Shown here piece after piece: positions 1 through 64,000 of a stretch of 64,000 nucleotides of DNA. Location of the stretch: contig NC_015186.1 of assembly GCF_000202835.1 (NCBI RefSeq), positions 806,001 through 870,000 on the forward strand. The letters are read 5' to 3'. A program made the position numbers and the translations under genes. This DNA comes from Acidiphilium multivorum AIU301. GTDB lineage: Bacteria; Pseudomonadota; Alphaproteobacteria; Acetobacterales; Acetobacteraceae. A model generated the notes under the pieces. The model made no database searches and was not told the DNA's origin. It was given only the letters and a program-made list of their open reading frames with translations. How positions within the stretch are numbered: position 1 is the stretch's first letter; each line of letters starts with the position of its first letter.

Positions 1-799
1 GATGTGTCGCGAAGGAATGCCGGAGCGCGTGCGGCGTGGCGTGTTCGGGAAGGCCGTTGAGCCGGCGGAAATCCCGCAGCCGCCGCTGGACCACGCCGGG
101 ATTGAGCCGCGCCCCGCGCGCACCGAGAAAGAGCGGCGCGTCCGGCGTGGGGGCGGGGTGGTGCCGCAGCCAGGAAGCGATCTCCCGTCGCAGCACCGGC
201 AGCAGCGGCACGATCCGTTGCCGCCCGCCCTTGCCGCGCACCGAAAGCGGCGCGCCCTCCGGCGGCAGATCACCGATATTGAGCCCGAGCGCCTCGTGTA
301 TCCGCAGCCCGGCGCCGTAGAGCAGCGCCATCAGCGCGGTGTCGCGCGCCGCGAGCGCCGGGCTCGCCGCATCGTCGCCCAGGCTGTCCACCACGGCGGC
401 GGCGTCCGGCGCGGTCAGCGCGCGGGGGAGGGGGCGGCGCGATTTTGGCGTGCGCAGCAGCCCCGGCGCCTCGTTGATCATGCCGTGACGCTGCCGCAGC
501 CAGCGGAAAAAGCTGCGTACCGCGGAAAGTTTCTTCGCCCGTGTTGCGTTGCCGACGCCATCGCTCGCCGCCTTCGCCAGCCAGGCCCGGAAATCGGCGA
601 GACTCAGCGCCGCGAGATCGGCGCCGGTTGGCTCGGCGCCGATATGCCGGGTGACGAAGCCGAGAAATTCCGCGAGATCGGCACCATAGGTCGATACCGT
701 CAGCGCCGCGGCCCGCCGCTCCCCGGCGAGAAAGTCGAGAAATTCGACCCGCAGCGCCTGGGCGTCAGCCGCCGGGCCGCTTGGTCGCGAGCCCGACAT
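1..799 (-). CDS. xerC: Tyrosine recombinase XerC (3' end beyond window)
   Basis: This is a site-specific tyrosine recombinase of the XerC/XerD type, which resolves chromosome dimers at dif together with FtsK. The reverse-strand frame is open from an ATG at 799 to the window edge, about 266 residues. It shows an N-terminal SAM-like core-binding domain, then the catalytic domain with the first active-site arginine in a GAGLRIHEAL context. The HALRHSFATH box II is reached right at position 1, so only the last part, with the catalytic tyrosine, is missing. The start lies inside the end of exbD (35-base overlap), so xerC may be translated from the same transcript. A mobile-element integrase is less likely because the sequence is close to housekeeping XerC and no att repeats were seen nearby. 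Confidence 0.88.
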   Translation of the reverse strand, partial: MSGSRPSGPAADAQALRVEFLDFLAGERRAAALTVSTYGADLAEFLGFVTRHIGAEPTGADLAALSLADFRAWLAKAASDGVGNATRAKKLSAVRSFFRWLRQRHGMINEAPGLLRTPKSRRPLPRALTAPDAAAVVDSLGDDAASPALAARDTALMALLYGAGLRIHEALGLNIGDLPPEGAPLSVRGKGGRQRIVPLLPVLRREIASWLRHHPAPTPDAPLFLGARGARLNPGVVQRRLRDFRRLNGLPEHATPHALRHSFATH

Positions 800-1178
800 T
801 GACGATCCCGGATTTGCGCACGGTGTCCATCACCTGCATCAACCGCTGGTAGCGGATATCCTTGTCCCCGGCGATGACGACATCGACCTTCCTTTTCGCG
901 GCCACGACCTGGCCGAGATAGGTCTGCAGCCCCGCCAGCGTGACCATCTGGTTCTTCACGTGCAGTTTGCCGGCAGCGTCGATCATCACCACCACCTGGG
1001 CCGGTTTCATCTCCTTCGCCGTCTGCGCGCCCGGCAGCTTCAGCGCGACGCCGGAATCGGGGATCATCTTGAGCACGATCATCACGAAGAACACGAGCAG
1101 GAACATCATGATGTCGATCATCGGCACGATTTCGAGCCGGGGGCGTTCGCGCTCCAGATGATCGCGTCTGCGGCGCAT
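765..1178 (-). CDS. exbD: ExbD/TolR-family biopolymer transport protein
   Basis: The 137-residue protein has the ExbD plan: a short cytoplasmic N-terminus, one membrane helix (about residues 18-40) with the conserved membrane aspartate in an IVPMIDIMMFLLVFF context, and a periplasmic domain. ExbD forms the proton channel with ExbB that energises TonB. It starts 3 bases after the exbB stop, so the two are cotranscribed. A TonB gene heads the same operon, so the ExbD role is favoured over TolR. No pal, tolA or tolB genes are nearby. Confidence 0.9.
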   Translation of the reverse strand: MRRRRDHLERERPRLEIVPMIDIMMFLLVFFVMIVLKMIPDSGVALKLPGAQTAKEMKPAQVVVMIDAAGKLHVKNQMVTLAGLQTYLGQVVAAKRKVDVVIAGDKDIRYQRLMQVMDTVRKSGIVNVGLATKRPGG

Positions 1179-1181
1179 CGC

Positions 1182-1853
1182 TCAGACCCTGGCCATGCTG
1201 GCAGCGCGCCGCTTGGGCGGATCCTCCACCGCGTCGTCGCCGGCCAGCCCGCGCCCGTGCAGACGGTTGATCAGCACCACCTTGATGAGTTCGAGCTGCA
1301 GGACGATCTGGCGGCTGAGATTGTTGAAATAATTGACCAGATATACGGCGATGATCGCGATCAGCAGGCCCGCGCCGGTCGAGACCAGCGCATCGGCGAT
1401 CCCGCCTGTCACCTTCGCCGGCCCTCCGTTGCTCGACAGCACGTCGAAGGCCTGGATCATGCCGATGATCGTGCCGAACAGCCCGAGCAACGGCGCGATC
1501 GTCACCGCGGTATCGAGAATCCACAGGCCCCGGGTGATCCGCGGCATGGCGTCCATGATCTCTTCCTCGAGGTGATTGTCGAGTTCGTCGGCGTTTTCCC
1601 CGCGCGAGGCCAGCGCGGTTGCGATCAGGTGGCCCTGCAGCGTGGCGCCGTTCGTCTCGGCGAGCTGGCGCAGCCCGGCCGGATTGCCATAACCCACGGC
1701 GCGCAGCGCGGCATGGATGCGCCGCCCGGCGCCGAGCGTGCGCTTGAGCAGCCAGAACCGTTCGAGCCCGACGACGAGTGTCACCAGCAGCAGAACCGGC
1801 ATCACCGCCAGCAGACCACCCGTCATCATGACGAGGCGGACGATTTCATTCAT
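1182..1853 (-). CDS. exbB: ExbB/TolQ-family proton channel subunit
   Basis: This is a 223-residue MotA/TolQ/ExbB proton-channel protein. There is an N-terminal membrane helix (about residues 8-30), a cytoplasmic loop rich in charged residues (40-105), and two further helices (about 110-132 and 155-178). The GLFGTIIGMIQAF segment and the STGAGLLIAIIAVY segment are family signatures. The ATG overlaps the stop codon of the upstream ABC ATPase as ATGA, so translation is coupled. With ExbD and the TonB at the head of the operon it should form an inner-membrane motor driving TonB-dependent outer-membrane uptake. Confidence 0.92.
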   Translation of the reverse strand: MNEIVRLVMMTGGLLAVMPVLLLVTLVVGLERFWLLKRTLGAGRRIHAALRAVGYGNPAGLRQLAETNGATLQGHLIATALASRGENADELDNHLEEEIMDAMPRITRGLWILDTAVTIAPLLGLFGTIIGMIQAFDVLSSNGGPAKVTGGIADALVSTGAGLLIAIIAVYLVNYFNNLSRQIVLQLELIKVVLINRLHGRGLAGDDAVEDPPKRRAASMARV

Positions 1854-3682
1854 GAGCTAAGCTCCTCGGTGTGTTCGGGCCCGCGCCAGCGCGCGGACGC
1901 GCCGGCAGCGATCAGTTCCTTCGTATAGTCGGATTTCGCACCGGCAAGTAAATCCCCCGCGACCCCGGCCTCGATGACGTGGCCTTCCCGCAGCACGAGC
2001 AGGCGGTCGGCCATGTGGAACACCGTCGCGATATCGTGGCTGATCAGGATGTAGGAGAGCCCCTCATCACTTGCGAGGTCTTTCAGCAGGTTGAGCAGCA
2101 GCGCCTGGGTCGACACATCGAGGCTCGACGTCGGTTCATCAAGCACGATGACATCCGGCGCCGCCGCCAGCGCGCGGGCGATCGCCACGCGCTGGGCCTC
2201 GCCGCCCGAGACCTGGCCGGGCAACAGGTCGAACAGGCGCGCGCCGAGCCCGACCCGGTCGAGCAACGCCGCGGCCTGCGCGCGTCTCTGGTGCTTGCGG
2301 ACGCCAGCGAGGCGCAGCGGCTCGGCCACGATGTCGCCGATCCGCATACGCGGGTTCATCGACTCGCGCGGATCCTGGAATACCGCCTGGATACGCCGCC
2401 TTGCCGCGGCAAGCGCCTTGCCGCGCATCCTCTCGAGGTCGGCACCGCCGAGCCGCACCGTGCCTTCATGCGCCAGCATCTGCAGCACCGCGCGGCCGAG
2501 GCTCGACTTGCCCGATCCGCTCTCGCCAACCACGCCGAGGCATTCGCCCCTCCGCAGCGTAAAGGAAACCGGGGCGAGGGCGAGAAGTGGCGGCGGACGC
2601 CGGAAAGCGAAGTCCGATCGGCGGCGGTCATATTCGACGCGCAGTTCCGAAACCTCCAGAACCGGCTCGCCTGCCGCCTCCACCGGCCGGGCAACACGCG
2701 TCGGGTTCCGTTCCGGCACCGGCGACGGCTCACGGCCGCGACGGCAGGCGAAGGCGGTCCCGCCCAGCGTATCCGTCGCGGGAAACCCTGCCTCGCAGGC
2801 GGCCTCGCGCAGGATACAGCGCGGAGCGAACCGGCAACCCGGCGGAAATGCCGCCGGATCGGGCAGGGTGCCAGGAATGGTGACCAGCCGCGCCTGCTCA
2901 GGCCCCGGTACCGCACCGAGCAGGGCGCGTGTGTAGGGGTGGCGCGGCGTCGCGAACAGGTCGGCGGCGCGGCCCCATTCCACCGCCCGCCCGGCATAGA
3001 GCACGGTCACCCGCGCTGCATGCGCCTCGACGATCGAGAGATCGTGCGTGATGAACAGCACGCCCATGCCCCGTTCCCGGCACAGTCGCGTGATCAGCGC
3101 CAGGATCTGCCGTGCGACCAGCGCATCAAGCCCGGTGGTCGGCTCGTCGGCGATCAGGAGCCTCGGACCACAGGCCAGCGCCATCGCGATCATCACCCGC
3201 TGCCGCATCCCGCCCGAAAACTGGTGCGGGAAATCGTCCAGCCGCTCGGCGCCGCGCGGAATCCCGACCTCGTCGAAGAGCGCCCGCGCCTGCGCCCGCG
3301 CGGCATCCGGCCCGGCGCCGGTATGAAGGCGGTAGACTTCCTCGACCTGCCTGCCCACCCGCATCGCCGGGTTGAGGGCGGCGAGCGGATTCTGGAACAC
3401 CATCCCGATCTCGCCGCCGCGCACCCGCCGCATTTTTTCCCGCGGAAGTGTCAGCAGATCGGTGCCGGCCAGCAGGACCCGCCCGGTAGCTTCCGCCCGG
3501 CGCGGCAGCAGGCCGATCATGCCGAGTGCGGCGATCGTCTTGCCCGAGCCGCTCTCGCCGACCAGCGCGGTCATTTCGCCCGCCGCGACCGAGAGGCTCA
3601 GTCCCTCCAGCAGCGCGAGGCGGGTGCCGTCGCGCCGGCGCAGCGTGACCGAAAGCCGGTCGAGGTCCAGCACGGGGCTCAC
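1850..3682 (-). CDS. Fused dipeptide/nickel-type ABC transporter ATPase
   Basis: This 610-residue protein contains two complete ABC ATPase domains in one chain, as in YejF and other fused DppD-DppF proteins. The first Walker A is GESGSGKT with signature FSGGMRQRV and Walker B RLLIADEPTTGLDA. After it comes the oligopeptide C-terminal element with a cysteine cluster (PPGCRFAPRC). The second domain repeats GESGSGKSS, VSGGEAQRV and VIVLDEPTSSLD. The start is a GTG at 3682 that overlaps the upstream permease stop as GTGA; upstream sequence in the same frame belongs to the permease in another frame. It powers import through the two permeases just upstream. The substrate cannot be read from the sequence; peptides, nickel chelates or siderophore-like compounds are all possible. 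Confidence 0.93.
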   Translation of the reverse strand: MSPVLDLDRLSVTLRRRDGTRLALLEGLSLSVAAGEMTALVGESGSGKTIAALGMIGLLPRRAEATGRVLLAGTDLLTLPREKMRRVRGGEIGMVFQNPLAALNPAMRVGRQVEEVYRLHTGAGPDAARAQARALFDEVGIPRGAERLDDFPHQFSGGMRQRVMIAMALACGPRLLIADEPTTGLDALVARQILALITRLCRERGMGVLFITHDLSIVEAHAARVTVLYAGRAVEWGRAADLFATPRHPYTRALLGAVPGPEQARLVTIPGTLPDPAAFPPGCRFAPRCILREAACEAGFPATDTLGGTAFACRRGREPSPVPERNPTRVARPVEAAGEPVLEVSELRVEYDRRRSDFAFRRPPPLLALAPVSFTLRRGECLGVVGESGSGKSSLGRAVLQMLAHEGTVRLGGADLERMRGKALAAARRRIQAVFQDPRESMNPRMRIGDIVAEPLRLAGVRKHQRRAQAAALLDRVGLGARLFDLLPGQVSGGEAQRVAIARALAAAPDVIVLDEPTSSLDVSTQALLLNLLKDLASDEGLSYILISHDIATVFHMADRLLVLREGHVIEAGVAGDLLAGAKSDYTKELIAAGASARWRGPEHTEELSS

Positions 3683-4542
3683 CGCCCGGTGTCCTGCCGC
3701 GCGAGCAGCCCCTGGCCAATCAGGTTGGTGGCGAGGATCGAGAGAAGGATCATCAGTCCCGGCGGCAGGATCATCCACCATGGATCGAGCGCGATCAGGT
3801 TCAGTCCGGATTCCAGCAGTCCGCCCCAGCTTGCCATCGGCGGCTGCACGCCGAGACCGAGAAAGCTGAGGCCCGAGAGCGCGAGGATCTGGTCGCCCAC
3901 CAGAAACGTGCCGTTCACGGCGAGGATCGGCGCGATCACCCGCAGGATGTGCACCCGCGCGATGTAGGCGGAACCGCCGCCGAACTGCCGGGCCGCAAGG
4001 ATGAAATCGCGCCCGCGCTGCGCGATCGCCTCGTTGCGCACGAGCCGCGCGAGCCCCGGCCATGCCGTGAGGCCCAGCAGCAGGATCAGCGTGAAGGTGC
4101 CCGGCGTGAACAGGGCGGCGAAGAAGATCAGGATCACGAGGCCCGGCAGCGCCAGCACGGCGTCGAGCAGGCGCATCAGCGTGGCATCCAGCCAGCGCGG
4201 CCCGAGGGCGGCCGCCAGCCCGTAGGCGATGCCGAGGAGAAACCCGAGCATCGACGCCGGCAGTGCGACGATCAGCGTCGCCCGCCCGCCCGCGATCAGC
4301 CGGGCCAGCAGGTCGCGGCCGATCTGGTCGGTGCCGAGCGGGAATGCGCGCGTCGGCGCCATCAGCGTGTGGTGGCCGTGGATCGCATAGGGGCTGGCGT
4401 GCCAGGCGAGGCCGCCAAACAGGCTGAAACCGCAGATCGCGAGCGCGAGCGCCGCGCCGCCCGCGAGTGTCCCACGGGCACCGACCCATGCGGCCAGCCG
4501 CGCCGAAACCGGGCGGGGCAGGGCGCCCTTCGTTGCGCTCAT
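3679..4542 (-). CDS. ABC transporter permease, DppC/OppC type
   Basis: This is a 287-residue binding-protein-dependent transport permease. It carries the N-terminal OppC-type helix, the HPLGTDQIGRDLL-like element (here FPLGTDQIGRDLLARL) typical of DppC proteins, and the EAA loop that contacts the ATPase. The ATG at 4542 overlaps the stop of the upstream DppB-like permease as ATGA, which fixes the start; its own stop overlaps the ATPase GTG. It is the second membrane subunit of the importer encoded across this operon. Confidence 0.92.
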   Translation of the reverse strand: MSATKGALPRPVSARLAAWVGARGTLAGGAALALAICGFSLFGGLAWHASPYAIHGHHTLMAPTRAFPLGTDQIGRDLLARLIAGGRATLIVALPASMLGFLLGIAYGLAAALGPRWLDATLMRLLDAVLALPGLVILIFFAALFTPGTFTLILLLGLTAWPGLARLVRNEAIAQRGRDFILAARQFGGGSAYIARVHILRVIAPILAVNGTFLVGDQILALSGLSFLGLGVQPPMASWGGLLESGLNLIALDPWWMILPPGLMILLSILATNLIGQGLLARQDTGR

Positions 4543-5492
4543 TCGAAGCGCTCCCGCGGATCGAGCCAGCCATTGACCAGGTCGGCGAGCAGGTTGCCGA
4601 TCACCGTCAGCACGCCGATCAGCAACACGATCGCGGAAATCACCGGATAATCCTGCGACAATGCCGATCGCCACAGCAGGAAGCCGAGCCCCGGATAGTC
4701 GAACACGGTCTCGACCAGCACCGAGCCCGCGAAGATGTAGGGAAAGGACAGGCCGAGAATCGTTACCAGCGGTCGCAGCGCGTTGCGCAAGACGTGCCGG
4801 CGCAGCACGGCGCCAAACCCGAGCCCCTTGGCCAGCGCCGTGCGCACGTAGTCCTTGCCGAGTTCCTCATGCACCGCCGCGCCGAAATAGCGCGACAGCC
4901 CGGCGGTTCCCAGCAGCCCGACGGTGACCACCGGCAGGATCAGATGTCGGGCGTAATCGGCCACTCCCGGTGCGGCGTGCCGGATATCGGCAATGCCGCC
5001 TGCCGGAAGCCAGCGCCATTTCACCGCGACATAGAGGATCAGGATCGTGCCGGCGAAGAACACCGGCATGGCGTAGAGAACGAGCTGCGCCGCACCGATC
5101 AGCCGCGCCGGCCACTGGCCCCAGAAGGCCCCCTGCACCAACCCGATGGCGATCGAAAGCAGCACCGAAAGGGTGATGGCGCCGAGATAGAGGGCGAGGG
5201 TGTTCGCCGCGTATGCCGCGATCAGGCCGGCCACCGGCCGGTTCAGCAGATAGGAATAGCCGAGCCGCCCTTCGAGAAGATGCGCCCACCAGACCAGATA
5301 CTGCTTCCACAACGGCGCCGAGAGGCCGAGCCGGACATTGAGCTGGCGCACCGCCTCCGGCGTCGCCTTCTGGCCGAGGATGGAATAGGCCGGGCCGCCG
5401 GGCGTCGCATGCACCATGAAGAACACGATCGTCACCAGCAGCACGAGCGTCAGCGCCGAAGCGGCGAGGCGCGAAAGGATCACCCGCCTCAC
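4539..5492 (-). CDS. ABC transporter permease, DppB/OppB type
   Basis: This is a 317-residue permease with six predicted membrane helices. It has the classic DppB N-terminus (RRVILSRLAASALTLVLL), the ATPGGPA segment after helix 1, and the EAA loop near KDYVRTALAKGLG. The start is a GTG at 5492 overlapping the stop of the binding-protein gene as GTGA. It pairs with the DppC-like subunit downstream to form the channel of a peptide/nickel-family importer. Confidence 0.92.
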   Translation of the reverse strand: MRRVILSRLAASALTLVLLVTIVFFMVHATPGGPAYSILGQKATPEAVRQLNVRLGLSAPLWKQYLVWWAHLLEGRLGYSYLLNRPVAGLIAAYAANTLALYLGAITLSVLLSIAIGLVQGAFWGQWPARLIGAAQLVLYAMPVFFAGTILILYVAVKWRWLPAGGIADIRHAAPGVADYARHLILPVVTVGLLGTAGLSRYFGAAVHEELGKDYVRTALAKGLGFGAVLRRHVLRNALRPLVTILGLSFPYIFAGSVLVETVFDYPGLGFLLWRSALSQDYPVISAIVLLIGVLTVIGNLLADLVNGWLDPRERFE

Positions 5493-7144
5493 CGGCGCCC
5501 ACCACACGCGCCCGGCGCCCAGTGCAGGTATTGCGGTGACCACGCGCCGGTCGGGCTGAGGAACTTCCGCACGCCCTCGAGCCCGTTGCGCACCAGCACC
5601 ACGCTGCCAGGCTCGGGCAGGAAAATTTCCGGCTGCTGTGCCGCCGCATAATCCTGATAGGCGTAGAGTGGTTCCAGGCCCGGCTTCGTCTGCACATCCT
5701 TCAGCAGCGCGTCCATCCGCGCGTCGCTGTAGCCGGACTGGTTGAACGCGCCATCGCTTGCAAGCTGGGCGGAATCGTCGGGGTAGACGCCGAGCGCCCA
5801 GCCGAACTGCATCGCCTCCCATTGAAGTGGCTTGTAGCTGAGCACCAGCATCTGGCTGAACGTGACCTCGCGGATCGTCATCGCGATGCCGACGGCGCGC
5901 AGATCCGCCTGGATCAGCTCGGCGCCGAGCTGGCCGGTCACGTTGCCGGAGGGAATCACGTCGGTGAAGGCAAGACGCTTGCCGTCCTTCATCCTGATGC
6001 CGTCCGGTCCCGGTTTCCAGCCCGCGGCGGCGAGCAGGGCCTTCGCCTTTGCCGTGTCATAACCCACGGGATATTTCCCGGCCTTCGCCGCGGGCGAGAG
6101 AAAGGTCGGCGGGTCCACCGGCACCGGCCCGTGTTGCGGCTTCGTTGTCCCGTGCAGGAGCAGGCGGATGATTCGCTTCTGGTCGATTGCGTCGGCAATC
6201 GCCTGGCGCACCCGCACATCGCGGAAGAAGGCGACTTTCGGGTTGCGATAGCTCAGTTCCATGTAGTCGAAGCCGAAATTTGGCGGCAGTCGCAGCTCCC
6301 GCGCGTCGGGCAGCTTCCGCTGCGCCCGCCACAGCGAGAAGGGCAGGTTGCCGGCATCGAGCGTGCCGGTGCGCAACCCCTCGAACACCGCGCCGTCCGA
6401 ATTCAGGAAGACCATGATGAACCGACGGATGTCCGGCTTGTGGCCCTGATAGGTCGGGTTGGGCACGAAACTGATGTAGCGGCCCATGACGTAGCGGCCG
6501 ATCCGGAAGGGGCCGTCCACCACCCGGAAGAACGAGGGCGTCGATTGCAGCCGCCACATCTGGTTGACGGAATAGCGGGTCCAGGCATGGGCGGGAAACG
6601 GGGTCAGCTGGCTGAGGCCGGTCAGTTCGAACCAGGTCGGGTTCACGCTCCGCTTCAGCACCACCCGGAAGCGGTGCGGCCCGAGCACGTTGAGCGACTT
6701 CACCAGCCCCGGCATGCCGCCCTGGCCGTAGCCGGTATAGGTTTTCCCGAGCTTGCGGATCAGGTCGAAGGTGAATTTCACGTCCTCCGCCGTCACCGGT
6801 ACGCCGTCCGACCAGGTGCGAGGCTTCATCGTCACGGTGAAGGTGGTCTTGTCATTGGAGACCTCGATCGCCGATGCGATGCTGCGCGACCAGGTGATGG
6901 TGTGGTTGCGGCTGATCCAGAGCAGCCCGTCATAGAGCAGGCCGGCGGCTTCGGCATCGTAGGCGGAGCCGATCAGGAACGGGTTGAGTGAATCGACGCT
7001 CGCCGGCGGCGTGCCGAGCCCGAGCCCCGGCGGCACCACCACCGTGTCGCAGCGTCCCGCGCTGAAGCTCGGCCCTGCCGCGACCATGGCCAGAATCACC
7101 GCCGCCAGCAGGCGCGATCGCATCAGGACTGAACCGCGCCGCAT
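5489..7144 (-). CDS. ABC transporter substrate-binding protein, family 5
   Basis: This is a periplasmic solute-binding protein of the DppA/OppA/NikA family (SBP_bac_5), 551 residues. An N-terminal signal peptide (basic RSR, then a hydrophobic stretch to about residue 29) precedes the mature domain. Family landmarks are visible: the LYDGLLWISRNHTITW segment, the WSDGVPVTAEDVKFTFD segment and the RDVRVRQAIADAIDQ segment. A second ATG at 7123 would give a more conventional signal peptide, so the start is uncertain by 7 codons. It lies 21 bases after tonB and overlaps the first permease. It presumably receives a ligand brought across the outer membrane by a TonB-dependent receptor that is not encoded in this window. 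Confidence 0.9.
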   Translation of the reverse strand: MRRGSVLMRSRLLAAVILAMVAAGPSFSAGRCDTVVVPPGLGLGTPPASVDSLNPFLIGSAYDAEAAGLLYDGLLWISRNHTITWSRSIASAIEVSNDKTTFTVTMKPRTWSDGVPVTAEDVKFTFDLIRKLGKTYTGYGQGGMPGLVKSLNVLGPHRFRVVLKRSVNPTWFELTGLSQLTPFPAHAWTRYSVNQMWRLQSTPSFFRVVDGPFRIGRYVMGRYISFVPNPTYQGHKPDIRRFIMVFLNSDGAVFEGLRTGTLDAGNLPFSLWRAQRKLPDARELRLPPNFGFDYMELSYRNPKVAFFRDVRVRQAIADAIDQKRIIRLLLHGTTKPQHGPVPVDPPTFLSPAAKAGKYPVGYDTAKAKALLAAAGWKPGPDGIRMKDGKRLAFTDVIPSGNVTGQLGAELIQADLRAVGIAMTIREVTFSQMLVLSYKPLQWEAMQFGWALGVYPDDSAQLASDGAFNQSGYSDARMDALLKDVQTKPGLEPLYAYQDYAAAQQPEIFLPEPGSVVLVRNGLEGVRKFLSPTGAWSPQYLHWAPGACGGRR

Positions 7145-7165
7145 CGGCTCAGCCGGTCTGGATTG

Positions 7166-7915
7166 TCACTCCCCGACCCTGATCTCGATCGGCACCGCGA
7201 AGGTCTTGTCCTCCGTGCCGGGGAAGGGCGGGAAGCGGTGGTGCCGGACGGCATCCAGCGCCGCGCGGTCGATCAGTGGGTTGCCGCTGCTGCGGTAGAC
7301 CTGCGCCGAAAGCAGCTTTCCGTTCGGCGCCAGGGTGAACTCGATGAATGCCGTGCCATTCACGCCGAGCATGCGCATTGTCTGCGTCACATGCACTTCG
7401 CGCTGCAGCGGCCCGCGAAGTCCGGCGGCGTATTGCGCGAAATCGAAGGCCGGTTGCGGCGGTGGCCTCTTTGCCCTGGGTGGCGGCGGCGCCGGATGCG
7501 GCACCGGGCGATGGACCGGCTGCGGCTTGGGCCGCGGGTGCGGTGGCGGTGGCGGATGGTGCACCACGTTCGGCAGCGGCTTGGGCGGCGGCATGGGTGA
7601 GGGTGCGGGCGGCGGTGGCAGCGGTTTCGGCTGCGGCGGCGGCGGAACCGGCGGGGGAGGCACGGGTAGCGGCGGTGGCGGCGGCTGCACCGGCTGCGGT
7701 GGCAAGGGCAGGGGGGGCGCGAGCCGGACCAGATGCACGGTGGTGGCGGGCGCCAGCGGTGTGCGGTAGCGCGGCAGATGGCGCGCGGCGTAGAACGCCG
7801 CGGCGGCGATCAGCCCGACAATCACCAGCCCCGCCGCCGTCGCCCGCGGCAGGCCCAGCTCGTCCGGCTGCCAGGGCGGAATGGCGCCGTTCGCGGTCGC
7901 CCCCTCCGTCCTCAT
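7166..7915 (-). CDS. tonB: TonB-family energy-transducing protein
   Basis: This 249-residue protein has a membrane anchor at about residues 27-45 and a very long proline-rich spacer (about 65-155, many PPPP and PKP runs). A C-terminal TonB domain follows (about 165-249), with the GNPLIDRAALDAVRHHRFPP motif region. It transfers proton-motive energy from ExbBD to outer-membrane receptors. It is the first gene of an operon that continues into an ABC importer and ends with exbB-exbD, an unusual interleaving of the two machines. The proline tract is encoded by GC-rich near-repeats, so its length may vary between strains. Confidence 0.9.
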   Translation of the reverse strand: MRTEGATANGAIPPWQPDELGLPRATAAGLVIVGLIAAAAFYAARHLPRYRTPLAPATTVHLVRLAPPLPLPPQPVQPPPPPLPVPPPPVPPPPQPKPLPPPPAPSPMPPPKPLPNVVHHPPPPPHPRPKPQPVHRPVPHPAPPPPRAKRPPPQPAFDFAQYAAGLRGPLQREVHVTQTMRMLGVNGTAFIEFTLAPNGKLLSAQVYRSSGNPLIDRAALDAVRHHRFPPFPGTEDKTFAVPIEIRVGE

Positions 7916-7981
7916 GCGTGGCTCCGGCGCTGATCGGTCTCGTCCGTCACGTCCTTGTCTTCAGGGGCGGGCTCTCGGCTG

Positions 7982-8851
7982 TCAAGGCGCCGCGCCGGCC
8001 TCGATCCGGCGGCCGAGCCGCCCGGCGAGATCGCAGATGAACTGCCAGGCCACCCGCCCCGACCGGGCGCCGCGCGTCACCGACCATTCCACGGCCTCCG
8101 CATGGAGGGTTTCGGCGTCGACATCGAGGGCGAACGCTTTCGCATAGCCCTCGATCATGGCGAAGAAGGTCTGCTGATCACAATTGTGAAACCCGAGCCA
8201 GATGCCGAAGCGATCCGACAGCGATACTTTTTCCTCCGTCGCCTCCGAGGCGTGGATCGCGGTGCTGCGTTCGTTCTCGATCATGTCACGCGGCATCAGG
8301 TGCCGACGGTTCGAGGTCGCGTAGAACAGCACGTTGTCCGGCCGGCCCTTGATGCCGCCATCGAGCACCGATTTGAGTGCCTTGTAGTCGGCATCCTCGC
8401 GCTCGAAGCTGAGATCGTCGCACAGGATCAGGCACTGGCGGGGCTGGCCGCGCAGGATGTCGAGCAGCGCCGGCAGGGTGGCGATGTCCTCGCGATGGAT
8501 CTCGATCAGCGCGAGGCTGCCGGGAAACGCCCGGTTCGCCGCCGCATGCGCCGCTTTCACCAGCGAGGACTTGCCCATCCCGCGCGCGCCCCAGAGCATG
8601 GCGTTGTTGGCCGGCAGGCCGCGGGCGAAGCGCAGCGTGTTCTCGGTCAGGATGTCCTTCTGCCGCTCCACGCCCTGCAGCAGCCCGATCGGCACGCGCG
8701 AGACCTGATCCACCGGCTCCAGCGCCGCGCGCTCGGGATGCCAGACATAGGCATCGTGCGCGCTCACCTCGGCCGGCAGCGGCGGCGGCGGGGCGAGGCG
8801 GTCGAGCGCATCGGCGATGCGGGCGAGCAGGTCGTATGTCGGCTGGTCCAT
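7982..8851 (-). CDS. DUF815-family AAA-type ATPase
   Basis: This 289-residue protein has a P-loop GARGMGKSSLV (about residue 89), a Walker B CLILCDDLSF, and a SNRRHLMPRDM segment typical of the DUF815 (YjeE-unrelated, AAA-like) family. The family is widespread in alphaproteobacteria and its function is not established. No signal peptide or membrane segment is seen. It stands alone: 66 bases from tonB downstream and divergent from yajC upstream. Confidence 0.85.
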   Translation of the reverse strand: MDQPTYDLLARIADALDRLAPPPPLPAEVSAHDAYVWHPERAALEPVDQVSRVPIGLLQGVERQKDILTENTLRFARGLPANNAMLWGARGMGKSSLVKAAHAAANRAFPGSLALIEIHREDIATLPALLDILRGQPRQCLILCDDLSFEREDADYKALKSVLDGGIKGRPDNVLFYATSNRRHLMPRDMIENERSTAIHASEATEEKVSLSDRFGIWLGFHNCDQQTFFAMIEGYAKAFALDVDAETLHAEAVEWSVTRGARSGRVAWQFICDLAGRLGRRIEAGAAP

Positions 8852-8961
8852 GACGTCTCCTCAGGCAGGCGCGCCCCGCGCGGCTTGACGGGGCGGGCGT
8901 GCAAACTATGGTCCCGCCCGACCAAGGACAAGCTTCACCACATCAGATCAGGGTATCCCGC

Positions 8962-9321
8962 ATGTTCATCGCCACCGCCTATGCCGCTGCCTCGTCATCA
9001 CCTTCCGGTGCAATGGCGGCGGTGATCAATTTCGCACCGCTGGTGCTGATCGTCATCGTCTTCTACTTCATCCTGATCCGCCCGCAGCAGCAGCAGGCCA
9101 AGACGCAGAAGGCACGCCTCGCCGCCATCCGCCGCGGCGACAAGGTGGTGACCGGCGGCGGCATTGTCGGCCAGGTGGCCAAGGCTCTGGATGGCGCCGA
9201 GGAAATCGAGGTCGATATCGCCCCCAACGTCCGCATCACCGTGCTGCGCAGCACCATCAGCAGCGTGCTGACCGACTCGAAGCCGGCCGAGACCAAGGCG
9301 GCCGAGCCGAAGAAGAAGTAA
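8962..9321 (+). CDS. yajC: Preprotein translocase subunit YajC
   Basis: This 119-residue protein has one N-terminal membrane helix (about residues 25-44, LVLIVIVFYFILIRPQQ) and a cytoplasmic beta domain containing the GDKVVTGGGIVGQV motif. YajC accompanies SecDF in the Sec holo-translocon. The ATG at 8962 gives the family's usual N-terminus; an in-frame earlier start would add residues unlike YajC. secD/secF are not adjacent here. A strong hairpin follows the stop. Confidence 0.95.
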   Translation: MFIATAYAAASSSPSGAMAAVINFAPLVLIVIVFYFILIRPQQQQAKTQKARLAAIRRGDKVVTGGGIVGQVAKALDGAEEIEVDIAPNVRITVLRSTISSVLTDSKPAETKAAEPKKK

Positions 9322-9336
9322 GCCCGGAAACGGGAA

Positions 9337-9363
9337 CGGCCCCGGCGGTTCGCGCCGGGGCCG
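9337..9363. terminator. GC-rich hairpin between convergent yajC and sodB
   Basis: Arms 9337-9347 (CGGCCCCGGCG) and 9353-9363 are perfectly complementary over 11 bp with a 5-base loop. The site lies between two convergent genes, so it can act as a bidirectional terminator. There is no clear U-tract, so this is inferred from position and stem strength. Confidence 0.65.
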
Positions 9364-9390
9364 TCCTGCAACGGCGGGTCTTGCCCGGCC

Positions 9391-9996
9391 TCAGCCCAGC
9401 AGGTGCTCGGCGTGGGCATAGTTGGCGAGCTTGTCGAGCCAGTTCTGGATATAGTCCGGCCGGCGGTTGCGGAAATCGAGATAGTAGGAGTGCTCCCACA
9501 CATCGAGGCCGAGCAGCGGCTTGCCCTCGCCGGTGGCGACCGGGTTGGAGCCGTTCGGCGTCTTTGTCACGGCGAGCTTGCCGCCGGGGGTCAGGATCAG
9601 CCAGGCCCAGCCAGAGCCGAACTGGGTGGTGCCGGCGGTCTTGAACGCGTCCTTGAACTGCGCGACGCCGCCGAAGTCCTCGGCGATTTTCGCTTCCAGC
9701 CGGCCCGGCAGCTTGCCGCCGTCGGTCGGCGACATGCACTGCCAGAACAGATTGTGGTTCCAGTGCTGCCCGGCATTGTTGAACACCGGCGCGAGATCGG
9801 CCTTGTTGTAGGTGAAGGCGACGATCTCCTCAAGGCTCTTGCCCTGCAGGTCGGCGTTCTTCTCGACGAAACCGTTCAGCGCCGTCACATAGGCCTGATG
9901 GTGCTTGCCGTGGTGCAGTTCGAGCGTTTCCTGGCACATGCCATGCGCGGCAAGGGCTGCGTGCGCATAGGGCAACGCGGGGAGTTCAAAGGCCAT
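9391..9996 (-). CDS. sodB: Iron superoxide dismutase
   Basis: This 201-residue Fe/Mn-family superoxide dismutase converts superoxide to peroxide and oxygen in the cytoplasm. Metal ligands are visible: His28 in LELHHGKHHQAYV, the second His in NNAGQHWNHNLFW, and Asp/His in LDVWEHSYYLDFRNRRPDYI. The aromatic and Gln pattern (AGTTQFGSGWAWL) is that of Fe-type enzymes. The ATG at 9996 follows a GGAG ribosome site; upstream codons in frame are not SOD-like. No signal peptide is present. Confidence 0.95.
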   Translation of the reverse strand: MAFELPALPYAHAALAAHGMCQETLELHHGKHHQAYVTALNGFVEKNADLQGKSLEEIVAFTYNKADLAPVFNNAGQHWNHNLFWQCMSPTDGGKLPGRLEAKIAEDFGGVAQFKDAFKTAGTTQFGSGWAWLILTPGGKLAVTKTPNGSNPVATGEGKPLLGLDVWEHSYYLDFRNRRPDYIQNWLDKLANYAHAEHLLG

Positions 9997-10113
9997 GGGG
10001 CATCTCCGATCCGGTTTGGGCTTCTGTTTCGGCGCCGGCACGGTGCGTGCCGACCGCTCGTCCGGTAGCTATGGTCCGGCCCTGCCAGCGTCAAGCATCG
10101 AAAGAGTTCCGCA

Positions 10114-10824
10114 ATGAACGAACCCGATCTCGCGGCCCAGGTCCGCCGCGCCGATCCCGACCGCTTCCTCGGCGCGATCTTCGCCCCGCCGCAATCGCGA
10201 CGCTGGCTGTTCGTGCTCTACGCCTTCAATCATGAACTGGCCCGGGCGCGCGAAGTCGCGAGCCAGCCGCCGCTCGCGCTGATTCGCCTGCAATGGTGGC
10301 GCGAGGTCGTTGAAGGCGCCGATCGCGCCCATCCGCTCGCCGTGGAACTCCGTGCCGGGCTGGCCCAAGGCATCTTTTCCGATGCCGCCCTCACGGCGCT
10401 GATCGACGCGCGCGAGGCCGAAGCCGAACCGATTCCCGACCGCGCCGCCTTTCTCGACTACGCGCGCGGCACGGCGGGGGGGCTGGCGCGGATTGCCGGC
10501 ACGGTGCTCGGCGTGACCGAGTCCGCCGAACTCGCGGCGCTGGAGGACCTCGGCACCGGCTATGGCATTGCCGGCATTCTCCGCGCCGCCCCCGCGCTTG
10601 AAGCCGCCGGCCGCGACCTGCTGCCGCAGGATGGCACCGACCCTGCGGCCTTGCGCGACGAGGCGGCCCGCCTGCTGCGCCGCCGCGCGCCGCGTGCCGG
10701 TTTGGCCGCCGCCCTGCCGGCGGTGCTCGCCCGGCGCGACCTGCGCCGCCCGACCGGTCCGGCGCCGCGCGGCCTCGCGGACCGGATTGCCGTTGTCATC
10801 GCCGGGCTGACCGGCCGCTGTTGA
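10114..10824 (+). CDS. Squalene/phytoene synthase-family protein, NDUFAF6-like
   Basis: This 236-residue protein belongs to the squalene/phytoene synthase fold family, seen in the RWLFVLYAFNHELARAREV and LIRLQWWREVV segments. The aspartate-rich DxxxD motifs that bind prenyl diphosphate in true synthases are absent; NHELA stands at the first motif position. It is also shorter than HpnC, HpnD or CrtB (about 280-300). This resembles the catalytically silent branch that includes the mitochondrial complex I assembly factor NDUFAF6, so a role other than terpenoid synthesis is likely. It lies alone, upstream of gyrA in the same direction. Confidence 0.7.
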   Translation: MNEPDLAAQVRRADPDRFLGAIFAPPQSRRWLFVLYAFNHELARAREVASQPPLALIRLQWWREVVEGADRAHPLAVELRAGLAQGIFSDAALTALIDAREAEAEPIPDRAAFLDYARGTAGGLARIAGTVLGVTESAELAALEDLGTGYGIAGILRAAPALEAAGRDLLPQDGTDPAALRDEAARLLRRRAPRAGLAAALPAVLARRDLRRPTGPAPRGLADRIAVVIAGLTGRC

Positions 10825-10869
10825 GCCGCACCCCTCGCCCCCGCGCGGCGCAGGTGATATGACGCCGCC

Positions 10870-13602
10870 ATGACTGACACGACCGACCAGACCGAAGGGC
10901 CAAGCGGCCAGGTGCCCGTGACGATCGAGCAGGAGATGCGCCGCTCCTATCTCGATTACGCCATGTCCGTGATCGTCTCGCGCGCCCTGCCGGATGCGCG
11001 GGACGGGCTGAAGCCGGTGCATCGCCGAATCCTCTACGCGATGCAGGAGGCCGGCAACACGCCGGACAAGCCCTATCGCAAATCCGCCCGCATGGTCGGC
11101 GACGTGATGGGCAAATACCACCCGCACGGCGACGCCGCGATCTACGATGCCGCGGTCCGCATGGCCCAGGGCTTCTCGATGCGGGTGCCGCTGATCGACG
11201 GCCAGGGCAATTTCGGTTCGGTCGACGGCGATCCGCCGGCGGCGATGCGCTACACCGAGGCCCGCCTCGCCGATGCCGCGATGGCCCTGCTCGCCGACAT
11301 CGACAAGGATACGGTCGATTTCCAGCCGACCTATGACGAGAGCGACAGCGAGCCCCGCGTCCTGCCCGCCGCGTTCCCGAACCTGCTGGTCAATGGCGGC
11401 AACGGCATCGCCGTGGGCATGGCGACCAACATTCCGCCGCACAATCCCGCCGAGATCATCGACGCGACGCTGCATCTCATCGCGCAGCCGGAGGCAACGC
11501 TTGATGACCTGATGCGAATCGTCCCCGGCCCGGATTTCCCGACCGGCGGCATCATTCTCGGCCGCTCCGGCATCCGCAGCGCCTTCGAGACCGGCCGCGG
11601 CGGAATCGTCGTGCGCGCGCGCACCAGCATCGAGGAAATCCGCAAGGACCGCATGGCGATCATCGTCAGCGAGCTGCCTTATCAGGTGAACAAGGCGACG
11701 CTGCTCGAACGCATCGCCGAACTCGTGCGGGCCAAGGAAATCGAGGGCATTGCCGACCTGCGCGACGAGAGCGACCGCGAGGGCATGCGCATGGTGATCG
11801 AGCTGAAGCGCGACGCCACGCCAGAGGTCGTGCTCAACCATCTCTACCGCTTCACCCAGATGCAGACCGGCTTCGGCATCAACATGCTCGCCCTCGATGG
11901 CGGCCGGCCGCGCCAGCTCGGCCTGCGCGATGCGCTGGACTGCTTCATCGCCTTCCGCGAGGACGTGATCCTGCGCCGCTCGCGCTTCGAGCTGAACAAG
12001 GCGCGCGACCGGGCGCATCTGCTGGTCGGGCTCGGCATCGCGGTGGCGAATATCGACGAGGTGATCGCCCTGATCCGCGCGGCGCCGGACGCGGCCTCCG
12101 CCCGGATCGCCCTGATGGCGCGGGACTGGCCGGCCGGCGATGTCCGCCCGCTGCTCGAACTGATCGACGATCACGGCAACCAGATCTCGGCGGATGGTAC
12201 CGTGCGCCTGACCGAGGCGCAGGCCCGCGGTATCCTCGAACTGCGCCTGCAGCGCCTCACCGGGCTCGAACGCGAGAAGATCCAGTCCGAACTCGCCGAG
12301 GTCGGCCGCCGCATCGGCGAATTGCTCGAAATCATCGCCTCCCGCCCGCGCCGGCTTGAGGTGATGCGCGACGAACTGCTCGCCGTGCGCGCCCGCATCG
12401 CCGCCCCGCGCCTGACCAGCATCGAGGACAGCGTCGCCGACCAGGACGACGAAAGTCTGATCGAGCCGGGCCAGATGGTCGTCACGATGACGCGCGACGG
12501 CTTCATCAAGCGCACGCCGCTCGAAGCCTTCCGCGCCCAGAACCGCGGCGGTCGCGGCCGCGCCGCCGCCTCGATGCGCGGCGACGACGTGATCACCCGC
12601 AGCTTCAACGCCCATACCCACCAGTTCGTGCTGTTCTTCAGCCAGGGCGGCAAGGCGTTCCGCGAGAAGGTCTGGCGCCTGCCCGAATCGGCGCCGGCGG
12701 CGAAGGGCAGGGCGATCGTCAACATCCTGCCCGAGCTGAATGGCGATGCCGTCACCGCCGTGCTGCCGCTGCCGCAGGACGAGAGCCTGTGGAACGACCT
12801 GCACCTCGTCTTCGCCACCGCCTCGGGCAATGTGCGGCGCAACCGTCTCGCCGATTTCCGCAATGTCCGTTCCACCGGCCTGATCGCGATGAAGCTCGAC
12901 GACGGTGACCGTCTGATCGGCGTCGCCACCTGCCGCGAGGGCGACGACGTATTCCTTGCCACGCGTCAGGCCCGCTGCATCCGCTTCCAGATCACCGACG
13001 ACACGCTGCGCGTCTTCGCGGGCCGCGACTCCAGCGGCGTGCGCGGCATCCGCCTCGGCGCCGGCGACGAGGTGATCTCGCTCTCCGTGCTCCGCCATGT
13101 CGAGGCGAGCGTGGACGAGCGCGCGGCCTACCTGAAATACGCCGCCGCCCAGCGCCGCGCCGGCGGTGAGGAGGGCGAGCTGGATGCTGTCGAGTCCGAC
13201 GAGGCGGCGGCTGACATCCAGCTGACCCCCGAGCGGATCGCGGCCCTGCAATCGGCCGAGGAAATGATCCTCACCGTCACCACCGGCGGGTTCGGAAAAC
13301 TCTCCTCGGCCTATGAATACCGCGTCACCGGCCGCGGCGGGCAGGGCATCGCCAATATCGCGCTCGCCGCGCGCAACGGCCGCGCGGTGGCCGCCAGCTT
13401 CCCCGTCCGGCCGGGGGACGACATCATGCTCGTCACCGACCAGGGCAAGCTGATCCGCGCCCCGGTGGACCAGGTGCGCATCACCGGCCGCCAGGCGATG
13501 GGCGTGACGCTTGTGCGGGTGGAAAAGGACGAACAGGTGACCAGCGTCTTCCCCGTCCTCGACGACGGCGGAGACGAAGCGGGGGAGGAACAGGATGGCT
13601 GA
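10870..13602 (+). CDS. gyrA: DNA gyrase subunit A
   Basis: This 910-residue GyrA breaks and rejoins DNA in the ATP-driven supercoiling reaction with GyrB. It begins with the conserved [20 protein letters not shown] segment. The catalytic tyrosine is Tyr128 in [10 protein letters not shown], and the C-terminal half contains beta-pinwheel repeats. The quinolone-determining region reads [10 protein letters not shown], with Ala89 where quinolone-sensitive E. coli GyrA has Ser83. An acidic insertion (about residues 762-785, [16 protein letters not shown]) lies between C-terminal blades. Its end overlaps coaD by 8 bases. Confidence 0.97.
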
Positions 13603-14104
13603 TGGCGGTCTGATCGGTCTGTATCCGGGAACTTTCGATCCGATCACCAACGGGCATCTCGACATTATCGGCCGCGCCGCCCAGCTCTGCTCGAAGCTGG
13701 TCATCGGCGTGGCCCGCAATGCCGGCAAGGGGCCGCTGTTTCCCACCGCCGAGCGCGTCGAGATGGTCCGCGCCGAGATCGCGCCGATCGCCGAACGCAC
13801 GGGCACCGAAATCGATGTGCAGGCGTTCGATTCGCTGCTGATCGCCTTTGCCCAGCAGGTCAGCGCACAAGTGATCGTGCGCGGGTTGCGCGCCGTCTCC
13901 GACTTCGATTACGAGTTCCAGATGGCCGGGATGAATGCACGACTCGACCAGCGGATCGAGACGATCTTCCTGATGGCAAGCGAGCGGCACCAGTTCATCT
14001 CGTCGCGTTTCGTCAAGGAGATCGCCCAGCTGGGCGGCGACATCTCGAGCTTCGTTCCGAAACTGACGTTGGAGAGGACCCTTCGCCGGGTTGGCAGACC
14101 ATGA
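13595..14104 (+). CDS. coaD: Phosphopantetheine adenylyltransferase
   Basis: This 169-residue enzyme transfers AMP from ATP to 4'-phosphopantetheine, the penultimate step of coenzyme A synthesis. Nucleotidyltransferase signatures are clear: [18 protein letters not shown] with the TxGH-type motif near residue 18, and the [16 protein letters not shown] loop. It overlaps gyrA by 8 bases at its start and the cyclophilin gene by 4 (ATGA) at its end, so the three form a translationally coupled group. Confidence 0.96.
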
Positions 14105-14655
14105 TCATCAGACGCCGCACGCTTCTCGCCGCCGCCGCTTCCACCCCCCTTGCCGGAGTTTTCATGTCCGAATCCGCTTCCGCCGCCAGCACGTCGAACA
14201 CCATTCACATGACGCTGCCCTTCGGCGTCGTCACGATCGAGCTGCGCCCCGACCTCGCGCCGAAAACCTGCGAGCAGATCCGCACGCTGACCGCGCGCGG
14301 CTTCTACAACGGCTGCGAATTCTTCCGCGTGATCGCCGGCTTCATGGCGCAAACCGGCGACCCCACCAACACCGGCACCGGCGGCAGCAACCTGCCCAAC
14401 GTGCCCGCCGAGTTCACCGACAAGGCAAAGTTCCTCACCGGTTCGGTGGGCATGGCCCGCACCAGCGACCCGAACAGCGGGAACAGCCAGTTCTTCATCT
14501 GCTTCGCTCCCGCCGCCTGGCTTGACGGCCAGTACACCCTGTTCGGCCAGGTTACGGCGGGCATGGACTATGTGGACGAGATCAAGAAGGGCCAGGGCCA
14601 GAGCGGCCGGGTCACTGACCCGACCAAGATCATCAAGATGGAACTCGCCGCGTAA
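14101..14655 (+). CDS. Exported cyclophilin-type peptidyl-prolyl isomerase
   Basis: This 184-residue cyclophilin has an N-terminal export signal with an RRR start (residues 4-6, then an alanine-rich hydrophobic stretch to about 29), possibly Tat-type. The isomerase core follows, with FYNGCEFFRVIAGFMAQTGD and NSGNSQFFICFAPAAWLDGQ. It should assist folding of proteins in the periplasm. An internal ATG at 14164 could give a form without the signal, but the overlapping ATGA with coaD supports 14101. Confidence 0.92.
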   Translation: MIIRRRTLLAAAASTPLAGVFMSESASAASTSNTIHMTLPFGVVTIELRPDLAPKTCEQIRTLTARGFYNGCEFFRVIAGFMAQTGDPTNTGTGGSNLPNVPAEFTDKAKFLTGSVGMARTSDPNSGNSQFFICFAPAAWLDGQYTLFGQVTAGMDYVDEIKKGQGQSGRVTDPTKIIKMELAA

Positions 14656-14687
14656 TACCGGCAATCCGTCTCAGCCTCTTGACGAAC

Positions 14688-14714
14688 CCCGCCGGAATTG
14701 GTCTTTCCGGCGGG
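14688..14714. terminator. 10-bp GC-rich hairpin after the gyrA-coaD-cyclophilin group
   Basis: Arms 14688-14697 (CCCGCCGGAA) and 14705-14714 are perfectly complementary around a 7-base loop. It sits between the cyclophilin stop and tRNA-Lys. A following T-run is lacking, so termination is inferred from position and stem. Confidence 0.5.
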
Positions 14715-14725
14715 AACATTGGTGA

Positions 14726-14801
14726 GAGCCCGTAGCTCAGTTGGTAGAGCACGAGACTTTTAATCTTGGGGTCCAGGGTTCGAATCCCTGCGGGCTCACC
14801 A
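14726..14801 (+). tRNA. tRNA-Lys (anticodon TTT)
   Basis: A 76-base cloverleaf: acceptor GAGCCCG pairs with CGGGCTC at 14791-14797. The D-arm has TAGCTCAGTTGGTAGAG, the anticodon loop CTTTTAA carries TTT, the T-arm is AGGGTTCGAATCCCT, and the discriminator A is followed by an encoded CCA (14799-14801). It marks the left border of the accessory region. Confidence 0.97.
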
Positions 14802-14804
14802 GTA

Positions 14805-15057
14805 AGGCAATCACTTGGTCGCTAAAGAAGTCCCCTGCGCGGAAATTCGGGCAATATGCCCCGAACGGCCATAGCGCTGGGCAGATCTGATGGACGATCC
14901 GCGCGATCTTCTCCTCGATGGCTCCGGTGGCTGCGTCGATCTTCGGGTGCCGCGGTTTCGCTGCCAGAAGATCCCGATCACTGGACAAGTAGAGCGTCAG
15001 CCAACGCAAGCCGTCGTAATGACTGTGGAAGAACCGCCCCTCCTGGTGGCTGTGCAC
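14805..15057 (-). pseudogene. Unrecognised coding remnant next to tRNA-Lys
   Basis: The reverse frame from 15057 reads MHSHQEGRFFHSHYDGLRWL and then a run rich in acidic and basic residues up to about 14810. GC-rich third codon positions there look like real coding sequence. Its apparent C-terminus is only the antisense of the tRNA, so any original gene is truncated. No family could be assigned. It may be a fragment of a mobile-element gene left at the tRNA border, but it may also be chance. Confidence 0.25.
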
Positions 15058-15262
15058 AGGATCCCCGGGTCGACGAGCAACAAACCGACGAACAGCGCCG
15101 CGATGGCCTCTGGGTCGGAACTGTTGCGATGATGCCGACGGCGCCTCGCGCTTCAGTTCCAGCGACTATAGCGAGGACTGGGTGGCCAGCGGTGCGCAGC
15201 CTGCCCGCCGTGCCCTGACCTCGCTGGCGCGAATTGCGCGCACCGGATCCTGTCGCAACTTC

Positions 15263-15310
15263 CGATCATCGATCATCGATCATCGATCATCGATCATCGA
15301 TCATCGATCA
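15263..15310. repeat. 7-bp tandem repeat, about 6.9 copies
   Basis: The unit CGATCAT repeats without interruption from 15263 to 15310. Each junction creates ATCGAT. The array is in non-coding sequence and such short perfect arrays change length by slippage. Confidence 0.95.
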
Positions 15311-15390
15311 CGTCATCGCATCCAGGCGCATTGCGGGCGACGGCTGTGGCAACAGAACCACAGATCGTTCTTGATGTGATTCGTGGGGCG

Positions 15391-15498
15391 CTAGAGCACT
15401 TTCCGATCCTTTTGAATCGGATGTAGTGCTCTATCATGCTGATAAATCGAGCATTTTTATCCGATCAGATGACTCCATCTGATCGGATGATGCTCTAG
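15391..15498. repeat. Nested palindromic intergenic element (MITE-like)
   Basis: The 108-bp block is bounded by CTAGAGCA (15391-15398) and its reverse complement TGCTCTAG (15491-15498). Inside, TAGAGCACT (15392-15400) pairs with AGTGCTCTA (15425-15433) around a CCGAT/ATCGG inner stem. A second hairpin has 13-bp arms, 15459-15471 and 15476-15488. Palindromes of this flavour are dispersed between genes in several alphaproteobacteria; whether copies occur elsewhere in this genome cannot be seen here. Confidence 0.75.
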
Positions 15499-15911
15499 TC
15501 GGTGAAGCGGGCGGCGAAGCGTTCGGTCAATCTGATCGCCCGATCGCCTGCTCCCGGCGGCTGCACGTCTGCATCCTGGGAGAGCGCTCCGCCGGCGAAC
15601 CCGATCGCGACTAAAGAGCTGCAAACGATTCCTCTCTCGAATTTCTCCGCGACGACGCTCTGTCCGCATCGGGCGCACTGCGCTGTCTCGTATAATTGCT
15701 TTGCCGCAGATCAACTTGTGCCGATTCAGAACCTCTGGGCACACGCCTGCGTGAGAAATGCAGGTTAGTGAGTTTTGCCTTTGGCACATTCCGATCCTTC
15801 CTGTTCGGATGATGATCTGGCCGCAGCGCAACTGCTTAACGGCCCGTTGCGTTAACGATAACGGAACGTCATTATTTCGACGTATGTCCATACGAATTTG
15901 ATCGGCAATAT

Positions 15912-17007
15912 GTATATAACTTGCCTATCCGGTTGACTCCCATACCTACTAGATCTAGTGTTGGGCATGGATGTCCTGGCCCGTGAAGACCTGCCGTTCC
16001 CGCAGTCTCTGCCGGAATTCCAGCGTATTTTCCCGAACGACGCGGCCTGTGCCGCCTATCTCGAAAGCGCCCGCTGGAATGGAGGGTTCGCCTGCCCAAG
16101 GTGCGGCGTCGTTGGCGAGCCGTTCCGTTTCGAGGCGCGCCCGGGCGTTCTGCGCTGCCGGGCCTGTCGCAAAGACGTAAGCCTGATGGCTGGGACCGTT
16201 ATGGAACGCAGTCACACGCCGCTGTCGACTTGGTTCTGGGCGGCTTACTTGATCGCCAGCCAGACGCCCGGAATGTCGGCCGTCCAATTTCAGCGGCAAC
16301 TCGGCCTGTCGCGCTACGAGACCGCCTTCGGCATCCTTCATAAGCTGCGCGCCGGGATGGTGCGCCCCGAGCGCGACAAGATTGGCGACACGCCGCAAGA
16401 ACACGTCGAAGTGGATGAAACGTGGGTTGGAGGACGAACCCGAGGCGATGGACGGGGTGTCCATCACAAGGTTCTCGTCGCCTGTGCCGTGGAGGTGCGC
16501 CACCGGAAACCGGGAACCAAGCTCGACAATCGGAAAGACGGTCGCTACGCGGGACGCGTTCGTCTCGCTGTTGTCCCCGACCGTAGCGCCAATTCGCTCT
16601 GCGGATTCGTCGAAAACGCCGTTGCTCCCGGATCGCTGATCGTTACCGACGACTGGAGCGGCTATGCCGGTCTCGGAAGGCGCGGGTTCGACCACCATGC
16701 AATCGCCGAATGCGGCGACCCGGAGGTGGCAGAAGAATTCCTGCCGATCGTCCACTTGGTCTTTACCAACCTGAAGACCTGGATCAACGGCATCCATCAC
16801 GGGGTCAGCGCCAAACATCTACAAGCCTACCTCAATGAATTCACGTTTCGGTTCAACCGGCGCCTCTATCCCTTCAACGCGTTCCGCTCGCTGCTCGGAA
16901 TCGCGGGTAGGGCAGCCGCACCAACCTTTGACGAGCTTTATTCCGGGGAATGGACACACCCTACATTTAGTGGGTGTGGGTAACAACCGGATAGGCAAGG
17001 TATATAA
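15912..17007 (+). mobile_element. Intact IS1595-family (ISXO2-like) insertion sequence with target duplication
   Basis: The element spans 15920-16999 (1080 bp). Its terminal inverted repeats are 16 bp and perfect: CTTGCCTATCCGGTTG at 15920-15935 and its complement at 16984-16999. An 8-bp target duplication, GTATATAA, flanks it at 15912-15919 and 17000-17007, as expected for the IS1595 family. A single full-length transposase fills the interior with no stop or frameshift. Exact ends and an intact duplication point to a recent insertion into AT-rich DNA. Confidence 0.95.
15967..16983 (+). CDS. IS1595-family (ISXO2-like) transposase
   Basis: This is a DDE transposase of about 338 residues. It begins with a zinc-ribbon domain (CPRCG, then CRACRK about 20 residues later), followed by the catalytic core. 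The first aspartate is in VEVDETWVGG, the second in LIVTDDWSGYAGL, and the third acidic residue is in the HLQAYLNEFTFRFNRR region, all typical of ISXO2-like enzymes. The ATG at 15967 is chosen; GTG at 15958 in frame is an alternative. The stop lies 16 bases inside the right end of the element. Confidence 0.93.
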   Translation: MDVLAREDLPFPQSLPEFQRIFPNDAACAAYLESARWNGGFACPRCGVVGEPFRFEARPGVLRCRACRKDVSLMAGTVMERSHTPLSTWFWAAYLIASQTPGMSAVQFQRQLGLSRYETAFGILHKLRAGMVRPERDKIGDTPQEHVEVDETWVGGRTRGDGRGVHHKVLVACAVEVRHRKPGTKLDNRKDGRYAGRVRLAVVPDRSANSLCGFVENAVAPGSLIVTDDWSGYAGLGRRGFDHHAIAECGDPEVAEEFLPIVHLVFTNLKTWINGIHHGVSAKHLQAYLNEFTFRFNRRLYPFNAFRSLLGIAGRAAAPTFDELYSGEWTHPTFSGCG

Positions 17008-17332
17008 AAATATCTAACAAAATCTATACTATTATCAATATCTGTATGCATAAAAATCGTGAAGCGCGACGCTACCTAAAATCGTATCATTAGTATTATT
17101 TTTTAACGTTGACCTCCATCGATACATCCGTGATAGTTAATTCAGAGTTAGTGATTCGGTCTACTCATTCCATTTTCGAGTTTTTCATTTTTAATGAGAC
17201 AAAATGCTATGTTGTTTGAGAGTTCTTAACAATGAAGCAAGCTAATAATTTAGAGATATGTCATTTATTGTTAGAATTGAGATCTTCTCAGGCTACTTCT
17301 GGCTACATTTATCAGAATGATTGTCATTTTGA
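17008..17332. other. AT-rich intergenic stretch right of the insertion sequence
   Basis: This stretch is markedly AT-rich compared with the chromosome around it. No gene is supported. A weak open frame from 17232 (MKQANNLEICHLLLEL) runs into GC-rich sequence without family similarity and is not called. The stretch may contain the promoter for the collagen-like gene at 17573. Confidence 0.5.
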
Positions 17333-17554
17333 CCGTTCCGTCTCCGCGGTGCTCGGGCCCTGGGGTGGCTGCGCGCAGCGTTTCTTGATCGCGCGACGGT
17401 TCGCGCGGAGGTCAACTCCATCTTCACCCGCAAGATCTTGCGCCGGCCTGCTCCGGCGCGTGGCTGGGAGCAGGCGCATGCAGCTTTACAATTCGAATTA
17501 AAGGCCGGTCGAGTCAGGCTGGTCGTTGTCAATTTAGGCATGCATTTCCTTTAA
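17333..17554 (+). pseudogene. GC-rich C-terminal coding remnant of unknown family
   Basis: Between two AT-rich flanks, a 220-bp GC-rich block stays open in the forward frame that ends at TAA 17552-17554. It reads GARALGWLRAAFLDRATVRA and later FELKAGRVRLVVVNLGMHFL, with chromosome-like codon use, but has no start codon before the in-frame stop at 17330-17332. It looks like the detached 3' end of a gene, carried in or left behind during island formation. The family is not recognised. Confidence 0.3.
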
Positions 17555-17572
17555 TTTAGTCAGGATAGAAAA

Positions 17573-20500
17573 ATGTCAGGTTCGATTACTGTAAGCCCCG
17601 CGACGGGAAGTTACGGCGATGTTGTTTTGAGCGGAAATTACACAGATGTAGCAGCGTATGGTACGCCGCTTGTGGCCGTACTGGTTACGGCAAATGGTGA
17701 TAATTATACCTACACACAAATTGGTGTCATTTATGACTATTCCGATCCCAACAATGGTGATGACGCGTCGAGGAATGGTAATAATGGAGATCCATTTACA
17801 TTAACTGTTTCTCTGCCTACCGGAACGTATTCTGTATATACGTATTCTGACTTTTCGGATAGTTCTGGAGCAAGTATCAGTAAAGTTCCCATAAGCACCG
17901 GCAGTGCAGGCACGATCGTTTTTATTGATCCGTCTAATGCTGACCAAGTCACAAGCTTGGTGACGTCTCTGTCAATTTCATCCGTAGGGTCGCTGGGCCC
18001 GACCGGCCCGGCGGGCGCGACGGGTGCCACAGGCGCCACGGGCGCGACAGGCGCAACAGGTGCCACCGGCGCGACGGGTGCCACGGGCGCGACGGGTGCC
18101 ACCGGAGCCACGGGCGCGATGGGTGCCACAGGCGCCACCGGCGCGATGGGCGCCACCGGCGCGATGGGTGCCACGGGCGCGACGGGTGCCACGGGCGCGA
18201 CGGGTGCCACCGGAGCCACCGGCGCGACGGGTGCCACGGGCGCCACGGGCGCCACCGGCGCGACGGGTGCCACCGGCGCCACGGGTGCGACGGGTGCCAC
18301 CGGCGCGACGGGTGCCACCGGCGCAACGGGCGCGATGGGTGCCACGGGTGCGACGGGTGCCACCGGCGCGACGGGTGCCACGGGCGCCACCGGCGCGATG
18401 GGTGCCACCGGCGCAACGGGCGCGATGGGTGCCACCGGCGCCACGGGTGCCACCGGCGCGACGGGTGCCACCGGCGCCACGGGTGCGACGGGTGCCACCG
18501 GCGCGATGGGTGCCACAGGCGCCACGGGCGCAACCGGAGCCACCGGCGCGACGGGTGCCACGGGCGCGATGGGTGCGACGGGTGCCACGGGCGCGACGGG
18601 TGCCACCGGCGCCACGGGCGCGATGGGTGCCACGGGCGCAACGGGTGCCACCGGCGCGATGGGTGCCACCGGCGCAACGGGCGCAATGGGTGCCACGGGT
18701 GCGACGGGTGCCACCGGCGCCACGGGCGCGACGTGCCACCGGCGCGACGGGTGCCACGGGCGCCACCGGCGCGATGGGTGCCACCGGCGCGATGGGTGCC
18801 ACCGGCGCAACGGGTGCGACGGGTGCCACCGGCGCAACGGGTGCCACCGGCGCCACGGGCGCAACCGGAGCCACCGGCGCGACGGGTGCCACGGGCGCGA
18901 TGGGTGCGACGGGTGCCACGGGCGCAACGGGTGCCACCGGAGCCACGGGCGCGATGGGTGCGACGGGTGCCACGGGCGCGATGGGTGCGACGGGTGCCAC
19001 CGGCGCAACGGGTGCCACCGGCGCGACGGGTGCCACGGGCGCCACCGGCGCGATGGGTGCCACCGGCGCGATGGGTGCCACCGGCGCGATGGGTGCCACC
19101 GGCGCAACGGGTGCGACGGGTGCCACCGGCGCAACGGGTGCCACCGGCGCCACGGGCGCAACCGGAGCCACCGGCGCGACGGGTGCCACGGGCGCGATGG
19201 GTGCGACGGGTGCCACGGGCGCAACGGGTGCCACCGGAGCCACGGGCGCGATGGGTGCGACGGGTGCCACCGGCGCAACGGGTGCCACCGGCGCCACGGG
19301 CGCGATGGGTGCCACGGGCGCGACGGGTGCCACCGGCGCGACGGGTGCCACGGGCGCAACCGGAGCCACCGGAGCCACCGGCGCGACGGGTGCCACGGGC
19401 GCAACGGGCGCGACGGGTGCGACGGGTGCCACCGGAGCCACGGGTGCCACCGGCGCAACGGGTGCCACCGGAGCCACGGGTGCCACGGGCGCCACGGGCG
19501 CGATGGGTGCCACCGGAGCCACGGGTGCCACCGGCGCGACGGGTGCCACGGGCGCCACGGGTGCGACGGGTGCCACCGGCGCGATGGGTGCCACGGGTGC
19601 GACGGGTGCGACGGGCGCAACGGGTGCCACCGGCGCGACGGGTGCCACAGGCGCCACGGGCGCGATGGGTGCCACAGGCGCCACCGGCGCGACGGGTGCC
19701 ACCGGCGCGATGGGTGCCACCGGAGCCACGGGTGCCACCGGCGCGACGGGCGCCACGGGCGCGATGGGTGCCACCGGAGCCACGGGTGCCACCGGCGCGA
19801 CGGGCGCCACGGGTGCGACGGGTGCCACCGGAGCCACCGGCGCGACGGGCGCAACGGGCGCGACGGGTGCGACGGGTGCCACGGGCGCAACGGGTGCCAC
19901 CGGAGCCACGGGCGCGATGGGTGCGACGGGTGCCACCGGCGCGACGGGTGCCACGGGCGCCACGGGTGCGACGGGTGCCACCGGCGCGACGGGTGCCACC
20001 GGCGCAACGGGCGCGATGGGTGCCACGGGCGCGACGGGTGCCACCGGCGCGACGGGTGCCACGGGCGCAACCGGAGCCACCGGAGCCACCGGTGCGACGG
20101 GTGCCACAGGCGCCACGGGCGCGACGGGTGCCACCGGCGCGACGGGTGCCACGGGCGCCACCGGCGCGATGGGTGCCACCGGCGCCACGGGTGCCACCGG
20201 CGCGACGGGTGCCACCGGCGCCACGGGTGCGACGGGTGCCACCGGCGCGATGGGTGCCACAGGCGCCACAGGCGCCACGGGCGCAACCGGAGCCACCGGC
20301 GCGACGGGTGCCACAGGCGCGACGGGTGCCACGGGTGCCACGGGCGCCACGGGTGCCACAGGCGCCACCGGCGCGACGGGTGCCACGGGCGCCACGGGCG
20401 CCACGGGTGCCACCGGCGCCACGGGTGCCACAGGCGCAACGGGCGCGATGGGTGCCACGGGCGCCACGGGCGCCACGGGTGCCACCGGCGCGACGGGTGC

Positions 20501-21596
20501 CACAGGCGCAACGGGCGCGATGGGTGCCACGGGCGCAACCGGAGCCACAGGTGCCACGGGCGCGACGGGTGCCACAGGCGCGACGGGTGCCACGGGTGCC
20601 ACAGGTGCCACGGGCGCAACGGGTGCCACCGGCGCGACGGGTGCCACGGGCGCGACGGGTGCCACGGGCGCAACGGGTGCGACGGGTGGAAATCCCTGCT
20701 TCGCAGAGGGGACGCGGATTGCGACTGTGCGGGGTGACGTGCCGGTAGAGGAGTTGGTCGCAGGCGATGTGGTCGTGCTGCACGACGGCGGAACGGCGCC
20801 GGTGGTGTGGCTCGGCTATCGCACGATCGACCTCGACCGCCACGCCAGACCCGAGGCGGTGCAGCCGATCGTGATCGACGCCGGCGCCATTGCCGACGGC
20901 ATCCCGGTCCGCGACCTGATCGTCTCGCCGGATCACGCTTTCTACCTCGACGGCGTGCTCATCCCGGCAAAGGCGCTGGTTAACGGCGCGACGATCCGGC
21001 AGCTCCGGCGCAGCCAGGTCACCTACTTCCATGTCGAGCTGCCGCAGCATGCGGTACTTCTGGCGGAAGGCATGGCTGCGGAGAGCTACCTCGAGACCGG
21101 CAACCGCCCGGCCTTCGAGAATGGCGGTGACGCGATCATCCTGCATCCGGACTTCGCGCAGGCCCTGCGCGAGACCGGAAGCTGCGCGCCCTTCGCCGAG
21201 GAAGGCGCGATCGTGGAACGGGTCCGGGCACGCATCTTGGCCCGGGCCGGGATCGAGACCACGGACGATGCGGATCTCAAGATCCGGTATCGGGCCGATG
21301 GCGCGGCGGTGATCACCTCGCGCACGGCGATCCCGGGCTACCTGACCCCGGATCCGCGTGACCGCCGCGTGCTCGGTGTCAAGATCGGCGCGATGATGCT
21401 TGGCGACGAGCCGATCGCGCTCGATCACCCGGCATTGACCGAGGGCTGGCATGACGTCGAGGCCGACGGCCGCTGGACTGGCGGTGCGGCGGTGGTGCCG
21501 GCCAGCCTGATCAACGGCCGCACGCTCACGATCACCGTGGTCGGCACGCTCGCCTACCCGGCCCACGGCGCAAACCGCAGCGTCGAAGCCGGCTGA
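17573..21596 (+). pseudogene. Giant collagen-like (Gly-Ala-Thr)n protein with C-terminal Hint domain, frameshifted
   Basis: Three parts are visible. Residues 1-141 form an unrecognised, AT-rich-encoded beta-type domain (starts [19 protein letters not shown]). From 17996 to 20684 come about 299 Gly-X-Y triplets, nearly all Gly-Ala-Thr with scattered Gly-Ala-Met. From about 20691 a Hint domain (PF13403-like) follows: [20 protein letters not shown], then [16 protein letters not shown], with Cys as presumed nucleophile. Two bases are missing at about 18733-18735 (ACGTGCC where every other unit has ACGGGTGCC), which moves the second part into another frame. Translation from 17573 would leave the collagen phase at once and end at 20737 with a scrambled tail. 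With the two bases restored the protein is about 1341 residues. It could be a decayed gene, a phase-variable one, or an assembly error in the repeat. No classical signal peptide is seen; secretion by a type I route is possible. A GC-rich hairpin follows the stop. Confidence 0.8.
17996..20684 (+). repeat. 9-bp collagen-type coding repeat array (Gly-Ala-Thr)
   Basis: About 2.69 kb of GGY-GCN-ACN units, with synonymous third-base changes (GGT/GGC, GCC/GCG/GCA, ACG/ACC/ACA) and occasional ATG replacing ACN. Longer blocks recur inside the array; for example the segment around 18730-18910 is closely repeated around 19020-19200, which shows block duplication. All six frames are nearly free of stops here, so long antisense open frames are artefacts. 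Confidence 0.97.
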
Positions 21597-21639
21597 TGCC
21601 TGGGCAGCCCGGCGCCTGAGACCGGGCATCGACCGATAC

Positions 21640-21694
21640 GCCGCCGAGGCGACCTGCCCCTTCTCCGGAAGGGAGGGTCGCCGAGGCGGCTTTT
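21640..21694 (+). terminator. Probable rho-independent terminator after the Hint-domain gene
   Basis: An imperfect long hairpin joins 21640-21662 (begins GCCGCCGAGGCGACC) with 21669-21690 and is followed directly by TTTTCGTTT. It lies 44 bases after the stop of the Hint coding frame. Confidence 0.75.
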
Positions 21695-21949
21695 CGTTTC
21701 CGTATCGTCTGCATCAGGAGCGCCACGTCGGGGACTCGGGTCCGGCCGGTTCCTAAACCGGGTGAACAAAGGCGGATGCTCGTGATCCGGCCTCGAAATC
21801 CGGTGGATTCCGAGGCTGTTGAACGTTTTTGGAAAGCAATGAACGCGAGAGTATGACGGAGGCCGGAGAGTGCGGCACTGTATCGGTCTTGAGCCGCCCT
21901 GTGTCTGGCGCCGACTGAAATCGGACGCTTGCCTTGGGTCGATCGTCGG

Positions 21950-22284
21950 TGCCGGCAGCGAGAATGGCATTCAGGGTGGCAAGGAACTTTCCGGCGGTGG
22001 CAATGATTGCGGCCTTACGCATTGTCCCGCTGCCTGGACGGCCGTCGCCGATCGATCATGGCCCCGAGCGCCCTCCGCTGTTGCGCGAGACGGGAGCCGG
22101 GCTGGCAAGCGCGTCGATCGACCTGACCACTCTCAGGCAACTGCGCAATGAGCATGAGGGCAACGCCTGGTGTGGCGTGAAGCCGTCGGTCTATGGCAAC
22201 CAACCCTGCGTCCGCGGCGATGAGTCTGGTCCGCTTGATCGCCTCAGGGGCGCCATTTTCCACAGCCCCGCGAGACCGCGGCAT
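21950..22284 (-). pseudogene. Degraded IS110-family transposase C-terminus
   Basis: On the reverse strand, pieces of the IS110-type C-terminal region appear in order but in different frames. First is TPGVALMLIAQLPESGQVD, then LASPAPVSRNSGG followed by an in-frame stop, then MRKAAIIATAGKFLATLNAIL. In intact IS110 transposases these correspond to the TIPGVG helix-hairpin-helix segment, the LAPVxRDSG segment and the terminal MRKLLxxLNAIL segment. The N-terminal catalytic domain is missing. The remnant fills most of the 21597-22290 gap. Confidence 0.55.
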
Positions 22285-22290
22285 TGATGC

Positions 22291-23214
22291 TCATACCGCG
22301 CTGGCGACGAGGTTGATCAACCACTGCACCTCATCGGAAAGGTGCCCGCGCGGATGCCAGAGGAGGTAGTATTCGACGGCAGGAAAATCGATCGGCGACG
22401 GCACGACCGCCAATGGCAGATGCCGTGCATGGAATTCGGCAAAGCGGCGCGTCGTGGTGAAAATGAGATCGGTCTTGAGCAGCAGTGGCGGAGCAAGGCT
22501 GAAATAGGGAACGAGAATCTGCACGTTCCGTTTCAGCCGCGCGCGCGTGAGATGCGATTCGATCGGACCGCGCTGGGTCGGAGAATAGGGCGTGGGCGCG
22601 AGGTGCGCGGCGGTCAGATAATCCGCCTCGCTAATCGTCCCTCCGGCACGAAAGCGCTGCGCGAGAGGGTGATCGGCGGCAAGGAGGCAGACGACCTCGT
22701 CGGAAAACAGCGTGCGGCGCTGAAGCCTTTTCGGCGGCTCGGGCCAGTTGCCGAGCACCAGGTCGAACGTGCCACTGGCGAGCGATTCCTCGTAGTCGGC
22801 GTCCGATGTCAGCGGATGGAGTTCGAGCCGGGCATGCGGGGCCGCCGCGCGGAACCGCTCGACGAGGCTCGGGACGAAGAGGATGTTCAGATAGTCGGGC
22901 GAGCCGATGCGGAAGCTGCGGATCGAGTGTTTGGGGTCGAAGGCGTCCCTCGCGATCGCGATCCGGCTGATTTCGTGGAGAGCGTTCGTCACCGGCTCAA
23001 GCAGGGCAAGGCCCCGCTCCGTCGGCACCATGCCGGACTTGGCGCGCACGAGGAGGGGATCTCCGGTGATGTCGCGCAGGCGGCGCAACGCGGCGCTGAT
23101 CGCGGGTTGCGACTGGTTGAGCCTGACCGCCGTGCGGGTCACGCTGCCCTCGACGAGCAGCGTGTGCAGCACTCGCAGCAGATAGATGTCGACCGTGTCG
23201 CGATAGCCCGTCAA
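22291..23214 (-). CDS. LysR-family transcriptional regulator of the purine island
   Basis: This regulator of about 307 residues has the LysR N-terminal winged helix (YLLRVLHTLLVEGSVTRTAV, then LNQSQPAISAALRRLRDITG) and a two-lobed substrate-binding domain. The likely start is TTG at 23214, preceded by GGAGG; longer in-frame sequence upstream lies inside puuE in another frame. It is the last gene of the minus-strand allantoin/glyoxylate operon and probably senses an intermediate of that pathway, which is inferred from position. Confidence 0.88.
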   Translation of the reverse strand: MTGYRDTVDIYLLRVLHTLLVEGSVTRTAVRLNQSQPAISAALRRLRDITGDPLLVRAKSGMVPTERGLALLEPVTNALHEISRIAIARDAFDPKHSIRSFRIGSPDYLNILFVPSLVERFRAAAPHARLELHPLTSDADYEESLASGTFDLVLGNWPEPPKRLQRRTLFSDEVVCLLAADHPLAQRFRAGGTISEADYLTAAHLAPTPYSPTQRGPIESHLTRARLKRNVQILVPYFSLAPPLLLKTDLIFTTTRRFAEFHARHLPLAVVPSPIDFPAVEYYLLWHPRGHLSDEVQWLINLVASAV

Positions 23215-23233
23215 ATGTTCCGCCGCCTCCGCT

Positions 23234-24157
23234 TCATCCGCCCAGCACCTCCAGCCCCGTGTGATGGGCGTGGAAATGTTCGGCGACGTCGATCCGTCGC
23301 GCCACCCAGACGTTCTCGTGCGCCGCGACATGATCGAGGAAGCGCGCCAGCGCCGCAAGCCGCCCGGGACGGCCCGCAAGGCGGCAATGCAGGCCCACGC
23401 TCATCATCGCCGGCCTGCCGCTTTCGCCCTCGCGGTAGAGCACGTCGAACGCGTCTCGCAGATAGGAGAGAAAATCGTCGCCGCTGGCAAAGCCGGACGT
23501 CGTCGAGAAGCGCATGTCGTTGGCGTCGAGCGTGTAGGGAATGACGAGATGCCGGCCGGCCGGGCCCCGCACCCAGTAGGGCAGGTCGTCGGCATAGCTG
23601 TCCGACGAATAGCGGAAGCAGTCCTGTTCCATGGTCAGTGCCCGCGTGTTCATCGAACACCGGCCGAGATAGAATCCTTGCGGCGCCTCGCCGGTCACCT
23701 CGCGATGCAGGCGGATCGCCGCCGCCAGATGAGCGGCCTCGACGTCGCGCGGGACCGAGCGGTAGTCGATCCATTTCAGGCCATGGCAGGCGATTTCCCA
23801 ACCGGCCTCCCGCATCGCGGCGGCCTGTTCGCGGCCGCGGTCGAGCGCCGTGGCGACGCCGAATACCGTTGTCCTGATCCGCCGTTCGGCAAACAGCCGC
23901 CACAGGCGCCAGAAGCCCGCCCGTGCGCCGTATTCGTAGATCGACTCCATGTTCCAGTGCCGCTCGCCGGGCCAGGGCGCCGCGCCGGGAATTTCCGAGA
24001 GAAACGCTTCCGACGCGGCATCCCCGTGCAGGATGTTGTTCTCGCCGCCTTCTTCGTAGTTGACCACGAATTGCACGCAGATCAACGCGCCGCCCGGCCA
24101 GCGCGGGTCGGGACGGTCGCGGCCGTAGCCCTTCATGTCGCGGGGATAGCCTGTCAT
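23234..24157 (-). CDS. puuE: PuuE-type allantoinase (polysaccharide deacetylase fold)
   Basis: This 307-residue protein has the NodB/polysaccharide-deacetylase fold with PuuE hallmarks: an ALICVQFVVNYEEGGENNIL N-terminal motif, MESIYEYGARAGFWRLWRLF, and a CHGLKWIDY metal-site segment. PuuE enzymes hydrolyse allantoin to allantoate without the metal centre of classical allantoinases. Its place beside an allantoate amidohydrolase, with uraD and puuD on the other side of the island, supports that role. A chitooligosaccharide deacetylase is the less likely alternative. Confidence 0.9.
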   Translation of the reverse strand: MTGYPRDMKGYGRDRPDPRWPGGALICVQFVVNYEEGGENNILHGDAASEAFLSEIPGAAPWPGERHWNMESIYEYGARAGFWRLWRLFAERRIRTTVFGVATALDRGREQAAAMREAGWEIACHGLKWIDYRSVPRDVEAAHLAAAIRLHREVTGEAPQGFYLGRCSMNTRALTMEQDCFRYSSDSYADDLPYWVRGPAGRHLVIPYTLDANDMRFSTTSGFASGDDFLSYLRDAFDVLYREGESGRPAMMSVGLHCRLAGRPGRLAALARFLDHVAAHENVWVARRIDVAEHFHAHHTGLEVLGG

Positions 24158-24194
24158 CGGACGCGGCTCCGGTGATGTGTCGATGGTGCGGCGG

Positions 24195-25439
24195 TCAGCG
24201 TAACAGGCGGGCGAGGGCTCTGGCGACCACTTCGGTGGCCTTGAAGAGATCGTCGAGCTTCAGCCGCTCGTCGGCGCGGTGGGCGTTCGCCTCCTCGATC
24301 GTGTGCGGCCCGGCGCCGAACAGCACGATGGGCACGCCGGCGGCGGCATAATGCCGGGCGTCGGTGTACAGCGGCACGCCCCTGGTTGTGATCGTCTCGC
24401 CCATGATGCGGGAGGCTTCCTCGCACAAGGCGGCGGAAAGCACCTCGGCGCCGGGCAACGGCGTGAGCGGCTCGGCCAGCAGGATGCGCCGGATCGTCGC
24501 CCGCGCGCCGGGAACGGTGGCCACCGCCGCGCCGATCAGCCGGCGCAGGCCGTCCTCCACGTCCTGCGTGTTTTCCTCAGGGATCATCCGCCGGTCGAGC
24601 CGGAAGGTCACGCGATCGGGCACCACGTTGGTGTTGATCCCGCCGCTGATCAGCCCCACCGTAAGCTGCGGGCTACCGATGCCGGCGATCCGCGACACCG
24701 TTGCGGACAGCGTCCCGCGCGTCGCATAGAGCGCGGAGAGCGCCGCGTTCGCCGCCTGCAACGCGTCGACGCCGGTGAACGGCATCGCCGCGTGGGCGGA
24801 GCGCCCGTCGACCTGGACTTCCAGATGCAGGCAGCCGTTGTGGGCGTTGACGACGGCATAGGAAAATCCTGCGGCGATCGCGAGGTCGGGCTGCGAGATC
24901 TTCTCGCGCAGCAGGATGCCGGGGCCGATGGCGCCGCCGGCCTCCTCGTCATAGGTCAGGTGCAGTTCGACCGCGCCATCGAGTTCCAGCCCGCTCTCGC
25001 GCAGGGCGAGCAGGGCGAAGGCGTAGGTCGCGAAATCGGATTTCGAAACCGCGACGCCGCGGCCATACATCCAGCCATCGACGATTTCGGCGCCATAGGG
25101 ATCGCGCGTCCAGCCCTCGCCGGGCGGCACCACGTCGCCATGCGCGTTGAGCGCGATCACCTTGCCGCCCGGGCCGAAACGGTGGCGGACCACCAGGTTC
25201 ACGGCGCTGATCATGCCGTTGGCGCGGACTTCCGCCTCGGGCACCACATGGCGTTCGACCGTGAAGCCCAGCCCTTCCAGCAATTCTGCCGTCCGCGCCG
25301 CATGGGCGGCGCAATCGCCGGGCGGGTTGTCCGACGGCAGCCTGACCAGGTCGGCCAGAAACCTTGTCTCCGCCTCCCGCGCGCCGGAAAGGTAGCGGGA
25401 AATCGCATCGGGAACGGGCATCGTCTCGGTATCGGCCAT
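24195..25439 (-). CDS. M20-family amidohydrolase/deacylase
   Basis: This 414-residue zinc hydrolase is of the ArgE/DapE/CPG2 group. Metal-binding motifs are ALNAHGDVVPPG, LTYDEEAGG and PLYTDARHYAAAG; a dimerisation domain lies at about residues 205-315. It sits between the puuE and allantoate amidohydrolase genes, 2 bases after the latter. Exact substrate cannot be read from sequence. In this operon it is a candidate for the missing ureidoglycolate or ureidoglycine step between allantoate and glyoxylate, though acetylornithine deacetylase-like activity is possible. Confidence 0.75.
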   Translation of the reverse strand: MADTETMPVPDAISRYLSGAREAETRFLADLVRLPSDNPPGDCAAHAARTAELLEGLGFTVERHVVPEAEVRANGMISAVNLVVRHRFGPGGKVIALNAHGDVVPPGEGWTRDPYGAEIVDGWMYGRGVAVSKSDFATYAFALLALRESGLELDGAVELHLTYDEEAGGAIGPGILLREKISQPDLAIAAGFSYAVVNAHNGCLHLEVQVDGRSAHAAMPFTGVDALQAANAALSALYATRGTLSATVSRIAGIGSPQLTVGLISGGINTNVVPDRVTFRLDRRMIPEENTQDVEDGLRRLIGAAVATVPGARATIRRILLAEPLTPLPGAEVLSAALCEEASRIMGETITTRGVPLYTDARHYAAAGVPIVLFGAGPHTIEEANAHRADERLKLDDLFKATEVVARALARLLR

Positions 25440-25441
25440 GG

Positions 25442-26746
25442 TCAGTCCTTTATCGTTTGGGCATGGGAGGCGAACGGGGCGGGGTCGAAGTGGCGCAGCG
25501 TATCCGCGAGGATGCAGGCCGCAAGCCCCGCATCCTCTTCGGCGATCGCTTCGGCCGGGTTGTGGCTGATGCCGCCGCGGCAGCGCAGGAACAGCATGCC
25601 GATGGGGCAGAGCGACGCGATGGCCAGCCCATCATGCCCAGCGCCGCTCGGCAGGTGGCGGACGCGAACGCCGGCGCGGGTGACGGCGGCATCGAGCAGC
25701 GCCATCAGCGCTGGAGCGCAGGGCGCCGCTTCTTCCTCGAAATTCTTGCGGCTGGACAGGGTGACGCCGCGCCGCGCGGCAATCTCCCGCCAGTGCATGA
25801 ACAGGCGCGCGACGGCATCCCGCCGCACCGCGTCGGACGGGCTGCGGATGTCGAGGCTGAACCGTGCTGCCGAGGGGATGACGTTCACCGCGCCCGGCAG
25901 CGCCGTCATCTGGCCGACGGTCGCGACGAGATCGGTCGTCTCGCGCGCGATCCGCTCGGCCGCGAGCACCATTTCCGCGCCCGCGGCCAGCGCGTCGTGG
26001 CGCAGCGCCATCGGCACGGTGCCGGCATGGCCGGCCACGCCCGTCACCTCGATCACGTGCCGTTCGGCGCCGGCGATCGCGGTGACGATGCCGACTGGCA
26101 GACCCTCGGCCTCCAGTACCGGCCCTTGCTCGATATGCAGCTCGAGATAGGCCAGAACGTCGCGCTCGTGCCGCGCCGCCGCGGCGATCCGGTCCGGCGA
26201 ACCGCCAAACGCTTCGAGTGCCGCGCGCATGGTGATCCCCTCGGCGTCGGTTGCCGCGAGGGTCGCCGGATCGAGCGTGCCGGCGAAGGCGCGTGCGCCG
26301 GTCAGGGCGGCGGGAAAGCGCACGCCTTCCTCGTCGCCCAGCGCGAGGATTTCGATGGCGAAGGGGAGGGGCGTGTCATTCAGCCGCGCGACGGCCTCGA
26401 TCGCGGCGACGATACCGAGCGGGCCATCATATTTCCCGGCATTGCGCACCGTATCGACATGGGAGCCCAGCAACAGCGCCGGCAGGCCGGGTGCCGTGCC
26501 CTCGCGCCGGCCGATCAGGTTGCCGACCTCGTCCTGCCTGACCGCGAGTCCTGCCTCGCGCATCCAGGCGCCGAGCGTCGCGAGAGCGTCGCGATGCGCG
26601 TCGGTCAGATAGAGGCGGGTCAGGGCGTCCGCCTCGCTCGAATGCCGGGCCAGGGCGTCCAGCCGCGCCATGATCCGGGCTCCGGCCTCGCCGCGCCAGG
26701 CGGGAAGTCTGGCGGCCGCGCGTGTCAAGCTGTCCATGTCCCTCAC
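25442..26746 (-). CDS. Allantoate amidohydrolase (AllC/HyuC family Zn hydrolase)
   Basis: This 434-residue M20-related carbamoylase has metal and substrate motifs LLLGSHVDTVRNAGKYDGPL, ALGDEEGVRFP, YLELHIEQGPVLE and SGAGHDGLAIA. It should release ammonia and carbon dioxide from allantoate to give ureidoglycine or ureidoglycolate. The GTG at 26746 overlaps the glycerate kinase stop as GTGA; an ATG at 26737 is an alternative. A beta-ureidopropionase or N-carbamoyl amino acid hydrolase is possible by sequence, but the neighbourhood favours allantoate. Confidence 0.85.
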   Translation of the reverse strand: MRDMDSLTRAAARLPAWRGEAGARIMARLDALARHSSEADALTRLYLTDAHRDALATLGAWMREAGLAVRQDEVGNLIGRREGTAPGLPALLLGSHVDTVRNAGKYDGPLGIVAAIEAVARLNDTPLPFAIEILALGDEEGVRFPAALTGARAFAGTLDPATLAATDAEGITMRAALEAFGGSPDRIAAAARHERDVLAYLELHIEQGPVLEAEGLPVGIVTAIAGAERHVIEVTGVAGHAGTVPMALRHDALAAGAEMVLAAERIARETTDLVATVGQMTALPGAVNVIPSAARFSLDIRSPSDAVRRDAVARLFMHWREIAARRGVTLSSRKNFEEEAAPCAPALMALLDAAVTRAGVRVRHLPSGAGHDGLAIASLCPIGMLFLRCRGGISHNPAEAIAEEDAGLAACILADTLRHFDPAPFASHAQTIKD

Positions 26747-28062
26747 TCTCCGGCCTCTTGTGCGGTGACCAGTATCACCCGGATGTCGTTCACGTTCGTC
26801 AGGGTCGGGCCGGTCACCACCTGAGCGCCGATCCTCTCGAACAGCGTGTGTGCGTCATGGGCCGCCAGGATCGCGCCCGGGTCAAGACCGGCGGCACGGC
26901 TGGCCGCCAGCGTCCTTGGCCCGATGACCGCGCCCGCGACCGGCTCGGTCCCGTCGATCCCGTCGGAGTCGGCGGCCAGCGCATGGATCCCCGGCTGTGC
27001 GTCGAGTTCCAGCGCGAGCGCGAGGAGGAATTCCACGTTGCGGCCGCCGCGCGCCGCACGCGGCGTGTCGGGCCCGATCGTCACCGTCGTCTCCCCGCCC
27101 GAGATCAGCGCGCAGGGCGCGGCGGCGGGCACGCCATGACGCGCGGCCTGCCTGGCGATGCCGGCCATGACGCGCGCGACCTCGCGTGCCTCGCCCTCGA
27201 TCGAATCGCCGAGAATGACCGGCGTGACGCCGTGATGCCGGGCAACGTCCGCGGCGGCCTCGAGGGCGAGCCGAGGTGTCGCGATCAGATGCGCCGATTG
27301 GCCGGCGAGGCGGGGATCGTCCGGCCGGACACCGCCCTCGTCGCGGGCGAGATGGAGGCGGACAGCATCCGGCAGGTCCACCCGGTATCGCGCCAGGATC
27401 TCGCGCGCCATCGCCGCGGTCGTCGAATCCGGCAGCGTCGGCCCGCTCGCCACGATGGCGGGATCGTCGCCGGGCACATCGGAGATCACGAGCGTGACCA
27501 GCCGCGCCGGATGGCCGGCGAGGGCGAGGCGGCCGCCCTTCACGGCGGAGAGATGCCGGCGCACGCAGTTCATTTCCGCAATCGTCGCCCCGGAGGCGAG
27601 CATGGCATGGGTGATCGCCTGTTTGTCCGCCAGCGTCAGTCCGGCGGCGGGCCGGGTGAGCAGCGCGGAGCCGCCGCCCGACATCAGCGTCAGAACCAGG
27701 TCGTCGGGGCCGGCCGAGGCGGCCAGCCCGAGCATTCGTTCCGTGGCCGCGAGCCCGGCCTCGTCGGGCACCGGGTGAGCCGCTTCCACCACCTCGATCC
27801 GGGCGCAGGGCACCGCGTGGCCGTAGCGCGTGATGACGAGACCTTCGAGCGGAGCGGTCCATACCGCCTCCACCGCCGCCGCCATCGACGCCGCCGCCTT
27901 GCCGGCGCCGACGACGATGGTCCGGCCCGGCGGCGGCGGCGGCAGCCATGGGGGCAACACCCGAGCCGGGCGCGCCGCATCGATCGCCGCATCGAGCATC
28001 CCGCGCAGCAATCCGGTTGCCCCGACCGGATCGGACCGGAGCGTGGCCGATGCCGCGTTCAT
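26743..28062 (-). CDS. Glycerate 2-kinase (GckA/TtuD family)
   Basis: This 439-residue MOFRL-type glycerate kinase phosphorylates D-glycerate, giving 2-phosphoglycerate for glycolysis. Landmarks are VVGAGKAAASMAAAVE at the N-terminus, LMSGGGSALL, and the MOFRL domain with GGRNVEFLLALAL and ADSDGIDGTEPVAGAV. Its ATG overlaps the glxR stop by one base (TGATG). It completes the Gcl-GlxR-kinase path for glyoxylate made by allantoin breakdown. Confidence 0.93.
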   Translation of the reverse strand: MNAASATLRSDPVGATGLLRGMLDAAIDAARPARVLPPWLPPPPPGRTIVVGAGKAAASMAAAVEAVWTAPLEGLVITRYGHAVPCARIEVVEAAHPVPDEAGLAATERMLGLAASAGPDDLVLTLMSGGGSALLTRPAAGLTLADKQAITHAMLASGATIAEMNCVRRHLSAVKGGRLALAGHPARLVTLVISDVPGDDPAIVASGPTLPDSTTAAMAREILARYRVDLPDAVRLHLARDEGGVRPDDPRLAGQSAHLIATPRLALEAAADVARHHGVTPVILGDSIEGEAREVARVMAGIARQAARHGVPAAAPCALISGGETTVTIGPDTPRAARGGRNVEFLLALALELDAQPGIHALAADSDGIDGTEPVAGAVIGPRTLAASRAAGLDPGAILAAHDAHTLFERIGAQVVTGPTLTNVNDIRVILVTAQEAGE

Positions 28063-28940
28063 CAGCTCAACTCATGCGCGGCCAGACGTTCAAGGGCACG
28101 CACCAGGGCGGAATGGTCCCAGTCGCGACCACCGGCCGCGATGCATGCGTTGAACAGAGACTGGCATGACGCCGTGTTGGGCAGGCTGACGCCCAGCTGG
28201 CGCGCGCCGGACAGCGCGAGTTCGAGGTCCTTCTGGTGCAGGCCAATGCGGAAGCCGGGTTCGAAGGCCCGGTCGATCATGCGCTGGCCGTGCACCTCGA
28301 GCACGCGCGAGGAGGCGAAGCCGCCCATCAGGGCCTCGCGCACGCGCGCCGGATCGGCGCCGGCCCTCGCGGCGAAGACCAGCGCCTCGGCAACCGCCTC
28401 GATGGTGAGCGCGACGATGATCTGGTTGGCGACCTTCGCGGTCTGGCCGGCGCCGCAGGGGCCGACATGGGTGATGGTCCTGCCCATCAGCCGCAACAAC
28501 GGCTCCGCGCGGGCGAAGCCATCATCGGTGCCGCCGGCCATGATGGTCAGGCTGGCCGATTTCGCGCCGACCTCGCCGCCGGAGACCGGCGCATCGACAA
28601 ATGCGCAGCCCGCAGCCTCGATCCTTTGTGCGAACTCCCTCGTCGCGAGCGGAGAGATGGAGCTCATGTCGATCACCATCCGGCCGGCGGCGAGTCCGTC
28701 GGCGACACCGTCGGTGCCGAACAGGACCGCCTCGACATCGGGCGTGTCGGGCAGCATGAGGATGATGGCGTCCGCCTGGCGGGCAACATCGGCGGGGGAT
28801 GCGCACGCGGTGGCTCCGGCGTCCAGAAGGCGAGGGGGCACGCCGCTGCGCGAATGGGCGAACAGCACATGCCCGGCCGCCGCGATGTGCCCGGCCATCG
28901 GCAGCCCCATGATTCCAAGCCCGATGAATCCGACCCTCAT
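28062..28940 (-). CDS. glxR: Tartronate semialdehyde reductase
   Basis: This 292-residue beta-hydroxyacid dehydrogenase reduces tartronate semialdehyde to D-glycerate. It has the NAD(P) fold GFIGLGIMGLPMAGHI, the substrate loop DAPVSGGEVGAKSASL and the catalytic lysine in GAGQTAKVANQII. It overlaps the hyi gene by 4 bases (ATGA). Neighbouring gcl makes its substrate, which favours GlxR over 3-hydroxyisobutyrate dehydrogenase. Confidence 0.93.
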   Translation of the reverse strand: MRVGFIGLGIMGLPMAGHIAAAGHVLFAHSRSGVPPRLLDAGATACASPADVARQADAIILMLPDTPDVEAVLFGTDGVADGLAAGRMVIDMSSISPLATREFAQRIEAAGCAFVDAPVSGGEVGAKSASLTIMAGGTDDGFARAEPLLRLMGRTITHVGPCGAGQTAKVANQIIVALTIEAVAEALVFAARAGADPARVREALMGGFASSRVLEVHGQRMIDRAFEPGFRIGLHQKDLELALSGARQLGVSLPNTASCQSLFNACIAAGGRDWDHSALVRALERLAAHELS

Positions 28941-29743
28941 GCCGCGATCTCCGGTCCCGCGGTGGGGCGCGCCAGCGTGTCGCGCCAGCCGAGCCCGGCG
29001 CTCGTGCCGGCTGCCGGCCGGTACTCGCAGCCGATCCAGCCCTGGTAGCCGGCGTCATCCAGCATGGCGAAGATGCGACCATACCCGATTTCACCTGTGC
29101 CCGGCTCGCCGCGACCGGGATTGTCGGCAACCTGCACATGCGCGATGCGGTCGCGGAAGCGGCGGAACGTGGCGATGAGCTCGCCGGCGGAGCGTTGCTG
29201 GTGATAGATGTCGTACTGGATGAAAATGTTGTCCGACCCGGTCTCCTCGATCAGCGTCGCGGCGTCCTCGACGCGCTGCAACCAGAAGCCGGGAATGTCG
29301 TGGCCGTTGACCGGCTCGATCAGGAGGCGGATGCGAGCCTTGCCGAGTTCGCGCGCCGCGCGACCCAGGTTCGCGACGAGTGTCCGCCGTATCCGCGCGG
29401 GATCGACGCCCGCCGGCGGAATGCCGACGAGGCAGTTGACCTGAGGGCAACCGAGCGCCGTAGCATAATCGATCGCCTGCGCGACGCCGGCGTGGAATTC
29501 GTCGGCACGGTCGGGATCGCAGGCGATGCCGCGCTCGCCGGCGTCCCAGTTTCCGGCCGGAAGATTGTGCAGGACCTGGACGAGCCCGTTCCGCTTCAGC
29601 CGCGCGGCGATCTCACCGGCCGGGAATGCGTAGGGGAAGAGGAACTCGACACCGCCGAACCCGTCCGCCGCCGCCGCGTCGAACCGGTCGAGAAACGCAT
29701 GTTCCCCGTAGAGCATGGAAAGATTGGCACAGAATTTCGGCAT
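28937..29743 (-). CDS. hyi: Hydroxypyruvate isomerase
   Basis: This 268-residue TIM-barrel enzyme interconverts hydroxypyruvate and tartronate semialdehyde. The N-terminus MPKFCANLSMLYGEHAFLDR is characteristic, with GRGEPGTGEIGYGRIF and GCEYRPAAGT near the end. The ATG at 29743 follows GGAGGA and lies 19 bases after the gcl stop. It belongs to the gcl-hyi-glxR cluster order known from E. coli. Confidence 0.93.
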   Translation of the reverse strand: MPKFCANLSMLYGEHAFLDRFDAAAADGFGGVEFLFPYAFPAGEIAARLKRNGLVQVLHNLPAGNWDAGERGIACDPDRADEFHAGVAQAIDYATALGCPQVNCLVGIPPAGVDPARIRRTLVANLGRAARELGKARIRLLIEPVNGHDIPGFWLQRVEDAATLIEETGSDNIFIQYDIYHQQRSAGELIATFRRFRDRIAHVQVADNPGRGEPGTGEIGYGRIFAMLDDAGYQGWIGCEYRPAAGTSAGLGWRDTLARPTAGPEIAA

Positions 29744-29762
29744 GACGGGTCGGTTCCTCCTG

Positions 29763-31547
29763 TCAGTCCAGAAACGCGAGCGCGGTTGGCGCATCGTCCT
29801 TGTGTTCGGCAAGTTCGTCATGTTCCTGAATCGAATCGATTTCAGGGCCCATGGCGATATTCGTCACCCGTTCGAGCACGATCTCGACGACCACGGGCAC
29901 GCGATGCGCCTTCATCATCGCCGCGGCGCGGATCAGGGCGGGCGCGATACCGTCGGGCTCGGTCACCCGCAGCGCCTTGCAGCCGAGACCTTCCGCGACG
30001 GCGACATGATCGACGCCGCTGGCCGCCGCCGGGCCCTGTTCCGGCGCGTTGATGTTCTCGAAGGCGAGATCGACGCAGTAATCCATCCCGAAGGCGCGCT
30101 GTGCCTGGCGGATCAGCCCGAGATACGCATTGTTCACGACGACGTGCAGGTAGGGAATGCTGAACTGCGCGCCGACCGCGAGCTCCTCGATGAGGAACTG
30201 GAAGTCATAGTCGCCGGAAAGCGCGACCACGGGCCGGTCCGGCTCCGCCACCGCGGCGCCGAGCGCCGCCGGGATGGTCCAGCCGAGCGGACCGGCCTGG
30301 CCGCAATTGATCCAGTTGCGCGCGCGGAAGACGTGCAGGAACTGCGCCGCCGCGATCTGCGACAGCCCGATCGTGCTGACATAGCGGGTTTCGCGCCCGA
30401 ACGCCTTGTTCATTTCCTCGTAGACGCGCTGTGGCTTTATGGGTGCGGCATCGAAATGGGTTCGCCGCAGCATCGTGCGCTTGCGGGCGCGGCAGGCTTC
30501 TGACCACCCGCGCCTGTCGGGCAGCCGTCCTGCCGCGCGCCGCTCCGCCGCCAGGGAAAGGAACAGATCGAGAGCCGCGCCGGCATCCGACACGATGCCA
30601 TAATCCGGCTCGAACACGCGGCCGATCTGCGTCGGCTCGATGTCGACGTGAACGAAGCGCCGCCCCCTGGTGTATGTCTCGATCGAGCCGGTGTGCCGGT
30701 TGGCCCAGCGATTGCCGATGCCGAGCACGAAATCGGATTCGAGGAAGGTCGCGTTGCCGTAGCGGTGGCTGGTCTGGAGCCCGACCATGCCGGCCATCAG
30801 CGGATGATCATCCGGGATCGCGCCCCAGCCCATCAGCGTCGGAATCACCGGCACCCCGGTCAGTTCCGCGAAGGCGACCAGCCGGTCGGCGGCATCGGCG
30901 TTGATGACGCCGCCACCGGCCACGATCAGCGGGCGTTCCGCGCTCTCCAGCATGTCGAGCGCGCGCTCGATCTGCGCCGCCGTCGCCGCGGGCCGGTAGA
31001 CGGGCAGCGGCGCGTAGGTTTCCTCGTCGAATTCGATCTCGGCCATCTGCACGTCGATCGGCAGGTCGATCAGGACCGGCCCCGGCCGGCCGGAGCGCAT
31101 GACATGGAACGCCTGCTGAAACACCCGCGGCACCAGGGCCGGCTCGCGCACCGTGACGGCCCATTTGGTCACCGGCTTCGCGATGCTCTCGATATCCACT
31201 GCCTGGAAATCCTCCTTGTGGAGGCGGGCGCGCGGCGCCTGGCCGGTGATGCAGAGAATCGGGATCGAATCCGCCAGGGCGGAATAGAGCCCGGTGATCA
31301 TGTCGGTGCCCGCGGGGCCGGACGTGCCGACGCAGACGCCGATATTGCCCGGCTTCGCCCGGGTGAATCCCTCCGCCATGTGGCTGGCGCCCTCGACGTG
31401 GCGCGCCAGGACATGCCGTATCGCGTTCGATCCGCGCATCGCCGCGTAGAGCGGATTGATCGCCGCCCCCGGCACGCCGAACAGGGTGGTCGCGCCCTCC
31501 CGTTCCAATACGCGGATCGCGGCCTCGGCCGCCCGCATCCTGCTCAT
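29763..31547 (-). CDS. gcl: Glyoxylate carboligase
   Basis: This 594-residue thiamine diphosphate enzyme joins two glyoxylates to tartronate semialdehyde and carbon dioxide. The N-terminus ([32 protein letters not shown]) matches E. coli Gcl, including valine in place of the usual catalytic glutamate. The ThDP motif appears as [13 protein letters not shown] with [12 protein letters not shown]. The ATG at 31547 follows GGGGGAA; an earlier in-frame start is not Gcl-like. It is the first gene of the minus-strand operon and diverges from a LysR gene. Confidence 0.96.
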
Positions 31548-31716
31548 CCTGTGTTCCCCCTTGGGCCGTCGTGCCGGGCCCATTCGATCCGTTCCGTTCC
31601 ATGCCGGACCGGCGCAACTGCGGCCGCCCGCCTGATCGAAACTTGCCGAAGGGAGGCAATACGTCCAATATATTGTTCAGAATGATTGATATTTATTTCA
31701 TATGGATCGAACCGGC
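31548..31716. promoter_or_regulatory. Divergent gcl/lysR control region
   Basis: The 169-bp intergenic region is the only AT-rich stretch in this part. It holds a perfect 10-bp palindrome CAATATATTG at 31666-31675 and a dyad-like ATATTTATTTCATAT at 31689-31703. A LysR-type site controlling both directions is expected here; assignment of the exact site is inference. Confidence 0.5.
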
Positions 31717-32622
31717 ATGGAACTGCGGCATCTGCGCTATTTCGTCGCCGTCGCCGAGACGCTGAGTTTCACGGAAGCGGCCCGCCGGCTCGCGATATCG
31801 CAGCCGCCGCTCAGCCAGCAGATCCGCGATCTCGAACTGGAAATCGGCACGACGCTGATCGCCCGGTCGAGCCGGAACGTGTCGCTCACCCCCGCCGGCG
31901 CGGCCTTCCTGACCCGGGCGCGGCAGATCCTGGCGGAAGCCGTCCGCGCGCGCGACGAGGCGCGGGTCATCGGCGCGGGCCGGTCGGGCACGCTGGATAT
32001 CGGCATGACCGGCGCGGTCCTGCTCGGCGGGCTCGGCGGCCTGGTGGCCGCGTTCCAGATATTCGCGCCGGGCGTGCAGGTGCGCCTGCACGAGATGCCA
32101 CCCGGCGAGCAGGAGGCGGCGCTCGGCGCCGGGCGGCTCGATCTCTGCTTCCTGCGCACACCCGGCGCGGACCCGGCTCTCCGTGTCGAGCCGGCGTGGT
32201 CGGAAGGCGTCAGCGCGGTGCTTCCCCGCGATCATCCCCTGGCTGTCCGGCGCCGCCTCGCCCTGGCGGACCTGCGCGACGAGCCCTTCGTGTTCTTCCG
32301 CCGCGCGGATTCGCGCTTCGCCGATCATCTCTGGACATGCTGCATCGAGGCCGGCTTCGCCCCGCGCATCGTGCAGGAGGTGGTCGAGGCTCATGCCGTG
32401 ATGGCGCTGGTTGCGGACGGGTTCGGCATCGCGCTGCTGCCCGACTCCGCCCGCCGCCTCGCGCCGTCCGGTCTCGGCTTCCGCCCGCTCGCCGGCAATC
32501 CGGCGCGGGCCGATGTCAGCCTCGTCTACCCGCGGGAGCATTCCGCCGTGGTCGGCGAGTTTATCGGCTTCGCCCGGACCCGCCTCGGGCGCGGCGCGGG
32601 CAGCGGCGGGCCGGGATCATAA
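31717..32622 (+). CDS. LysR-family transcriptional regulator
   Basis: This 301-residue protein starts MELRHLRYFVAVAETLSFTE, the usual LysR N-terminus, followed by the winged helix (AISQPPLSQQIRDLELEIG) and an effector domain. An ATG at 31702 in frame is an alternative start. It is divergent from gcl and upstream of xdhA, so it may regulate glyoxylate salvage, purine oxidation or both. Confidence 0.92.
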   Translation: MELRHLRYFVAVAETLSFTEAARRLAISQPPLSQQIRDLELEIGTTLIARSSRNVSLTPAGAAFLTRARQILAEAVRARDEARVIGAGRSGTLDIGMTGAVLLGGLGGLVAAFQIFAPGVQVRLHEMPPGEQEAALGAGRLDLCFLRTPGADPALRVEPAWSEGVSAVLPRDHPLAVRRRLALADLRDEPFVFFRRADSRFADHLWTCCIEAGFAPRIVQEVVEAHAVMALVADGFGIALLPDSARRLAPSGLGFRPLAGNPARADVSLVYPREHSAVVGEFIGFARTRLGRGAGSGGPGS

Positions 32623-32634
32623 GCGCGCGCTTAT
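32619..32634. promoter_or_regulatory. Perfect 16-bp palindrome upstream of xdhA
   Basis: ATAAGCGCGCGCTTAT at 32619-32634 is a perfect palindrome that starts in the lysR stop codon and lies 82 bp before xdhA. A related, less perfect copy (ATAAGCGGGGAATTAT, 37574-37589) stands at the same place before uraH, also starting in the stop codon of the preceding gene. A shared operator for the purine genes is a reasonable inference. Confidence 0.4.
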
Positions 32635-32716
32635 ATGTGTCATTTAAACTGCGACCCGCCCGTGCGATGGATTAGTCTGTTTCGTCGGAGCTGAAACGGG
32701 ACGGGCCGCAAGGACC

Positions 32717-34273
32717 ATGACACAACAGAAAATTCGCTTTCATTTCCGTGGCGGGATCGTCGCGGTCGGCGACCTGGCGATCACGACCACGGTTCTCGGC
32801 TGGCTGCGGGAGAGCGCGGGGCAATGCGGCACCAAGGAAGGCTGCGCCGAGGGTGATTGCGGGGCCTGCACGGTCATCGTCGCCGAACTGGCGGAGGCCG
32901 CGCCGCCTGCCGGCGCCGTCCGCGTCGGCGGGCTCGATCTGCGGCCGGTCAATGCGTGCATCCGTTTCCTGCCGACGCTGCATGGCAAGGCGCTGCTGAC
33001 GGTGGAGGATCTGCGTCCTCTGGCCGGCGGCGCGCTGCATCCGGTGCAGCAGGCGCTGGTCGACTGCCACGCCTCGCAATGCGGCTTCTGCACGCCGGGT
33101 TTCGCGATGTCGCTACTCGCGCTGTATCTCGATCATCAGGGAGCCACGCCGCCGAACCGGCAGGCCATCGCCGACCGGCTGGCCGGCAACCTCTGCCGCT
33201 GCACCGGCTATCGGCCGATCCTCGATGCCGCCGAGCGGATGTTCACGCTTCCTCCGGTCGCGTTCGACGCGGCGCCGGTGGAAGCCTCCCTGCGCAGGAT
33301 CGCGGCGGAAACGCCGCCGGCGTTCAGCTACGAGGCGGCCGATCCTGCCCTCGCGGCGGACGGCGTCCCCCGGTTCAACCGCTTTCACGCGCCGCGCACC
33401 GCCGAACGCCTGGCCGCGCTCTGCGCTGAAAAACCCGCGGCGCGCATCCTGGGCGGCGCCACCGATATCGGCCTGTGGGTGAACAAGCAGTTCCGCGACG
33501 TGGGCGATCTGATTTCGGTCAACGACGTCGCCGAACTGCGCGCGATCGAGGCGACGCCGGAGGGGCTGACCGTCGGCGCCGCCGTACCGCTCGAGGATGC
33601 CTGGAACGCGCTCGCCGCCCTGGTGCCGGAATGTCGTGAAATGGCGTTGCGCTTTGCCGGGCCGCCGGTGCGCCATGCCGGCACGATGGGCGGCAACGTC
33701 GCCAATGGTTCGCCGATCGGCGATGCGCCGCCGGTGCTCATGGCGCTTGGCGCGACACTGGTCCTGCAACAGGGCGGGACGATCCGGCGTCTGCCGATCG
33801 ACGCATTCTATCTCGATTACATGAAAACCGCCCGCGCACCTGGCGAGTTCCTGCGCGCGATCGAGATTCCCCGTCCCGATCCGGCGACGCGGTTCCGCGC
33901 CTACAAGATCTCGAAGCGCCATGACTGCGACATCTCGACCCTCAGCCTCGGCGCGGCGGTCACGCTGCGGGACGGCGCCGTGCGGGACGTCCGCCTCGCA
34001 TTCGGCGGCATGGCCGCGACCGTGCGCCGCGCCGCGGCGGCGGAAGCCGCGCTGCGCGGCCAGCCCTGGAACGAGGTGACGATCGCGGCGGCGATGAACG
34101 CCCTCGGGGCGGATTTCACGCCCCTGACCGATTTGCGGGCGAGTGCCGATTACCGGATGCGCGTGGCGCGCAACCTGCTGCGGCGGCTCCATCTCGAACT
34201 GACGGCGTCCGCGGCTGGACCGGCGCTGCGCACGCGCGCCGTCCCGTCCGGCATGATGGCAGGTGCCGCATGA
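32717..34273 (+). CDS. xdhA: Xanthine dehydrogenase iron-sulfur/FAD subunit
   Basis: This 518-residue subunit has the plant-type [2Fe-2S] motif CGTKEGCAEGDCGACTV (Cys43, Cys48, Cys51), the second cluster segment CHASQCGFCTPGF with CRCTGYRP, and a C-terminal FAD domain (ILGGATDIGLWVNKQ; AGTMGGNVANGSPIGD). With XdhB it oxidises hypoxanthine and xanthine to urate. It heads xdhABC, overlapping xdhB by 4 bases. Confidence 0.95.
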   Translation: MTQQKIRFHFRGGIVAVGDLAITTTVLGWLRESAGQCGTKEGCAEGDCGACTVIVAELAEAAPPAGAVRVGGLDLRPVNACIRFLPTLHGKALLTVEDLRPLAGGALHPVQQALVDCHASQCGFCTPGFAMSLLALYLDHQGATPPNRQAIADRLAGNLCRCTGYRPILDAAERMFTLPPVAFDAAPVEASLRRIAAETPPAFSYEAADPALAADGVPRFNRFHAPRTAERLAALCAEKPAARILGGATDIGLWVNKQFRDVGDLISVNDVAELRAIEATPEGLTVGAAVPLEDAWNALAALVPECREMALRFAGPPVRHAGTMGGNVANGSPIGDAPPVLMALGATLVLQQGGTIRRLPIDAFYLDYMKTARAPGEFLRAIEIPRPDPATRFRAYKISKRHDCDISTLSLGAAVTLRDGAVRDVRLAFGGMAATVRRAAAAEAALRGQPWNEVTIAAAMNALGADFTPLTDLRASADYRMRVARNLLRRLHLELTASAAGPALRTRAVPSGMMAGAA

Positions 34274-36708
34274 ACGAGCAGAGCCGCCCTGGGTCAGCCA
34301 CATCCCGTGCCACGAAGCCCGGCCTTGCCGGTTTCGCGGCGGGTGTCAGGGTTGCCTGGTCGGAAGCGGACGAGGCGGCGCTGGCCGCCGGCAGCCGCGT
34401 CGGTGTGGGTGTCCCGCACGAATCAGCGCATCTGCACGTTTCCGGCGCCGCGGCGTATGTCGACGATGTGCCGGAACGCGCGGGAACCCTGCACGCCGCG
34501 CTCGGCCTCTCTCCGGTCGCGGCGGGAACGCTGCTCGGCATCGACACGGCGCTTCTGCGCGCGCAGCCAGGCGTCGTCGATGTCATCATCGCGTCCGACA
34601 TTCCCGGCGCGAACGAATGCGGCCCCGTCGTGCATGACGATCCGATCCTCGCCGAGGGCGCGGTGCGGTATCTCGGCCAGCCGGTCTTCATCGTCGTCGC
34701 CACCGCGCGCGATCTCGCGCGCCGGGCAGCGGCGAAGGCGCGCGACGCCGTGCGGGTCGAGCCGGCGGAGCCGGTCCTCGATCCCCGTGCCGCCCATGAG
34801 GCGGGCCGCCACCTGCGCGCGCCGATGGAACTCGTCCGCGAGTCGGAGCCGGGCGCCTGCCGCCGGGCCATCGCGGCGGCGCCGCACCGGCTCGCCGGGC
34901 GGTTCAGCCTCGGCGGCCAGGAGCAATTCTATCTCGAAGGCCAGATCACCTATGCGATCCCGACCGAGAATGACGGGATGCACGTGCTGTGCTCGACGCA
35001 GCATCCGAGCGAGATGCAGCATCTCGTCGCCCATGCGCTCGGCTGGCGCAGCCATCAGGTGCTGGTCGAATGCCGGCGCATGGGCGGCGGGTTCGGCGGC
35101 AAGGAATCGCAGTCGGGGCTGTTCGCCTGCGCGGCCTCGATCGCCGCTTCACGGCTCGGCCGGCCGGTGAAGCTGCGCCTCGACCGCGACGATGATTTCC
35201 TGATCACCGGCCGCCGCCACGGATTCGAATACGATTATGAGGTCGGCTTCGACGACAACGGCCGGATCGCGGGTCTCGTGATCACCATGATCGCCAATGC
35301 CGGCCACTCGACCGACCTGTCGATGGCCGTGCTCACCCGCGCGCTCTGCCATGCGGACAATGCCTATTTCCTGCCCGAAGTCGCGCTGACCGGCCATCTC
35401 GCCCGGACCGACACGCAGAGCAACACCGCCTTCCGCGGCTTCGGCGGCCCGCAGGGCGCGCTGGTCACCGAGATCATCCTCGACTCGATCGCCCGCCGCC
35501 TCGGCCGCGACGCGCTCGAGATCCGGTGCGCGAATTTCTACGGTCGCGGCGCGCGCGACGTCACGCCATACGGACAGACGGTCGAAGACAACGTGATTGC
35601 CGAGATCGTGGAACAGCTCGTCCGGAGCAGCGCCTATCACGAGCGCCGCGCCGCGGTCGCGGCCTTCAACGCGACCAGTCCGGTGCTGAAGAAGGGGCTT
35701 GCGCTGACGCCGGTGAAATTCGGCATTTCCTTCAACGTGCCGCATCTGAACCAGGCCGGCGCGCTGGTGCATGTCTATGCCGACGGCAGCGCGCTGGTGA
35801 ATCACGGCGGCACCGAGATGGGGCAGGGGCTCAACACCAAGGTCGCGCAGGTCGTCGCGGATGCGCTGGGGATCGGCTTCGACCAGGTGCGCTGCACGGC
35901 GACGGACACGTCGAAGGTCGCGAACACCTCCGCCACCGCCGCCTCCACCGGGGCGGATCTGAACGGCATGGCGGCGCTCGACGCGGCGCTCGCGATCCGC
36001 GGGCGGCTCGCCGCGTTCGCCGCGGAGCGTTTTGAAACCGGAATCGAAAGCATCCGCTTTTCAAATGGTCTCGTGCGGATCGGCGGCACATCGATCAGCT
36101 TCGCCGATCTCGTCCGCATGGCCTACGAAGCGCGCGTGCAACTCTGGAGCGACGGCTTCTACGCCACGCCGAAGATCAACTGGTCGCCACAGACGATGCG
36201 TGGCCGGCCGTTCTACTATTTCGCGTACGGTGCCGCGGTATCCGAGGTGGTGATCGACACGCTGAGCGGCGAATTCACGGCACTGCGCACCGATATTCTG
36301 CACGATGCCGGGCGGTCGCTGAACCCCGCCATCGATATCGGCCAGATCGAGGGCGGCTTCGTGCAGAGCATGGGCTGGCTGACATCGGAAGAACTGGTCT
36401 GGCATCCGAAGACCGGCATGCTGCTGACCCATGCGCCAAGCACCTACAAGATCCCCACCGCGAACGACGTGCCGGCGGTGCTGAACACGACCCTGTTCGA
36501 CAGCCCCAACCGGGAACCGAGCATCCACCGTTCGAAGGCGGTCGGCGAACCGCCGATGCTGCTGGCCTTCTCGGTGCTGCTCGCGATCCGCGACGCGATC
36601 TCGGCCGCCGGCGGCCACCGCGTCGATCCGCCGCTGCGCGCACCGGCGACGCCGGAGGCGATCCTCGACGCGCTCGATGTCGTCCGCGCCGGCGGTGACG
36701 CACCGTGA
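34270..36708 (+). CDS. xdhB: Xanthine dehydrogenase molybdenum-binding subunit
   Basis: This 812-residue subunit carries the molybdopterin cytosine/guanine dinucleotide site and active centre. Signature segments are GGQEQFYLEGQ, RRMGGGFGGKE, NTAFRGFGGPQGAL and the C-terminal SKAVGEPPMLLAFS with the catalytic glutamate. Oxidation of xanthine takes place here, with electrons passed to XdhA. The length is typical of bacterial XdhB. Confidence 0.95.
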   Translation: MNEQSRPGSATSRATKPGLAGFAAGVRVAWSEADEAALAAGSRVGVGVPHESAHLHVSGAAAYVDDVPERAGTLHAALGLSPVAAGTLLGIDTALLRAQPGVVDVIIASDIPGANECGPVVHDDPILAEGAVRYLGQPVFIVVATARDLARRAAAKARDAVRVEPAEPVLDPRAAHEAGRHLRAPMELVRESEPGACRRAIAAAPHRLAGRFSLGGQEQFYLEGQITYAIPTENDGMHVLCSTQHPSEMQHLVAHALGWRSHQVLVECRRMGGGFGGKESQSGLFACAASIAASRLGRPVKLRLDRDDDFLITGRRHGFEYDYEVGFDDNGRIAGLVITMIANAGHSTDLSMAVLTRALCHADNAYFLPEVALTGHLARTDTQSNTAFRGFGGPQGALVTEIILDSIARRLGRDALEIRCANFYGRGARDVTPYGQTVEDNVIAEIVEQLVRSSAYHERRAAVAAFNATSPVLKKGLALTPVKFGISFNVPHLNQAGALVHVYADGSALVNHGGTEMGQGLNTKVAQVVADALGIGFDQVRCTATDTSKVANTSATAASTGADLNGMAALDAALAIRGRLAAFAAERFETGIESIRFSNGLVRIGGTSISFADLVRMAYEARVQLWSDGFYATPKINWSPQTMRGRPFYYFAYGAAVSEVVIDTLSGEFTALRTDILHDAGRSLNPAIDIGQIEGGFVQSMGWLTSEELVWHPKTGMLLTHAPSTYKIPTANDVPAVLNTTLFDSPNREPSIHRSKAVGEPPMLLAFSVLLAIRDAISAAGGHRVDPPLRAPATPEAILDALDVVRAGGDAP

Positions 36709-37577
36709 GTACCGTTGCACAACCTCCACGCGGCGTGATCGTCGAGCTGCGGCGCGTTCGTGGCTCGGCGCCCCGCGAGCAGGGCACGCGCATGATGGTG
36801 ACGGCGCACGCGACCGACGGCACGATCGGTGGCGGCGCCCTGGAACACGCGGCGATCGCGCGCGCCGGCGCGCTGCTCGGCGAATGGATCGCCCATCCCG
36901 ATCTTGCCCGCGAAATGCACGAGCTTCACGCGCTCGGCCCGCAGCTTGGCCAGTGCTGCGGAGGCTCCGTCACCCTCGCCTATGCGCCGTCGGACTCGGG
37001 AAAGCTCGAAGCCCCGCCGCCCATGTTTCATCTGCAACTGCACGGGGCCGGTCATGTCGGCCGTGCCGTGGTCGCGGTTCTCGCGACTCTCGGCTGCACG
37101 ATCGACTGGATCGACTCCCGCCTCGACGCATTTCCCGCCAGCCTCCCCGGTGGCAAGGCACAACTCGCCTGCCGCAGGCTGGCCGATCCGGTCGCCGCCA
37201 TCGCGGATGCGCCGCCGGGTGCCGCGTTCCTGATCATGACCCATGCCCACCCGCTAGACGCGGCACTGTGCGCCGCGGTCATGCGGCGCGGCGATTTCGG
37301 CTATCTCGGCCTGATCGGTTCGGAAACCAAGCGCGCGCGCTTCACCCGCCAGTGGCGCCGGCAGGACATCCCGCCCGCGGCGATCGCGCGCCTGTGCTGC
37401 CCGATCGGGATTCCCGCGATCCAGGGCAAGCAGCCGGAACTCATCGCTCTCGCCGTCGCCGCGGAACTGGCATCGCGGTTTCCGGCGCGGCACATGCGCC
37501 AGCTTCCGCGCATCCCGATCGATCTCGACGCCGAGTGCAGCGCCTGTCGTGCCTCGGCGCGCTGCGCCGGATCATAA
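36705..37577 (+). CDS. xdhC: Xanthine dehydrogenase accessory protein XdhC
   Basis: This 290-residue protein is needed to insert the sulfurated molybdenum cofactor into XdhB. The N-terminal XdhC/CoxI domain shows RGSAPREQGTRMMV and GTIGGGALEH; the Rossmann-like C-terminal part shows LHGAGHVGRAVVAVL and GYLGLIGSETKRARF. The GTG at 36705 overlaps the xdhB stop as GTGA. A C-terminal CSACRASARC cysteine pair group may bind metal. Confidence 0.93.
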   Translation: MSTVAQPPRGVIVELRRVRGSAPREQGTRMMVTAHATDGTIGGGALEHAAIARAGALLGEWIAHPDLAREMHELHALGPQLGQCCGGSVTLAYAPSDSGKLEAPPPMFHLQLHGAGHVGRAVVAVLATLGCTIDWIDSRLDAFPASLPGGKAQLACRRLADPVAAIADAPPGAAFLIMTHAHPLDAALCAAVMRRGDFGYLGLIGSETKRARFTRQWRRQDIPPAAIARLCCPIGIPAIQGKQPELIALAVAAELASRFPARHMRQLPRIPIDLDAECSACRASARCAGS

Positions 37578-37665
37578 GCGGGGAATTATATCGACAATTT
37601 CGGATCGCGGGCGCGGCAGCGGGCTGCCACCATCGCCCGCACATGAGAGGAAACGGACCGGATCG

Positions 37666-38016
37666 ATGACTGACCTGACCACGCATGTTCTCGACACTGC
37701 CCACGGCATTCCGGCGGCCGGTGTGCGTATCCGCCTGTTCGCTGCCGGAGCGGCCGGAGGGCCCCTGGCCGAAGCCGAGACGGATGCTAACGGCCGCGCG
37801 AAGATTGTGCCCGCGAACGGCGTGGCCTTCGATTCCGGCAGCTATGACCTCGTGTTTTCCGTCGGCGCCTATTTCGGCGCGAAGGGCGCGGCCGAGCCGG
37901 CACCGCGCTTTCTGGACGATGTCGTGATCCGCTTCGGTCTCCGCGCCGGGGCCGCGCACCTTCATGTCCCGCTGCTGATCTCGCCGTTCGGCTACACGAC
38001 CTATCGGGGACAATGA
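37666..38016 (+). CDS. uraH: 5-hydroxyisourate hydrolase (transthyretin-like)
   Basis: This 116-residue protein hydrolyses 5-hydroxyisourate to OHCU. It starts MTDLTTHVLDTAHGIPAAGV and ends with the diagnostic HLHVPLLISPFGYTTYRGQ (YRGx terminus). Its last 4 bases overlap puuD. Earlier in-frame sequence lies over the end of xdhC and the palindrome, so the ATG at 37666 is preferred. Confidence 0.95.
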   Translation: MTDLTTHVLDTAHGIPAAGVRIRLFAAGAAGGPLAEAETDANGRAKIVPANGVAFDSGSYDLVFSVGAYFGAKGAAEPAPRFLDDVVIRFGLRAGAAHLHVPLLISPFGYTTYRGQ

Positions 38017-39221
38017 CGACAATGACGGCCTATATGGCGCAATGGGCGATGGCCCTGCTGATCTGGCTCCACGTGATCGCGGCGATCGCCTGGATCGGCG
38101 AATCCTTCTACTTCGTCATGCTCGACAATGGGCTGAAGTCACCGGCCGAGGCCGAGGCCCGCGAACGCGGCGTGTTCGGCGAGATGTGGTCGGTCCATGG
38201 CGGCGGGTTCTACCACGCGCAGAAATATCTCGTCTCGCCCGCGCGCATGCCCGAAGACCTGCATTGGTCGAAATGGAAATCCTACACGACCTGGCTGTCC
38301 GGCTTCGCGCTGTTCACGGTGATGTATCTGCTCCAGCCCGGCATCTATCTGCTCGATCCCTCGGTGGCGCGGATCGCGCCGGGCCTCGGCGTGGCGGCGG
38401 CGCTCGGCTTCCTGCTCGTCGGCTGGGTTGTCTATGATGTCCTGTGCCGCGCCTTCGGCGACCGGGATCTGCGGCTCGGCGTCGCCATTGCGGTCTATGT
38501 CGGCGCCGCCGCCTTCATCTCGACGCATCTGTTCGCGCCCCAGGCCGCGTTCCTGATCATCGGCGCCATGCTTGGCACGATCATGACGGCGAATGTCTTC
38601 TTCTGGATCATCCCGGGCCAGAAAAAGATGGTCGCGGCGCTCGCCCGCGGCGAAACGCCCGACCCGCTGCCCGGCAAGCGCGGCAAGCAGCGTTCGGTGC
38701 ACAACACCTATTTCACGCTGCCGGTCGTCTTCGCCATGCTCAGCAGCCATTTCGGCATGCTGTTCAGCCATCCGGCCAGCTGGATCTATCTCTGGCTGGT
38801 CATGGTGGCGGGCGCGCTCATTCGCCAGTTCTTCGTGCTCTGGCACAAGGGGCAGCGCAATTTCGCCCTGCCGGTCGCCGGCGCGGTGCTGATCGTCCTG
38901 GTGATCGTCGCCGTGGCGCCGGGCGCGATGTCGACCGGCGCGTCGGCCGAAGCCGCGGGAGTGCAGGGCAATGTAACCGTCGCCCGGATCGAGCCGATCA
39001 TCCATGAGCGTTGCGCGGCCTGTCATTCCGCCCATCCGACGCTGATGGCCAGCGCCCCGAACGGCATCATGTTCGACACGGCGGCCGAGATTCGCTCCAG
39101 GGCGTCGCTGATCGAACAGCAGGCGGTGAGCGCGAAGTCGATGCCGCCCGGCAACGTCACGCACATCACCAGGCGGGAGCGAGAGGAAATCGCCGCCTGG
39201 GTGAGGGGAGGTGCCAAATGA
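38013..39221 (+). CDS. puuD: Membrane-bound urate oxidase with cytochrome c domain
   Basis: This 402-residue PuuD-type urate hydroxylase has about eight membrane helices with conserved histidines (LLIWLHVIAAIAWIGESFYF, the SVHNTYFTLPVVFAML segment, SSHFGMLFSHPASW). A C-terminal periplasmic cytochrome c domain has the haem motif CAACH at about residue 336. It oxidises urate to 5-hydroxyisourate and should pass electrons to the respiratory chain instead of making peroxide. It overlaps uraH upstream and uraD downstream by 4 bases each. Confidence 0.95.
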   Translation: MTTMTAYMAQWAMALLIWLHVIAAIAWIGESFYFVMLDNGLKSPAEAEARERGVFGEMWSVHGGGFYHAQKYLVSPARMPEDLHWSKWKSYTTWLSGFALFTVMYLLQPGIYLLDPSVARIAPGLGVAAALGFLLVGWVVYDVLCRAFGDRDLRLGVAIAVYVGAAAFISTHLFAPQAAFLIIGAMLGTIMTANVFFWIIPGQKKMVAALARGETPDPLPGKRGKQRSVHNTYFTLPVVFAMLSSHFGMLFSHPASWIYLWLVMVAGALIRQFFVLWHKGQRNFALPVAGAVLIVLVIVAVAPGAMSTGASAEAAGVQGNVTVARIEPIIHERCAACHSAHPTLMASAPNGIMFDTAAEIRSRASLIEQQAVSAKSMPPGNVTHITRREREEIAAWVRGGAK

Positions 39222-39760
39222 GCGCCGACGGCCCCGACATCGCCACCCTGAACGCCATGGCGCGCGAGGATTTCGTCGCAGCACTCGGCGATATCTACGA
39301 GCATGCCGCGTGGGTCGCCGAGGCGGCCGCGCCGCTGCGCCCCTTCGGCGACCGTGATGCCTTGGCCGCCGCGATGGCCCGCATCGTCCGCGATGCCGAT
39401 CCCGCGCTGCAGGCGGCACTCCTGCGAGCCCATCCCGAGCTCGGCCATCGTGGCCCGCTGGCCCCGGAGTCGGCGGACGAGCAGCGGGCGCAGGGCATCG
39501 ACCGGCTCGCCGCCGGCGAGGCGGCGCGCCTCGCCGCGCTGAACGCCGCCTATCGGGAACGCTTCGGCTTTCCCTTCATCATCGCCGTGCGCGGCCAGCG
39601 CGACATGGCGGCGATCATGACGGCGCTGGAACGGCGCCTCGCCGGCACGCCCGATGACGAGCGCCGGATCGCGCTGGCGGAGGTGTGCAGGATCGCCGGC
39701 TTCCGCCTCGCCCGTCGCGTCGCCGCGCCGGCCGACTCCGCGACCGCCTTTTCAGAGTAA
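39218..39760 (+). CDS. uraD: OHCU decarboxylase
   Basis: This 180-residue enzyme decarboxylates 2-oxo-4-hydroxy-4-carboxy-5-ureidoimidazoline to S-allantoin. Family marks are LRAHPELGHRGPLAPESADE (with catalytic His) and RFGFPFIIAVRGQ. The ATG at 39218 overlaps the puuD stop as ATGA; sequence further upstream in frame belongs to puuD. With UraH and PuuD it completes urate to allantoin. Confidence 0.94.
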   Translation: MSADGPDIATLNAMAREDFVAALGDIYEHAAWVAEAAAPLRPFGDRDALAAAMARIVRDADPALQAALLRAHPELGHRGPLAPESADEQRAQGIDRLAAGEAARLAALNAAYRERFGFPFIIAVRGQRDMAAIMTALERRLAGTPDDERRIALAEVCRIAGFRLARRVAAPADSATAFSE

Positions 39761-39799
39761 TAGAAACCGGACCCAAACCGGAACCCACAGGAGGACGTC

Positions 39800-41188
39800 A
39801 TGACAAACCAGGCCCAGAAAGCGGGCGATACGAAATCGGGCTTCTCGGTCGAATCCAAGGGCATCGCCCAGGTCACTCCGGAGGAAGCCTATGGCAAGCC
39901 CTCGCATCTCTTCGGACTCTGGATGGCGGTGAACGTCGAATTCGCCACCATCACCACCGGGGCGATCGCAACCGGCGTATTCGGCCTCTCGGTGCCCGAC
40001 GCGGTCGTGGCGATCGTCGGCGCCAACATTCTGGGTTGCCTGCTGCTCGGCCTCTTCTCGACCTATGGCGTCGATTACGGCCTGCCGATGATGATCCTGT
40101 GCGAACGCTGGTTCGGGCGGTTCGGCAACCGGGTCCTTTCGTTCCTCAACTTTCTCAACGGCTTTTCATGGTTCGCGATCAACACCGTGATCGGCGCCTA
40201 TTTCGTCCATCGCGTGCTCGGCGCCAGCCTGGTCGTCGGCATCGTCGGCCTCACGATCATCCAGGTGCTGATCGCGATCGTCGGGCATGACTTCATCATC
40301 AAGGCGGAAAAGGTCTTCTTCTGGTTCCTTGGCGCCGTCTTCGCGATCCTGACGGCGCTGACCCTCGCCCATATCCCACATCTGCCGGTCGCCGATCCGA
40401 AGAAGCTCGCGGAAGTGGGAGGTCGTTCCGGCGCGATCCTGCTCACCGTCTCGATCATGCTCTCGTGGCTGGGCGGCTGGATCCTGTATTCGGGCGACTA
40501 TTCGCGCTACATGTGCTACCGGCACAACCGCGAGGCGATCAAGCGCGGCGTCTTCTGGAACGCCTTCCTCGGCTGCTTCATCTCGTCGACCTGGCTCGAG
40601 GTGGTCGGAGCGGTCATCGGCGGCACCGTCGCGCTGAACAGCCCGGCCGACCTGTTCTCGTCCTGGCTGCCCGGCTGGTTCCGCGTTCCGCTGATCGTCG
40701 CCATCGTCATCGGCACGATCAGCCCGAACGTGCTGAACATATATTCCGCCAGCCTTTCCGCCCTCGCTTCGGGAATCCGCATGAAGCAATGGCAGGCGGC
40801 CCTGCTGACGGGCGGCGTCGGACTGATCATCTCGCTGCTCGCCTACCAGCATTTCTACAAGAACTACGAACTCCTGCTCTTCTTCCTCGGCTACGTGATC
40901 TTCCCGCGCTTCCCGGTGATGGCGATCGGCCATCTCCGCCCGCGCGTCTCGCGCTTCGCGTCGATCGACGTGACGACGGTCGGCTTCCTCTCCTGGCTCG
41001 CCGGCGTCGTCTGCAGCGTGCCGTTCTGGAACCAGTATCCGGTCTTCGTCGGCGCCTTCGCGGCCGTTCATCCGGAATTCGGCGACATTTCCTTCTTCAT
41101 CGGCGCGTTCGTCGCCGCGATCGTCTATCTCCTCGCCACCATCCCGCGCACGGCGCCGATCCCGGCGGGTGCTGTGCCCAGCGCGTAA
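39800..41188 (+). CDS. NCS1-family nucleobase:cation symporter
   Basis: This 462-residue transporter has about 12 membrane helices and begins with the NCS1 element GLWMAVNVEFATITTGAIAT. WILYSGDYSRYM in the middle is typical of the cytosine/purine permease group. A good ribosome site (GGAGG) precedes the ATG. Placed between uraD and guanine deaminase, it likely imports purine bases, urate or allantoin; the exact substrate is not readable. Confidence 0.9.
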   Translation: MTNQAQKAGDTKSGFSVESKGIAQVTPEEAYGKPSHLFGLWMAVNVEFATITTGAIATGVFGLSVPDAVVAIVGANILGCLLLGLFSTYGVDYGLPMMILCERWFGRFGNRVLSFLNFLNGFSWFAINTVIGAYFVHRVLGASLVVGIVGLTIIQVLIAIVGHDFIIKAEKVFFWFLGAVFAILTALTLAHIPHLPVADPKKLAEVGGRSGAILLTVSIMLSWLGGWILYSGDYSRYMCYRHNREAIKRGVFWNAFLGCFISSTWLEVVGAVIGGTVALNSPADLFSSWLPGWFRVPLIVAIVIGTISPNVLNIYSASLSALASGIRMKQWQAALLTGGVGLIISLLAYQHFYKNYELLLFFLGYVIFPRFPVMAIGHLRPRVSRFASIDVTTVGFLSWLAGVVCSVPFWNQYPVFVGAFAAVHPEFGDISFFIGAFVAAIVYLLATIPRTAPIPAGAVPSA

Positions 41189-41197
41189 GGACGCCGC

Positions 41198-42658
41198 ATG
41201 ATGATCCCGCCCAGCCCCGGCCGTCTCGCCATCCGCGCTCAGCTGCTCGGCTACGACGGCAATCCCTTCGTGTCGGATCCCGCGGACTGCGTGCGGCATG
41301 AGAGCGACGGGCTGATCCTCGTCGCGGACGGGCGGATCTCCCATGTCGGTCCCTACGTCGCCGATCTCGTGCCTCCGGGCGTCGAGCTGCATGAGTATCG
41401 CGATGCGCTGCTGATGCCGGGCTTCATCGACGCCCATGTCCATTACGCGCAGACGCCGATGATCGGCGCCTATGGCAAGCAGCTGCTCGACTGGCTGGAG
41501 ACCTATGTCTTTCCCATCGAGCAGCGTTATGCCGATCCCGATTTTGCCCGCGCCATGGCCCGGCTCTTCTTCGCGCAGGAACTTGCCGCCGGCGTGACCA
41601 CCACGCTGTCCTACTGCACGGTTCATCCCGGCTCGGTCGACGCCTATTTCGAGGAAGCGGCAAGGCTCGGCCTGCGCGCCGGCGCCGGCAAGGTCCTGAT
41701 GGACCGCAACGCGCCCGAGCCGCTGCGCGACACCGCACAGCGCGGGTACGACGACTCCAGGCGCCTGATCGACCGCTGGCATGGCCGCGGCCGGCTGTTC
41801 TACGCCGTCACCCCGCGTTTCGCGCCGACCAGCACGCCGGCCCAGCTTGAGGCGGCCGGCGCGCTGTTCGCCGAGACCGACGGCGTGTGCATGCAGACCC
41901 ATCTCTCCGAAAACCTCGCGGAGCTTGATTGGGTGCGCGCCCTGTTCCCCGACGCCCTGGACTACCTCGATGTCTATGATCGCGCGGGGCTGGTGGGTCC
42001 GCGCAGCCTGTTCGGCCATGCCATCCATCTTTCACCCCGCGAATGGGACCGTCTCGCCGGGGCGGGCGCCGCCGTCGTTCACTGCCCCACCTCGAACCTG
42101 TTCCTCGGCTCCGGCCTGTTCGACCTGCGCCGGGCGCTGATCGCCGGCAATCCGGTCCGCACCGCGCTGGGGTCGGATATCGGCGCCGGAACCAGCTTCT
42201 CGCCGCTCGCGACGCTGAACGAGGCATACAAGGTCGCGGCCCTGCGGGGCGAGGCGCTCTCCGCCCACCGGGCCTTCTACCTCGCGACCCTCGGCTCGGC
42301 GCGAGCCCTGTATATGGACGACCGGATCGGTCGCCTCGCGCCGGGGTACGAAGCCGATTTCGCGGTGCTCGACCTCGCGGCCACGCCCCTCCTGCGCGAG
42401 CGCCTGCGTTTCGCCGACACGCTGGAAGAGGCGCTGTTCGTGCTGATGACGCTGGGCGGTGCGGGATGCGTTCGGGCAACCTACGCGGCGGGCCGCCTCG
42501 TGCACGACCGCACCCGGTCCGATGCGTCAGCTCAGGCGGGCGAGGGCTGTTGCGACACCGTCGCCGTAGGCCGGATCGGCGCGGCGGCAATTGGCGACGT
42601 GCCGCTCCTGGATGTGCCGCGAGGCATCGCCGAGCGTGCGGGCGGTGTTGTCGAATAG
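41198..42658 (+). CDS. guaD: Guanine deaminase
   Basis: This amidohydrolase (486 residues) deaminates guanine to xanthine. The zinc motif is [20 protein letters not shown]; further motifs are [47 protein letters not shown] and [21 protein letters not shown]. coli GuaD has 439 residues; here the C-terminus runs about 45 residues past the family core and covers the catalase 3' end on the other strand for 132 bp. The extra tail has no family similarity. It feeds xanthine to XdhABC. Confidence 0.94.
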
Positions 42659-43966
42659 AGCCTGCCGTTGCGTCGGCGTCATCAGGCGGAACAGGTTGCC
42701 CGGCTGCTCCCAGTGATCGTCGTCGGCGCGATGATCGTGATGTGCTGCGTCCCCCTCCAACGGGACATGCGGTTCGGCATGAGCCGGCTGATCGTCCCAG
42801 ATGCGGCCGGTATTGGGATGATAGCTGACGATGCCGCCAAGATTGCCGTCGGTACGCATCGCGCCATCGCGGTGATAACTGCGGAACGGGCAGCGCGGCG
42901 CATTGACCGGAATCTGGTTGAAGTTGACCCCGAGCCGGTAGCGCTGCGCATCGCCATACGAGAACAGGCGCGCCTGCAGCATGCGGTCGGGTGAAAACGA
43001 GATGCCGGGCACGATGTTGGCGGGCGAGAAGGCGGCCTGTTCAACCTCGGCGAAGTAATTGTCGGGCGCGCGGTCGAGTTCCAGCACCCCCACCTCGATC
43101 AGCGGATATTCGGCTTTTGGCCAGACCTTGGTCAGATCGAACGGATTGTGGCGATGAACCTTCGCTTGCGCCTCGGTCATGACCTGGATCATCAGCGTCC
43201 AGCGCGGGAGGTTTCCGGCCTCGATCGCGGCAAGCAGGTCGCGGCCGTGGCTTTCCCGGTCGCGCGCGACGACCGCCTCCGCCTCGGCATCGGTGAGATT
43301 GGCGATGCCCTGCTGGCTGCGGAAATGGAATTTCACCCAGACACGCTCATTCGCGGCGTTGATCATCGAGAAGGTATGGCTGCCGAATCCGTGCATGTGG
43401 CGGAAGCTTTTCGGAATGCCGCGCTCCGACATCACGATGGTCACCTGGTGGAGCGCCTCCGGCAGAAGGGTCCAGAAGTCCCAATTGTTGTCGGCGCTGC
43501 GCAGTCCGGTGCGCGGGTCGCGCTTGATCGCGTGGTTGAGATCGGGAAACCGTAACGGATCGCGAAAGAAGAACACCGGCGTGTTGTTGCCGACGATGTC
43601 CCAATTGCCTTCTTCGGTGTAGAACTTCACCGAGAAGCCGCGGATGTCGCGTTCCGCATCCGCCGCGCCGCGCTCACCGGCAACCGACGAGAATCTGACA
43701 AAGATATCGGTCCTCTTGCCGATATCGGAAAAGATCTTCGCCTTGGTATAGCGTGTGATATCCTGCGTGACGGTGAAGCTCCCGTAGGCGCCCCATCCTT
43801 TCGCGTGCATCCGCCGCTCGGGAATCACCTCGCGATCGAAATGGGCAAGTTTCTCGATCAGCCAGATATCCTGCAGCAGCACCGGGCCGCGCGGGCCTGC
43901 CGTCATCACGTTGGTATTCTCCGCGACCGGCGCGCCGGTCGCGTTGGTGAAGGGGGTGTCGGTCAT
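42527..43966 (-). CDS. katA: Small-subunit haem catalase
   Basis: This 479-residue clade-3-type catalase splits hydrogen peroxide. It has the active-site histidine (His54) in [14 protein letters not shown], the [15 protein letters not shown] segment, the proximal haem tyrosine in [16 protein letters not shown], and the NADPH-type C-terminus. A His/Asp-rich stretch ([16 protein letters not shown]) is present near residue 410. A clear GAGGAG ribosome site precedes the ATG. Its 3' end overlaps guaD tail to tail. Confidence 0.96.
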
Positions 43967-44007
43967 GGCAAACTCCTCGGGAGGCCTTCAGGGGCGGTGT
44001 TCTTGGG

Positions 44008-44649
44008 TCAGGCTTTCCATGCGGAACCGCGGATCACCGAGCAGAAATTGCCGCGGTGGAAATGCGCATCCTTGTCGGCGAGTACATCGGCCTTGACGTT
44101 GCCGAAGGTGGTGTCGGGCTTGTGGCGGATACCGTTGTAGAATGCGTCGATGATGTCTTCCTTGAAATGCTCAGTGCGGGGATAGGCGCGCACCACGGCT
44201 TCGCGCTCGGCATCGGCATAGTCGTCATAGGCGAGACCGAGCACGTCCATCTCCACGCCGGCGGTGACCAGGGCCACCAGCGGATGCATGTGCCGGGGAA
44301 TGCCGGGCGTGGTGTGCAGCGCGATCGCGGTCCAGACCGTATAGACGTCGGCCTCGGCAATGCCGCGGCTCAGCAGAAACGCTTTCGCGACATTGGCGCC
44401 GTCCACCTCGAAGCGCTCGTGATGCGAACTGTGGCTCGGCATCAGCCCCATGTCGTGGAACATCGCGCCGGCATAGAGCAGTTCGGCATCATATTTCAGC
44501 CCCCGCCGGGTCCCGGCAAGCGCGGCCCAGTAATAAACCCGTGTGGAATGATTGAAGAGAAGAGGCGTCTCCGTATCGCGCACCAGCTCCGTTATCGCAT
44601 TGGCCAGGGGCGTATCGGGGATACCGATCCCGTTTACTGTGGTTTTCAT
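44008..44649 (-). CDS. HD-domain hydrolase (cyanamide hydratase-like)
   Basis: This 213-residue HD-superfamily protein has metal-binding residues in FNHSTRVYYW, GAMFHDMGL, and HTTPGIPRHMHPLVALVTAG. Similar proteins include fungal-type cyanamide hydratases and uncharacterised bacterial HD hydrolases. It is divergent from a GlxA-type regulator, which may control it. The substrate is unknown. Confidence 0.8.
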   Translation of the reverse strand: MKTTVNGIGIPDTPLANAITELVRDTETPLLFNHSTRVYYWAALAGTRRGLKYDAELLYAGAMFHDMGLMPSHSSHHERFEVDGANVAKAFLLSRGIAEADVYTVWTAIALHTTPGIPRHMHPLVALVTAGVEMDVLGLAYDDYADAEREAVVRAYPRTEHFKEDIIDAFYNGIRHKPDTTFGNVKADVLADKDAHFHRGNFCSVIRGSAWKA

Positions 44650-44758
44650 CGTGATTTCCTTGACTTGACGGCAAGGAGATCATAACCGAGGCGCTGGATG
44701 TCCTCTATCGGCGTAACACGTCGAATTCAGACAAAATCCGTGCGGAAAGGTCGTGGCG

Positions 44759-45739
44759 ATGAATGATCGTGGGATAAGGACGATCCTGGTGCTGGCGATG
44801 CCGGGCGTGCAGTTGCTCGACGTCTCCGGACCGCTCGACGTCTTCGCGGAGGCAAGCGCCCAGGCCGGGCGGACAGCGTATCGGCTGGAGATCGCCGGGA
44901 TCGCGCCGGGCCCCATCGTCAGTTCGTCGGGCGCGCGCCTGATGTCGGACCGCATCGTCGGCGACGGCATGACAGGCGGCAAGATCGACACGCTGCTGGT
45001 CGCGGGCTGTCCCAAAATGCCCGACACGGCGCCGCCGCAGCCGGTGCTGGACTGGCTGCGGCGGGAAGCGCGGCGGGCGCGGCGCTACGGGTCGGTCTGC
45101 AGCGGCGCCTTTCTGCTTGCCCAGGCCGGCCTGCTCGACGGCAAGCGGGCAACCACGCATTGGGCGGTGGCGGCGCGGCTCGCGGCGGCGTTCCCCGCAG
45201 TCACGCTGGAGACCGATGCGATCCATGTGCGCGACGGCAAGCTGCGCACCGCCGCCGGCGTCACCGCCGGGCTCGATCTCGCCCTCGCTCTGGTCGAGGA
45301 GGATCTCGGCCGCGAGATCGCCAAGCGGGTCGCCGCGCAACTGGTGATGTTCTTCAAGCGGTCGGGCGGGCAGTTGCAGTTCAGCCGCAGCGGGGAGTCG
45401 CTGCCCTCCGGTCGCGCCATGTTGCAGGAGGTGCAGCGATATGTCGCGGCAAATCCCGCCGCCGATCTCGATGTCAGCAGTCTTGCCGCCCGTACCGGCC
45501 TCAGCGCCCGGCACTTCGCCCGGCTGTTCCGCAGTGAAACCGGAATGACCCCGGCCAGCTGGGTGGAATCCGCGCGCGTGACGGCGGCCCGGGAGATGCT
45601 CGAAAGTGGCGCGGCCGCGCCGAAGCAGGTCGCGGCGCGGTGCGGGTTCGCCAATGTCGATACGCTGCGCCGGTCCTTCCAGCGTCATGTGGGTGTAACG
45701 CCGGCGGCCTACCGCCGGCACTTTGGCGGAAGGGCGTAA
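44759..45739 (+). CDS. GlxA-family AraC regulator with DJ-1/PfpI domain
   Basis: This protein of about 326 residues combines an N-terminal DJ-1/PfpI-like domain (LAMPGVQLLDVSGPLDVF; the cysteine elbow in YGSVCSGAFLLAQAG) and a C-terminal pair of AraC helix-turn-helices (TGLSARHFARLFRSETGMTP; CGFANVDTLRRSFQRHVGVT). GlxA-type proteins act as ligand-sensing regulators. ATG 44759 is 8 bases after GGAAAGG; a GTG at 44753 is an alternative. Divergence from the HD hydrolase suggests it controls that gene. Confidence 0.9.
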   Translation: MNDRGIRTILVLAMPGVQLLDVSGPLDVFAEASAQAGRTAYRLEIAGIAPGPIVSSSGARLMSDRIVGDGMTGGKIDTLLVAGCPKMPDTAPPQPVLDWLRREARRARRYGSVCSGAFLLAQAGLLDGKRATTHWAVAARLAAAFPAVTLETDAIHVRDGKLRTAAGVTAGLDLALALVEEDLGREIAKRVAAQLVMFFKRSGGQLQFSRSGESLPSGRAMLQEVQRYVAANPAADLDVSSLAARTGLSARHFARLFRSETGMTPASWVESARVTAAREMLESGAAAPKQVAARCGFANVDTLRRSFQRHVGVTPAAYRRHFGGRA

Positions 45740-45790
45740 CGCGCGGCGCCGGCATTTGGCAAACGCAACCGGCTGTGAGACATTTTTGCG

Positions 45791-46624
45791 ATGAGGCGAC
45801 GATCGGCATCTACCCGCGAAGGGCGGCAAGACCTCCTGCCCGTGCAGCGCCAGGCGCTGATTCTCGACCATGTCCGCCAGCACGGCGCGGCATCGATCCA
45901 TGATCTGGCGGCGGCGATCGGCTCCTCGGTCTCGACGATCCGGCGCGATCTCGACCGGCTGGAGAAGCGGCGGGCCCTGGCGCGCGCGCATGGCGGCGCG
46001 GCCCTGCCGGCCGAACCCGCCGCGACGTTCGAACCCGCCCCGGAACTCGCGGAACAACTCGCGCGCGCGGAAAAGCGCCTGATCGGTGCCGCCGCCGCGG
46101 ACATGCTCGCACCGGGCGAGAGCGTCATCTTCGACAGCGGCAGCACCGTGCGGTGGGCGGCCCAGGCCGCCATGGCGCGGGCGATCCCGCTCACCGCGGT
46201 CACCAACGATCTCGGCATTGCCCAGGTTCTCGCGCAATCCGAGACGATCAGGGTCATCGTCTCCGGCGGCACGGTTCGCCACGGCTCGCTCAGCCTGACC
46301 GGCGATCCGGGACGCGACTTCCTGGCCGGGCTCCATGCCGATACGCTGCTGCTCGGCACGCACACGATCAGCGGCACGGCGATCACCGACACCTCGGTGG
46401 AGATCGCGGCGATGAAGCGGGCGATGATCCGCGCGGCGCGACGGGTCATTCTCCTCGCGGACTCGACGAAGTTCCGCCTGCCGGCCTTCTGCACGATCTG
46501 CGATCTCGACGAGATCGACGCGCTGGTAACCGATGACGGCGTTGATCCGGGCGATCTCGATGCGGCGCGCGCGCGGGGCGTGACGGTCTCGCTCGTCTCG
46601 GCGTCGCGCGAAACGCCCCGATGA
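45791..46624 (+). CDS. DeoR-family transcriptional regulator
   Basis: This 277-residue sugar-metabolism repressor has the DeoR helix-turn-helix (VQRQALILDHVRQHGAASIH then SVSTIRRDLDRLEKR) and a DeoR sensor domain (FDSGSTVRWAAQA; LLADSTKF). Its end overlaps the sugar-acid kinase by 4 bases (ATGA), so it is cotranscribed with the pathway it probably controls. Effectors of such proteins are usually phosphorylated sugars. Confidence 0.9.
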   Translation: MRRRSASTREGRQDLLPVQRQALILDHVRQHGAASIHDLAAAIGSSVSTIRRDLDRLEKRRALARAHGGAALPAEPAATFEPAPELAEQLARAEKRLIGAAAADMLAPGESVIFDSGSTVRWAAQAAMARAIPLTAVTNDLGIAQVLAQSETIRVIVSGGTVRHGSLSLTGDPGRDFLAGLHADTLLLGTHTISGTAITDTSVEIAAMKRAMIRAARRVILLADSTKFRLPAFCTICDLDEIDALVTDDGVDPGDLDAARARGVTVSLVSASRETPR

Positions 46625-47745
46625 CGACCTCGGTCCGCCTTGTTGCCGATGATCTGACCGGCGCGCTCGATGCGGCCGTCCAGTTCACGGGGCGAAATCC
46701 GGGCCTTCCGGTGCTTCTTCGCGCGCGAAACGGCGCGCCTGTGCCGGAGACCGCGGCGATCAGCACCGCCTCGCGTGATCTCGATGCCGATGCCGCCGGG
46801 CGGCTCATGGCTGCCGCCGCGCCGTTCCTCGCCGGCGCCGGTCTCCGCTTCCTGAAAATCGACAGCCTGCTGCGCGGGCATTGGCCGCGCGACCTCGCGA
46901 TCTTGCTCGGCGCCTGTCCCGATCACGTATGCATCCTTGCGCCGGCTTTCCCCGCGCAGCGCCGGATCACGCGGAATGGCCGGCAATATGCGCCAGGCGC
47001 GGATGGCATCCTGGCTGCCTTGCCGCGGAGTCCCGGCGAGGAACTGGCATTGGCGGGCTGCCGCGCGCGGTACATTCCGGCCGGCGCCCTGCGCGCCGCA
47101 GACCTCGCGGCGGCGCCCGGCACAGTGCTGATCTGCGACGCACTCGTGCAGGAGGATCTGGACCGGCTCGTGGTCGTCGCGCGCGACCACGGCGCCCCCA
47201 TCCTCTGGTGCGGCAGTGCCGGCCTTGCCCGCGCCCTGGCAGGCGAGGGGCCCTGCCGGATCGTGCCCGAGCCGGGACCGCAGCTGATCCTCATCGGATC
47301 GGATCATCCGGTCACGCACGCGCAGATCGCCGCGGTGCCACCCTCCGCCGCGGCGCGGGTTGCCCTGGGAACGGACGGCGAGCGGGCCGCGTCCCTTGTC
47401 GCGCAGAGTCTCGCGCGCACGAGTTGCATCGTCACCGCCGATCTCCCGCGCGGCCTCGCGCCCGCCGAGGCCGCGCCGATGATCGCCGCGCGCCTGGCCG
47501 CGACGCTGCCCCGCCTGCCGCGGCCATCCGGTCTCGTCGTGATCGGCGGCGAGACGCTTGCTTCCGTCTGCGACGTCATCGGCGCCGAAGCCCTGTGCCT
47601 TGCCGGCGAGATCATGCCCGGCGTGCCGGTATCCCGGATCGGCGGCGGCCTCTGGGATGGCGTCGGGCTGATTTCGCGCTCCGGGGCCTTCGGCGCACCC
47701 GATTTTCTCGCCCGCCTGCTCGACGATCGCCTTGTCCCGTCATGA
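46621..47745 (+). CDS. Four-carbon acid sugar kinase (DUF1537, DtnK/OtnK family)
   Basis: This 374-residue kinase has the N-terminal RLVADDLTGALDAAVQF substrate domain and the C-terminal nucleotide domain with VVIGGETLASV and SRSGAFGAPDFL. Family members phosphorylate D- or L-threonate, erythronate or oxidised derivatives. It lies with a PdxA-type dehydrogenase, the usual partner. Exact sugar acid is not readable from sequence. Confidence 0.88.
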   Translation: MTTSVRLVADDLTGALDAAVQFTGRNPGLPVLLRARNGAPVPETAAISTASRDLDADAAGRLMAAAAPFLAGAGLRFLKIDSLLRGHWPRDLAILLGACPDHVCILAPAFPAQRRITRNGRQYAPGADGILAALPRSPGEELALAGCRARYIPAGALRAADLAAAPGTVLICDALVQEDLDRLVVVARDHGAPILWCGSAGLARALAGEGPCRIVPEPGPQLILIGSDHPVTHAQIAAVPPSAAARVALGTDGERAASLVAQSLARTSCIVTADLPRGLAPAEAAPMIAARLAATLPRLPRPSGLVVIGGETLASVCDVIGAEALCLAGEIMPGVPVSRIGGGLWDGVGLISRSGAFGAPDFLARLLDDRLVPS

Positions 47746-47878
47746 CCGTCCGATGCCGCATCTTCAATGATGCAGGATGAACCGAGGCGTTTCAAAATCA
47801 ATCATAAAACATGAGCGTTATTGACACCGAGGCGGCCGCGGCTCATGTTCGCGCCGTCACGAGACCGGAGGTGCATTG
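47746..47878. promoter_or_regulatory. AT-rich control region between kinase and PdxA-type gene
   Basis: The 133-bp gap contains an AT-rich core around 47785-47822 with the string TCATAAAACATGAGCGTTAT, a possible promoter or DeoR site. A GGAGG ribosome site stands at 47867-47871. Confidence 0.3.
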
Positions 47879-48928
47879 GTGGCCATTCCGCGTATTGCCG
47901 TCACGATGGGGGATCCGGCGGGTGTCGGCCCCGAGATCATCGCGAAGGCCGCCCAGCGCCTGAAGGATCGGATCGAGGCCGGCGAGCTTGCGCTGGTGGT
48001 GACGGGGTCTGGCCACCGCCTCGCTGCCGCTTGCGCCGGGTTGGGCATTGCCCAGCCTTTCGCGGCCGTTTCCGCCGATACCCCGCGCGAGGCGCTGCCG
48101 CCTTGTGCGCTGGTCGAGGTCGGGCCCGACGCCTCTGCCATCGAGCCGGGCAAGGTTTCGGCCGTCGCGGGCGAAAGCGCCTATCAGGCGATCGCCGCCG
48201 GCGTGCGCATGGCGATGGGCGGCCTGGTCGATGCGATCTGCACGGCGCCGATCAACAAGGAGGCGCTCAATCTCGCCGGCCATCATTACAGCGGCCATAC
48301 CGAGCTGCTTGCCGATCTCACCGCCGCGCGGAATTCGGTGATGATGCTGGCCCATGGCAACATGCGCGTGAGCCATGTCTGCACCCATGTCGCGCTGCGC
48401 GACGTGCCGAAGCGCCTCACGCCCGAGCGGCTGCGTCAGGTGGTGGAACTGACGGCGGACGCGCTGAACCGGCTGGGCATCGCCCGCCCGCGGATCGGCA
48501 TCGCCGCGCTCAATCCGCATGCCGGCGAGAACGGCCTGTTCGGCCGAGAGGATATCGACATCACCGCCCCCACCGTCGAGGATCTGCGTCGCGCCGGCCA
48601 CGACGTGACGGGTCCGGTTCCGGGCGACACGATCTTCGTGAAACTGCGGGCCGGCCAGTTCGACGCGGTCGTCGCGATGTATCACGACCAGGGCCATATC
48701 CCGGTGAAGCTGCTGGGCTTTTCGGTCGACCCCACGACCGGCGAATGGCAGGCGCTCAGCGGCGTCAACGTCACGCTCGGCCTGCCGATCATCCGCACGT
48801 CGGTCGACCACGGCACGGCGTTCGACATTGCCGGCAAGGGCATCGCCAGCGAGCAGAGCCTGCTGGAAGCCATCGACTATGCGGTGCAACTCGCGCAAGG
48901 ATCGGACCGGACCGCGCCCTCACCGTAA
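47879..48928 (+). CDS. PdxA2-type decarboxylating dehydrogenase
   Basis: This 349-residue PdxA-family enzyme shows IAVTMGDPAGVGPEIIAKA, CTAPINKEALNLAGHHYSGH and VAMYHDQGHIPVKLLGF, with metal-binding His/Asp residues. Beside a DUF1537 kinase such proteins oxidise and decarboxylate a 4-phospho-four-carbon acid to dihydroxyacetone phosphate, not make vitamin B6. A GTG start at 47879 is chosen because GGAGG is 7 bases before it; TTG at 47876 is the alternative. True PdxA cannot be fully excluded. Confidence 0.87.
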   Translation: MAIPRIAVTMGDPAGVGPEIIAKAAQRLKDRIEAGELALVVTGSGHRLAAACAGLGIAQPFAAVSADTPREALPPCALVEVGPDASAIEPGKVSAVAGESAYQAIAAGVRMAMGGLVDAICTAPINKEALNLAGHHYSGHTELLADLTAARNSVMMLAHGNMRVSHVCTHVALRDVPKRLTPERLRQVVELTADALNRLGIARPRIGIAALNPHAGENGLFGREDIDITAPTVEDLRRAGHDVTGPVPGDTIFVKLRAGQFDAVVAMYHDQGHIPVKLLGFSVDPTTGEWQALSGVNVTLGLPIIRTSVDHGTAFDIAGKGIASEQSLLEAIDYAVQLAQGSDRTAPSP

Positions 48929-49029
48929 CGCGACGACCCGCCACGGCGCGCCGGTCAGGGCGTGCCGATCGATGACAAACGGCCGGACGCGGGCTCTGCC
49001 CGGGCGGTCACAAAGGGAGGATAATATTG

Positions 49030-50121
49030 ATGCGCAATACCATCGTTTCCGCAGTGGTCGCGGCCGGCATCCTGGCCGCGACGGGCACCGCCGCCGCCGA
49101 TAACCTTGTGGCGCCGAAGAGCCTCGCCGCCTGCTTCGTCCCGCAGACGGCATCGACGCCGATGGTCAAGCTGAAGGCGAAGCACGGCCCCTACAGGATC
49201 GCCTTCAGCAACTCGTATTACGGCAACAACTGGCGCACCGAGATGCTGAACATCGCCCGCGCCTACGTGAAGCAGCCGGCGGTCGCGAAATACATCTCGA
49301 AGTTCGAGATCCAGAATGCCGGCAACAACGTCGCCCAGCAGGTCGCGCAGATCCGCCAGATGATCCTGGGCGGCTACAACGCCATCGTCATCGACGCCGC
49401 CTCGCCCTCCGGCCTCAACAGCGTCATCAACGAGGCGGTCAATCACGGCATCGTCGTCGTCGCCTTCGACAATACGGTGACGACCGACAAGGCGATCAAC
49501 ATCAACGAGGACCAGGCGGCGATGGGCCGCATGTGGGCGCAGTTCCTCACGAAGGAAACCGGCGGCAAGGGCAAGATCCTGATGGTCCGCGGCCTCGCCG
49601 GCACGACGGTCGATAACGACCAGGGCGACGGCGCCATGGCCGTGTTCAAGAAATCTGCGGGGCTCTCGGTCAAGCAGGTCTATGGCAACTGGGATGTCGG
49701 GGTGAACCAGAAGGTCACCGCCGATGCGCTCTCGACCAGCCACGATGTCGCCGGCGTCTGGGGCACCGAAGGGGCCACCGGCGCGCTGCAGGCCTTCCTG
49801 CAGGTGAAGGCGAAGCTGGTGCCGATGACCAGCGAGTCGGATAACGGCTTCATGAAGCTCGCGGTCGAGCATCACGTCCCGGCGCTGGTCATCGGCCAGT
49901 CGCCGGCGCTGGCGGCCGCGGCCATCCGCGCGGCGATCGCCGCCCTCGACGGGCAGAGCCTGCCGCGCACCGCGAACATCCCGCTCAACCCGGTGACGAC
50001 GAAGCAGATGAAGGCCGGCGTCAACTACTTCCCGAAACTGCCGAACAGCTTCGTCACCGATATCGACATCCCGCAATGCGGCGTGAAGATCCCGGTCGGC
50101 GCCGTGGTCCACGGCAGCTGA
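49030..50121 (+). CDS. Sugar ABC transporter substrate-binding protein (ribose type)
   Basis: This 363-residue periplasmic binding protein has a signal peptide (residues 1-24, ending in AAA) and a type I periplasmic-binding fold. Visible segments are YRIAFSNSYYGNNWRTEMLN, VIDAASPSGLNSVINEAV and KGKILMVRGLAGTTVDNDQG. Position after the kinase and PdxA2-type genes suggests it binds a four-carbon sugar acid. A GGGAGG ribosome site precedes the ATG. Confidence 0.92.
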   Translation: MRNTIVSAVVAAGILAATGTAAADNLVAPKSLAACFVPQTASTPMVKLKAKHGPYRIAFSNSYYGNNWRTEMLNIARAYVKQPAVAKYISKFEIQNAGNNVAQQVAQIRQMILGGYNAIVIDAASPSGLNSVINEAVNHGIVVVAFDNTVTTDKAININEDQAAMGRMWAQFLTKETGGKGKILMVRGLAGTTVDNDQGDGAMAVFKKSAGLSVKQVYGNWDVGVNQKVTADALSTSHDVAGVWGTEGATGALQAFLQVKAKLVPMTSESDNGFMKLAVEHHVPALVIGQSPALAAAAIRAAIAALDGQSLPRTANIPLNPVTTKQMKAGVNYFPKLPNSFVTDIDIPQCGVKIPVGAVVHGS

Positions 50122-50146
50122 GCAAGGCGGAACGAGGGCGAGGCCG

Positions 50147-51721
50147 GTGCCGATTGCGGCTGACGGAGCCAGGCGCGCGGGCGGCGCGGGTGCTGCTGCC
50201 GCGCCGACGCTGGCGGCAACCGGCCTGTCCAAGCGCTTCGGCGGCGTCGTCGCGCTGCGGCGGGCCGATCTCGCGCTTTATCCGGGCGAGGTTCACGCCC
50301 TGCTCGGCGCCAACGGCGCCGGCAAGAGCACGCTGGTCAAGCTGCTCGCCGGCATCGAGCAGCCGGATGACGGCACCATCGAGGTCGGCGGCGCCGCCAT
50401 GCGCTTCGCCAGCCCGCACGCCGCCCTCGCCGCCGGCATCGCCACCGTGCACCAGGAACTCTCGCTCTTCCCGAGCCTGAGCGTTGCCGAGAACATCCTC
50501 ATCGGCCAGGAACCGCTGCGCGGCGGGCACTGGATCGATGCCGCGGCAATGCGCGAGCGGGCGCGCGTCCTGCTGGCAATGCTGGGCGCGACGGATATCG
50601 ACCCCGACGCGACCGTCGGCGATCTTCCGCTCGCCCAGGCGCAACTCGTCGAAATCGCGAAGGCGCTGTCGACCGATCCGCGCGTCCTGATCCTCGACGA
50701 GCCGACCTCCGCCCTCTCCATCGCCGAGGTCGAACACCTGATAACGGTCATCGAACGGCTGCGGGACCGTGGCACGGCGATCGTGCTGATCTCGCACCGG
50801 CTCGGCGAAATCGAACGCCTGGCCGATCGCGTGTCGATCCTGCGCAGCGGCGAGAAGGTCGGCGAGTTTCCGCCCGGCGATTTCAGCCGCGACAGGGCGC
50901 TGGCCCTGATGCTCGGCGAGGCCTGGCAGGAGCGCCAGACTGCCCGGCCAGCGGAAGCCTTTGCCGGTCGGGCGGACGACACGATCCTTCACGTCAGCGG
51001 CCTCGCCCTGGCGCCGCATTTCGCCGATATCGGCTTCGACCTCCGCCGCGGCGAGGTGCTCGGCCTCGCCGGCCTCGAAGGGCAGGGGCAGAAGGAATTC
51101 CTGTTCGCCCTGTTCGGCCTGTTCCGCCGCGGACTGGAGGGCGTTATCGAGATCGGCGGCCGGCGACTGCTGCCGCGCCGGCCCCGCGACGCCATCGCGG
51201 CGGGCATCGCCCTGATCCCCGACGACCGCAAGACGCTCGGCGGCTTCCTCGGCCTCAGCATCGCGGAAAACATCGCCATCACCGTGCTGGGTTCCCTGCG
51301 GCGGCGCCTCCTGATCAGCCGTCGCGCCGAGGCGGACCTGGTCGACGACCATATCCGTCGTCTCGGCATCAAATGCGCCAGCCGCGCGGTGCCGCTCGGC
51401 AGCCTGAGCGGCGGGAACCAGCAGAAGGTTGTGGTCGCCAAATGGCTGGCCCGGCGCGAACCCGTCTATGTCTTCTGCGACCCGACGCGCGGTGTCGATG
51501 CCGGGGCGCGCGGCGAACTCTTCGGCGTAATCCGCGAACTCGCCGCCCAGGGCACCGCCGTGCTGTTCTATTCCACCGACATTTCGGAGTTTTCGCTGCT
51601 GTGCAACCGCGTTCTGGTCTTCCGCGAGGGCCGCGTCGCCGGGTCGCTCGAAGGAGCCTCCATCACGGAACAGAACATCCTCGACCTGTCCTTCCACGAG
51701 GCCGCGCATGAAGCCGCCTGA
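50147..51721 (+). CDS. Sugar ABC transporter ATPase (RbsA-like, two ABC domains)
   Basis: This 524-residue double ATPase has a first domain with Walker A GANGAGKSTLV, Walker B VLILDEPTSALS and a Q-loop HQELSLFPSLS. The second domain has the degenerate Walker region GLEGQGQKEF but an intact signature SLSGGNQQKVVVAKWL, the usual asymmetry of RbsA/MglA proteins. The GTG at 50147 is used. Its 3' end overlaps the first permease by 14 bases. Confidence 0.93.
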   Translation: MPIAADGARRAGGAGAAAAPTLAATGLSKRFGGVVALRRADLALYPGEVHALLGANGAGKSTLVKLLAGIEQPDDGTIEVGGAAMRFASPHAALAAGIATVHQELSLFPSLSVAENILIGQEPLRGGHWIDAAAMRERARVLLAMLGATDIDPDATVGDLPLAQAQLVEIAKALSTDPRVLILDEPTSALSIAEVEHLITVIERLRDRGTAIVLISHRLGEIERLADRVSILRSGEKVGEFPPGDFSRDRALALMLGEAWQERQTARPAEAFAGRADDTILHVSGLALAPHFADIGFDLRRGEVLGLAGLEGQGQKEFLFALFGLFRRGLEGVIEIGGRRLLPRRPRDAIAAGIALIPDDRKTLGGFLGLSIAENIAITVLGSLRRRLLISRRAEADLVDDHIRRLGIKCASRAVPLGSLSGGNQQKVVVAKWLARREPVYVFCDPTRGVDAGARGELFGVIRELAAQGTAVLFYSTDISEFSLLCNRVLVFREGRVAGSLEGASITEQNILDLSFHEAAHEAA

Positions 51722-52712
51722 AGCCGCGCGCCCCGCCGCCCCCCGCCGGCGCGGACGGATCGAGAAGCATCTGGGGCCGGTGTCCTGCGCCATCGGCCTT
51801 GCCGTGGTGATCGGCCTCTATGCGCTCCGCCAGCCGCTGATCCTCTCGCCCTTTGGCCTCGCCAGCCTCGCCAACGTCTCGGTGCCGCTTGCCCTTGCCG
51901 CGATCGGCCAGACCATCGTGCTGCTCGGCGCGGGCCTCGATCTGTCGATCGGCGCCGAGATCACCCTGGTCAACTGCTTCGCGGCGACGACGATGCAGGG
52001 CAGCCCGCTCGGCATCGGCGGCATCGTCGTGCTGTCGCTGCTGATCGGCCTCGGGCTCGGCGCGGTGAACGGCCTGATCATCGCCTACGGGCGCGTGGAA
52101 CCGCTGATCGCCACCTTCTGCACCTCGTTCATCTATGGCGGCGCGGCGCTGATCATCCTGCCGCGCCCCGGCGGCGCCATCCCCGCCGGCTTCGCCAACG
52201 CGCTGACCGGAAACTGGGGCATTTTGCCGTTCTCGCTGGTGTTGCTGGCCGCCGCCGTGCTGCTGGCCTGGATTCCCGTCTTCCGCTCCCGCCTCGGCCG
52301 GTTCATCGTCGCGGTCGGCGATGACGCCGAAAGCGCGCGCGTCTCCGGCCTGCCGGTGCGCCGCGTCGAAATGACCAGCTATGTGCTGGCCGGACTGTTC
52401 GCCGCGATCGCCGCCCTGTTCCTCGCCGCCGAGACCACATCCGGCGATCCCACGATCGGCAGCATCTACACGCTCAACTCGCTCGCCGCCGCGGTGCTCG
52501 GCGGCGTCGCGCTGACCGGCGGGCGCGGCACGGCCATCGGGCCGATCCTCGGCAGTTTCCTGCTCTCGATCATCCTCAACGCCCTCGGCGTCTTCAACGT
52601 CTCCGCCTTCTGGCAGGATTGCATCGAAGGATTGATCCTCATGGTGGTGCTCGGCCTCGGCGGGCTGCGCCTGCTGCGCGGCGGCAACTGGCTCACGGTG
52701 CTGCGCCAGTGA
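51708..52712 (+). CDS. Sugar ABC transporter permease (RbsC-like), first
   Basis: This 334-residue permease is of the BPD_transp_2 family with about 9-10 membrane helices. Landmarks are GQTIVLLGAGLDLSIGAEIT and the C-terminal LGGVALTGGRGTAIGPILGS segment that faces the ATPase. It overlaps both the ATPase and the next permease, so the genes form one unit. Having two different RbsC-like permeases suggests a heterodimer channel. Confidence 0.93.
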   Translation: MKPPEAARPAAPRRRGRIEKHLGPVSCAIGLAVVIGLYALRQPLILSPFGLASLANVSVPLALAAIGQTIVLLGAGLDLSIGAEITLVNCFAATTMQGSPLGIGGIVVLSLLIGLGLGAVNGLIIAYGRVEPLIATFCTSFIYGGAALIILPRPGGAIPAGFANALTGNWGILPFSLVLLAAAVLLAWIPVFRSRLGRFIVAVGDDAESARVSGLPVRRVEMTSYVLAGLFAAIAALFLAAETTSGDPTIGSIYTLNSLAAAVLGGVALTGGRGTAIGPILGSFLLSIILNALGVFNVSAFWQDCIEGLILMVVLGLGGLRLLRGGNWLTVLRQ

Positions 52713-53695
52713 CGGCGCCCGGCAAGACGGCGCGCATCGGGACAGGCCCGGCGCCGTTCGCCGCCCGCCTCGGGCCGGCGGCGCGGCGCATGCTGCTGTC
52801 CTACCTGATCCTCCTTCTCGTTTATGGCTGCGCCGTCGCGGTGAATCCCGAATTCCTCGGCTGGGGCACCATACGGCTGCAACTCGTGCAGGCGACGTTC
52901 ATCGGCCTGATCGCGATCGGCGAGACCTTCGCCATCCTGATCGGCCAGATCGACCTTTCGGTGCCGTGGACCATCACCCTCTCGGCCATCCTGAGCACCA
53001 ATCTCGCGGCGGTGTACGGCCATCAGTGGATCGCCTTCGCCATCGTCATCGCGGTCGGCGTCGCGGTGGGGCTGCTGAACACGCTCGGCGTGTTCGTGCT
53101 GCGGGTGCATTCGCTGATCTGGACGCTCAGCGTCAACCTGCTGCTCCAGGGCATCGCCCTCGTCTACACGAACGCCGTCGCGCCGACGACCCATATCCCC
53201 GGCGCCGCCCGCGCGCTCGCGCTCGGCAATGTGGGGTTCATGCCGGCGGCGTTCCTCGTCTGGATCGTCTGCGGCGCGACTTCCATCCTGGCCCTGCGGG
53301 CGATGCCGTTCGGCCGCTCGATCTATGCGATCGGCAACAGCCCGGCGGCAGCCCTGCTCTCCGGCGTGCCGATCGGACGGGTGACGGCACTGATCTTCGT
53401 CATCAGCGCGACATGCGCCGCCTTCGTCGGGCTGCTGCTGAGCGGATATTCGTCGCAGGCCTATCTCGGCATGGGCAACGACTATCTGCTCCCGCCGATC
53501 GCCGCCGTCGTCATCGGCGGCACCCGGCTGTCAGGCGGCGAGGGGGGCTATGCCGGCAGCATCGCCGGCGCGCTGACCGTCGTCCTGCTGCAGGCGATCC
53601 TGGTGACGCTGAACATTTCCGAAGGCGCGCGCCAGCTCGTCTTCGGCGCCATCCTGCTGGCGCTGGCATTGCTGTTCCTCAAGCGGCGGTCATAG
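52709..53695 (+). CDS. Sugar ABC transporter permease (RbsC-like), second
   Basis: This 328-residue permease parallels the preceding one: IGETFAILIGQIDLSVPWTI near helix 2-3 and VIGGTRLSGGEGGYAGSIAG near the end. The start is GTG at 52709, overlapping the upstream stop as GTGA. It is the last gene of the sugar-acid unit. Confidence 0.92.
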   Translation: MTAPGKTARIGTGPAPFAARLGPAARRMLLSYLILLLVYGCAVAVNPEFLGWGTIRLQLVQATFIGLIAIGETFAILIGQIDLSVPWTITLSAILSTNLAAVYGHQWIAFAIVIAVGVAVGLLNTLGVFVLRVHSLIWTLSVNLLLQGIALVYTNAVAPTTHIPGAARALALGNVGFMPAAFLVWIVCGATSILALRAMPFGRSIYAIGNSPAAALLSGVPIGRVTALIFVISATCAAFVGLLLSGYSSQAYLGMGNDYLLPPIAAVVIGGTRLSGGEGGYAGSIAGALTVVLLQAILVTLNISEGARQLVFGAILLALALLFLKRRS

Positions 53696-53741
53696 TTGCC
53701 GCCGCCGCACTCCCATCGCGAGGCAGGGCGGGATTGAAGAT

Positions 53742-54506
53742 CTAATGCCGGCAACCCAGCAGCGCCCGCGTCTTCGGGTGAACCGGCTGCTCGAACAGGA
53801 CCGCAGGCGGCCCATCCTCGACGATGCGCCCGCGATCCATCACGATGATCCGATCCGCGACATTTCGCGCAAAGCCCATTTCATGCGTCACGATCATCAT
53901 CGTCATGCCGTCCTGCGCCAGATCGCGCATCACCGCGAGCACTTCGCCCACCATCTCGGGGTCGAGCGCCGAGGTCGGCTCATCGAAGAGCATCACCGCC
54001 GGCTGCATCGCGAGCGCACGGGCGATCGCGACCCGCTGCTGTTGTCCGCCCGAGAGGGAGGATGGCATCGCCCTGGCCTTGTGCGAGAGGCCGACGCGTG
54101 CCAGCAGCGCTTCCGCTCGCGATACCGCTTCCGCTCGCGGCCTGCCGCGAACTTTCATGGGCGCGAGGATGATGTTTTCGATGACATCGAGATTTGCGAA
54201 CAGGTTGAAGCGCTGGAACACCATGCCGACATCCCGTCGCTGCCGGGCGATGTTGACCTCGAGATCCTCCGCCAGTTTTCCGTTCTGCTCGCGGTAGCCG
54301 ATCAGGCCGCCATTGACCACGATGCGCCCGCCCTCGATTTTCTCGAGATGGTTGATGCACCGCAGCAGAGTGGTCTTGCCCGAACCCGAGGAACCGATCA
54401 GGACAACGGTCTCGCCGCGGCGGACGCCGAAACTGACACGGTCGAGAACTTTCGTGTTGCCGAAACGCTTTTCCACGTCCTCGGCTTCGATCAGGAGCGG
54501 CTGCAT
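53742..54506 (-). CDS. Polar amino acid ABC transporter ATPase
   Basis: This 254-residue ATPase of the GlnQ/HisP type has Walker [19 protein letters not shown], signature [15 protein letters not shown] and Walker [20 protein letters not shown]. The ATG at 54506 overlaps the permease stop by one base (TGATG). It drives uptake by the permease and binding protein upstream. Confidence 0.94.
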
Positions 54507-55258
54507 CAGGCGGTTTCCGTCATCGGCTGGCTGATGGCGTCGATGGCGCTGTCGTCGGGCTGCCTGTCCATCCGGCGCTCGACCTGCGCCATCACGGCAC
54601 CCCATATCGTGGTCAACGCGAGAAAATAGAGGGCAAGCACCGAGTAGAGTTCGAAGGTGCGGAACGTGGCCGAATTGATCGTCTCGGTGACCAGCAGCAT
54701 TTCCGAAACGCCGATCACGCTCACCAGCGTCGAGTTCTTCAGCATGATGTTGAACTGATTGCCGATCGGCAACAAAACCACACGTAGCGCCTGGGGCAGC
54801 ACGACATATCGAAGGATCTGCCAGGGAACCATGCCGAGCGATTTCGCCGCCTCGGTCTGGCCGCGATCGACGGCATCGATGCCGGCCCTGAATATTTCGG
54901 CCATGTACGCCCCTTCGTTCAGGCCCAGCGCGAGGATGCCGGCCTGCACATTGCCCGCGAGGGTGAGTCCGCCGAGATGGATGTCATGGAACCGGAGAAT
55001 GCCGGCGGCCGCGAGTCCGGTATAGATGAAGACGATCTGCACCAGCAGAGGCGTGCCGCGCATCAGGAAGATATAGGCCCGCGCCGGCCAACGCAGGACG
55101 CCCATCTTCGACCGCCTTGCGAGCGCTGCGGGCAGACCGATCGCGAGCCCGATCGCCTGCCCCCCGACGCTGATCATGATCGTCAGCCAGAGCCCCTCAA
55201 GGAAGGCGCCGTTCGGCTCCAGCAGCTGATGCCAGAAATAAGGCCAGTCGAAATGCAC
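54506..55258 (-). CDS. Polar amino acid ABC transporter permease
   Basis: This 250-residue HisMQ-type permease has about five membrane helices and the EAA region [40 protein letters not shown] is typical of the family. It lies 15 bases after the binding-protein gene. Only one permease is present, so it probably works as a homodimer. Confidence 0.93.
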
Positions 55259-55273
55259 CTCGATGCTCCGCGC

Positions 55274-56098
55274 TCAACCGGGCTTCAGCATGTCGATGCC
55301 GAGATTCCACTTCCGGAAGATGGCGGCATAACTGCCGTTCTTCATCATGTCGGCGAGTGCCGAACTGACCGCCTTGTGCAGCGCCGCTTCGTTCTTGCGG
55401 ATGCCGATGCCGGTGGCGATCTTGTAATAGGGCGGGCCGCCCAGCGCGAATTGTCCCGGCGCCTTGTGGATGTAATAGCGCGCGGTTTCGTAGGCGACAC
55501 CGTAGGCGGCAACCTGGCCGAATTGAAGCTGCTGCAAGGCCTGCGTGTTTTCCGGAAACATCACGATATCGATCGGCTTCTTCCGCGCGCCTGCGAGTTC
55601 CTTGTTCGCTGCCTTCAGCAGCACCGTGGCCGTGGTGCCTGTGACCGTCGCAACCTTCTTGCCCGACAGACTTTCAAGCGAGGGAACGGCTCCCTTGCCT
55701 CGCTTCACGAGAACGGCCTCGTGCGAAATCATGTAGGGAATTTCGTCGATCACCTTGAGCCGTCCCGGCTTGATGAACAGCTGCGACATGATGATATCGC
55801 AGTGCGAGGCGAGCAGGGCAGGGATCAGCCCCGCAAAAGGCATGTTGATCCATTCGGGCTTCACGCCGAGATGGCTCGCGATGGCATCGCCAAGATCGAT
55901 GTCCAGGCCAACCGGCCTGGTCTCCGCATTCATGAATTCCATGGGCGGCAGATTGACGGCGCTGCAGATGCGCAGGGTGCCCGATTTCTCGATACTCGCG
56001 GGCAGGCCCGGGGCCGCGGCATGCGCCGTCGTCAATCCCGCCAGCCCGGCTCCCGCCAATACCCCCAGTGCCGAAAACAGCGCTTTCATTCGAGTCAT
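55274..56098 (-). CDS. Amino acid ABC transporter substrate-binding protein
   Basis: This 274-residue family-3 periplasmic binding protein has a signal peptide to about residue 28 (ending HAA). The mature part shows LRICSAVNLPPMEFMNAETR, GLDIDLGDAIASHLGV and GIGIRKNEAALHKAVSSALA. It starts the three-gene importer. The ligand is a polar amino acid or similar compound. Confidence 0.92.
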   Translation of the reverse strand: MTRMKALFSALGVLAGAGLAGLTTAHAAAPGLPASIEKSGTLRICSAVNLPPMEFMNAETRPVGLDIDLGDAIASHLGVKPEWINMPFAGLIPALLASHCDIIMSQLFIKPGRLKVIDEIPYMISHEAVLVKRGKGAVPSLESLSGKKVATVTGTTATVLLKAANKELAGARKKPIDIVMFPENTQALQQLQFGQVAAYGVAYETARYYIHKAPGQFALGGPPYYKIATGIGIRKNEAALHKAVSSALADMMKNGSYAAIFRKWNLGIDMLKPG

Positions 56099-56471
56099 GA
56101 TCGGTCTCCATTCGAAGCGGTTGATCTGGTGACAGGGCTGTCAGCACCGGCCCGGATGGATGAAAATTAGGCCGCTGAATGCGGCGCAACAAGACAAAAA
56201 TATCAAAAAATATGCGTTTATAGAGCTATATGATCAAACAATAGCCAACTAACGAATAAAATCTATGCATACGAATTGAATATGAGCAAAACGAAGCCGG
56301 CTCACTTTTGCGGTGCGAAACGTGCCGCCGTGCCGTGCATCAAGCGAAGGCGCTGCCGGCAACACGCTCTGGCCCCTGCCATGACGCGGGTCCATTCTCA
56401 TCGCGATGGTTGCATGGGGGCGCATCGTCCCCGTTGCCGGCGCCGGCGTGATCGATCCGCCGGCCGTCCCC
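56099..56471. other. Intergenic stretch with AT-rich promoter-like core
   Basis: No gene is seen. The part from about 56180 to 56290 is AT-rich and is the likely promoter region of the minus-strand amino-acid importer. The rest, to 56471, is GC-rich and holds no supported frame. Confidence 0.5.
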
Positions 56472-57647
56472 TTATGCTGCGACCAGTTGCCGCAGGCTTC
56501 TGCGGGAGGGATTTTCGACGTAGCGGTGAACGAGCGCGGTTGAAACGCCCAGGATTGCAATATAACCGCACACCGCCGCCGCACATTCGAGCGCTGTCCC
56601 GTGCGCGACATAGGCCAGGAGAAAGCGCGCGCCTTTTTCCACGGGCGCCTGCATCAGATAAAGCGAGTAGCTCGCGGCCCCAACAAGGACGAACGGCTTC
56701 GAGGAAGCGAGGCGTCCAATGGGATTTGCCCTCGAACTCGCGGCAAGGATGACAAAGGGAAAGACCAGCACCGGCATGAAGTCGGCAAGGCGGCTCTGGA
56801 GCACAAACATCGCTTCCGTGGCGACGATCATCAAGAGTATCGGCACGGTCCAGCGGATACGGCGCACCGGCACCACGTCGACGATGCGGCGCAGCAGGCA
56901 CCCTTCCGTGAATTCGGCCGCCGCCCGCAGCAGCACCGGCCCTCCAAGGGTCACATTCATCGTGTGGCCAAATATCGTCGAATAACATGCCGCCAATGCC
57001 AACGGCAGCGCGACCGCTGCCGACATCACCAGACCATTGTTCAACTTCCGGAGGCCAAATGCGAGGAACGGGAAAAGGATATAGCAGAACATCTCCGCAC
57101 TAACCGACCATGCCGGATAATTCCAATTGAGATGGTCGGTTAGTCCCCAACTTTGCAGCATGAACAGATCGACCAGAAACTGGCCCGGTTCATAATTCCT
57201 CGGATTGAATGAAGGATCGCCCAGCGCAGGCCCCAGGACGACAATCACGACAAACAGCAGCATCGTGAAAAGATAGACCGGATAGAGGCGGGCGAGGCGA
57301 AGCCCGATGAATCGCCGGAATGCCGGCACCGTCGGCTGATGGAAATCGGCCGCATGGACATGCCAGATCACGAACCCGCTCAGTGTGAAAAACAGATCGA
57401 CGCCGAGATAGCCGAGTCGGATCACCCGCAGCGAACCCGCCGGATAGAGGTATGCGAACGCGCCGAAACTGTAATGAAATCCGACAACCCATAGTGCCGC
57501 AAGGGCGCGCAATCCCGTCAGTCCTTCCATCCGATCCGACTTTGCCGGCCGTGTTCGGATGTCGGCATATCCGTCGGGAATTTCAGCCAGACCCGGCATC
57601 GGGACGGATACATCCGTCTGGCCGGAAAACAGCGCCGGCCGGGTCAT
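56472..57647 (-). CDS. Membrane acyltransferase family 3 protein
   Basis: This 391-residue integral membrane acyltransferase (OafA/NodX/ExoZ type) has about 10 helices and the N-terminal motif LTGLRALAALWVVGFHYSFG with the presumed catalytic histidine; YLGVDLFFTLSGFVI follows. Such proteins O-acetylate surface polysaccharides or other glycans. The ATG at 57647 follows GAGGGGGG; a GTG at 57665 is an alternative. It stands alone. Confidence 0.9.
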   Translation of the reverse strand: MTRPALFSGQTDVSVPMPGLAEIPDGYADIRTRPAKSDRMEGLTGLRALAALWVVGFHYSFGAFAYLYPAGSLRVIRLGYLGVDLFFTLSGFVIWHVHAADFHQPTVPAFRRFIGLRLARLYPVYLFTMLLFVVIVVLGPALGDPSFNPRNYEPGQFLVDLFMLQSWGLTDHLNWNYPAWSVSAEMFCYILFPFLAFGLRKLNNGLVMSAAVALPLALAACYSTIFGHTMNVTLGGPVLLRAAAEFTEGCLLRRIVDVVPVRRIRWTVPILLMIVATEAMFVLQSRLADFMPVLVFPFVILAASSRANPIGRLASSKPFVLVGAASYSLYLMQAPVEKGARFLLAYVAHGTALECAAAVCGYIAILGVSTALVHRYVENPSRRSLRQLVAA

Positions 57648-58299
57648 CAGGCCCCCCTCGCGCACTGGCCCCGAACGGTGGCGAGCGCTCCGCGTCCAGC
57701 ATCCCGCGACGAGTGGCGGGCGAGGGGCAATCCTGATCCTGGCTCAACCGGGACCTGCGCCGCCCAGGCCTCACCACGCCACGTCAGAACAAGGCGAGGC
57801 GCCAGGCGAAAAGCCCGCAACATTCCAGTTGCGGTGAGAAGCCGAAATGAAAGAATGATTCTATTCCAATATAAACGCACATCTGCTCCAATGTATTTAT
57901 GACGATTTGGATTTAAAAGTGAGAAATAATGTTTCAAGTGTAAATAAATACATGTTGTTATATGCATTTTTAATATTCACGCCCGACGCGGCTCGTGACG
58001 ATGAATTTTCTGTTGCCCACATGGCGTCGATCGTGTCGCCACGCACGCTCCGGCCGATCCGGTCAATCCGGAACCGCGACACCGCCCGGCCGGCCTCCCG
58101 CATGTCGTGCCCCGGTCCGCTGGCCGCAACATATCGCAACAACTGTTACGAAACAGATACGTTAAATATGGGAAATCCGAAATCCGGCGCCCTTCACACG
58201 CACCATCTGCCCGAGCAAATTTCGCGTTGACCTTCCCACGATGGAAGGCCCCATATCGCTCCCGCCACCGAACGCCGATCCCAGCCAGGAATATCGCCA
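57648..58299. other. Divergent intergenic region, partly AT-rich
   Basis: This 650-bp gap separates the acyltransferase and the multicopper oxidase. An AT-rich core lies at about 57840-57980. A small inverted repeat CTGTT/AACAG (58143-58147 and 58152-58156) lies ahead of the oxidase gene and may belong to its control region. No gene is supported. Confidence 0.5.
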
Positions 58300-59814
58300 A
58301 TGTCCTCCCGCCTGACACGTCGCCTTCTTCTTGCCGCCGCCGGTTCCGCCGGTGCCGTTCCATGGGTTTCCGCGCAGGCCGGTCAGGCCCCTGCCGCGGC
58401 CGCGGGCGGGCATCGCCTGCTGGCCGGCACCCGCACCCTCGAGGTGAACGGCCGCGCGGCCCGGGTCTTCCGTCTCACCGCCGATAGCGGGCAAGCCGGG
58501 CTGTTCCTCGCACCGGGAGAGCGCTTCCGCGTCGATCTGACCAACACGCTCGACGAGCACACGATCATCCACTGGCACGGCCAGCTGCCGCCCTGGACCC
58601 AGGATGGCTTCCCCTGGCCGCAGACGCCGCCGCTGGCGCCAGGCGCGACCCGAAGCTACGACTACGCGCCGATCCCCGGCACCTACTGGATGCATTCGCA
58701 TGACGGCCTGCAGGAGCAGAGCCTGATGACGGCGCCGCTGATCGTCCGCACCGCCGCCGAGATGCGCGAGGACCGGCAGGACATCGTGCTGATGCTGCAC
58801 GATTTCAGCTTCAGGACGCCGGACGACCTTCTGGCCGGCCTGACGGGGGCGAAGCCTTCCGCCGTCCACGATATGGTCCGCCATGCCGAGAATGTCGCGG
58901 CGCCGGCCATGAACATGCATGGCATGGCCTCCGGCGGCATGGCGTCGATGTCCTCGGGCGACATGGGGCAGGGGCACTCCATGGGCGGCATGACCATGGA
59001 TGTGAACGATATCGACTACGACGCCTTCCTCGCCAACGACCGCACGCTCGCCGATCCCGAGGTGGTGCGCGTCGGGCGCAGCGGGCGCGTGCGCCTGCGC
59101 ATCATCAACGGCTCGTCCTCCAGCCAGTTCTGGATCGATCTCGGGACCCTCAAAGGCAGGATCGTCGCCGTCGACGGTCATCCGGTTCATCCGGTTGCCG
59201 GCGCCCGCTTTCCGCTCGCCATCGCCCAGCGGATGGACATCCTCGTCGACCTGCCGCCCTCCGGCGCCTTTCCCATCCTCGCGCGTCTCGAAGCCTCGCG
59301 TCGCCGCACGGGCATCGTCCTGGCAACGCCGGGTGCGCGCATCCCCACGATCGCCGAAGCGGGGCACGACAGGACGCCGCCGCTCGACAATGCGCTGGAA
59401 ATGCGTCTCACCGCGGCCCAGCCGCTAAGGCCGCGCAAACCCGACCTCGTGCACCGCATCGACCTGTCCGGATCGATGAAACCCTATCGCTGGGCGCTGA
59501 ACGGCGACTACTGGCCGCATGTCACGCCGCTCATGCTCGAAGCCGGGCAGCGCGTGGAAATCGAGCTGGTCAATCGCTCTTCCATGGCGCATCCTATGCA
59601 TCTTCACGGGCATGCCTTCCAGGTCATCGGCATCAACGGCAAGACGGTGAACGGCGCGGTCCGGGATACGGTTCTGGTCACCCCCCGGCACGGCCGCGTG
59701 CGGATCGCCTTCGATGCGGACAATCCCGGCCGCTGGGCCTTCCACTGCCATAACCTCTACCACATGGCGACCGGCATGATGACCGAGTTCCGCTATCGCG
59801 GGATCGCGGTCTGA
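58300..59814 (+). CDS. Tat-exported multicopper oxidase, CopA-like
   Basis: This 504-residue three-cupredoxin oxidase has an RR signal (SSRLTRRLLLAAAGSAG, residues 2-18). All copper motifs are present: HWHGQ, YWMHSHD, HPMHLHGH and HCHNLYHMATGM, where the last Met is the type 1 axial ligand. A Met-rich linker (about 205-233, NMHGMASGGMASMSSGDMGQ) is typical of copper-resistance oxidases such as CopA and CueO. It should oxidise Cu(I) in the periplasm. It starts a metal-resistance block. Confidence 0.93.
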   Translation: MSSRLTRRLLLAAAGSAGAVPWVSAQAGQAPAAAAGGHRLLAGTRTLEVNGRAARVFRLTADSGQAGLFLAPGERFRVDLTNTLDEHTIIHWHGQLPPWTQDGFPWPQTPPLAPGATRSYDYAPIPGTYWMHSHDGLQEQSLMTAPLIVRTAAEMREDRQDIVLMLHDFSFRTPDDLLAGLTGAKPSAVHDMVRHAENVAAPAMNMHGMASGGMASMSSGDMGQGHSMGGMTMDVNDIDYDAFLANDRTLADPEVVRVGRSGRVRLRIINGSSSSQFWIDLGTLKGRIVAVDGHPVHPVAGARFPLAIAQRMDILVDLPPSGAFPILARLEASRRRTGIVLATPGARIPTIAEAGHDRTPPLDNALEMRLTAAQPLRPRKPDLVHRIDLSGSMKPYRWALNGDYWPHVTPLMLEAGQRVEIELVNRSSMAHPMHLHGHAFQVIGINGKTVNGAVRDTVLVTPRHGRVRIAFDADNPGRWAFHCHNLYHMATGMMTEFRYRGIAV

Positions 59815-59835
59815 CGCAGGAGCCGGGCCGGAACT

Positions 59836-60810
59836 TCAGGACCGCGCCGCGGGGAGATGATGCCGCGAACAGTCCGTCGCGCACAGCGCGGCATCGGTCT
59901 CGATCTGCAGGGTGAGGTGGCCGATCCCGAAATTCAGCCGTATCGCCTCCGCGAGGCGGCCGGTGAAATCATCCCCGGGGTGGCCGCCGGGCGTCACGAC
60001 ATGCAGGGTCATGGCGCTGTCCGTGGTGCTCGTCGGCCACACATGCAGATCATGCACCGCCGATACTTCCGGCCAGTCCAGGACGAAATCGCGCAGCGCG
60101 GCGATATCGATGCCGTCCGGCACGCGGTCCATGGCAAGGGCGACCGAATCCCTGAGCAGCCCCCAGGTGCCGGCCAGGATGACGCCGGCGATGGCGAGGC
60201 TCGCCAGCGGATCGATGCGCTCCCATCCGGTCAGCAGGATCACGGCGCCGGCCACGACGACGCCGAGCGAGACGAGCGCGTCATAGGCCATGTGCTGGAA
60301 CGCGGCGCGGATATTGATGTCGGACCCGCGCCCCGCGGCGAACAGCCAGGCGGTGACGCCGTTGACGACGATGCCGATCGCCGCGACGATCATGATCGTC
60401 GCCGTGCCGACCGGGGCGGGCTCGAACAGCCGACGGATGGCCTCGACGGCGATGGCGCCGATGGAGATGAGCAGGATCGTCGCATTCATCAGCGCGGCGA
60501 GAATGGTGCCGCGCCCGAGGCCATAGGTATAGCGCCGGGAAGGGGACCGCTTCGCCAGAACCGCCGCCACCCAGGCCACGAGCAGGCCCAGCACGTCGCC
60601 GAGATTGTGGCCGGCATCGGCGACCAGCGCCATCGAATGCGCCGCGATGCCGGCGATCACCTCGCCGACGACGAACGCGGAATTCAGGATCGCCCCGATC
60701 GCGAACGCCGCCCCGAAATCCGCCGGCGCATGGCTGTGCCCGGGGCCGTGGGAATGGCCGTGATGGTCATGGCCGGCATGGGCGTCATGAGCATGATGAT
60801 CGTGCGGCAT
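59836..60810 (-). CDS. CDF-family cation efflux protein
   Basis: This 324-residue cation diffusion facilitator starts with a His-rich metal-binding tail (MPHDHHAHDAHAGHDHHGHS). The membrane domain has the HSMALVADAGHNLGDV motif with the HxxxD metal site and a second site at HMAYDALVSLG; a cytoplasmic C-terminal domain follows. It probably exports Zn, Cd or Co by proton exchange. The ATG at 60810 follows GGAGGAG; more upstream sequence is in another gene's territory. It is 32 bases downstream of the Cys-rich membrane protein gene. Confidence 0.92.
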   Translation of the reverse strand: MPHDHHAHDAHAGHDHHGHSHGPGHSHAPADFGAAFAIGAILNSAFVVGEVIAGIAAHSMALVADAGHNLGDVLGLLVAWVAAVLAKRSPSRRYTYGLGRGTILAALMNATILLISIGAIAVEAIRRLFEPAPVGTATIMIVAAIGIVVNGVTAWLFAAGRGSDINIRAAFQHMAYDALVSLGVVVAGAVILLTGWERIDPLASLAIAGVILAGTWGLLRDSVALAMDRVPDGIDIAALRDFVLDWPEVSAVHDLHVWPTSTTDSAMTLHVVTPGGHPGDDFTGRLAEAIRLNFGIGHLTLQIETDAALCATDCSRHHLPAARS

Positions 60811-60842
60811 GGATAACTCCTCCGAACCGGCCGGATGCCGGG

Positions 60843-61550
60843 TCAGCAACAGCAGGTGCCGGTCCAGGCTTCGCGGCCTTCCCTGACCAGGAACCAGACA
60901 ACACCCAGAGAGGTCGCGGCGTCCACCCACCAGGCGCCGGTGACCGCCTGAACCGCCAGGCCGATCACGACGACCAGCGAGAGATAGAAGCAGGTTATGC
61001 TCTCCATCGCATCGGCCCGCATCGCGCGGCTGCCGAGCGCATCGGCGACGGCGATCTTGCGCCGCGCGAGCAGATACATCACCGGCATCGCCGCGAGCGT
61101 CACCGCGAGGCCGGGCCAGGAGAACGAAGCGCCGGCCCGCGCCGCCAGCCTGAACGCCGCCATGATGACGACAGAGGCGGCAAGGGCGAACAGCAGCCCG
61201 CCGGCGAGCCGGCCCGCGAGGCGTTCCGCCTGCTCGCCGAACGCCTCGCCGCGGCGCAGCTCCACGTTCAGGCGCCAGATCAGCACCAGCGCGGAGGCGA
61301 TCTCGATCACGCTGTCGATCCCGAAGGCGCCCAGCGCCACGCTGCGCGCCCGGAGCCCCGCCAGGATGGCCACCGTCGCCTCGATCGCCATCCAGCCAAG
61401 CGTTGCATATTCCAGCCGGAAGGCGCGCCCGATCAGCGCCGCCCTCTCCGCGCGCAGCGCCGGCGCCGGGCTCGTGCCGGCTGTTGGGCCGGCCGCGGCG
61501 CAGCAATGGTCCTGAAGTGCTGGCTCGATGGTGGCAGGGGCTTCGTCCAT
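60843..61550 (-). CDS. Cys-rich cation-transporter-like membrane protein
   Basis: This 235-residue protein has about six membrane helices and CDF-type features (FGIDSVIEIASALVLIWRL; RADAMESITCFYLSL) but lacks the cytoplasmic CDF domain. An N-terminal HCC and a C-terminal TGTCCC suggest soft-metal binding. A MerR-type promoter lies just upstream, pointing to metal-induced expression with the CDF gene downstream. The ATG at 61550 is used; GTG at 61556 is possible. Confidence 0.85.
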   Translation of the reverse strand: MDEAPATIEPALQDHCCAAAGPTAGTSPAPALRAERAALIGRAFRLEYATLGWMAIEATVAILAGLRARSVALGAFGIDSVIEIASALVLIWRLNVELRRGEAFGEQAERLAGRLAGGLLFALAASVVIMAAFRLAARAGASFSWPGLAVTLAAMPVMYLLARRKIAVADALGSRAMRADAMESITCFYLSLVVVIGLAVQAVTGAWWVDAATSLGVVWFLVREGREAWTGTCCC

Positions 61551-61586
61551 GATCACAAAAGCCTCGACAACGGGGATCGCCGCGCC

Positions 61587-61617
61587 AATCTCGACCCTGT
61601 AGCCGCTACAGGGTCAA
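61587..61617 (-). promoter_or_regulatory. MerR-type promoter and operator for the efflux genes
   Basis: A perfect dyad with 11-bp arms GACCCTGTAGC (61593-61603) and its complement (61605-61615) surrounds one central base. On the minus strand, -35 TTGACC (61617-61612) and -10 GAGATT (61592-61587) are separated by 19 bases that contain the dyad. Overlong 19-20-base spacers with a central dyad are the hallmark of promoters twisted open by metal-bound MerR proteins; the half-sites resemble CadR/PbrR/ZntR sites. The promoter points at the Cys-rich CDF-like gene. Confidence 0.85.
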
Positions 61618-61628
61618 GGAGGTGCGAT

Positions 61629-62024
61629 TTGCTCGGAATCGGCGAACTCTCCCGCAAGACAGGCGTCAGGATCGAGACGATCCGCTACTACGAGCGGATC
61701 GGCCTGCTGGCGCCGCCGGCCCGCACGGCGGGAAACTACCGCCGCTATCGCGAGACCGATGTCGGGCGTCTCCGCTTCATCCGGCGCGCGCGCGCCCTCG
61801 GCTTCCCGATCGACCGTATCGGCACGCTGCTCGCTCTGGCGGATCAGCGCGACCGCTCATGCGAGGATGTCGACGCGATCGCCCGCGACCATCTCGACGA
61901 GATCGATCGCAAGATCGCCGATCTCACCGCCCTGCGCCGCGAACTGGCATCGATGGTCGATGCCTGCTCCTCGCGCAGCATCGCCCGCTGCCGCATCCTC
62001 GGAGCCCTGGCGTCCGATCGGTGA
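61629..62024 (+). CDS. MerR-family metal-responsive regulator (CadR/PbrR-like)
   Basis: This regulator of 131 residues has the MerR helix-turn-helix (LGIGELSRKTGVRIETIRYY) and a dimerisation coiled coil. Cysteines at 78, 113 and 121 (SCED; ACSSRSIARC) match the three-Cys site of CadR/PbrR/MerR more than the CueR pair, so Cd, Pb, Zn or Hg sensing is likely. The TTG start at 61629 follows AAGGAGG by 6 bases. It diverges from the efflux genes across the operator. Confidence 0.88.
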   Translation: MLGIGELSRKTGVRIETIRYYERIGLLAPPARTAGNYRRYRETDVGRLRFIRRARALGFPIDRIGTLLALADQRDRSCEDVDAIARDHLDEIDRKIADLTALRRELASMVDACSSRSIARCRILGALASDR

Positions 62025-62055
62025 GCCGGCGCGCCGCGCCCTCGCGTCCGTTCCG

Positions 62056-63348
62056 TCACGCCGATCGCGCATGGACCTCGACGGTCAGGTGCGAAAGCGA
62101 TCTGAAGCGGGCGAGCTTCCGCTGGTAGTCGGCAGCGCCCAGCCCGCTCGCCGTCCGCACCGACAGGATGGCGCCCAGATGCCCCGGGCCGAGCCGCCAG
62201 AGATGCAGGTCCGCCAGTTCGTCGCCATCCGCCTCGATCGTCTCGCGCAGCCGCTGCGCGAGACGGCGGTCGGGGGTCATGTCCAGCAGGATCGCGCCGG
62301 TGTCGCGGATCAGGCCGAACGCCCAGCTCGCGATGACCAGCGCGCCGACGATGCCGACCGCCGGGTCCATCCATCGCCAGCCGAAGGCGCGCGCCAGCAG
62401 AAGGCCGACGATCACCAGGATCGACACCGCCGCATCGGTGGCGACGTGGATCACCGCCGCGCGCATGTTGTTGTCGCGCCCGGTGGTTTCATGGGCGTGC
62501 TCGTGCTCGACGAAGTTCACGGCGCCGCTGGCATCGCCGATGGCAACGACCGCGGTGAATTCATGCGGCTCGGGAATTTCCTCGTGCGATTCCAGGTAGC
62601 CGTCGGCCGCCGTCATCGTGAAGGCCTGGCGCCGGCCGCCGGCGCGGATCGTCTCGATCGTCACCGCCGCCGCCGTCGGCAGATCGCCATCCTCCGCCGC
62701 CAGGCGGAACCGCGGCGGCACGCCATCCTCGAAAATGCCGAGGCGCATGGCGGCACCGCCGATCGTCACGAGGTGCGTCTCGTCGTCATGGTGGTGGTCA
62801 TCCCCGGCGTGTCCGTGATGATGCCCGTGCCCGTGCCCGTGCCCGTGCCCGTGCCCATGTCCGTGGGCATGGCCGTGGCTGTGGCCATGGTCATGCCCGC
62901 CGGCGAGAATGAGCGCGCTGACCACATTGACGACGAGCCCGAGCCCGGCGATCGGCAGGGCCTCGGCAAAATCGATCGGCACTGGCGCGAAGAACCGCCT
63001 GATCGCCTCGTAGCCGATCAGCAGGGCGATCATCGCCAGGACGATGGCGCTGGTGAACCCCGCCAGATCGCCGAACTTCCCCGTGCCGAAGCTGAAGCGC
63101 GGATCGCCGGCGTGCTTGCGGGCGTAGCGATAGGCGAGGGCGGCGAGCAGCAGGGCGCCGGCATGCGTGCTCATGTGCAGGCCATCCGCCACCAGCGCGA
63201 TCGACCCGTACAGCGATCCGCCGACGATCTCCAGGATCATCATCGCCGTGCAGATCCAGATCACCCACCAGGTGCGGCGTTCGCTGCGCTCATGGTCGGC
63301 GCGCAGGAAAATATGGTCGTGCCCTGCGAAGGTCGTTTGATCAGACAT
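62056..63348 (-). CDS. dmeF: DmeF-type CDF exporter with His-rich loop
   Basis: This 430-residue CDF protein has the DmeF pattern: RRTWWVIWICTAMMILEIVG, then the metal site GSIALVADGLHMSTHAGALL, and a long cytoplasmic His-rich loop (about 145-190, mostly GH and HGH repeats) before the second half. DmeF proteins export Co, Ni or Fe(II). ATG 63348 is 7 bases after GAGG; GTG 63360, overlapping the repressor stop, is an alternative. It is cotranscribed with the RcnR-like repressor. Confidence 0.93.
   Translation of the reverse strand: MSDQTTFAGHDHIFLRADHERSERRTWWVIWICTAMMILEIVGGSLYGSIALVADGLHMSTHAGALLLAALAYRYARKHAGDPRFSFGTGKFGDLAGFTSAIVLAMIALLIGYEAIRRFFAPVPIDFAEALPIAGLGLVVNVVSALILAGGHDHGHSHGHAHGHGHGHGHGHGHGHHHGHAGDDHHHDDETHLVTIGGAAMRLGIFEDGVPPRFRLAAEDGDLPTAAAVTIETIRAGGRRQAFTMTAADGYLESHEEIPEPHEFTAVVAIGDASGAVNFVEHEHAHETTGRDNNMRAAVIHVATDAAVSILVIVGLLLARAFGWRWMDPAVGIVGALVIASWAFGLIRDTGAILLDMTPDRRLAQRLRETIEADGDELADLHLWRLGPGHLGAILSVRTASGLGAADYQRKLARFRSLSHLTVEVHARSA
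62822..62856 (-). repeat. 6-bp tandem repeat coding Gly-His in dmeF
   Basis: Five full copies of TGCCCG (plus strand) and a partial sixth encode consecutive Gly-His pairs on the minus strand. The unit is 6 bp, so slippage would change loop length without a frameshift. Confidence 0.9.
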
Positions 63349-63356
63349 GTCTTGCC

Positions 63357-63635
63357 TCACTTCAGATAGGCGCGGATCACGGCCAGGAGCTGCTCGGTCG
63401 CGTCGTTGTCCTGCGCGTCGGGATGGGTGTCCGCGTCCACGAGGTGCGAACGGACGTGATCCTCGACGACCTCCGCCATCAGCCCCGCGATCGCCCCGCG
63501 GACCCCGGCGATCTGCTGCATGACGGTCTCGCAGCCGGCCTCCGCCTCGAGAGCCCGCTCGATGGCCTCGACCTGGCCCCGGATCCGGCGGACGCGCGCC
63601 AGCAGCTTCCGCTTTTCACGAACGGTATGGGTCAT
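63357..63635 (-). CDS. dmeR: RcnR/DmeR-type nickel/cobalt-responsive repressor
   Basis: This 92-residue all-helical regulator of the CsoR/RcnR/FrmR family starts MTHTVREKRKLLARVRRIRG. The Ni/Co ligand set of RcnR is complete: His3, Cys35, His60 and His64. It is 8 bases ahead of dmeF. Metal binding should release it from DNA and switch on the exporter. FrmR-type formaldehyde sensing is less likely because His3, His60 and His64 are all present. Confidence 0.92.
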   Translation of the reverse strand: MTHTVREKRKLLARVRRIRGQVEAIERALEAEAGCETVMQQIAGVRGAIAGLMAEVVEDHVRSHLVDADTHPDAQDNDATEQLLAVIRAYLK

Positions 63636-63648
63636 CCGGCATCTCTAG

Positions 63649-63678
63649 CATACTCCCCCTCCCTATAACAGGGGGGCG
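63649..63678. promoter_or_regulatory. G/C-tract operator candidate for the RcnR-like repressor
   Basis: Upstream of dmeR, CATACTCCCCCTCCCTATAA is followed by CAGGGGGG, so two poly-C/G tracts face each other around a short AT core. RcnR/DmeR operators are built from G/C tracts with AT-rich flanks. Assignment is by resemblance and position. Confidence 0.5.
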
Positions 63679-63821
63679 CAGCGCCGCCGGACGGCCCCGG
63701 CGCGCGACCGCCCTTGACATGGGTCAACGCAGGAGCCGCCGGCCGATGCTATCCACAATGACCAGTATCGGCATCCGCGCGGATGCCGTTCCGGACAACC
63801 TCGAGCGGCGGATCCTGCACT

Positions 63822-64000
63822 GTGGAGCATGATGTTTCGCGACGGTCGTTCATATGCGGTTCGGCGCTGGCCGCCGCCGCCGCGGGCGTGCCCGGTCCCG
63901 CCGCGGCGGCACCGCCTGCCGCGGATGCCGGGCGGGTGCTCGGCCCCGGCGCAATCCCCGTCACCCTCACGGTCAACGGTACCGGCCACGTCCTCGCCAT
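63822..64000 (+). CDS. Iron-sulfur subunit of a molybdenum hydroxylase, Tat-exported (partial)
   Basis: The frame is open to the window edge. It begins with a Tat signal (SRRSFICGSALAAAAAGVPG) and an Ala-rich stretch, followed by IPVTLTVNGTGHVLAI, the start of a plant-type ferredoxin domain as in PaoA/YagT-like small subunits of aldehyde or xanthine dehydrogenases. GTG 63822 is the chosen start; ATG 63783 in frame is an alternative. The cluster cysteines lie beyond the window, so the call rests on the N-terminus. Confidence 0.6.
   Translation, partial: MEHDVSRRSFICGSALAAAAAGVPGPAAAAPPAADAGRVLGPGAIPVTLTVNGTGHVLA

Follow-up and report, generated by a model that had tools for sequence, protein, structure and literature searches.

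The gene at 17573-21596 of the window, by which we mean the whole analysed stretch of 64,000 nucleotides from Acidiphilium multivorum AIU301, combines an N-terminal domain, a collagen-like tract of Gly-Ala-Thr triplets and a C-terminal Hint_2 domain, with a two-base frame break inside the tract (Table 1). We read it as a strain-specific member, carrying a collagen-like rod as its passenger, of a class of Hint_2-terminated and probably secreted or cell-surface proteins of the Acetobacterales, and put the probability of this reading at roughly 0.55. The preliminary description had placed all three parts in a single frame; the domain content was recovered as described, while the single frame was not. 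The 4024 bases of the gene are not divisible by 3 and hold two reading frames instead of one. The frame from the initial ATG drops out of the triplet register near position 18,725 and does not regain it before its stop codon, the last base of which is 20,737; the Hint part of the gene is without internal stops. Since the break splits the tract, the gene as sequenced encodes no fusion of the rod to the Hint domain, unless the break is an assembly error.

Table 1. Features of the collagen-Hint gene and of the DNA to its left (positions in the window).
Feature	Position	Strand	Remarks
tRNA-Lys (ttt)	14726-14801	+	ARAGORN; DNA conserved with congeners ends at its 3' end
IS1595-family insertion sequence	15920-16999	+	transposase frame 15958-16983; PF12762, 5.4e-40
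N-terminal domain, 141 residues	17573-17995	+	opens at ATG 17573; no family above cut-off
Collagen-like tract, part 1, 81 Gly-X-Y triplets	17996-18724	+	in frame with ATG 17573
Two-base frame break within the tract	18725-18740	+	counted against the repeat unit
Collagen-like tract, part 2, 216 Gly-X-Y triplets	18741-20684	+	in frame with the Hint domain
Hint_2 domain (PF13403)	20694-21098	+	profile match; invariant Cys at 20697-20699
C-terminal extension after Hint_2, and stop codon	21099-21596	+	helix, then lower-confidence strands (model)

The C-terminal domain matched the Hint_2 profile with an E value of 9.8e-49 and a score of 165.9 bits, against a curated cut-off of 28.4. We aligned 45 rows representing 38 distinct genes (six rows are second entries of genes already present, and L001 is the same gene as the window row), excluding four fragment matches (L007-L010). 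The Cys that had been proposed as the site of self-cleavage, the His of a Ser-Pro-x-His motif and two further His were invariant in all 45 rows, the window included, and the Hint_2 module and its extension were conserved together in most of them. We take the invariant Cys and the active-site His to have the catalytic roles assigned to them after inteins. A structural model of the domain, a step that the preliminary description had proposed, was built from five sequences and gave ten-residue mean pLDDT values of 80-93 over residues 1-130, with weaker strands beyond. The predicted fold is a HINT fold: Foldseek paired the model best with 6rix, a DnaB intein (1.1e-5), and with 2lwy, a bacterial intein-like domain (6.4e-5), and of the 13 solved structures matched at E <= 0.001, 12 are inteins or an intein-like domain and one is a T cell receptor. 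A sequence search of the PDB with the Hint region gave no matches at E 1.

Judged by sequence, the relatives of this strain commonly have proteins of a class that as a rule carries Hint_2 as its C-terminal module. A match to the Hint region was present in 31 of 60 genomes, the window genome included, and single genomes had as many as 23 Hint_2 matches, some of which are pieces of one gene. The window genome (G000) has eight PF13403 matches, two of which are apparently halves of one gene, so that the number of genes is about seven; the split gene (G000:C6:2018050-2019857, L115) is apparently in two pieces about 1.2 kb apart. The PF13403 cut-off was passed in 5 of 190 genomes drawn from the taxonomic class, and 208 of 72,556 plasmid records matched Hint_2 at E 1e-5. 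These records came from many alphaproteobacterial genera, including Sinorhizobium, Paracoccus and Phaeobacter, with one Cupriavidus plasmid among the matches listed. A confinement of Hint_2 to two families was rejected on the basis of the class draw and the plasmid matches. In seven full proteins that were scanned, Hint_2 was followed by 164-193 residues and stood behind varied passengers, some with Ser/Gly-rich repeats. The class is known to databases as a domain, and we found little on it in the literature.

The nearest homologue (76%, L041 in G004) is a repetitive protein of 1,110 residues encoded directly behind a TibC-type heptosyltransferase gene (PF21129, 6e-19; the two genes together at L041:370-4905). 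TibC genes were found in 4 of the 13 genomes of the genus, in all four with a same-strand Hint_2 gene behind TibC; three of these cases may represent one ancestral event. They were also present in 87 of the 299 genomes of the family, which we take to be the Acetobacteraceae of GTDB; the NCBI taxonomy places Acidiphilium in the Acidocellaceae, order Acetobacterales. Among 20 further TibC neighbourhoods, which were picked by hand, one per genome, from 19 genera and mostly for strong TibC matches, 7 had a same-strand Hint_2 gene behind TibC. This arrangement was thus present in 11 of 24 neighbourhoods (L041, L109, L203-L205, L214-L216, L220, L221, L223, L225). The Hint frame, taken from stop to stop, started 0-0.41 kb from the TibC stop in 10 of the 11 and 1.7 kb from it in L216. 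Hint_2 was not found in 13 of the 24 neighbourhoods; in L208 and L222 the next large frame exceeds the sequence examined. As a scale for chance, G010, with 15 Hint matches over 4.2 Mb, would give about 0.05 per 14 kb. The order of the genes suggests that Hint_2 may take the place of an autotransporter barrel, and it links part of the Hint_2 class to proteins of the AIDA/TibA kind. According to the accessible part of PMC4358343, TibC heptosylates proteins of this kind; the words Hint and intein are absent from that part of the text.

For the tract in the window, the gene content leaves glycosylation, which had been raised as something that Thr-rich bacterial collagen-like tracts can undergo, unsupported. 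PF21129 had no match in the window genome, so that the Thr residues are without a known modifier here, and a scan of eight neighbours in the window recognised no glycosyltransferase. Collagen matches and TibC occurred together in G018, G100, G144, G174 and G213, on different contigs. Export genes, such as a type I secretion substrate might have nearby, were recognised neither among these 8 neighbours nor among 10 genes adjoining other Hint_2 genes.

The N-terminal part and the first part of the tract, used together as a query, matched the Collagen family (PF01391) at 4e-37, above the cut-off. We counted 297 intact triplets, which fits the earlier figure of about 299; 262 of them are GAT, 33 GAM, one GPT and one GPA. 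Gly stands at every third place throughout, though over two frames (81 + 216 triplets), and Ala fills the X position in 295 of the 297. The tract had been characterised as almost free of proline and dominated by threonine in Y, and the counts bear this out, with Pro at 2 of the 594 X and Y places. The scarcity of Pro, together with the lack of charge along the tract, makes the stability of a triple helix doubtful. The GC content is 45.4% in the N-terminal DNA, 80.2% in the tract and 69.1% in the Hint region. Stops are absent from all six frames over 17,996-20,684, so that at this GC content the openness of a frame proves nothing, and the other strands and registers over the tract were rejected as genes because all six frames are open there. 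A second Gly-Ala-Thr/Ser tract, of 20 triplets, lies elsewhere in the window genome (L098:3852-4031), in a protein whose start resembles a lipoprotein signal by eye.

The pairing of a proline-poor collagen-like rod with a Hint_2 tail is real, and unique among what was examined. Across 44 Hint loci, of which L001-L040 cover at most 1.5 kb per side, the scan for Gly-X-Y runs gave the gene analysed here and, in L043, a Gly-rich run of eight, but no others. No runs of at least 10 triplets were found in seven wider Hint regions (L109-L115), and none of at least 8 in L120-L123, L144-L148, L119 and L203-L225. In the other direction, collagen matches occurred in 49 other genomes, and 30 regions around such matches, drawn from 25 of these genomes, contained no Hint domain, with several tracts reaching contig ends; as a comparison for the TibC neighbourhoods this 0/30 is weak, since the regions are shorter, were chosen around collagen genes and come partly from other genomes. 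Within the genus, a collagen match was obtained in 2 of 13 genomes, the window genome and G006; the gene in G006 is unrelated and was rejected as a relative on account of its charged, GDQGKP-type stretch and VWA-like appearance by eye. The open literature searched held no report of a bacterial collagen-Hint protein, the Hint_2 queries being swamped by the unrelated HINT2 gene; a single paper there, on nematode hedgehog-related genes, combined 'collagen-like' with 'Hint domain' (PMC1636047). The combination had been put forward as undescribed, and this applies to the pairing, which is absent elsewhere in the loci scanned, and not to the Hint part, which is one of several in the genome and belongs to a common class. 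Giant (Gly-X-Thr)n proteins were observed in other genera of the family (L088, L089, L090, L091, L107), the tract of L091 amounting to up to 454 triplets within the sequence examined; where covered, the C-terminal parts of these proteins are other than Hint.

The N-terminal domain was predicted to be mostly beta, with low confidence (model pLDDT 57.7), and has no evident Sec signal peptide by eye. It had been called unrecognised, and our searches led to the same result: the 59 other genomes gave no relative at E 0.001, their best match standing at E 0.08, and none was found in phage records or viral contigs. A Foldseek search with the weak model gave 0 matches at 0.001, and a match to DUF4458 (E 0.025) was below the cut-off and was not believed. 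The DNA encoding the domain is indeed AT-rich, as previously observed, but this alone is no proof of a recent chimera since the nearest Hint_2 paralogue is likewise AT-richer in its N-terminal part (54% GC against 69.5% in the Hint part).

To the left of the gene, each of the 12 congeners shares some DNA with the window. In five of these the shared block extends to 14801, where the tRNA-Lys gene has its 3' end, and in five more it ends near 14,651-14,656, with a short piece that ends at 14801; in G008 the shared DNA ends earlier and G002 has the tRNA piece only. Beyond the tRNA gene, there is no shared stretch of at least 120 bases between the window and five congener regions reaching about 17-18 kb onward. 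The window contains no exact repeat of the 3' end of this tRNA such as would mark the end of an island, and an island end of that kind was rejected. To the right of the rod-Hint gene lie LysR and deacetylase genes, which have relatives elsewhere in five congeners. The IS1595-family element lies 0.57 kb before the ATG, is bounded by inverted arms (15908-15961 and 16958-17011; 54 nt, 80% complementary) and has at least 22 further copies at 100% in the genome. Two other repeats were noted in this part of the window: a dispersed one of about 107 bases at 15388-15499, with 20 further copies at 76-94% among the matches listed, and about eight copies of the seven-base unit CGATCAT at 15263-15318.

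An explanation of the tract as repetitive DNA that spells Gly-Ala-Thr by accident and plays no part as protein is very improbable. The tract does contain tandem repeats of higher order (18, 45 and 63 bases), and its six frames are open, but the differences between units follow one codon register. Relative to the commonest base of the nine-base unit there are 421 differences, 385 of them synonymous at third positions and 36 non-synonymous (33 of which are one Thr-to-Met change), although these are not independent, as the units were duplicated and share differences through duplication, and a formal test of the pattern was given no weight for this reason. Positions 1 and 2 of the Gly codon show no variation in any of the 297 triplets and are unchanged in all 19 distinct unit types. 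The pattern of variation is alike before and after the break, with one codon register on each side. The protein was under constraint, in one register across the break, and the break therefore looks recent or is an assembly error. The latter, a fault of sequencing or assembly in a 2.7-kb repetitive tract of 80% GC that would leave the gene itself intact, is a real possibility, if short of even odds: exact repeats of 200 bases occur inside the tract and no other damage to the gene was seen, against which stand a chromosome assembled as one 3.75 Mb contig and a completeness rating of 99.93%. We consider it somewhat unlikely that the gene is decaying, having been acquired or rearranged in this strain by the tRNA-Lys gene, next to a recently active insertion sequence, and that the break inactivates it so that no product is made. 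The break, the end of the shared DNA at the tRNA, the identical copies of the adjacent element and an N-terminal domain with no relative at E 0.001 in the other genomes would all fit such a history, but this is the only break seen in 4 kb, the Hint part is free of stops and the triplets after the break are still under strong codon-register constraint.

A further alternative concerns the Hint_2 domain, which in this class may have ceased to cut itself and may act as a structural or export-signal module without cleavage. At the place of the C-terminal His-Asn of inteins, the domain has Glu-Ser, as judged by eye against the intein motif, and the Glu does not vary in any of the 45 rows. The chemistry to be expected is therefore cleavage or transfer on the N-terminal side, and not splicing. 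Pro before the Cys slows cleavage in model inteins, and a Pro immediately precedes the catalytic Cys in the window gene and in 15 of the 38 distinct genes. This, the absence of the C-terminal splicing residues and the joint retention of module and extension speak for a domain that no longer cuts; yet a Cys and a His that are invariant throughout the alignment are hard to explain without catalysis, and we regard the loss of self-cutting as unlikely. The four alternatives overlap, and their probabilities need not sum to one.

Under the preferred reading of a Hint_2-class protein with a collagen-like passenger, the rod of about 300 Gly-Ala-Thr triplets would take the place of the other passengers seen in the class. 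The intact chain, which lacks a Sec signal peptide, would be exported by way of its C-terminal module, and a stiff rod may form from three chains wound together. The Cys of Hint_2 would attack the preceding peptide bond to form a thioester, from which the rod could be freed by water or handed to a nucleophile, either an amine or a hydroxyl; the domain downstream may recognise the acceptor or the envelope. A wider and distinctly speculative proposal, which we think improbable as it stands, is that Hint_2 and its extension could form a general surface-attachment device of the Acetobacterales in place of the autotransporter barrel. The passengers, repetitive and sometimes heptosylated under this same joint proposal, would leave the cell, be cleaved at the Cys of Hint_2 and become covalently attached to an acceptor in the envelope, much as Hedgehog is to sterol, and the window gene would be the collagen-stalk version. 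If the class works as proposed, it would allow proteins that are long and in some cases glycosylated to be displayed through self-processing, with no autotransporter barrel, and the neighbourhoods of TibC-type and Hint_2 genes offer a direct route to testing that role. The collagen-Hint protein, if real as a product, would represent a bacterial collagen almost devoid of proline that carries the domain for its own release or coupling; the break in the sequenced copy lowers the weight of this copy.

Compared with known systems, the gene shares with the Hint_2 proteins of Alphaproteobacteria the domain itself, its near-C-terminal place, the long extension and the conserved Cys and His, and differs from them in its collagen-like passenger, which none of the other Hint_2 loci scanned showed. 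The AIDA-I/TibA autotransporters with BAHT heptosyltransferases resemble the class in that some Hint_2 genes lie behind TibC-type genes and have repetitive passengers, whereas the Hint_2 proteins end in that domain and not in a beta-barrel, and the window gene has a collagen passenger in a genome with no TibC match. The (Gly-X-Thr)n proteins of G018, G144, G174 and G213 likewise have long Thr-rich Gly-X-Y tracts, and those of L088 and L107, the two with available N-termini, start with MSG and lack an evident signal peptide, as in the window. Unlike the window gene, these proteins of relatives have no Hint domain within the sequence examined, and their C-terminal parts are, we presume by eye, DUF4214-like or RTX-like. 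A long Gly-X-Y tract with Thr in Y is also common ground with bacterial collagen-like proteins (PF01391), in which Pro is the commonest X residue according to the accessible part of a review (PMC8968730), in contrast to the Ala of the window tract; the word Hint is absent from that part. Bacterial intein-like domains (types A and B as defined in the accessible part of PMC4031507) and inteins share with the window domain the predicted HINT fold and a Cys at the domain start, whereas the latter lacks the C-terminal His-Asn by eye and has a long C-terminal extension. The organisation as a whole, a passenger followed by a Hint domain and then a further C-terminal region, is that of the Hedgehog/Hog proteins, as set out in the accessible part of PMC2362128.
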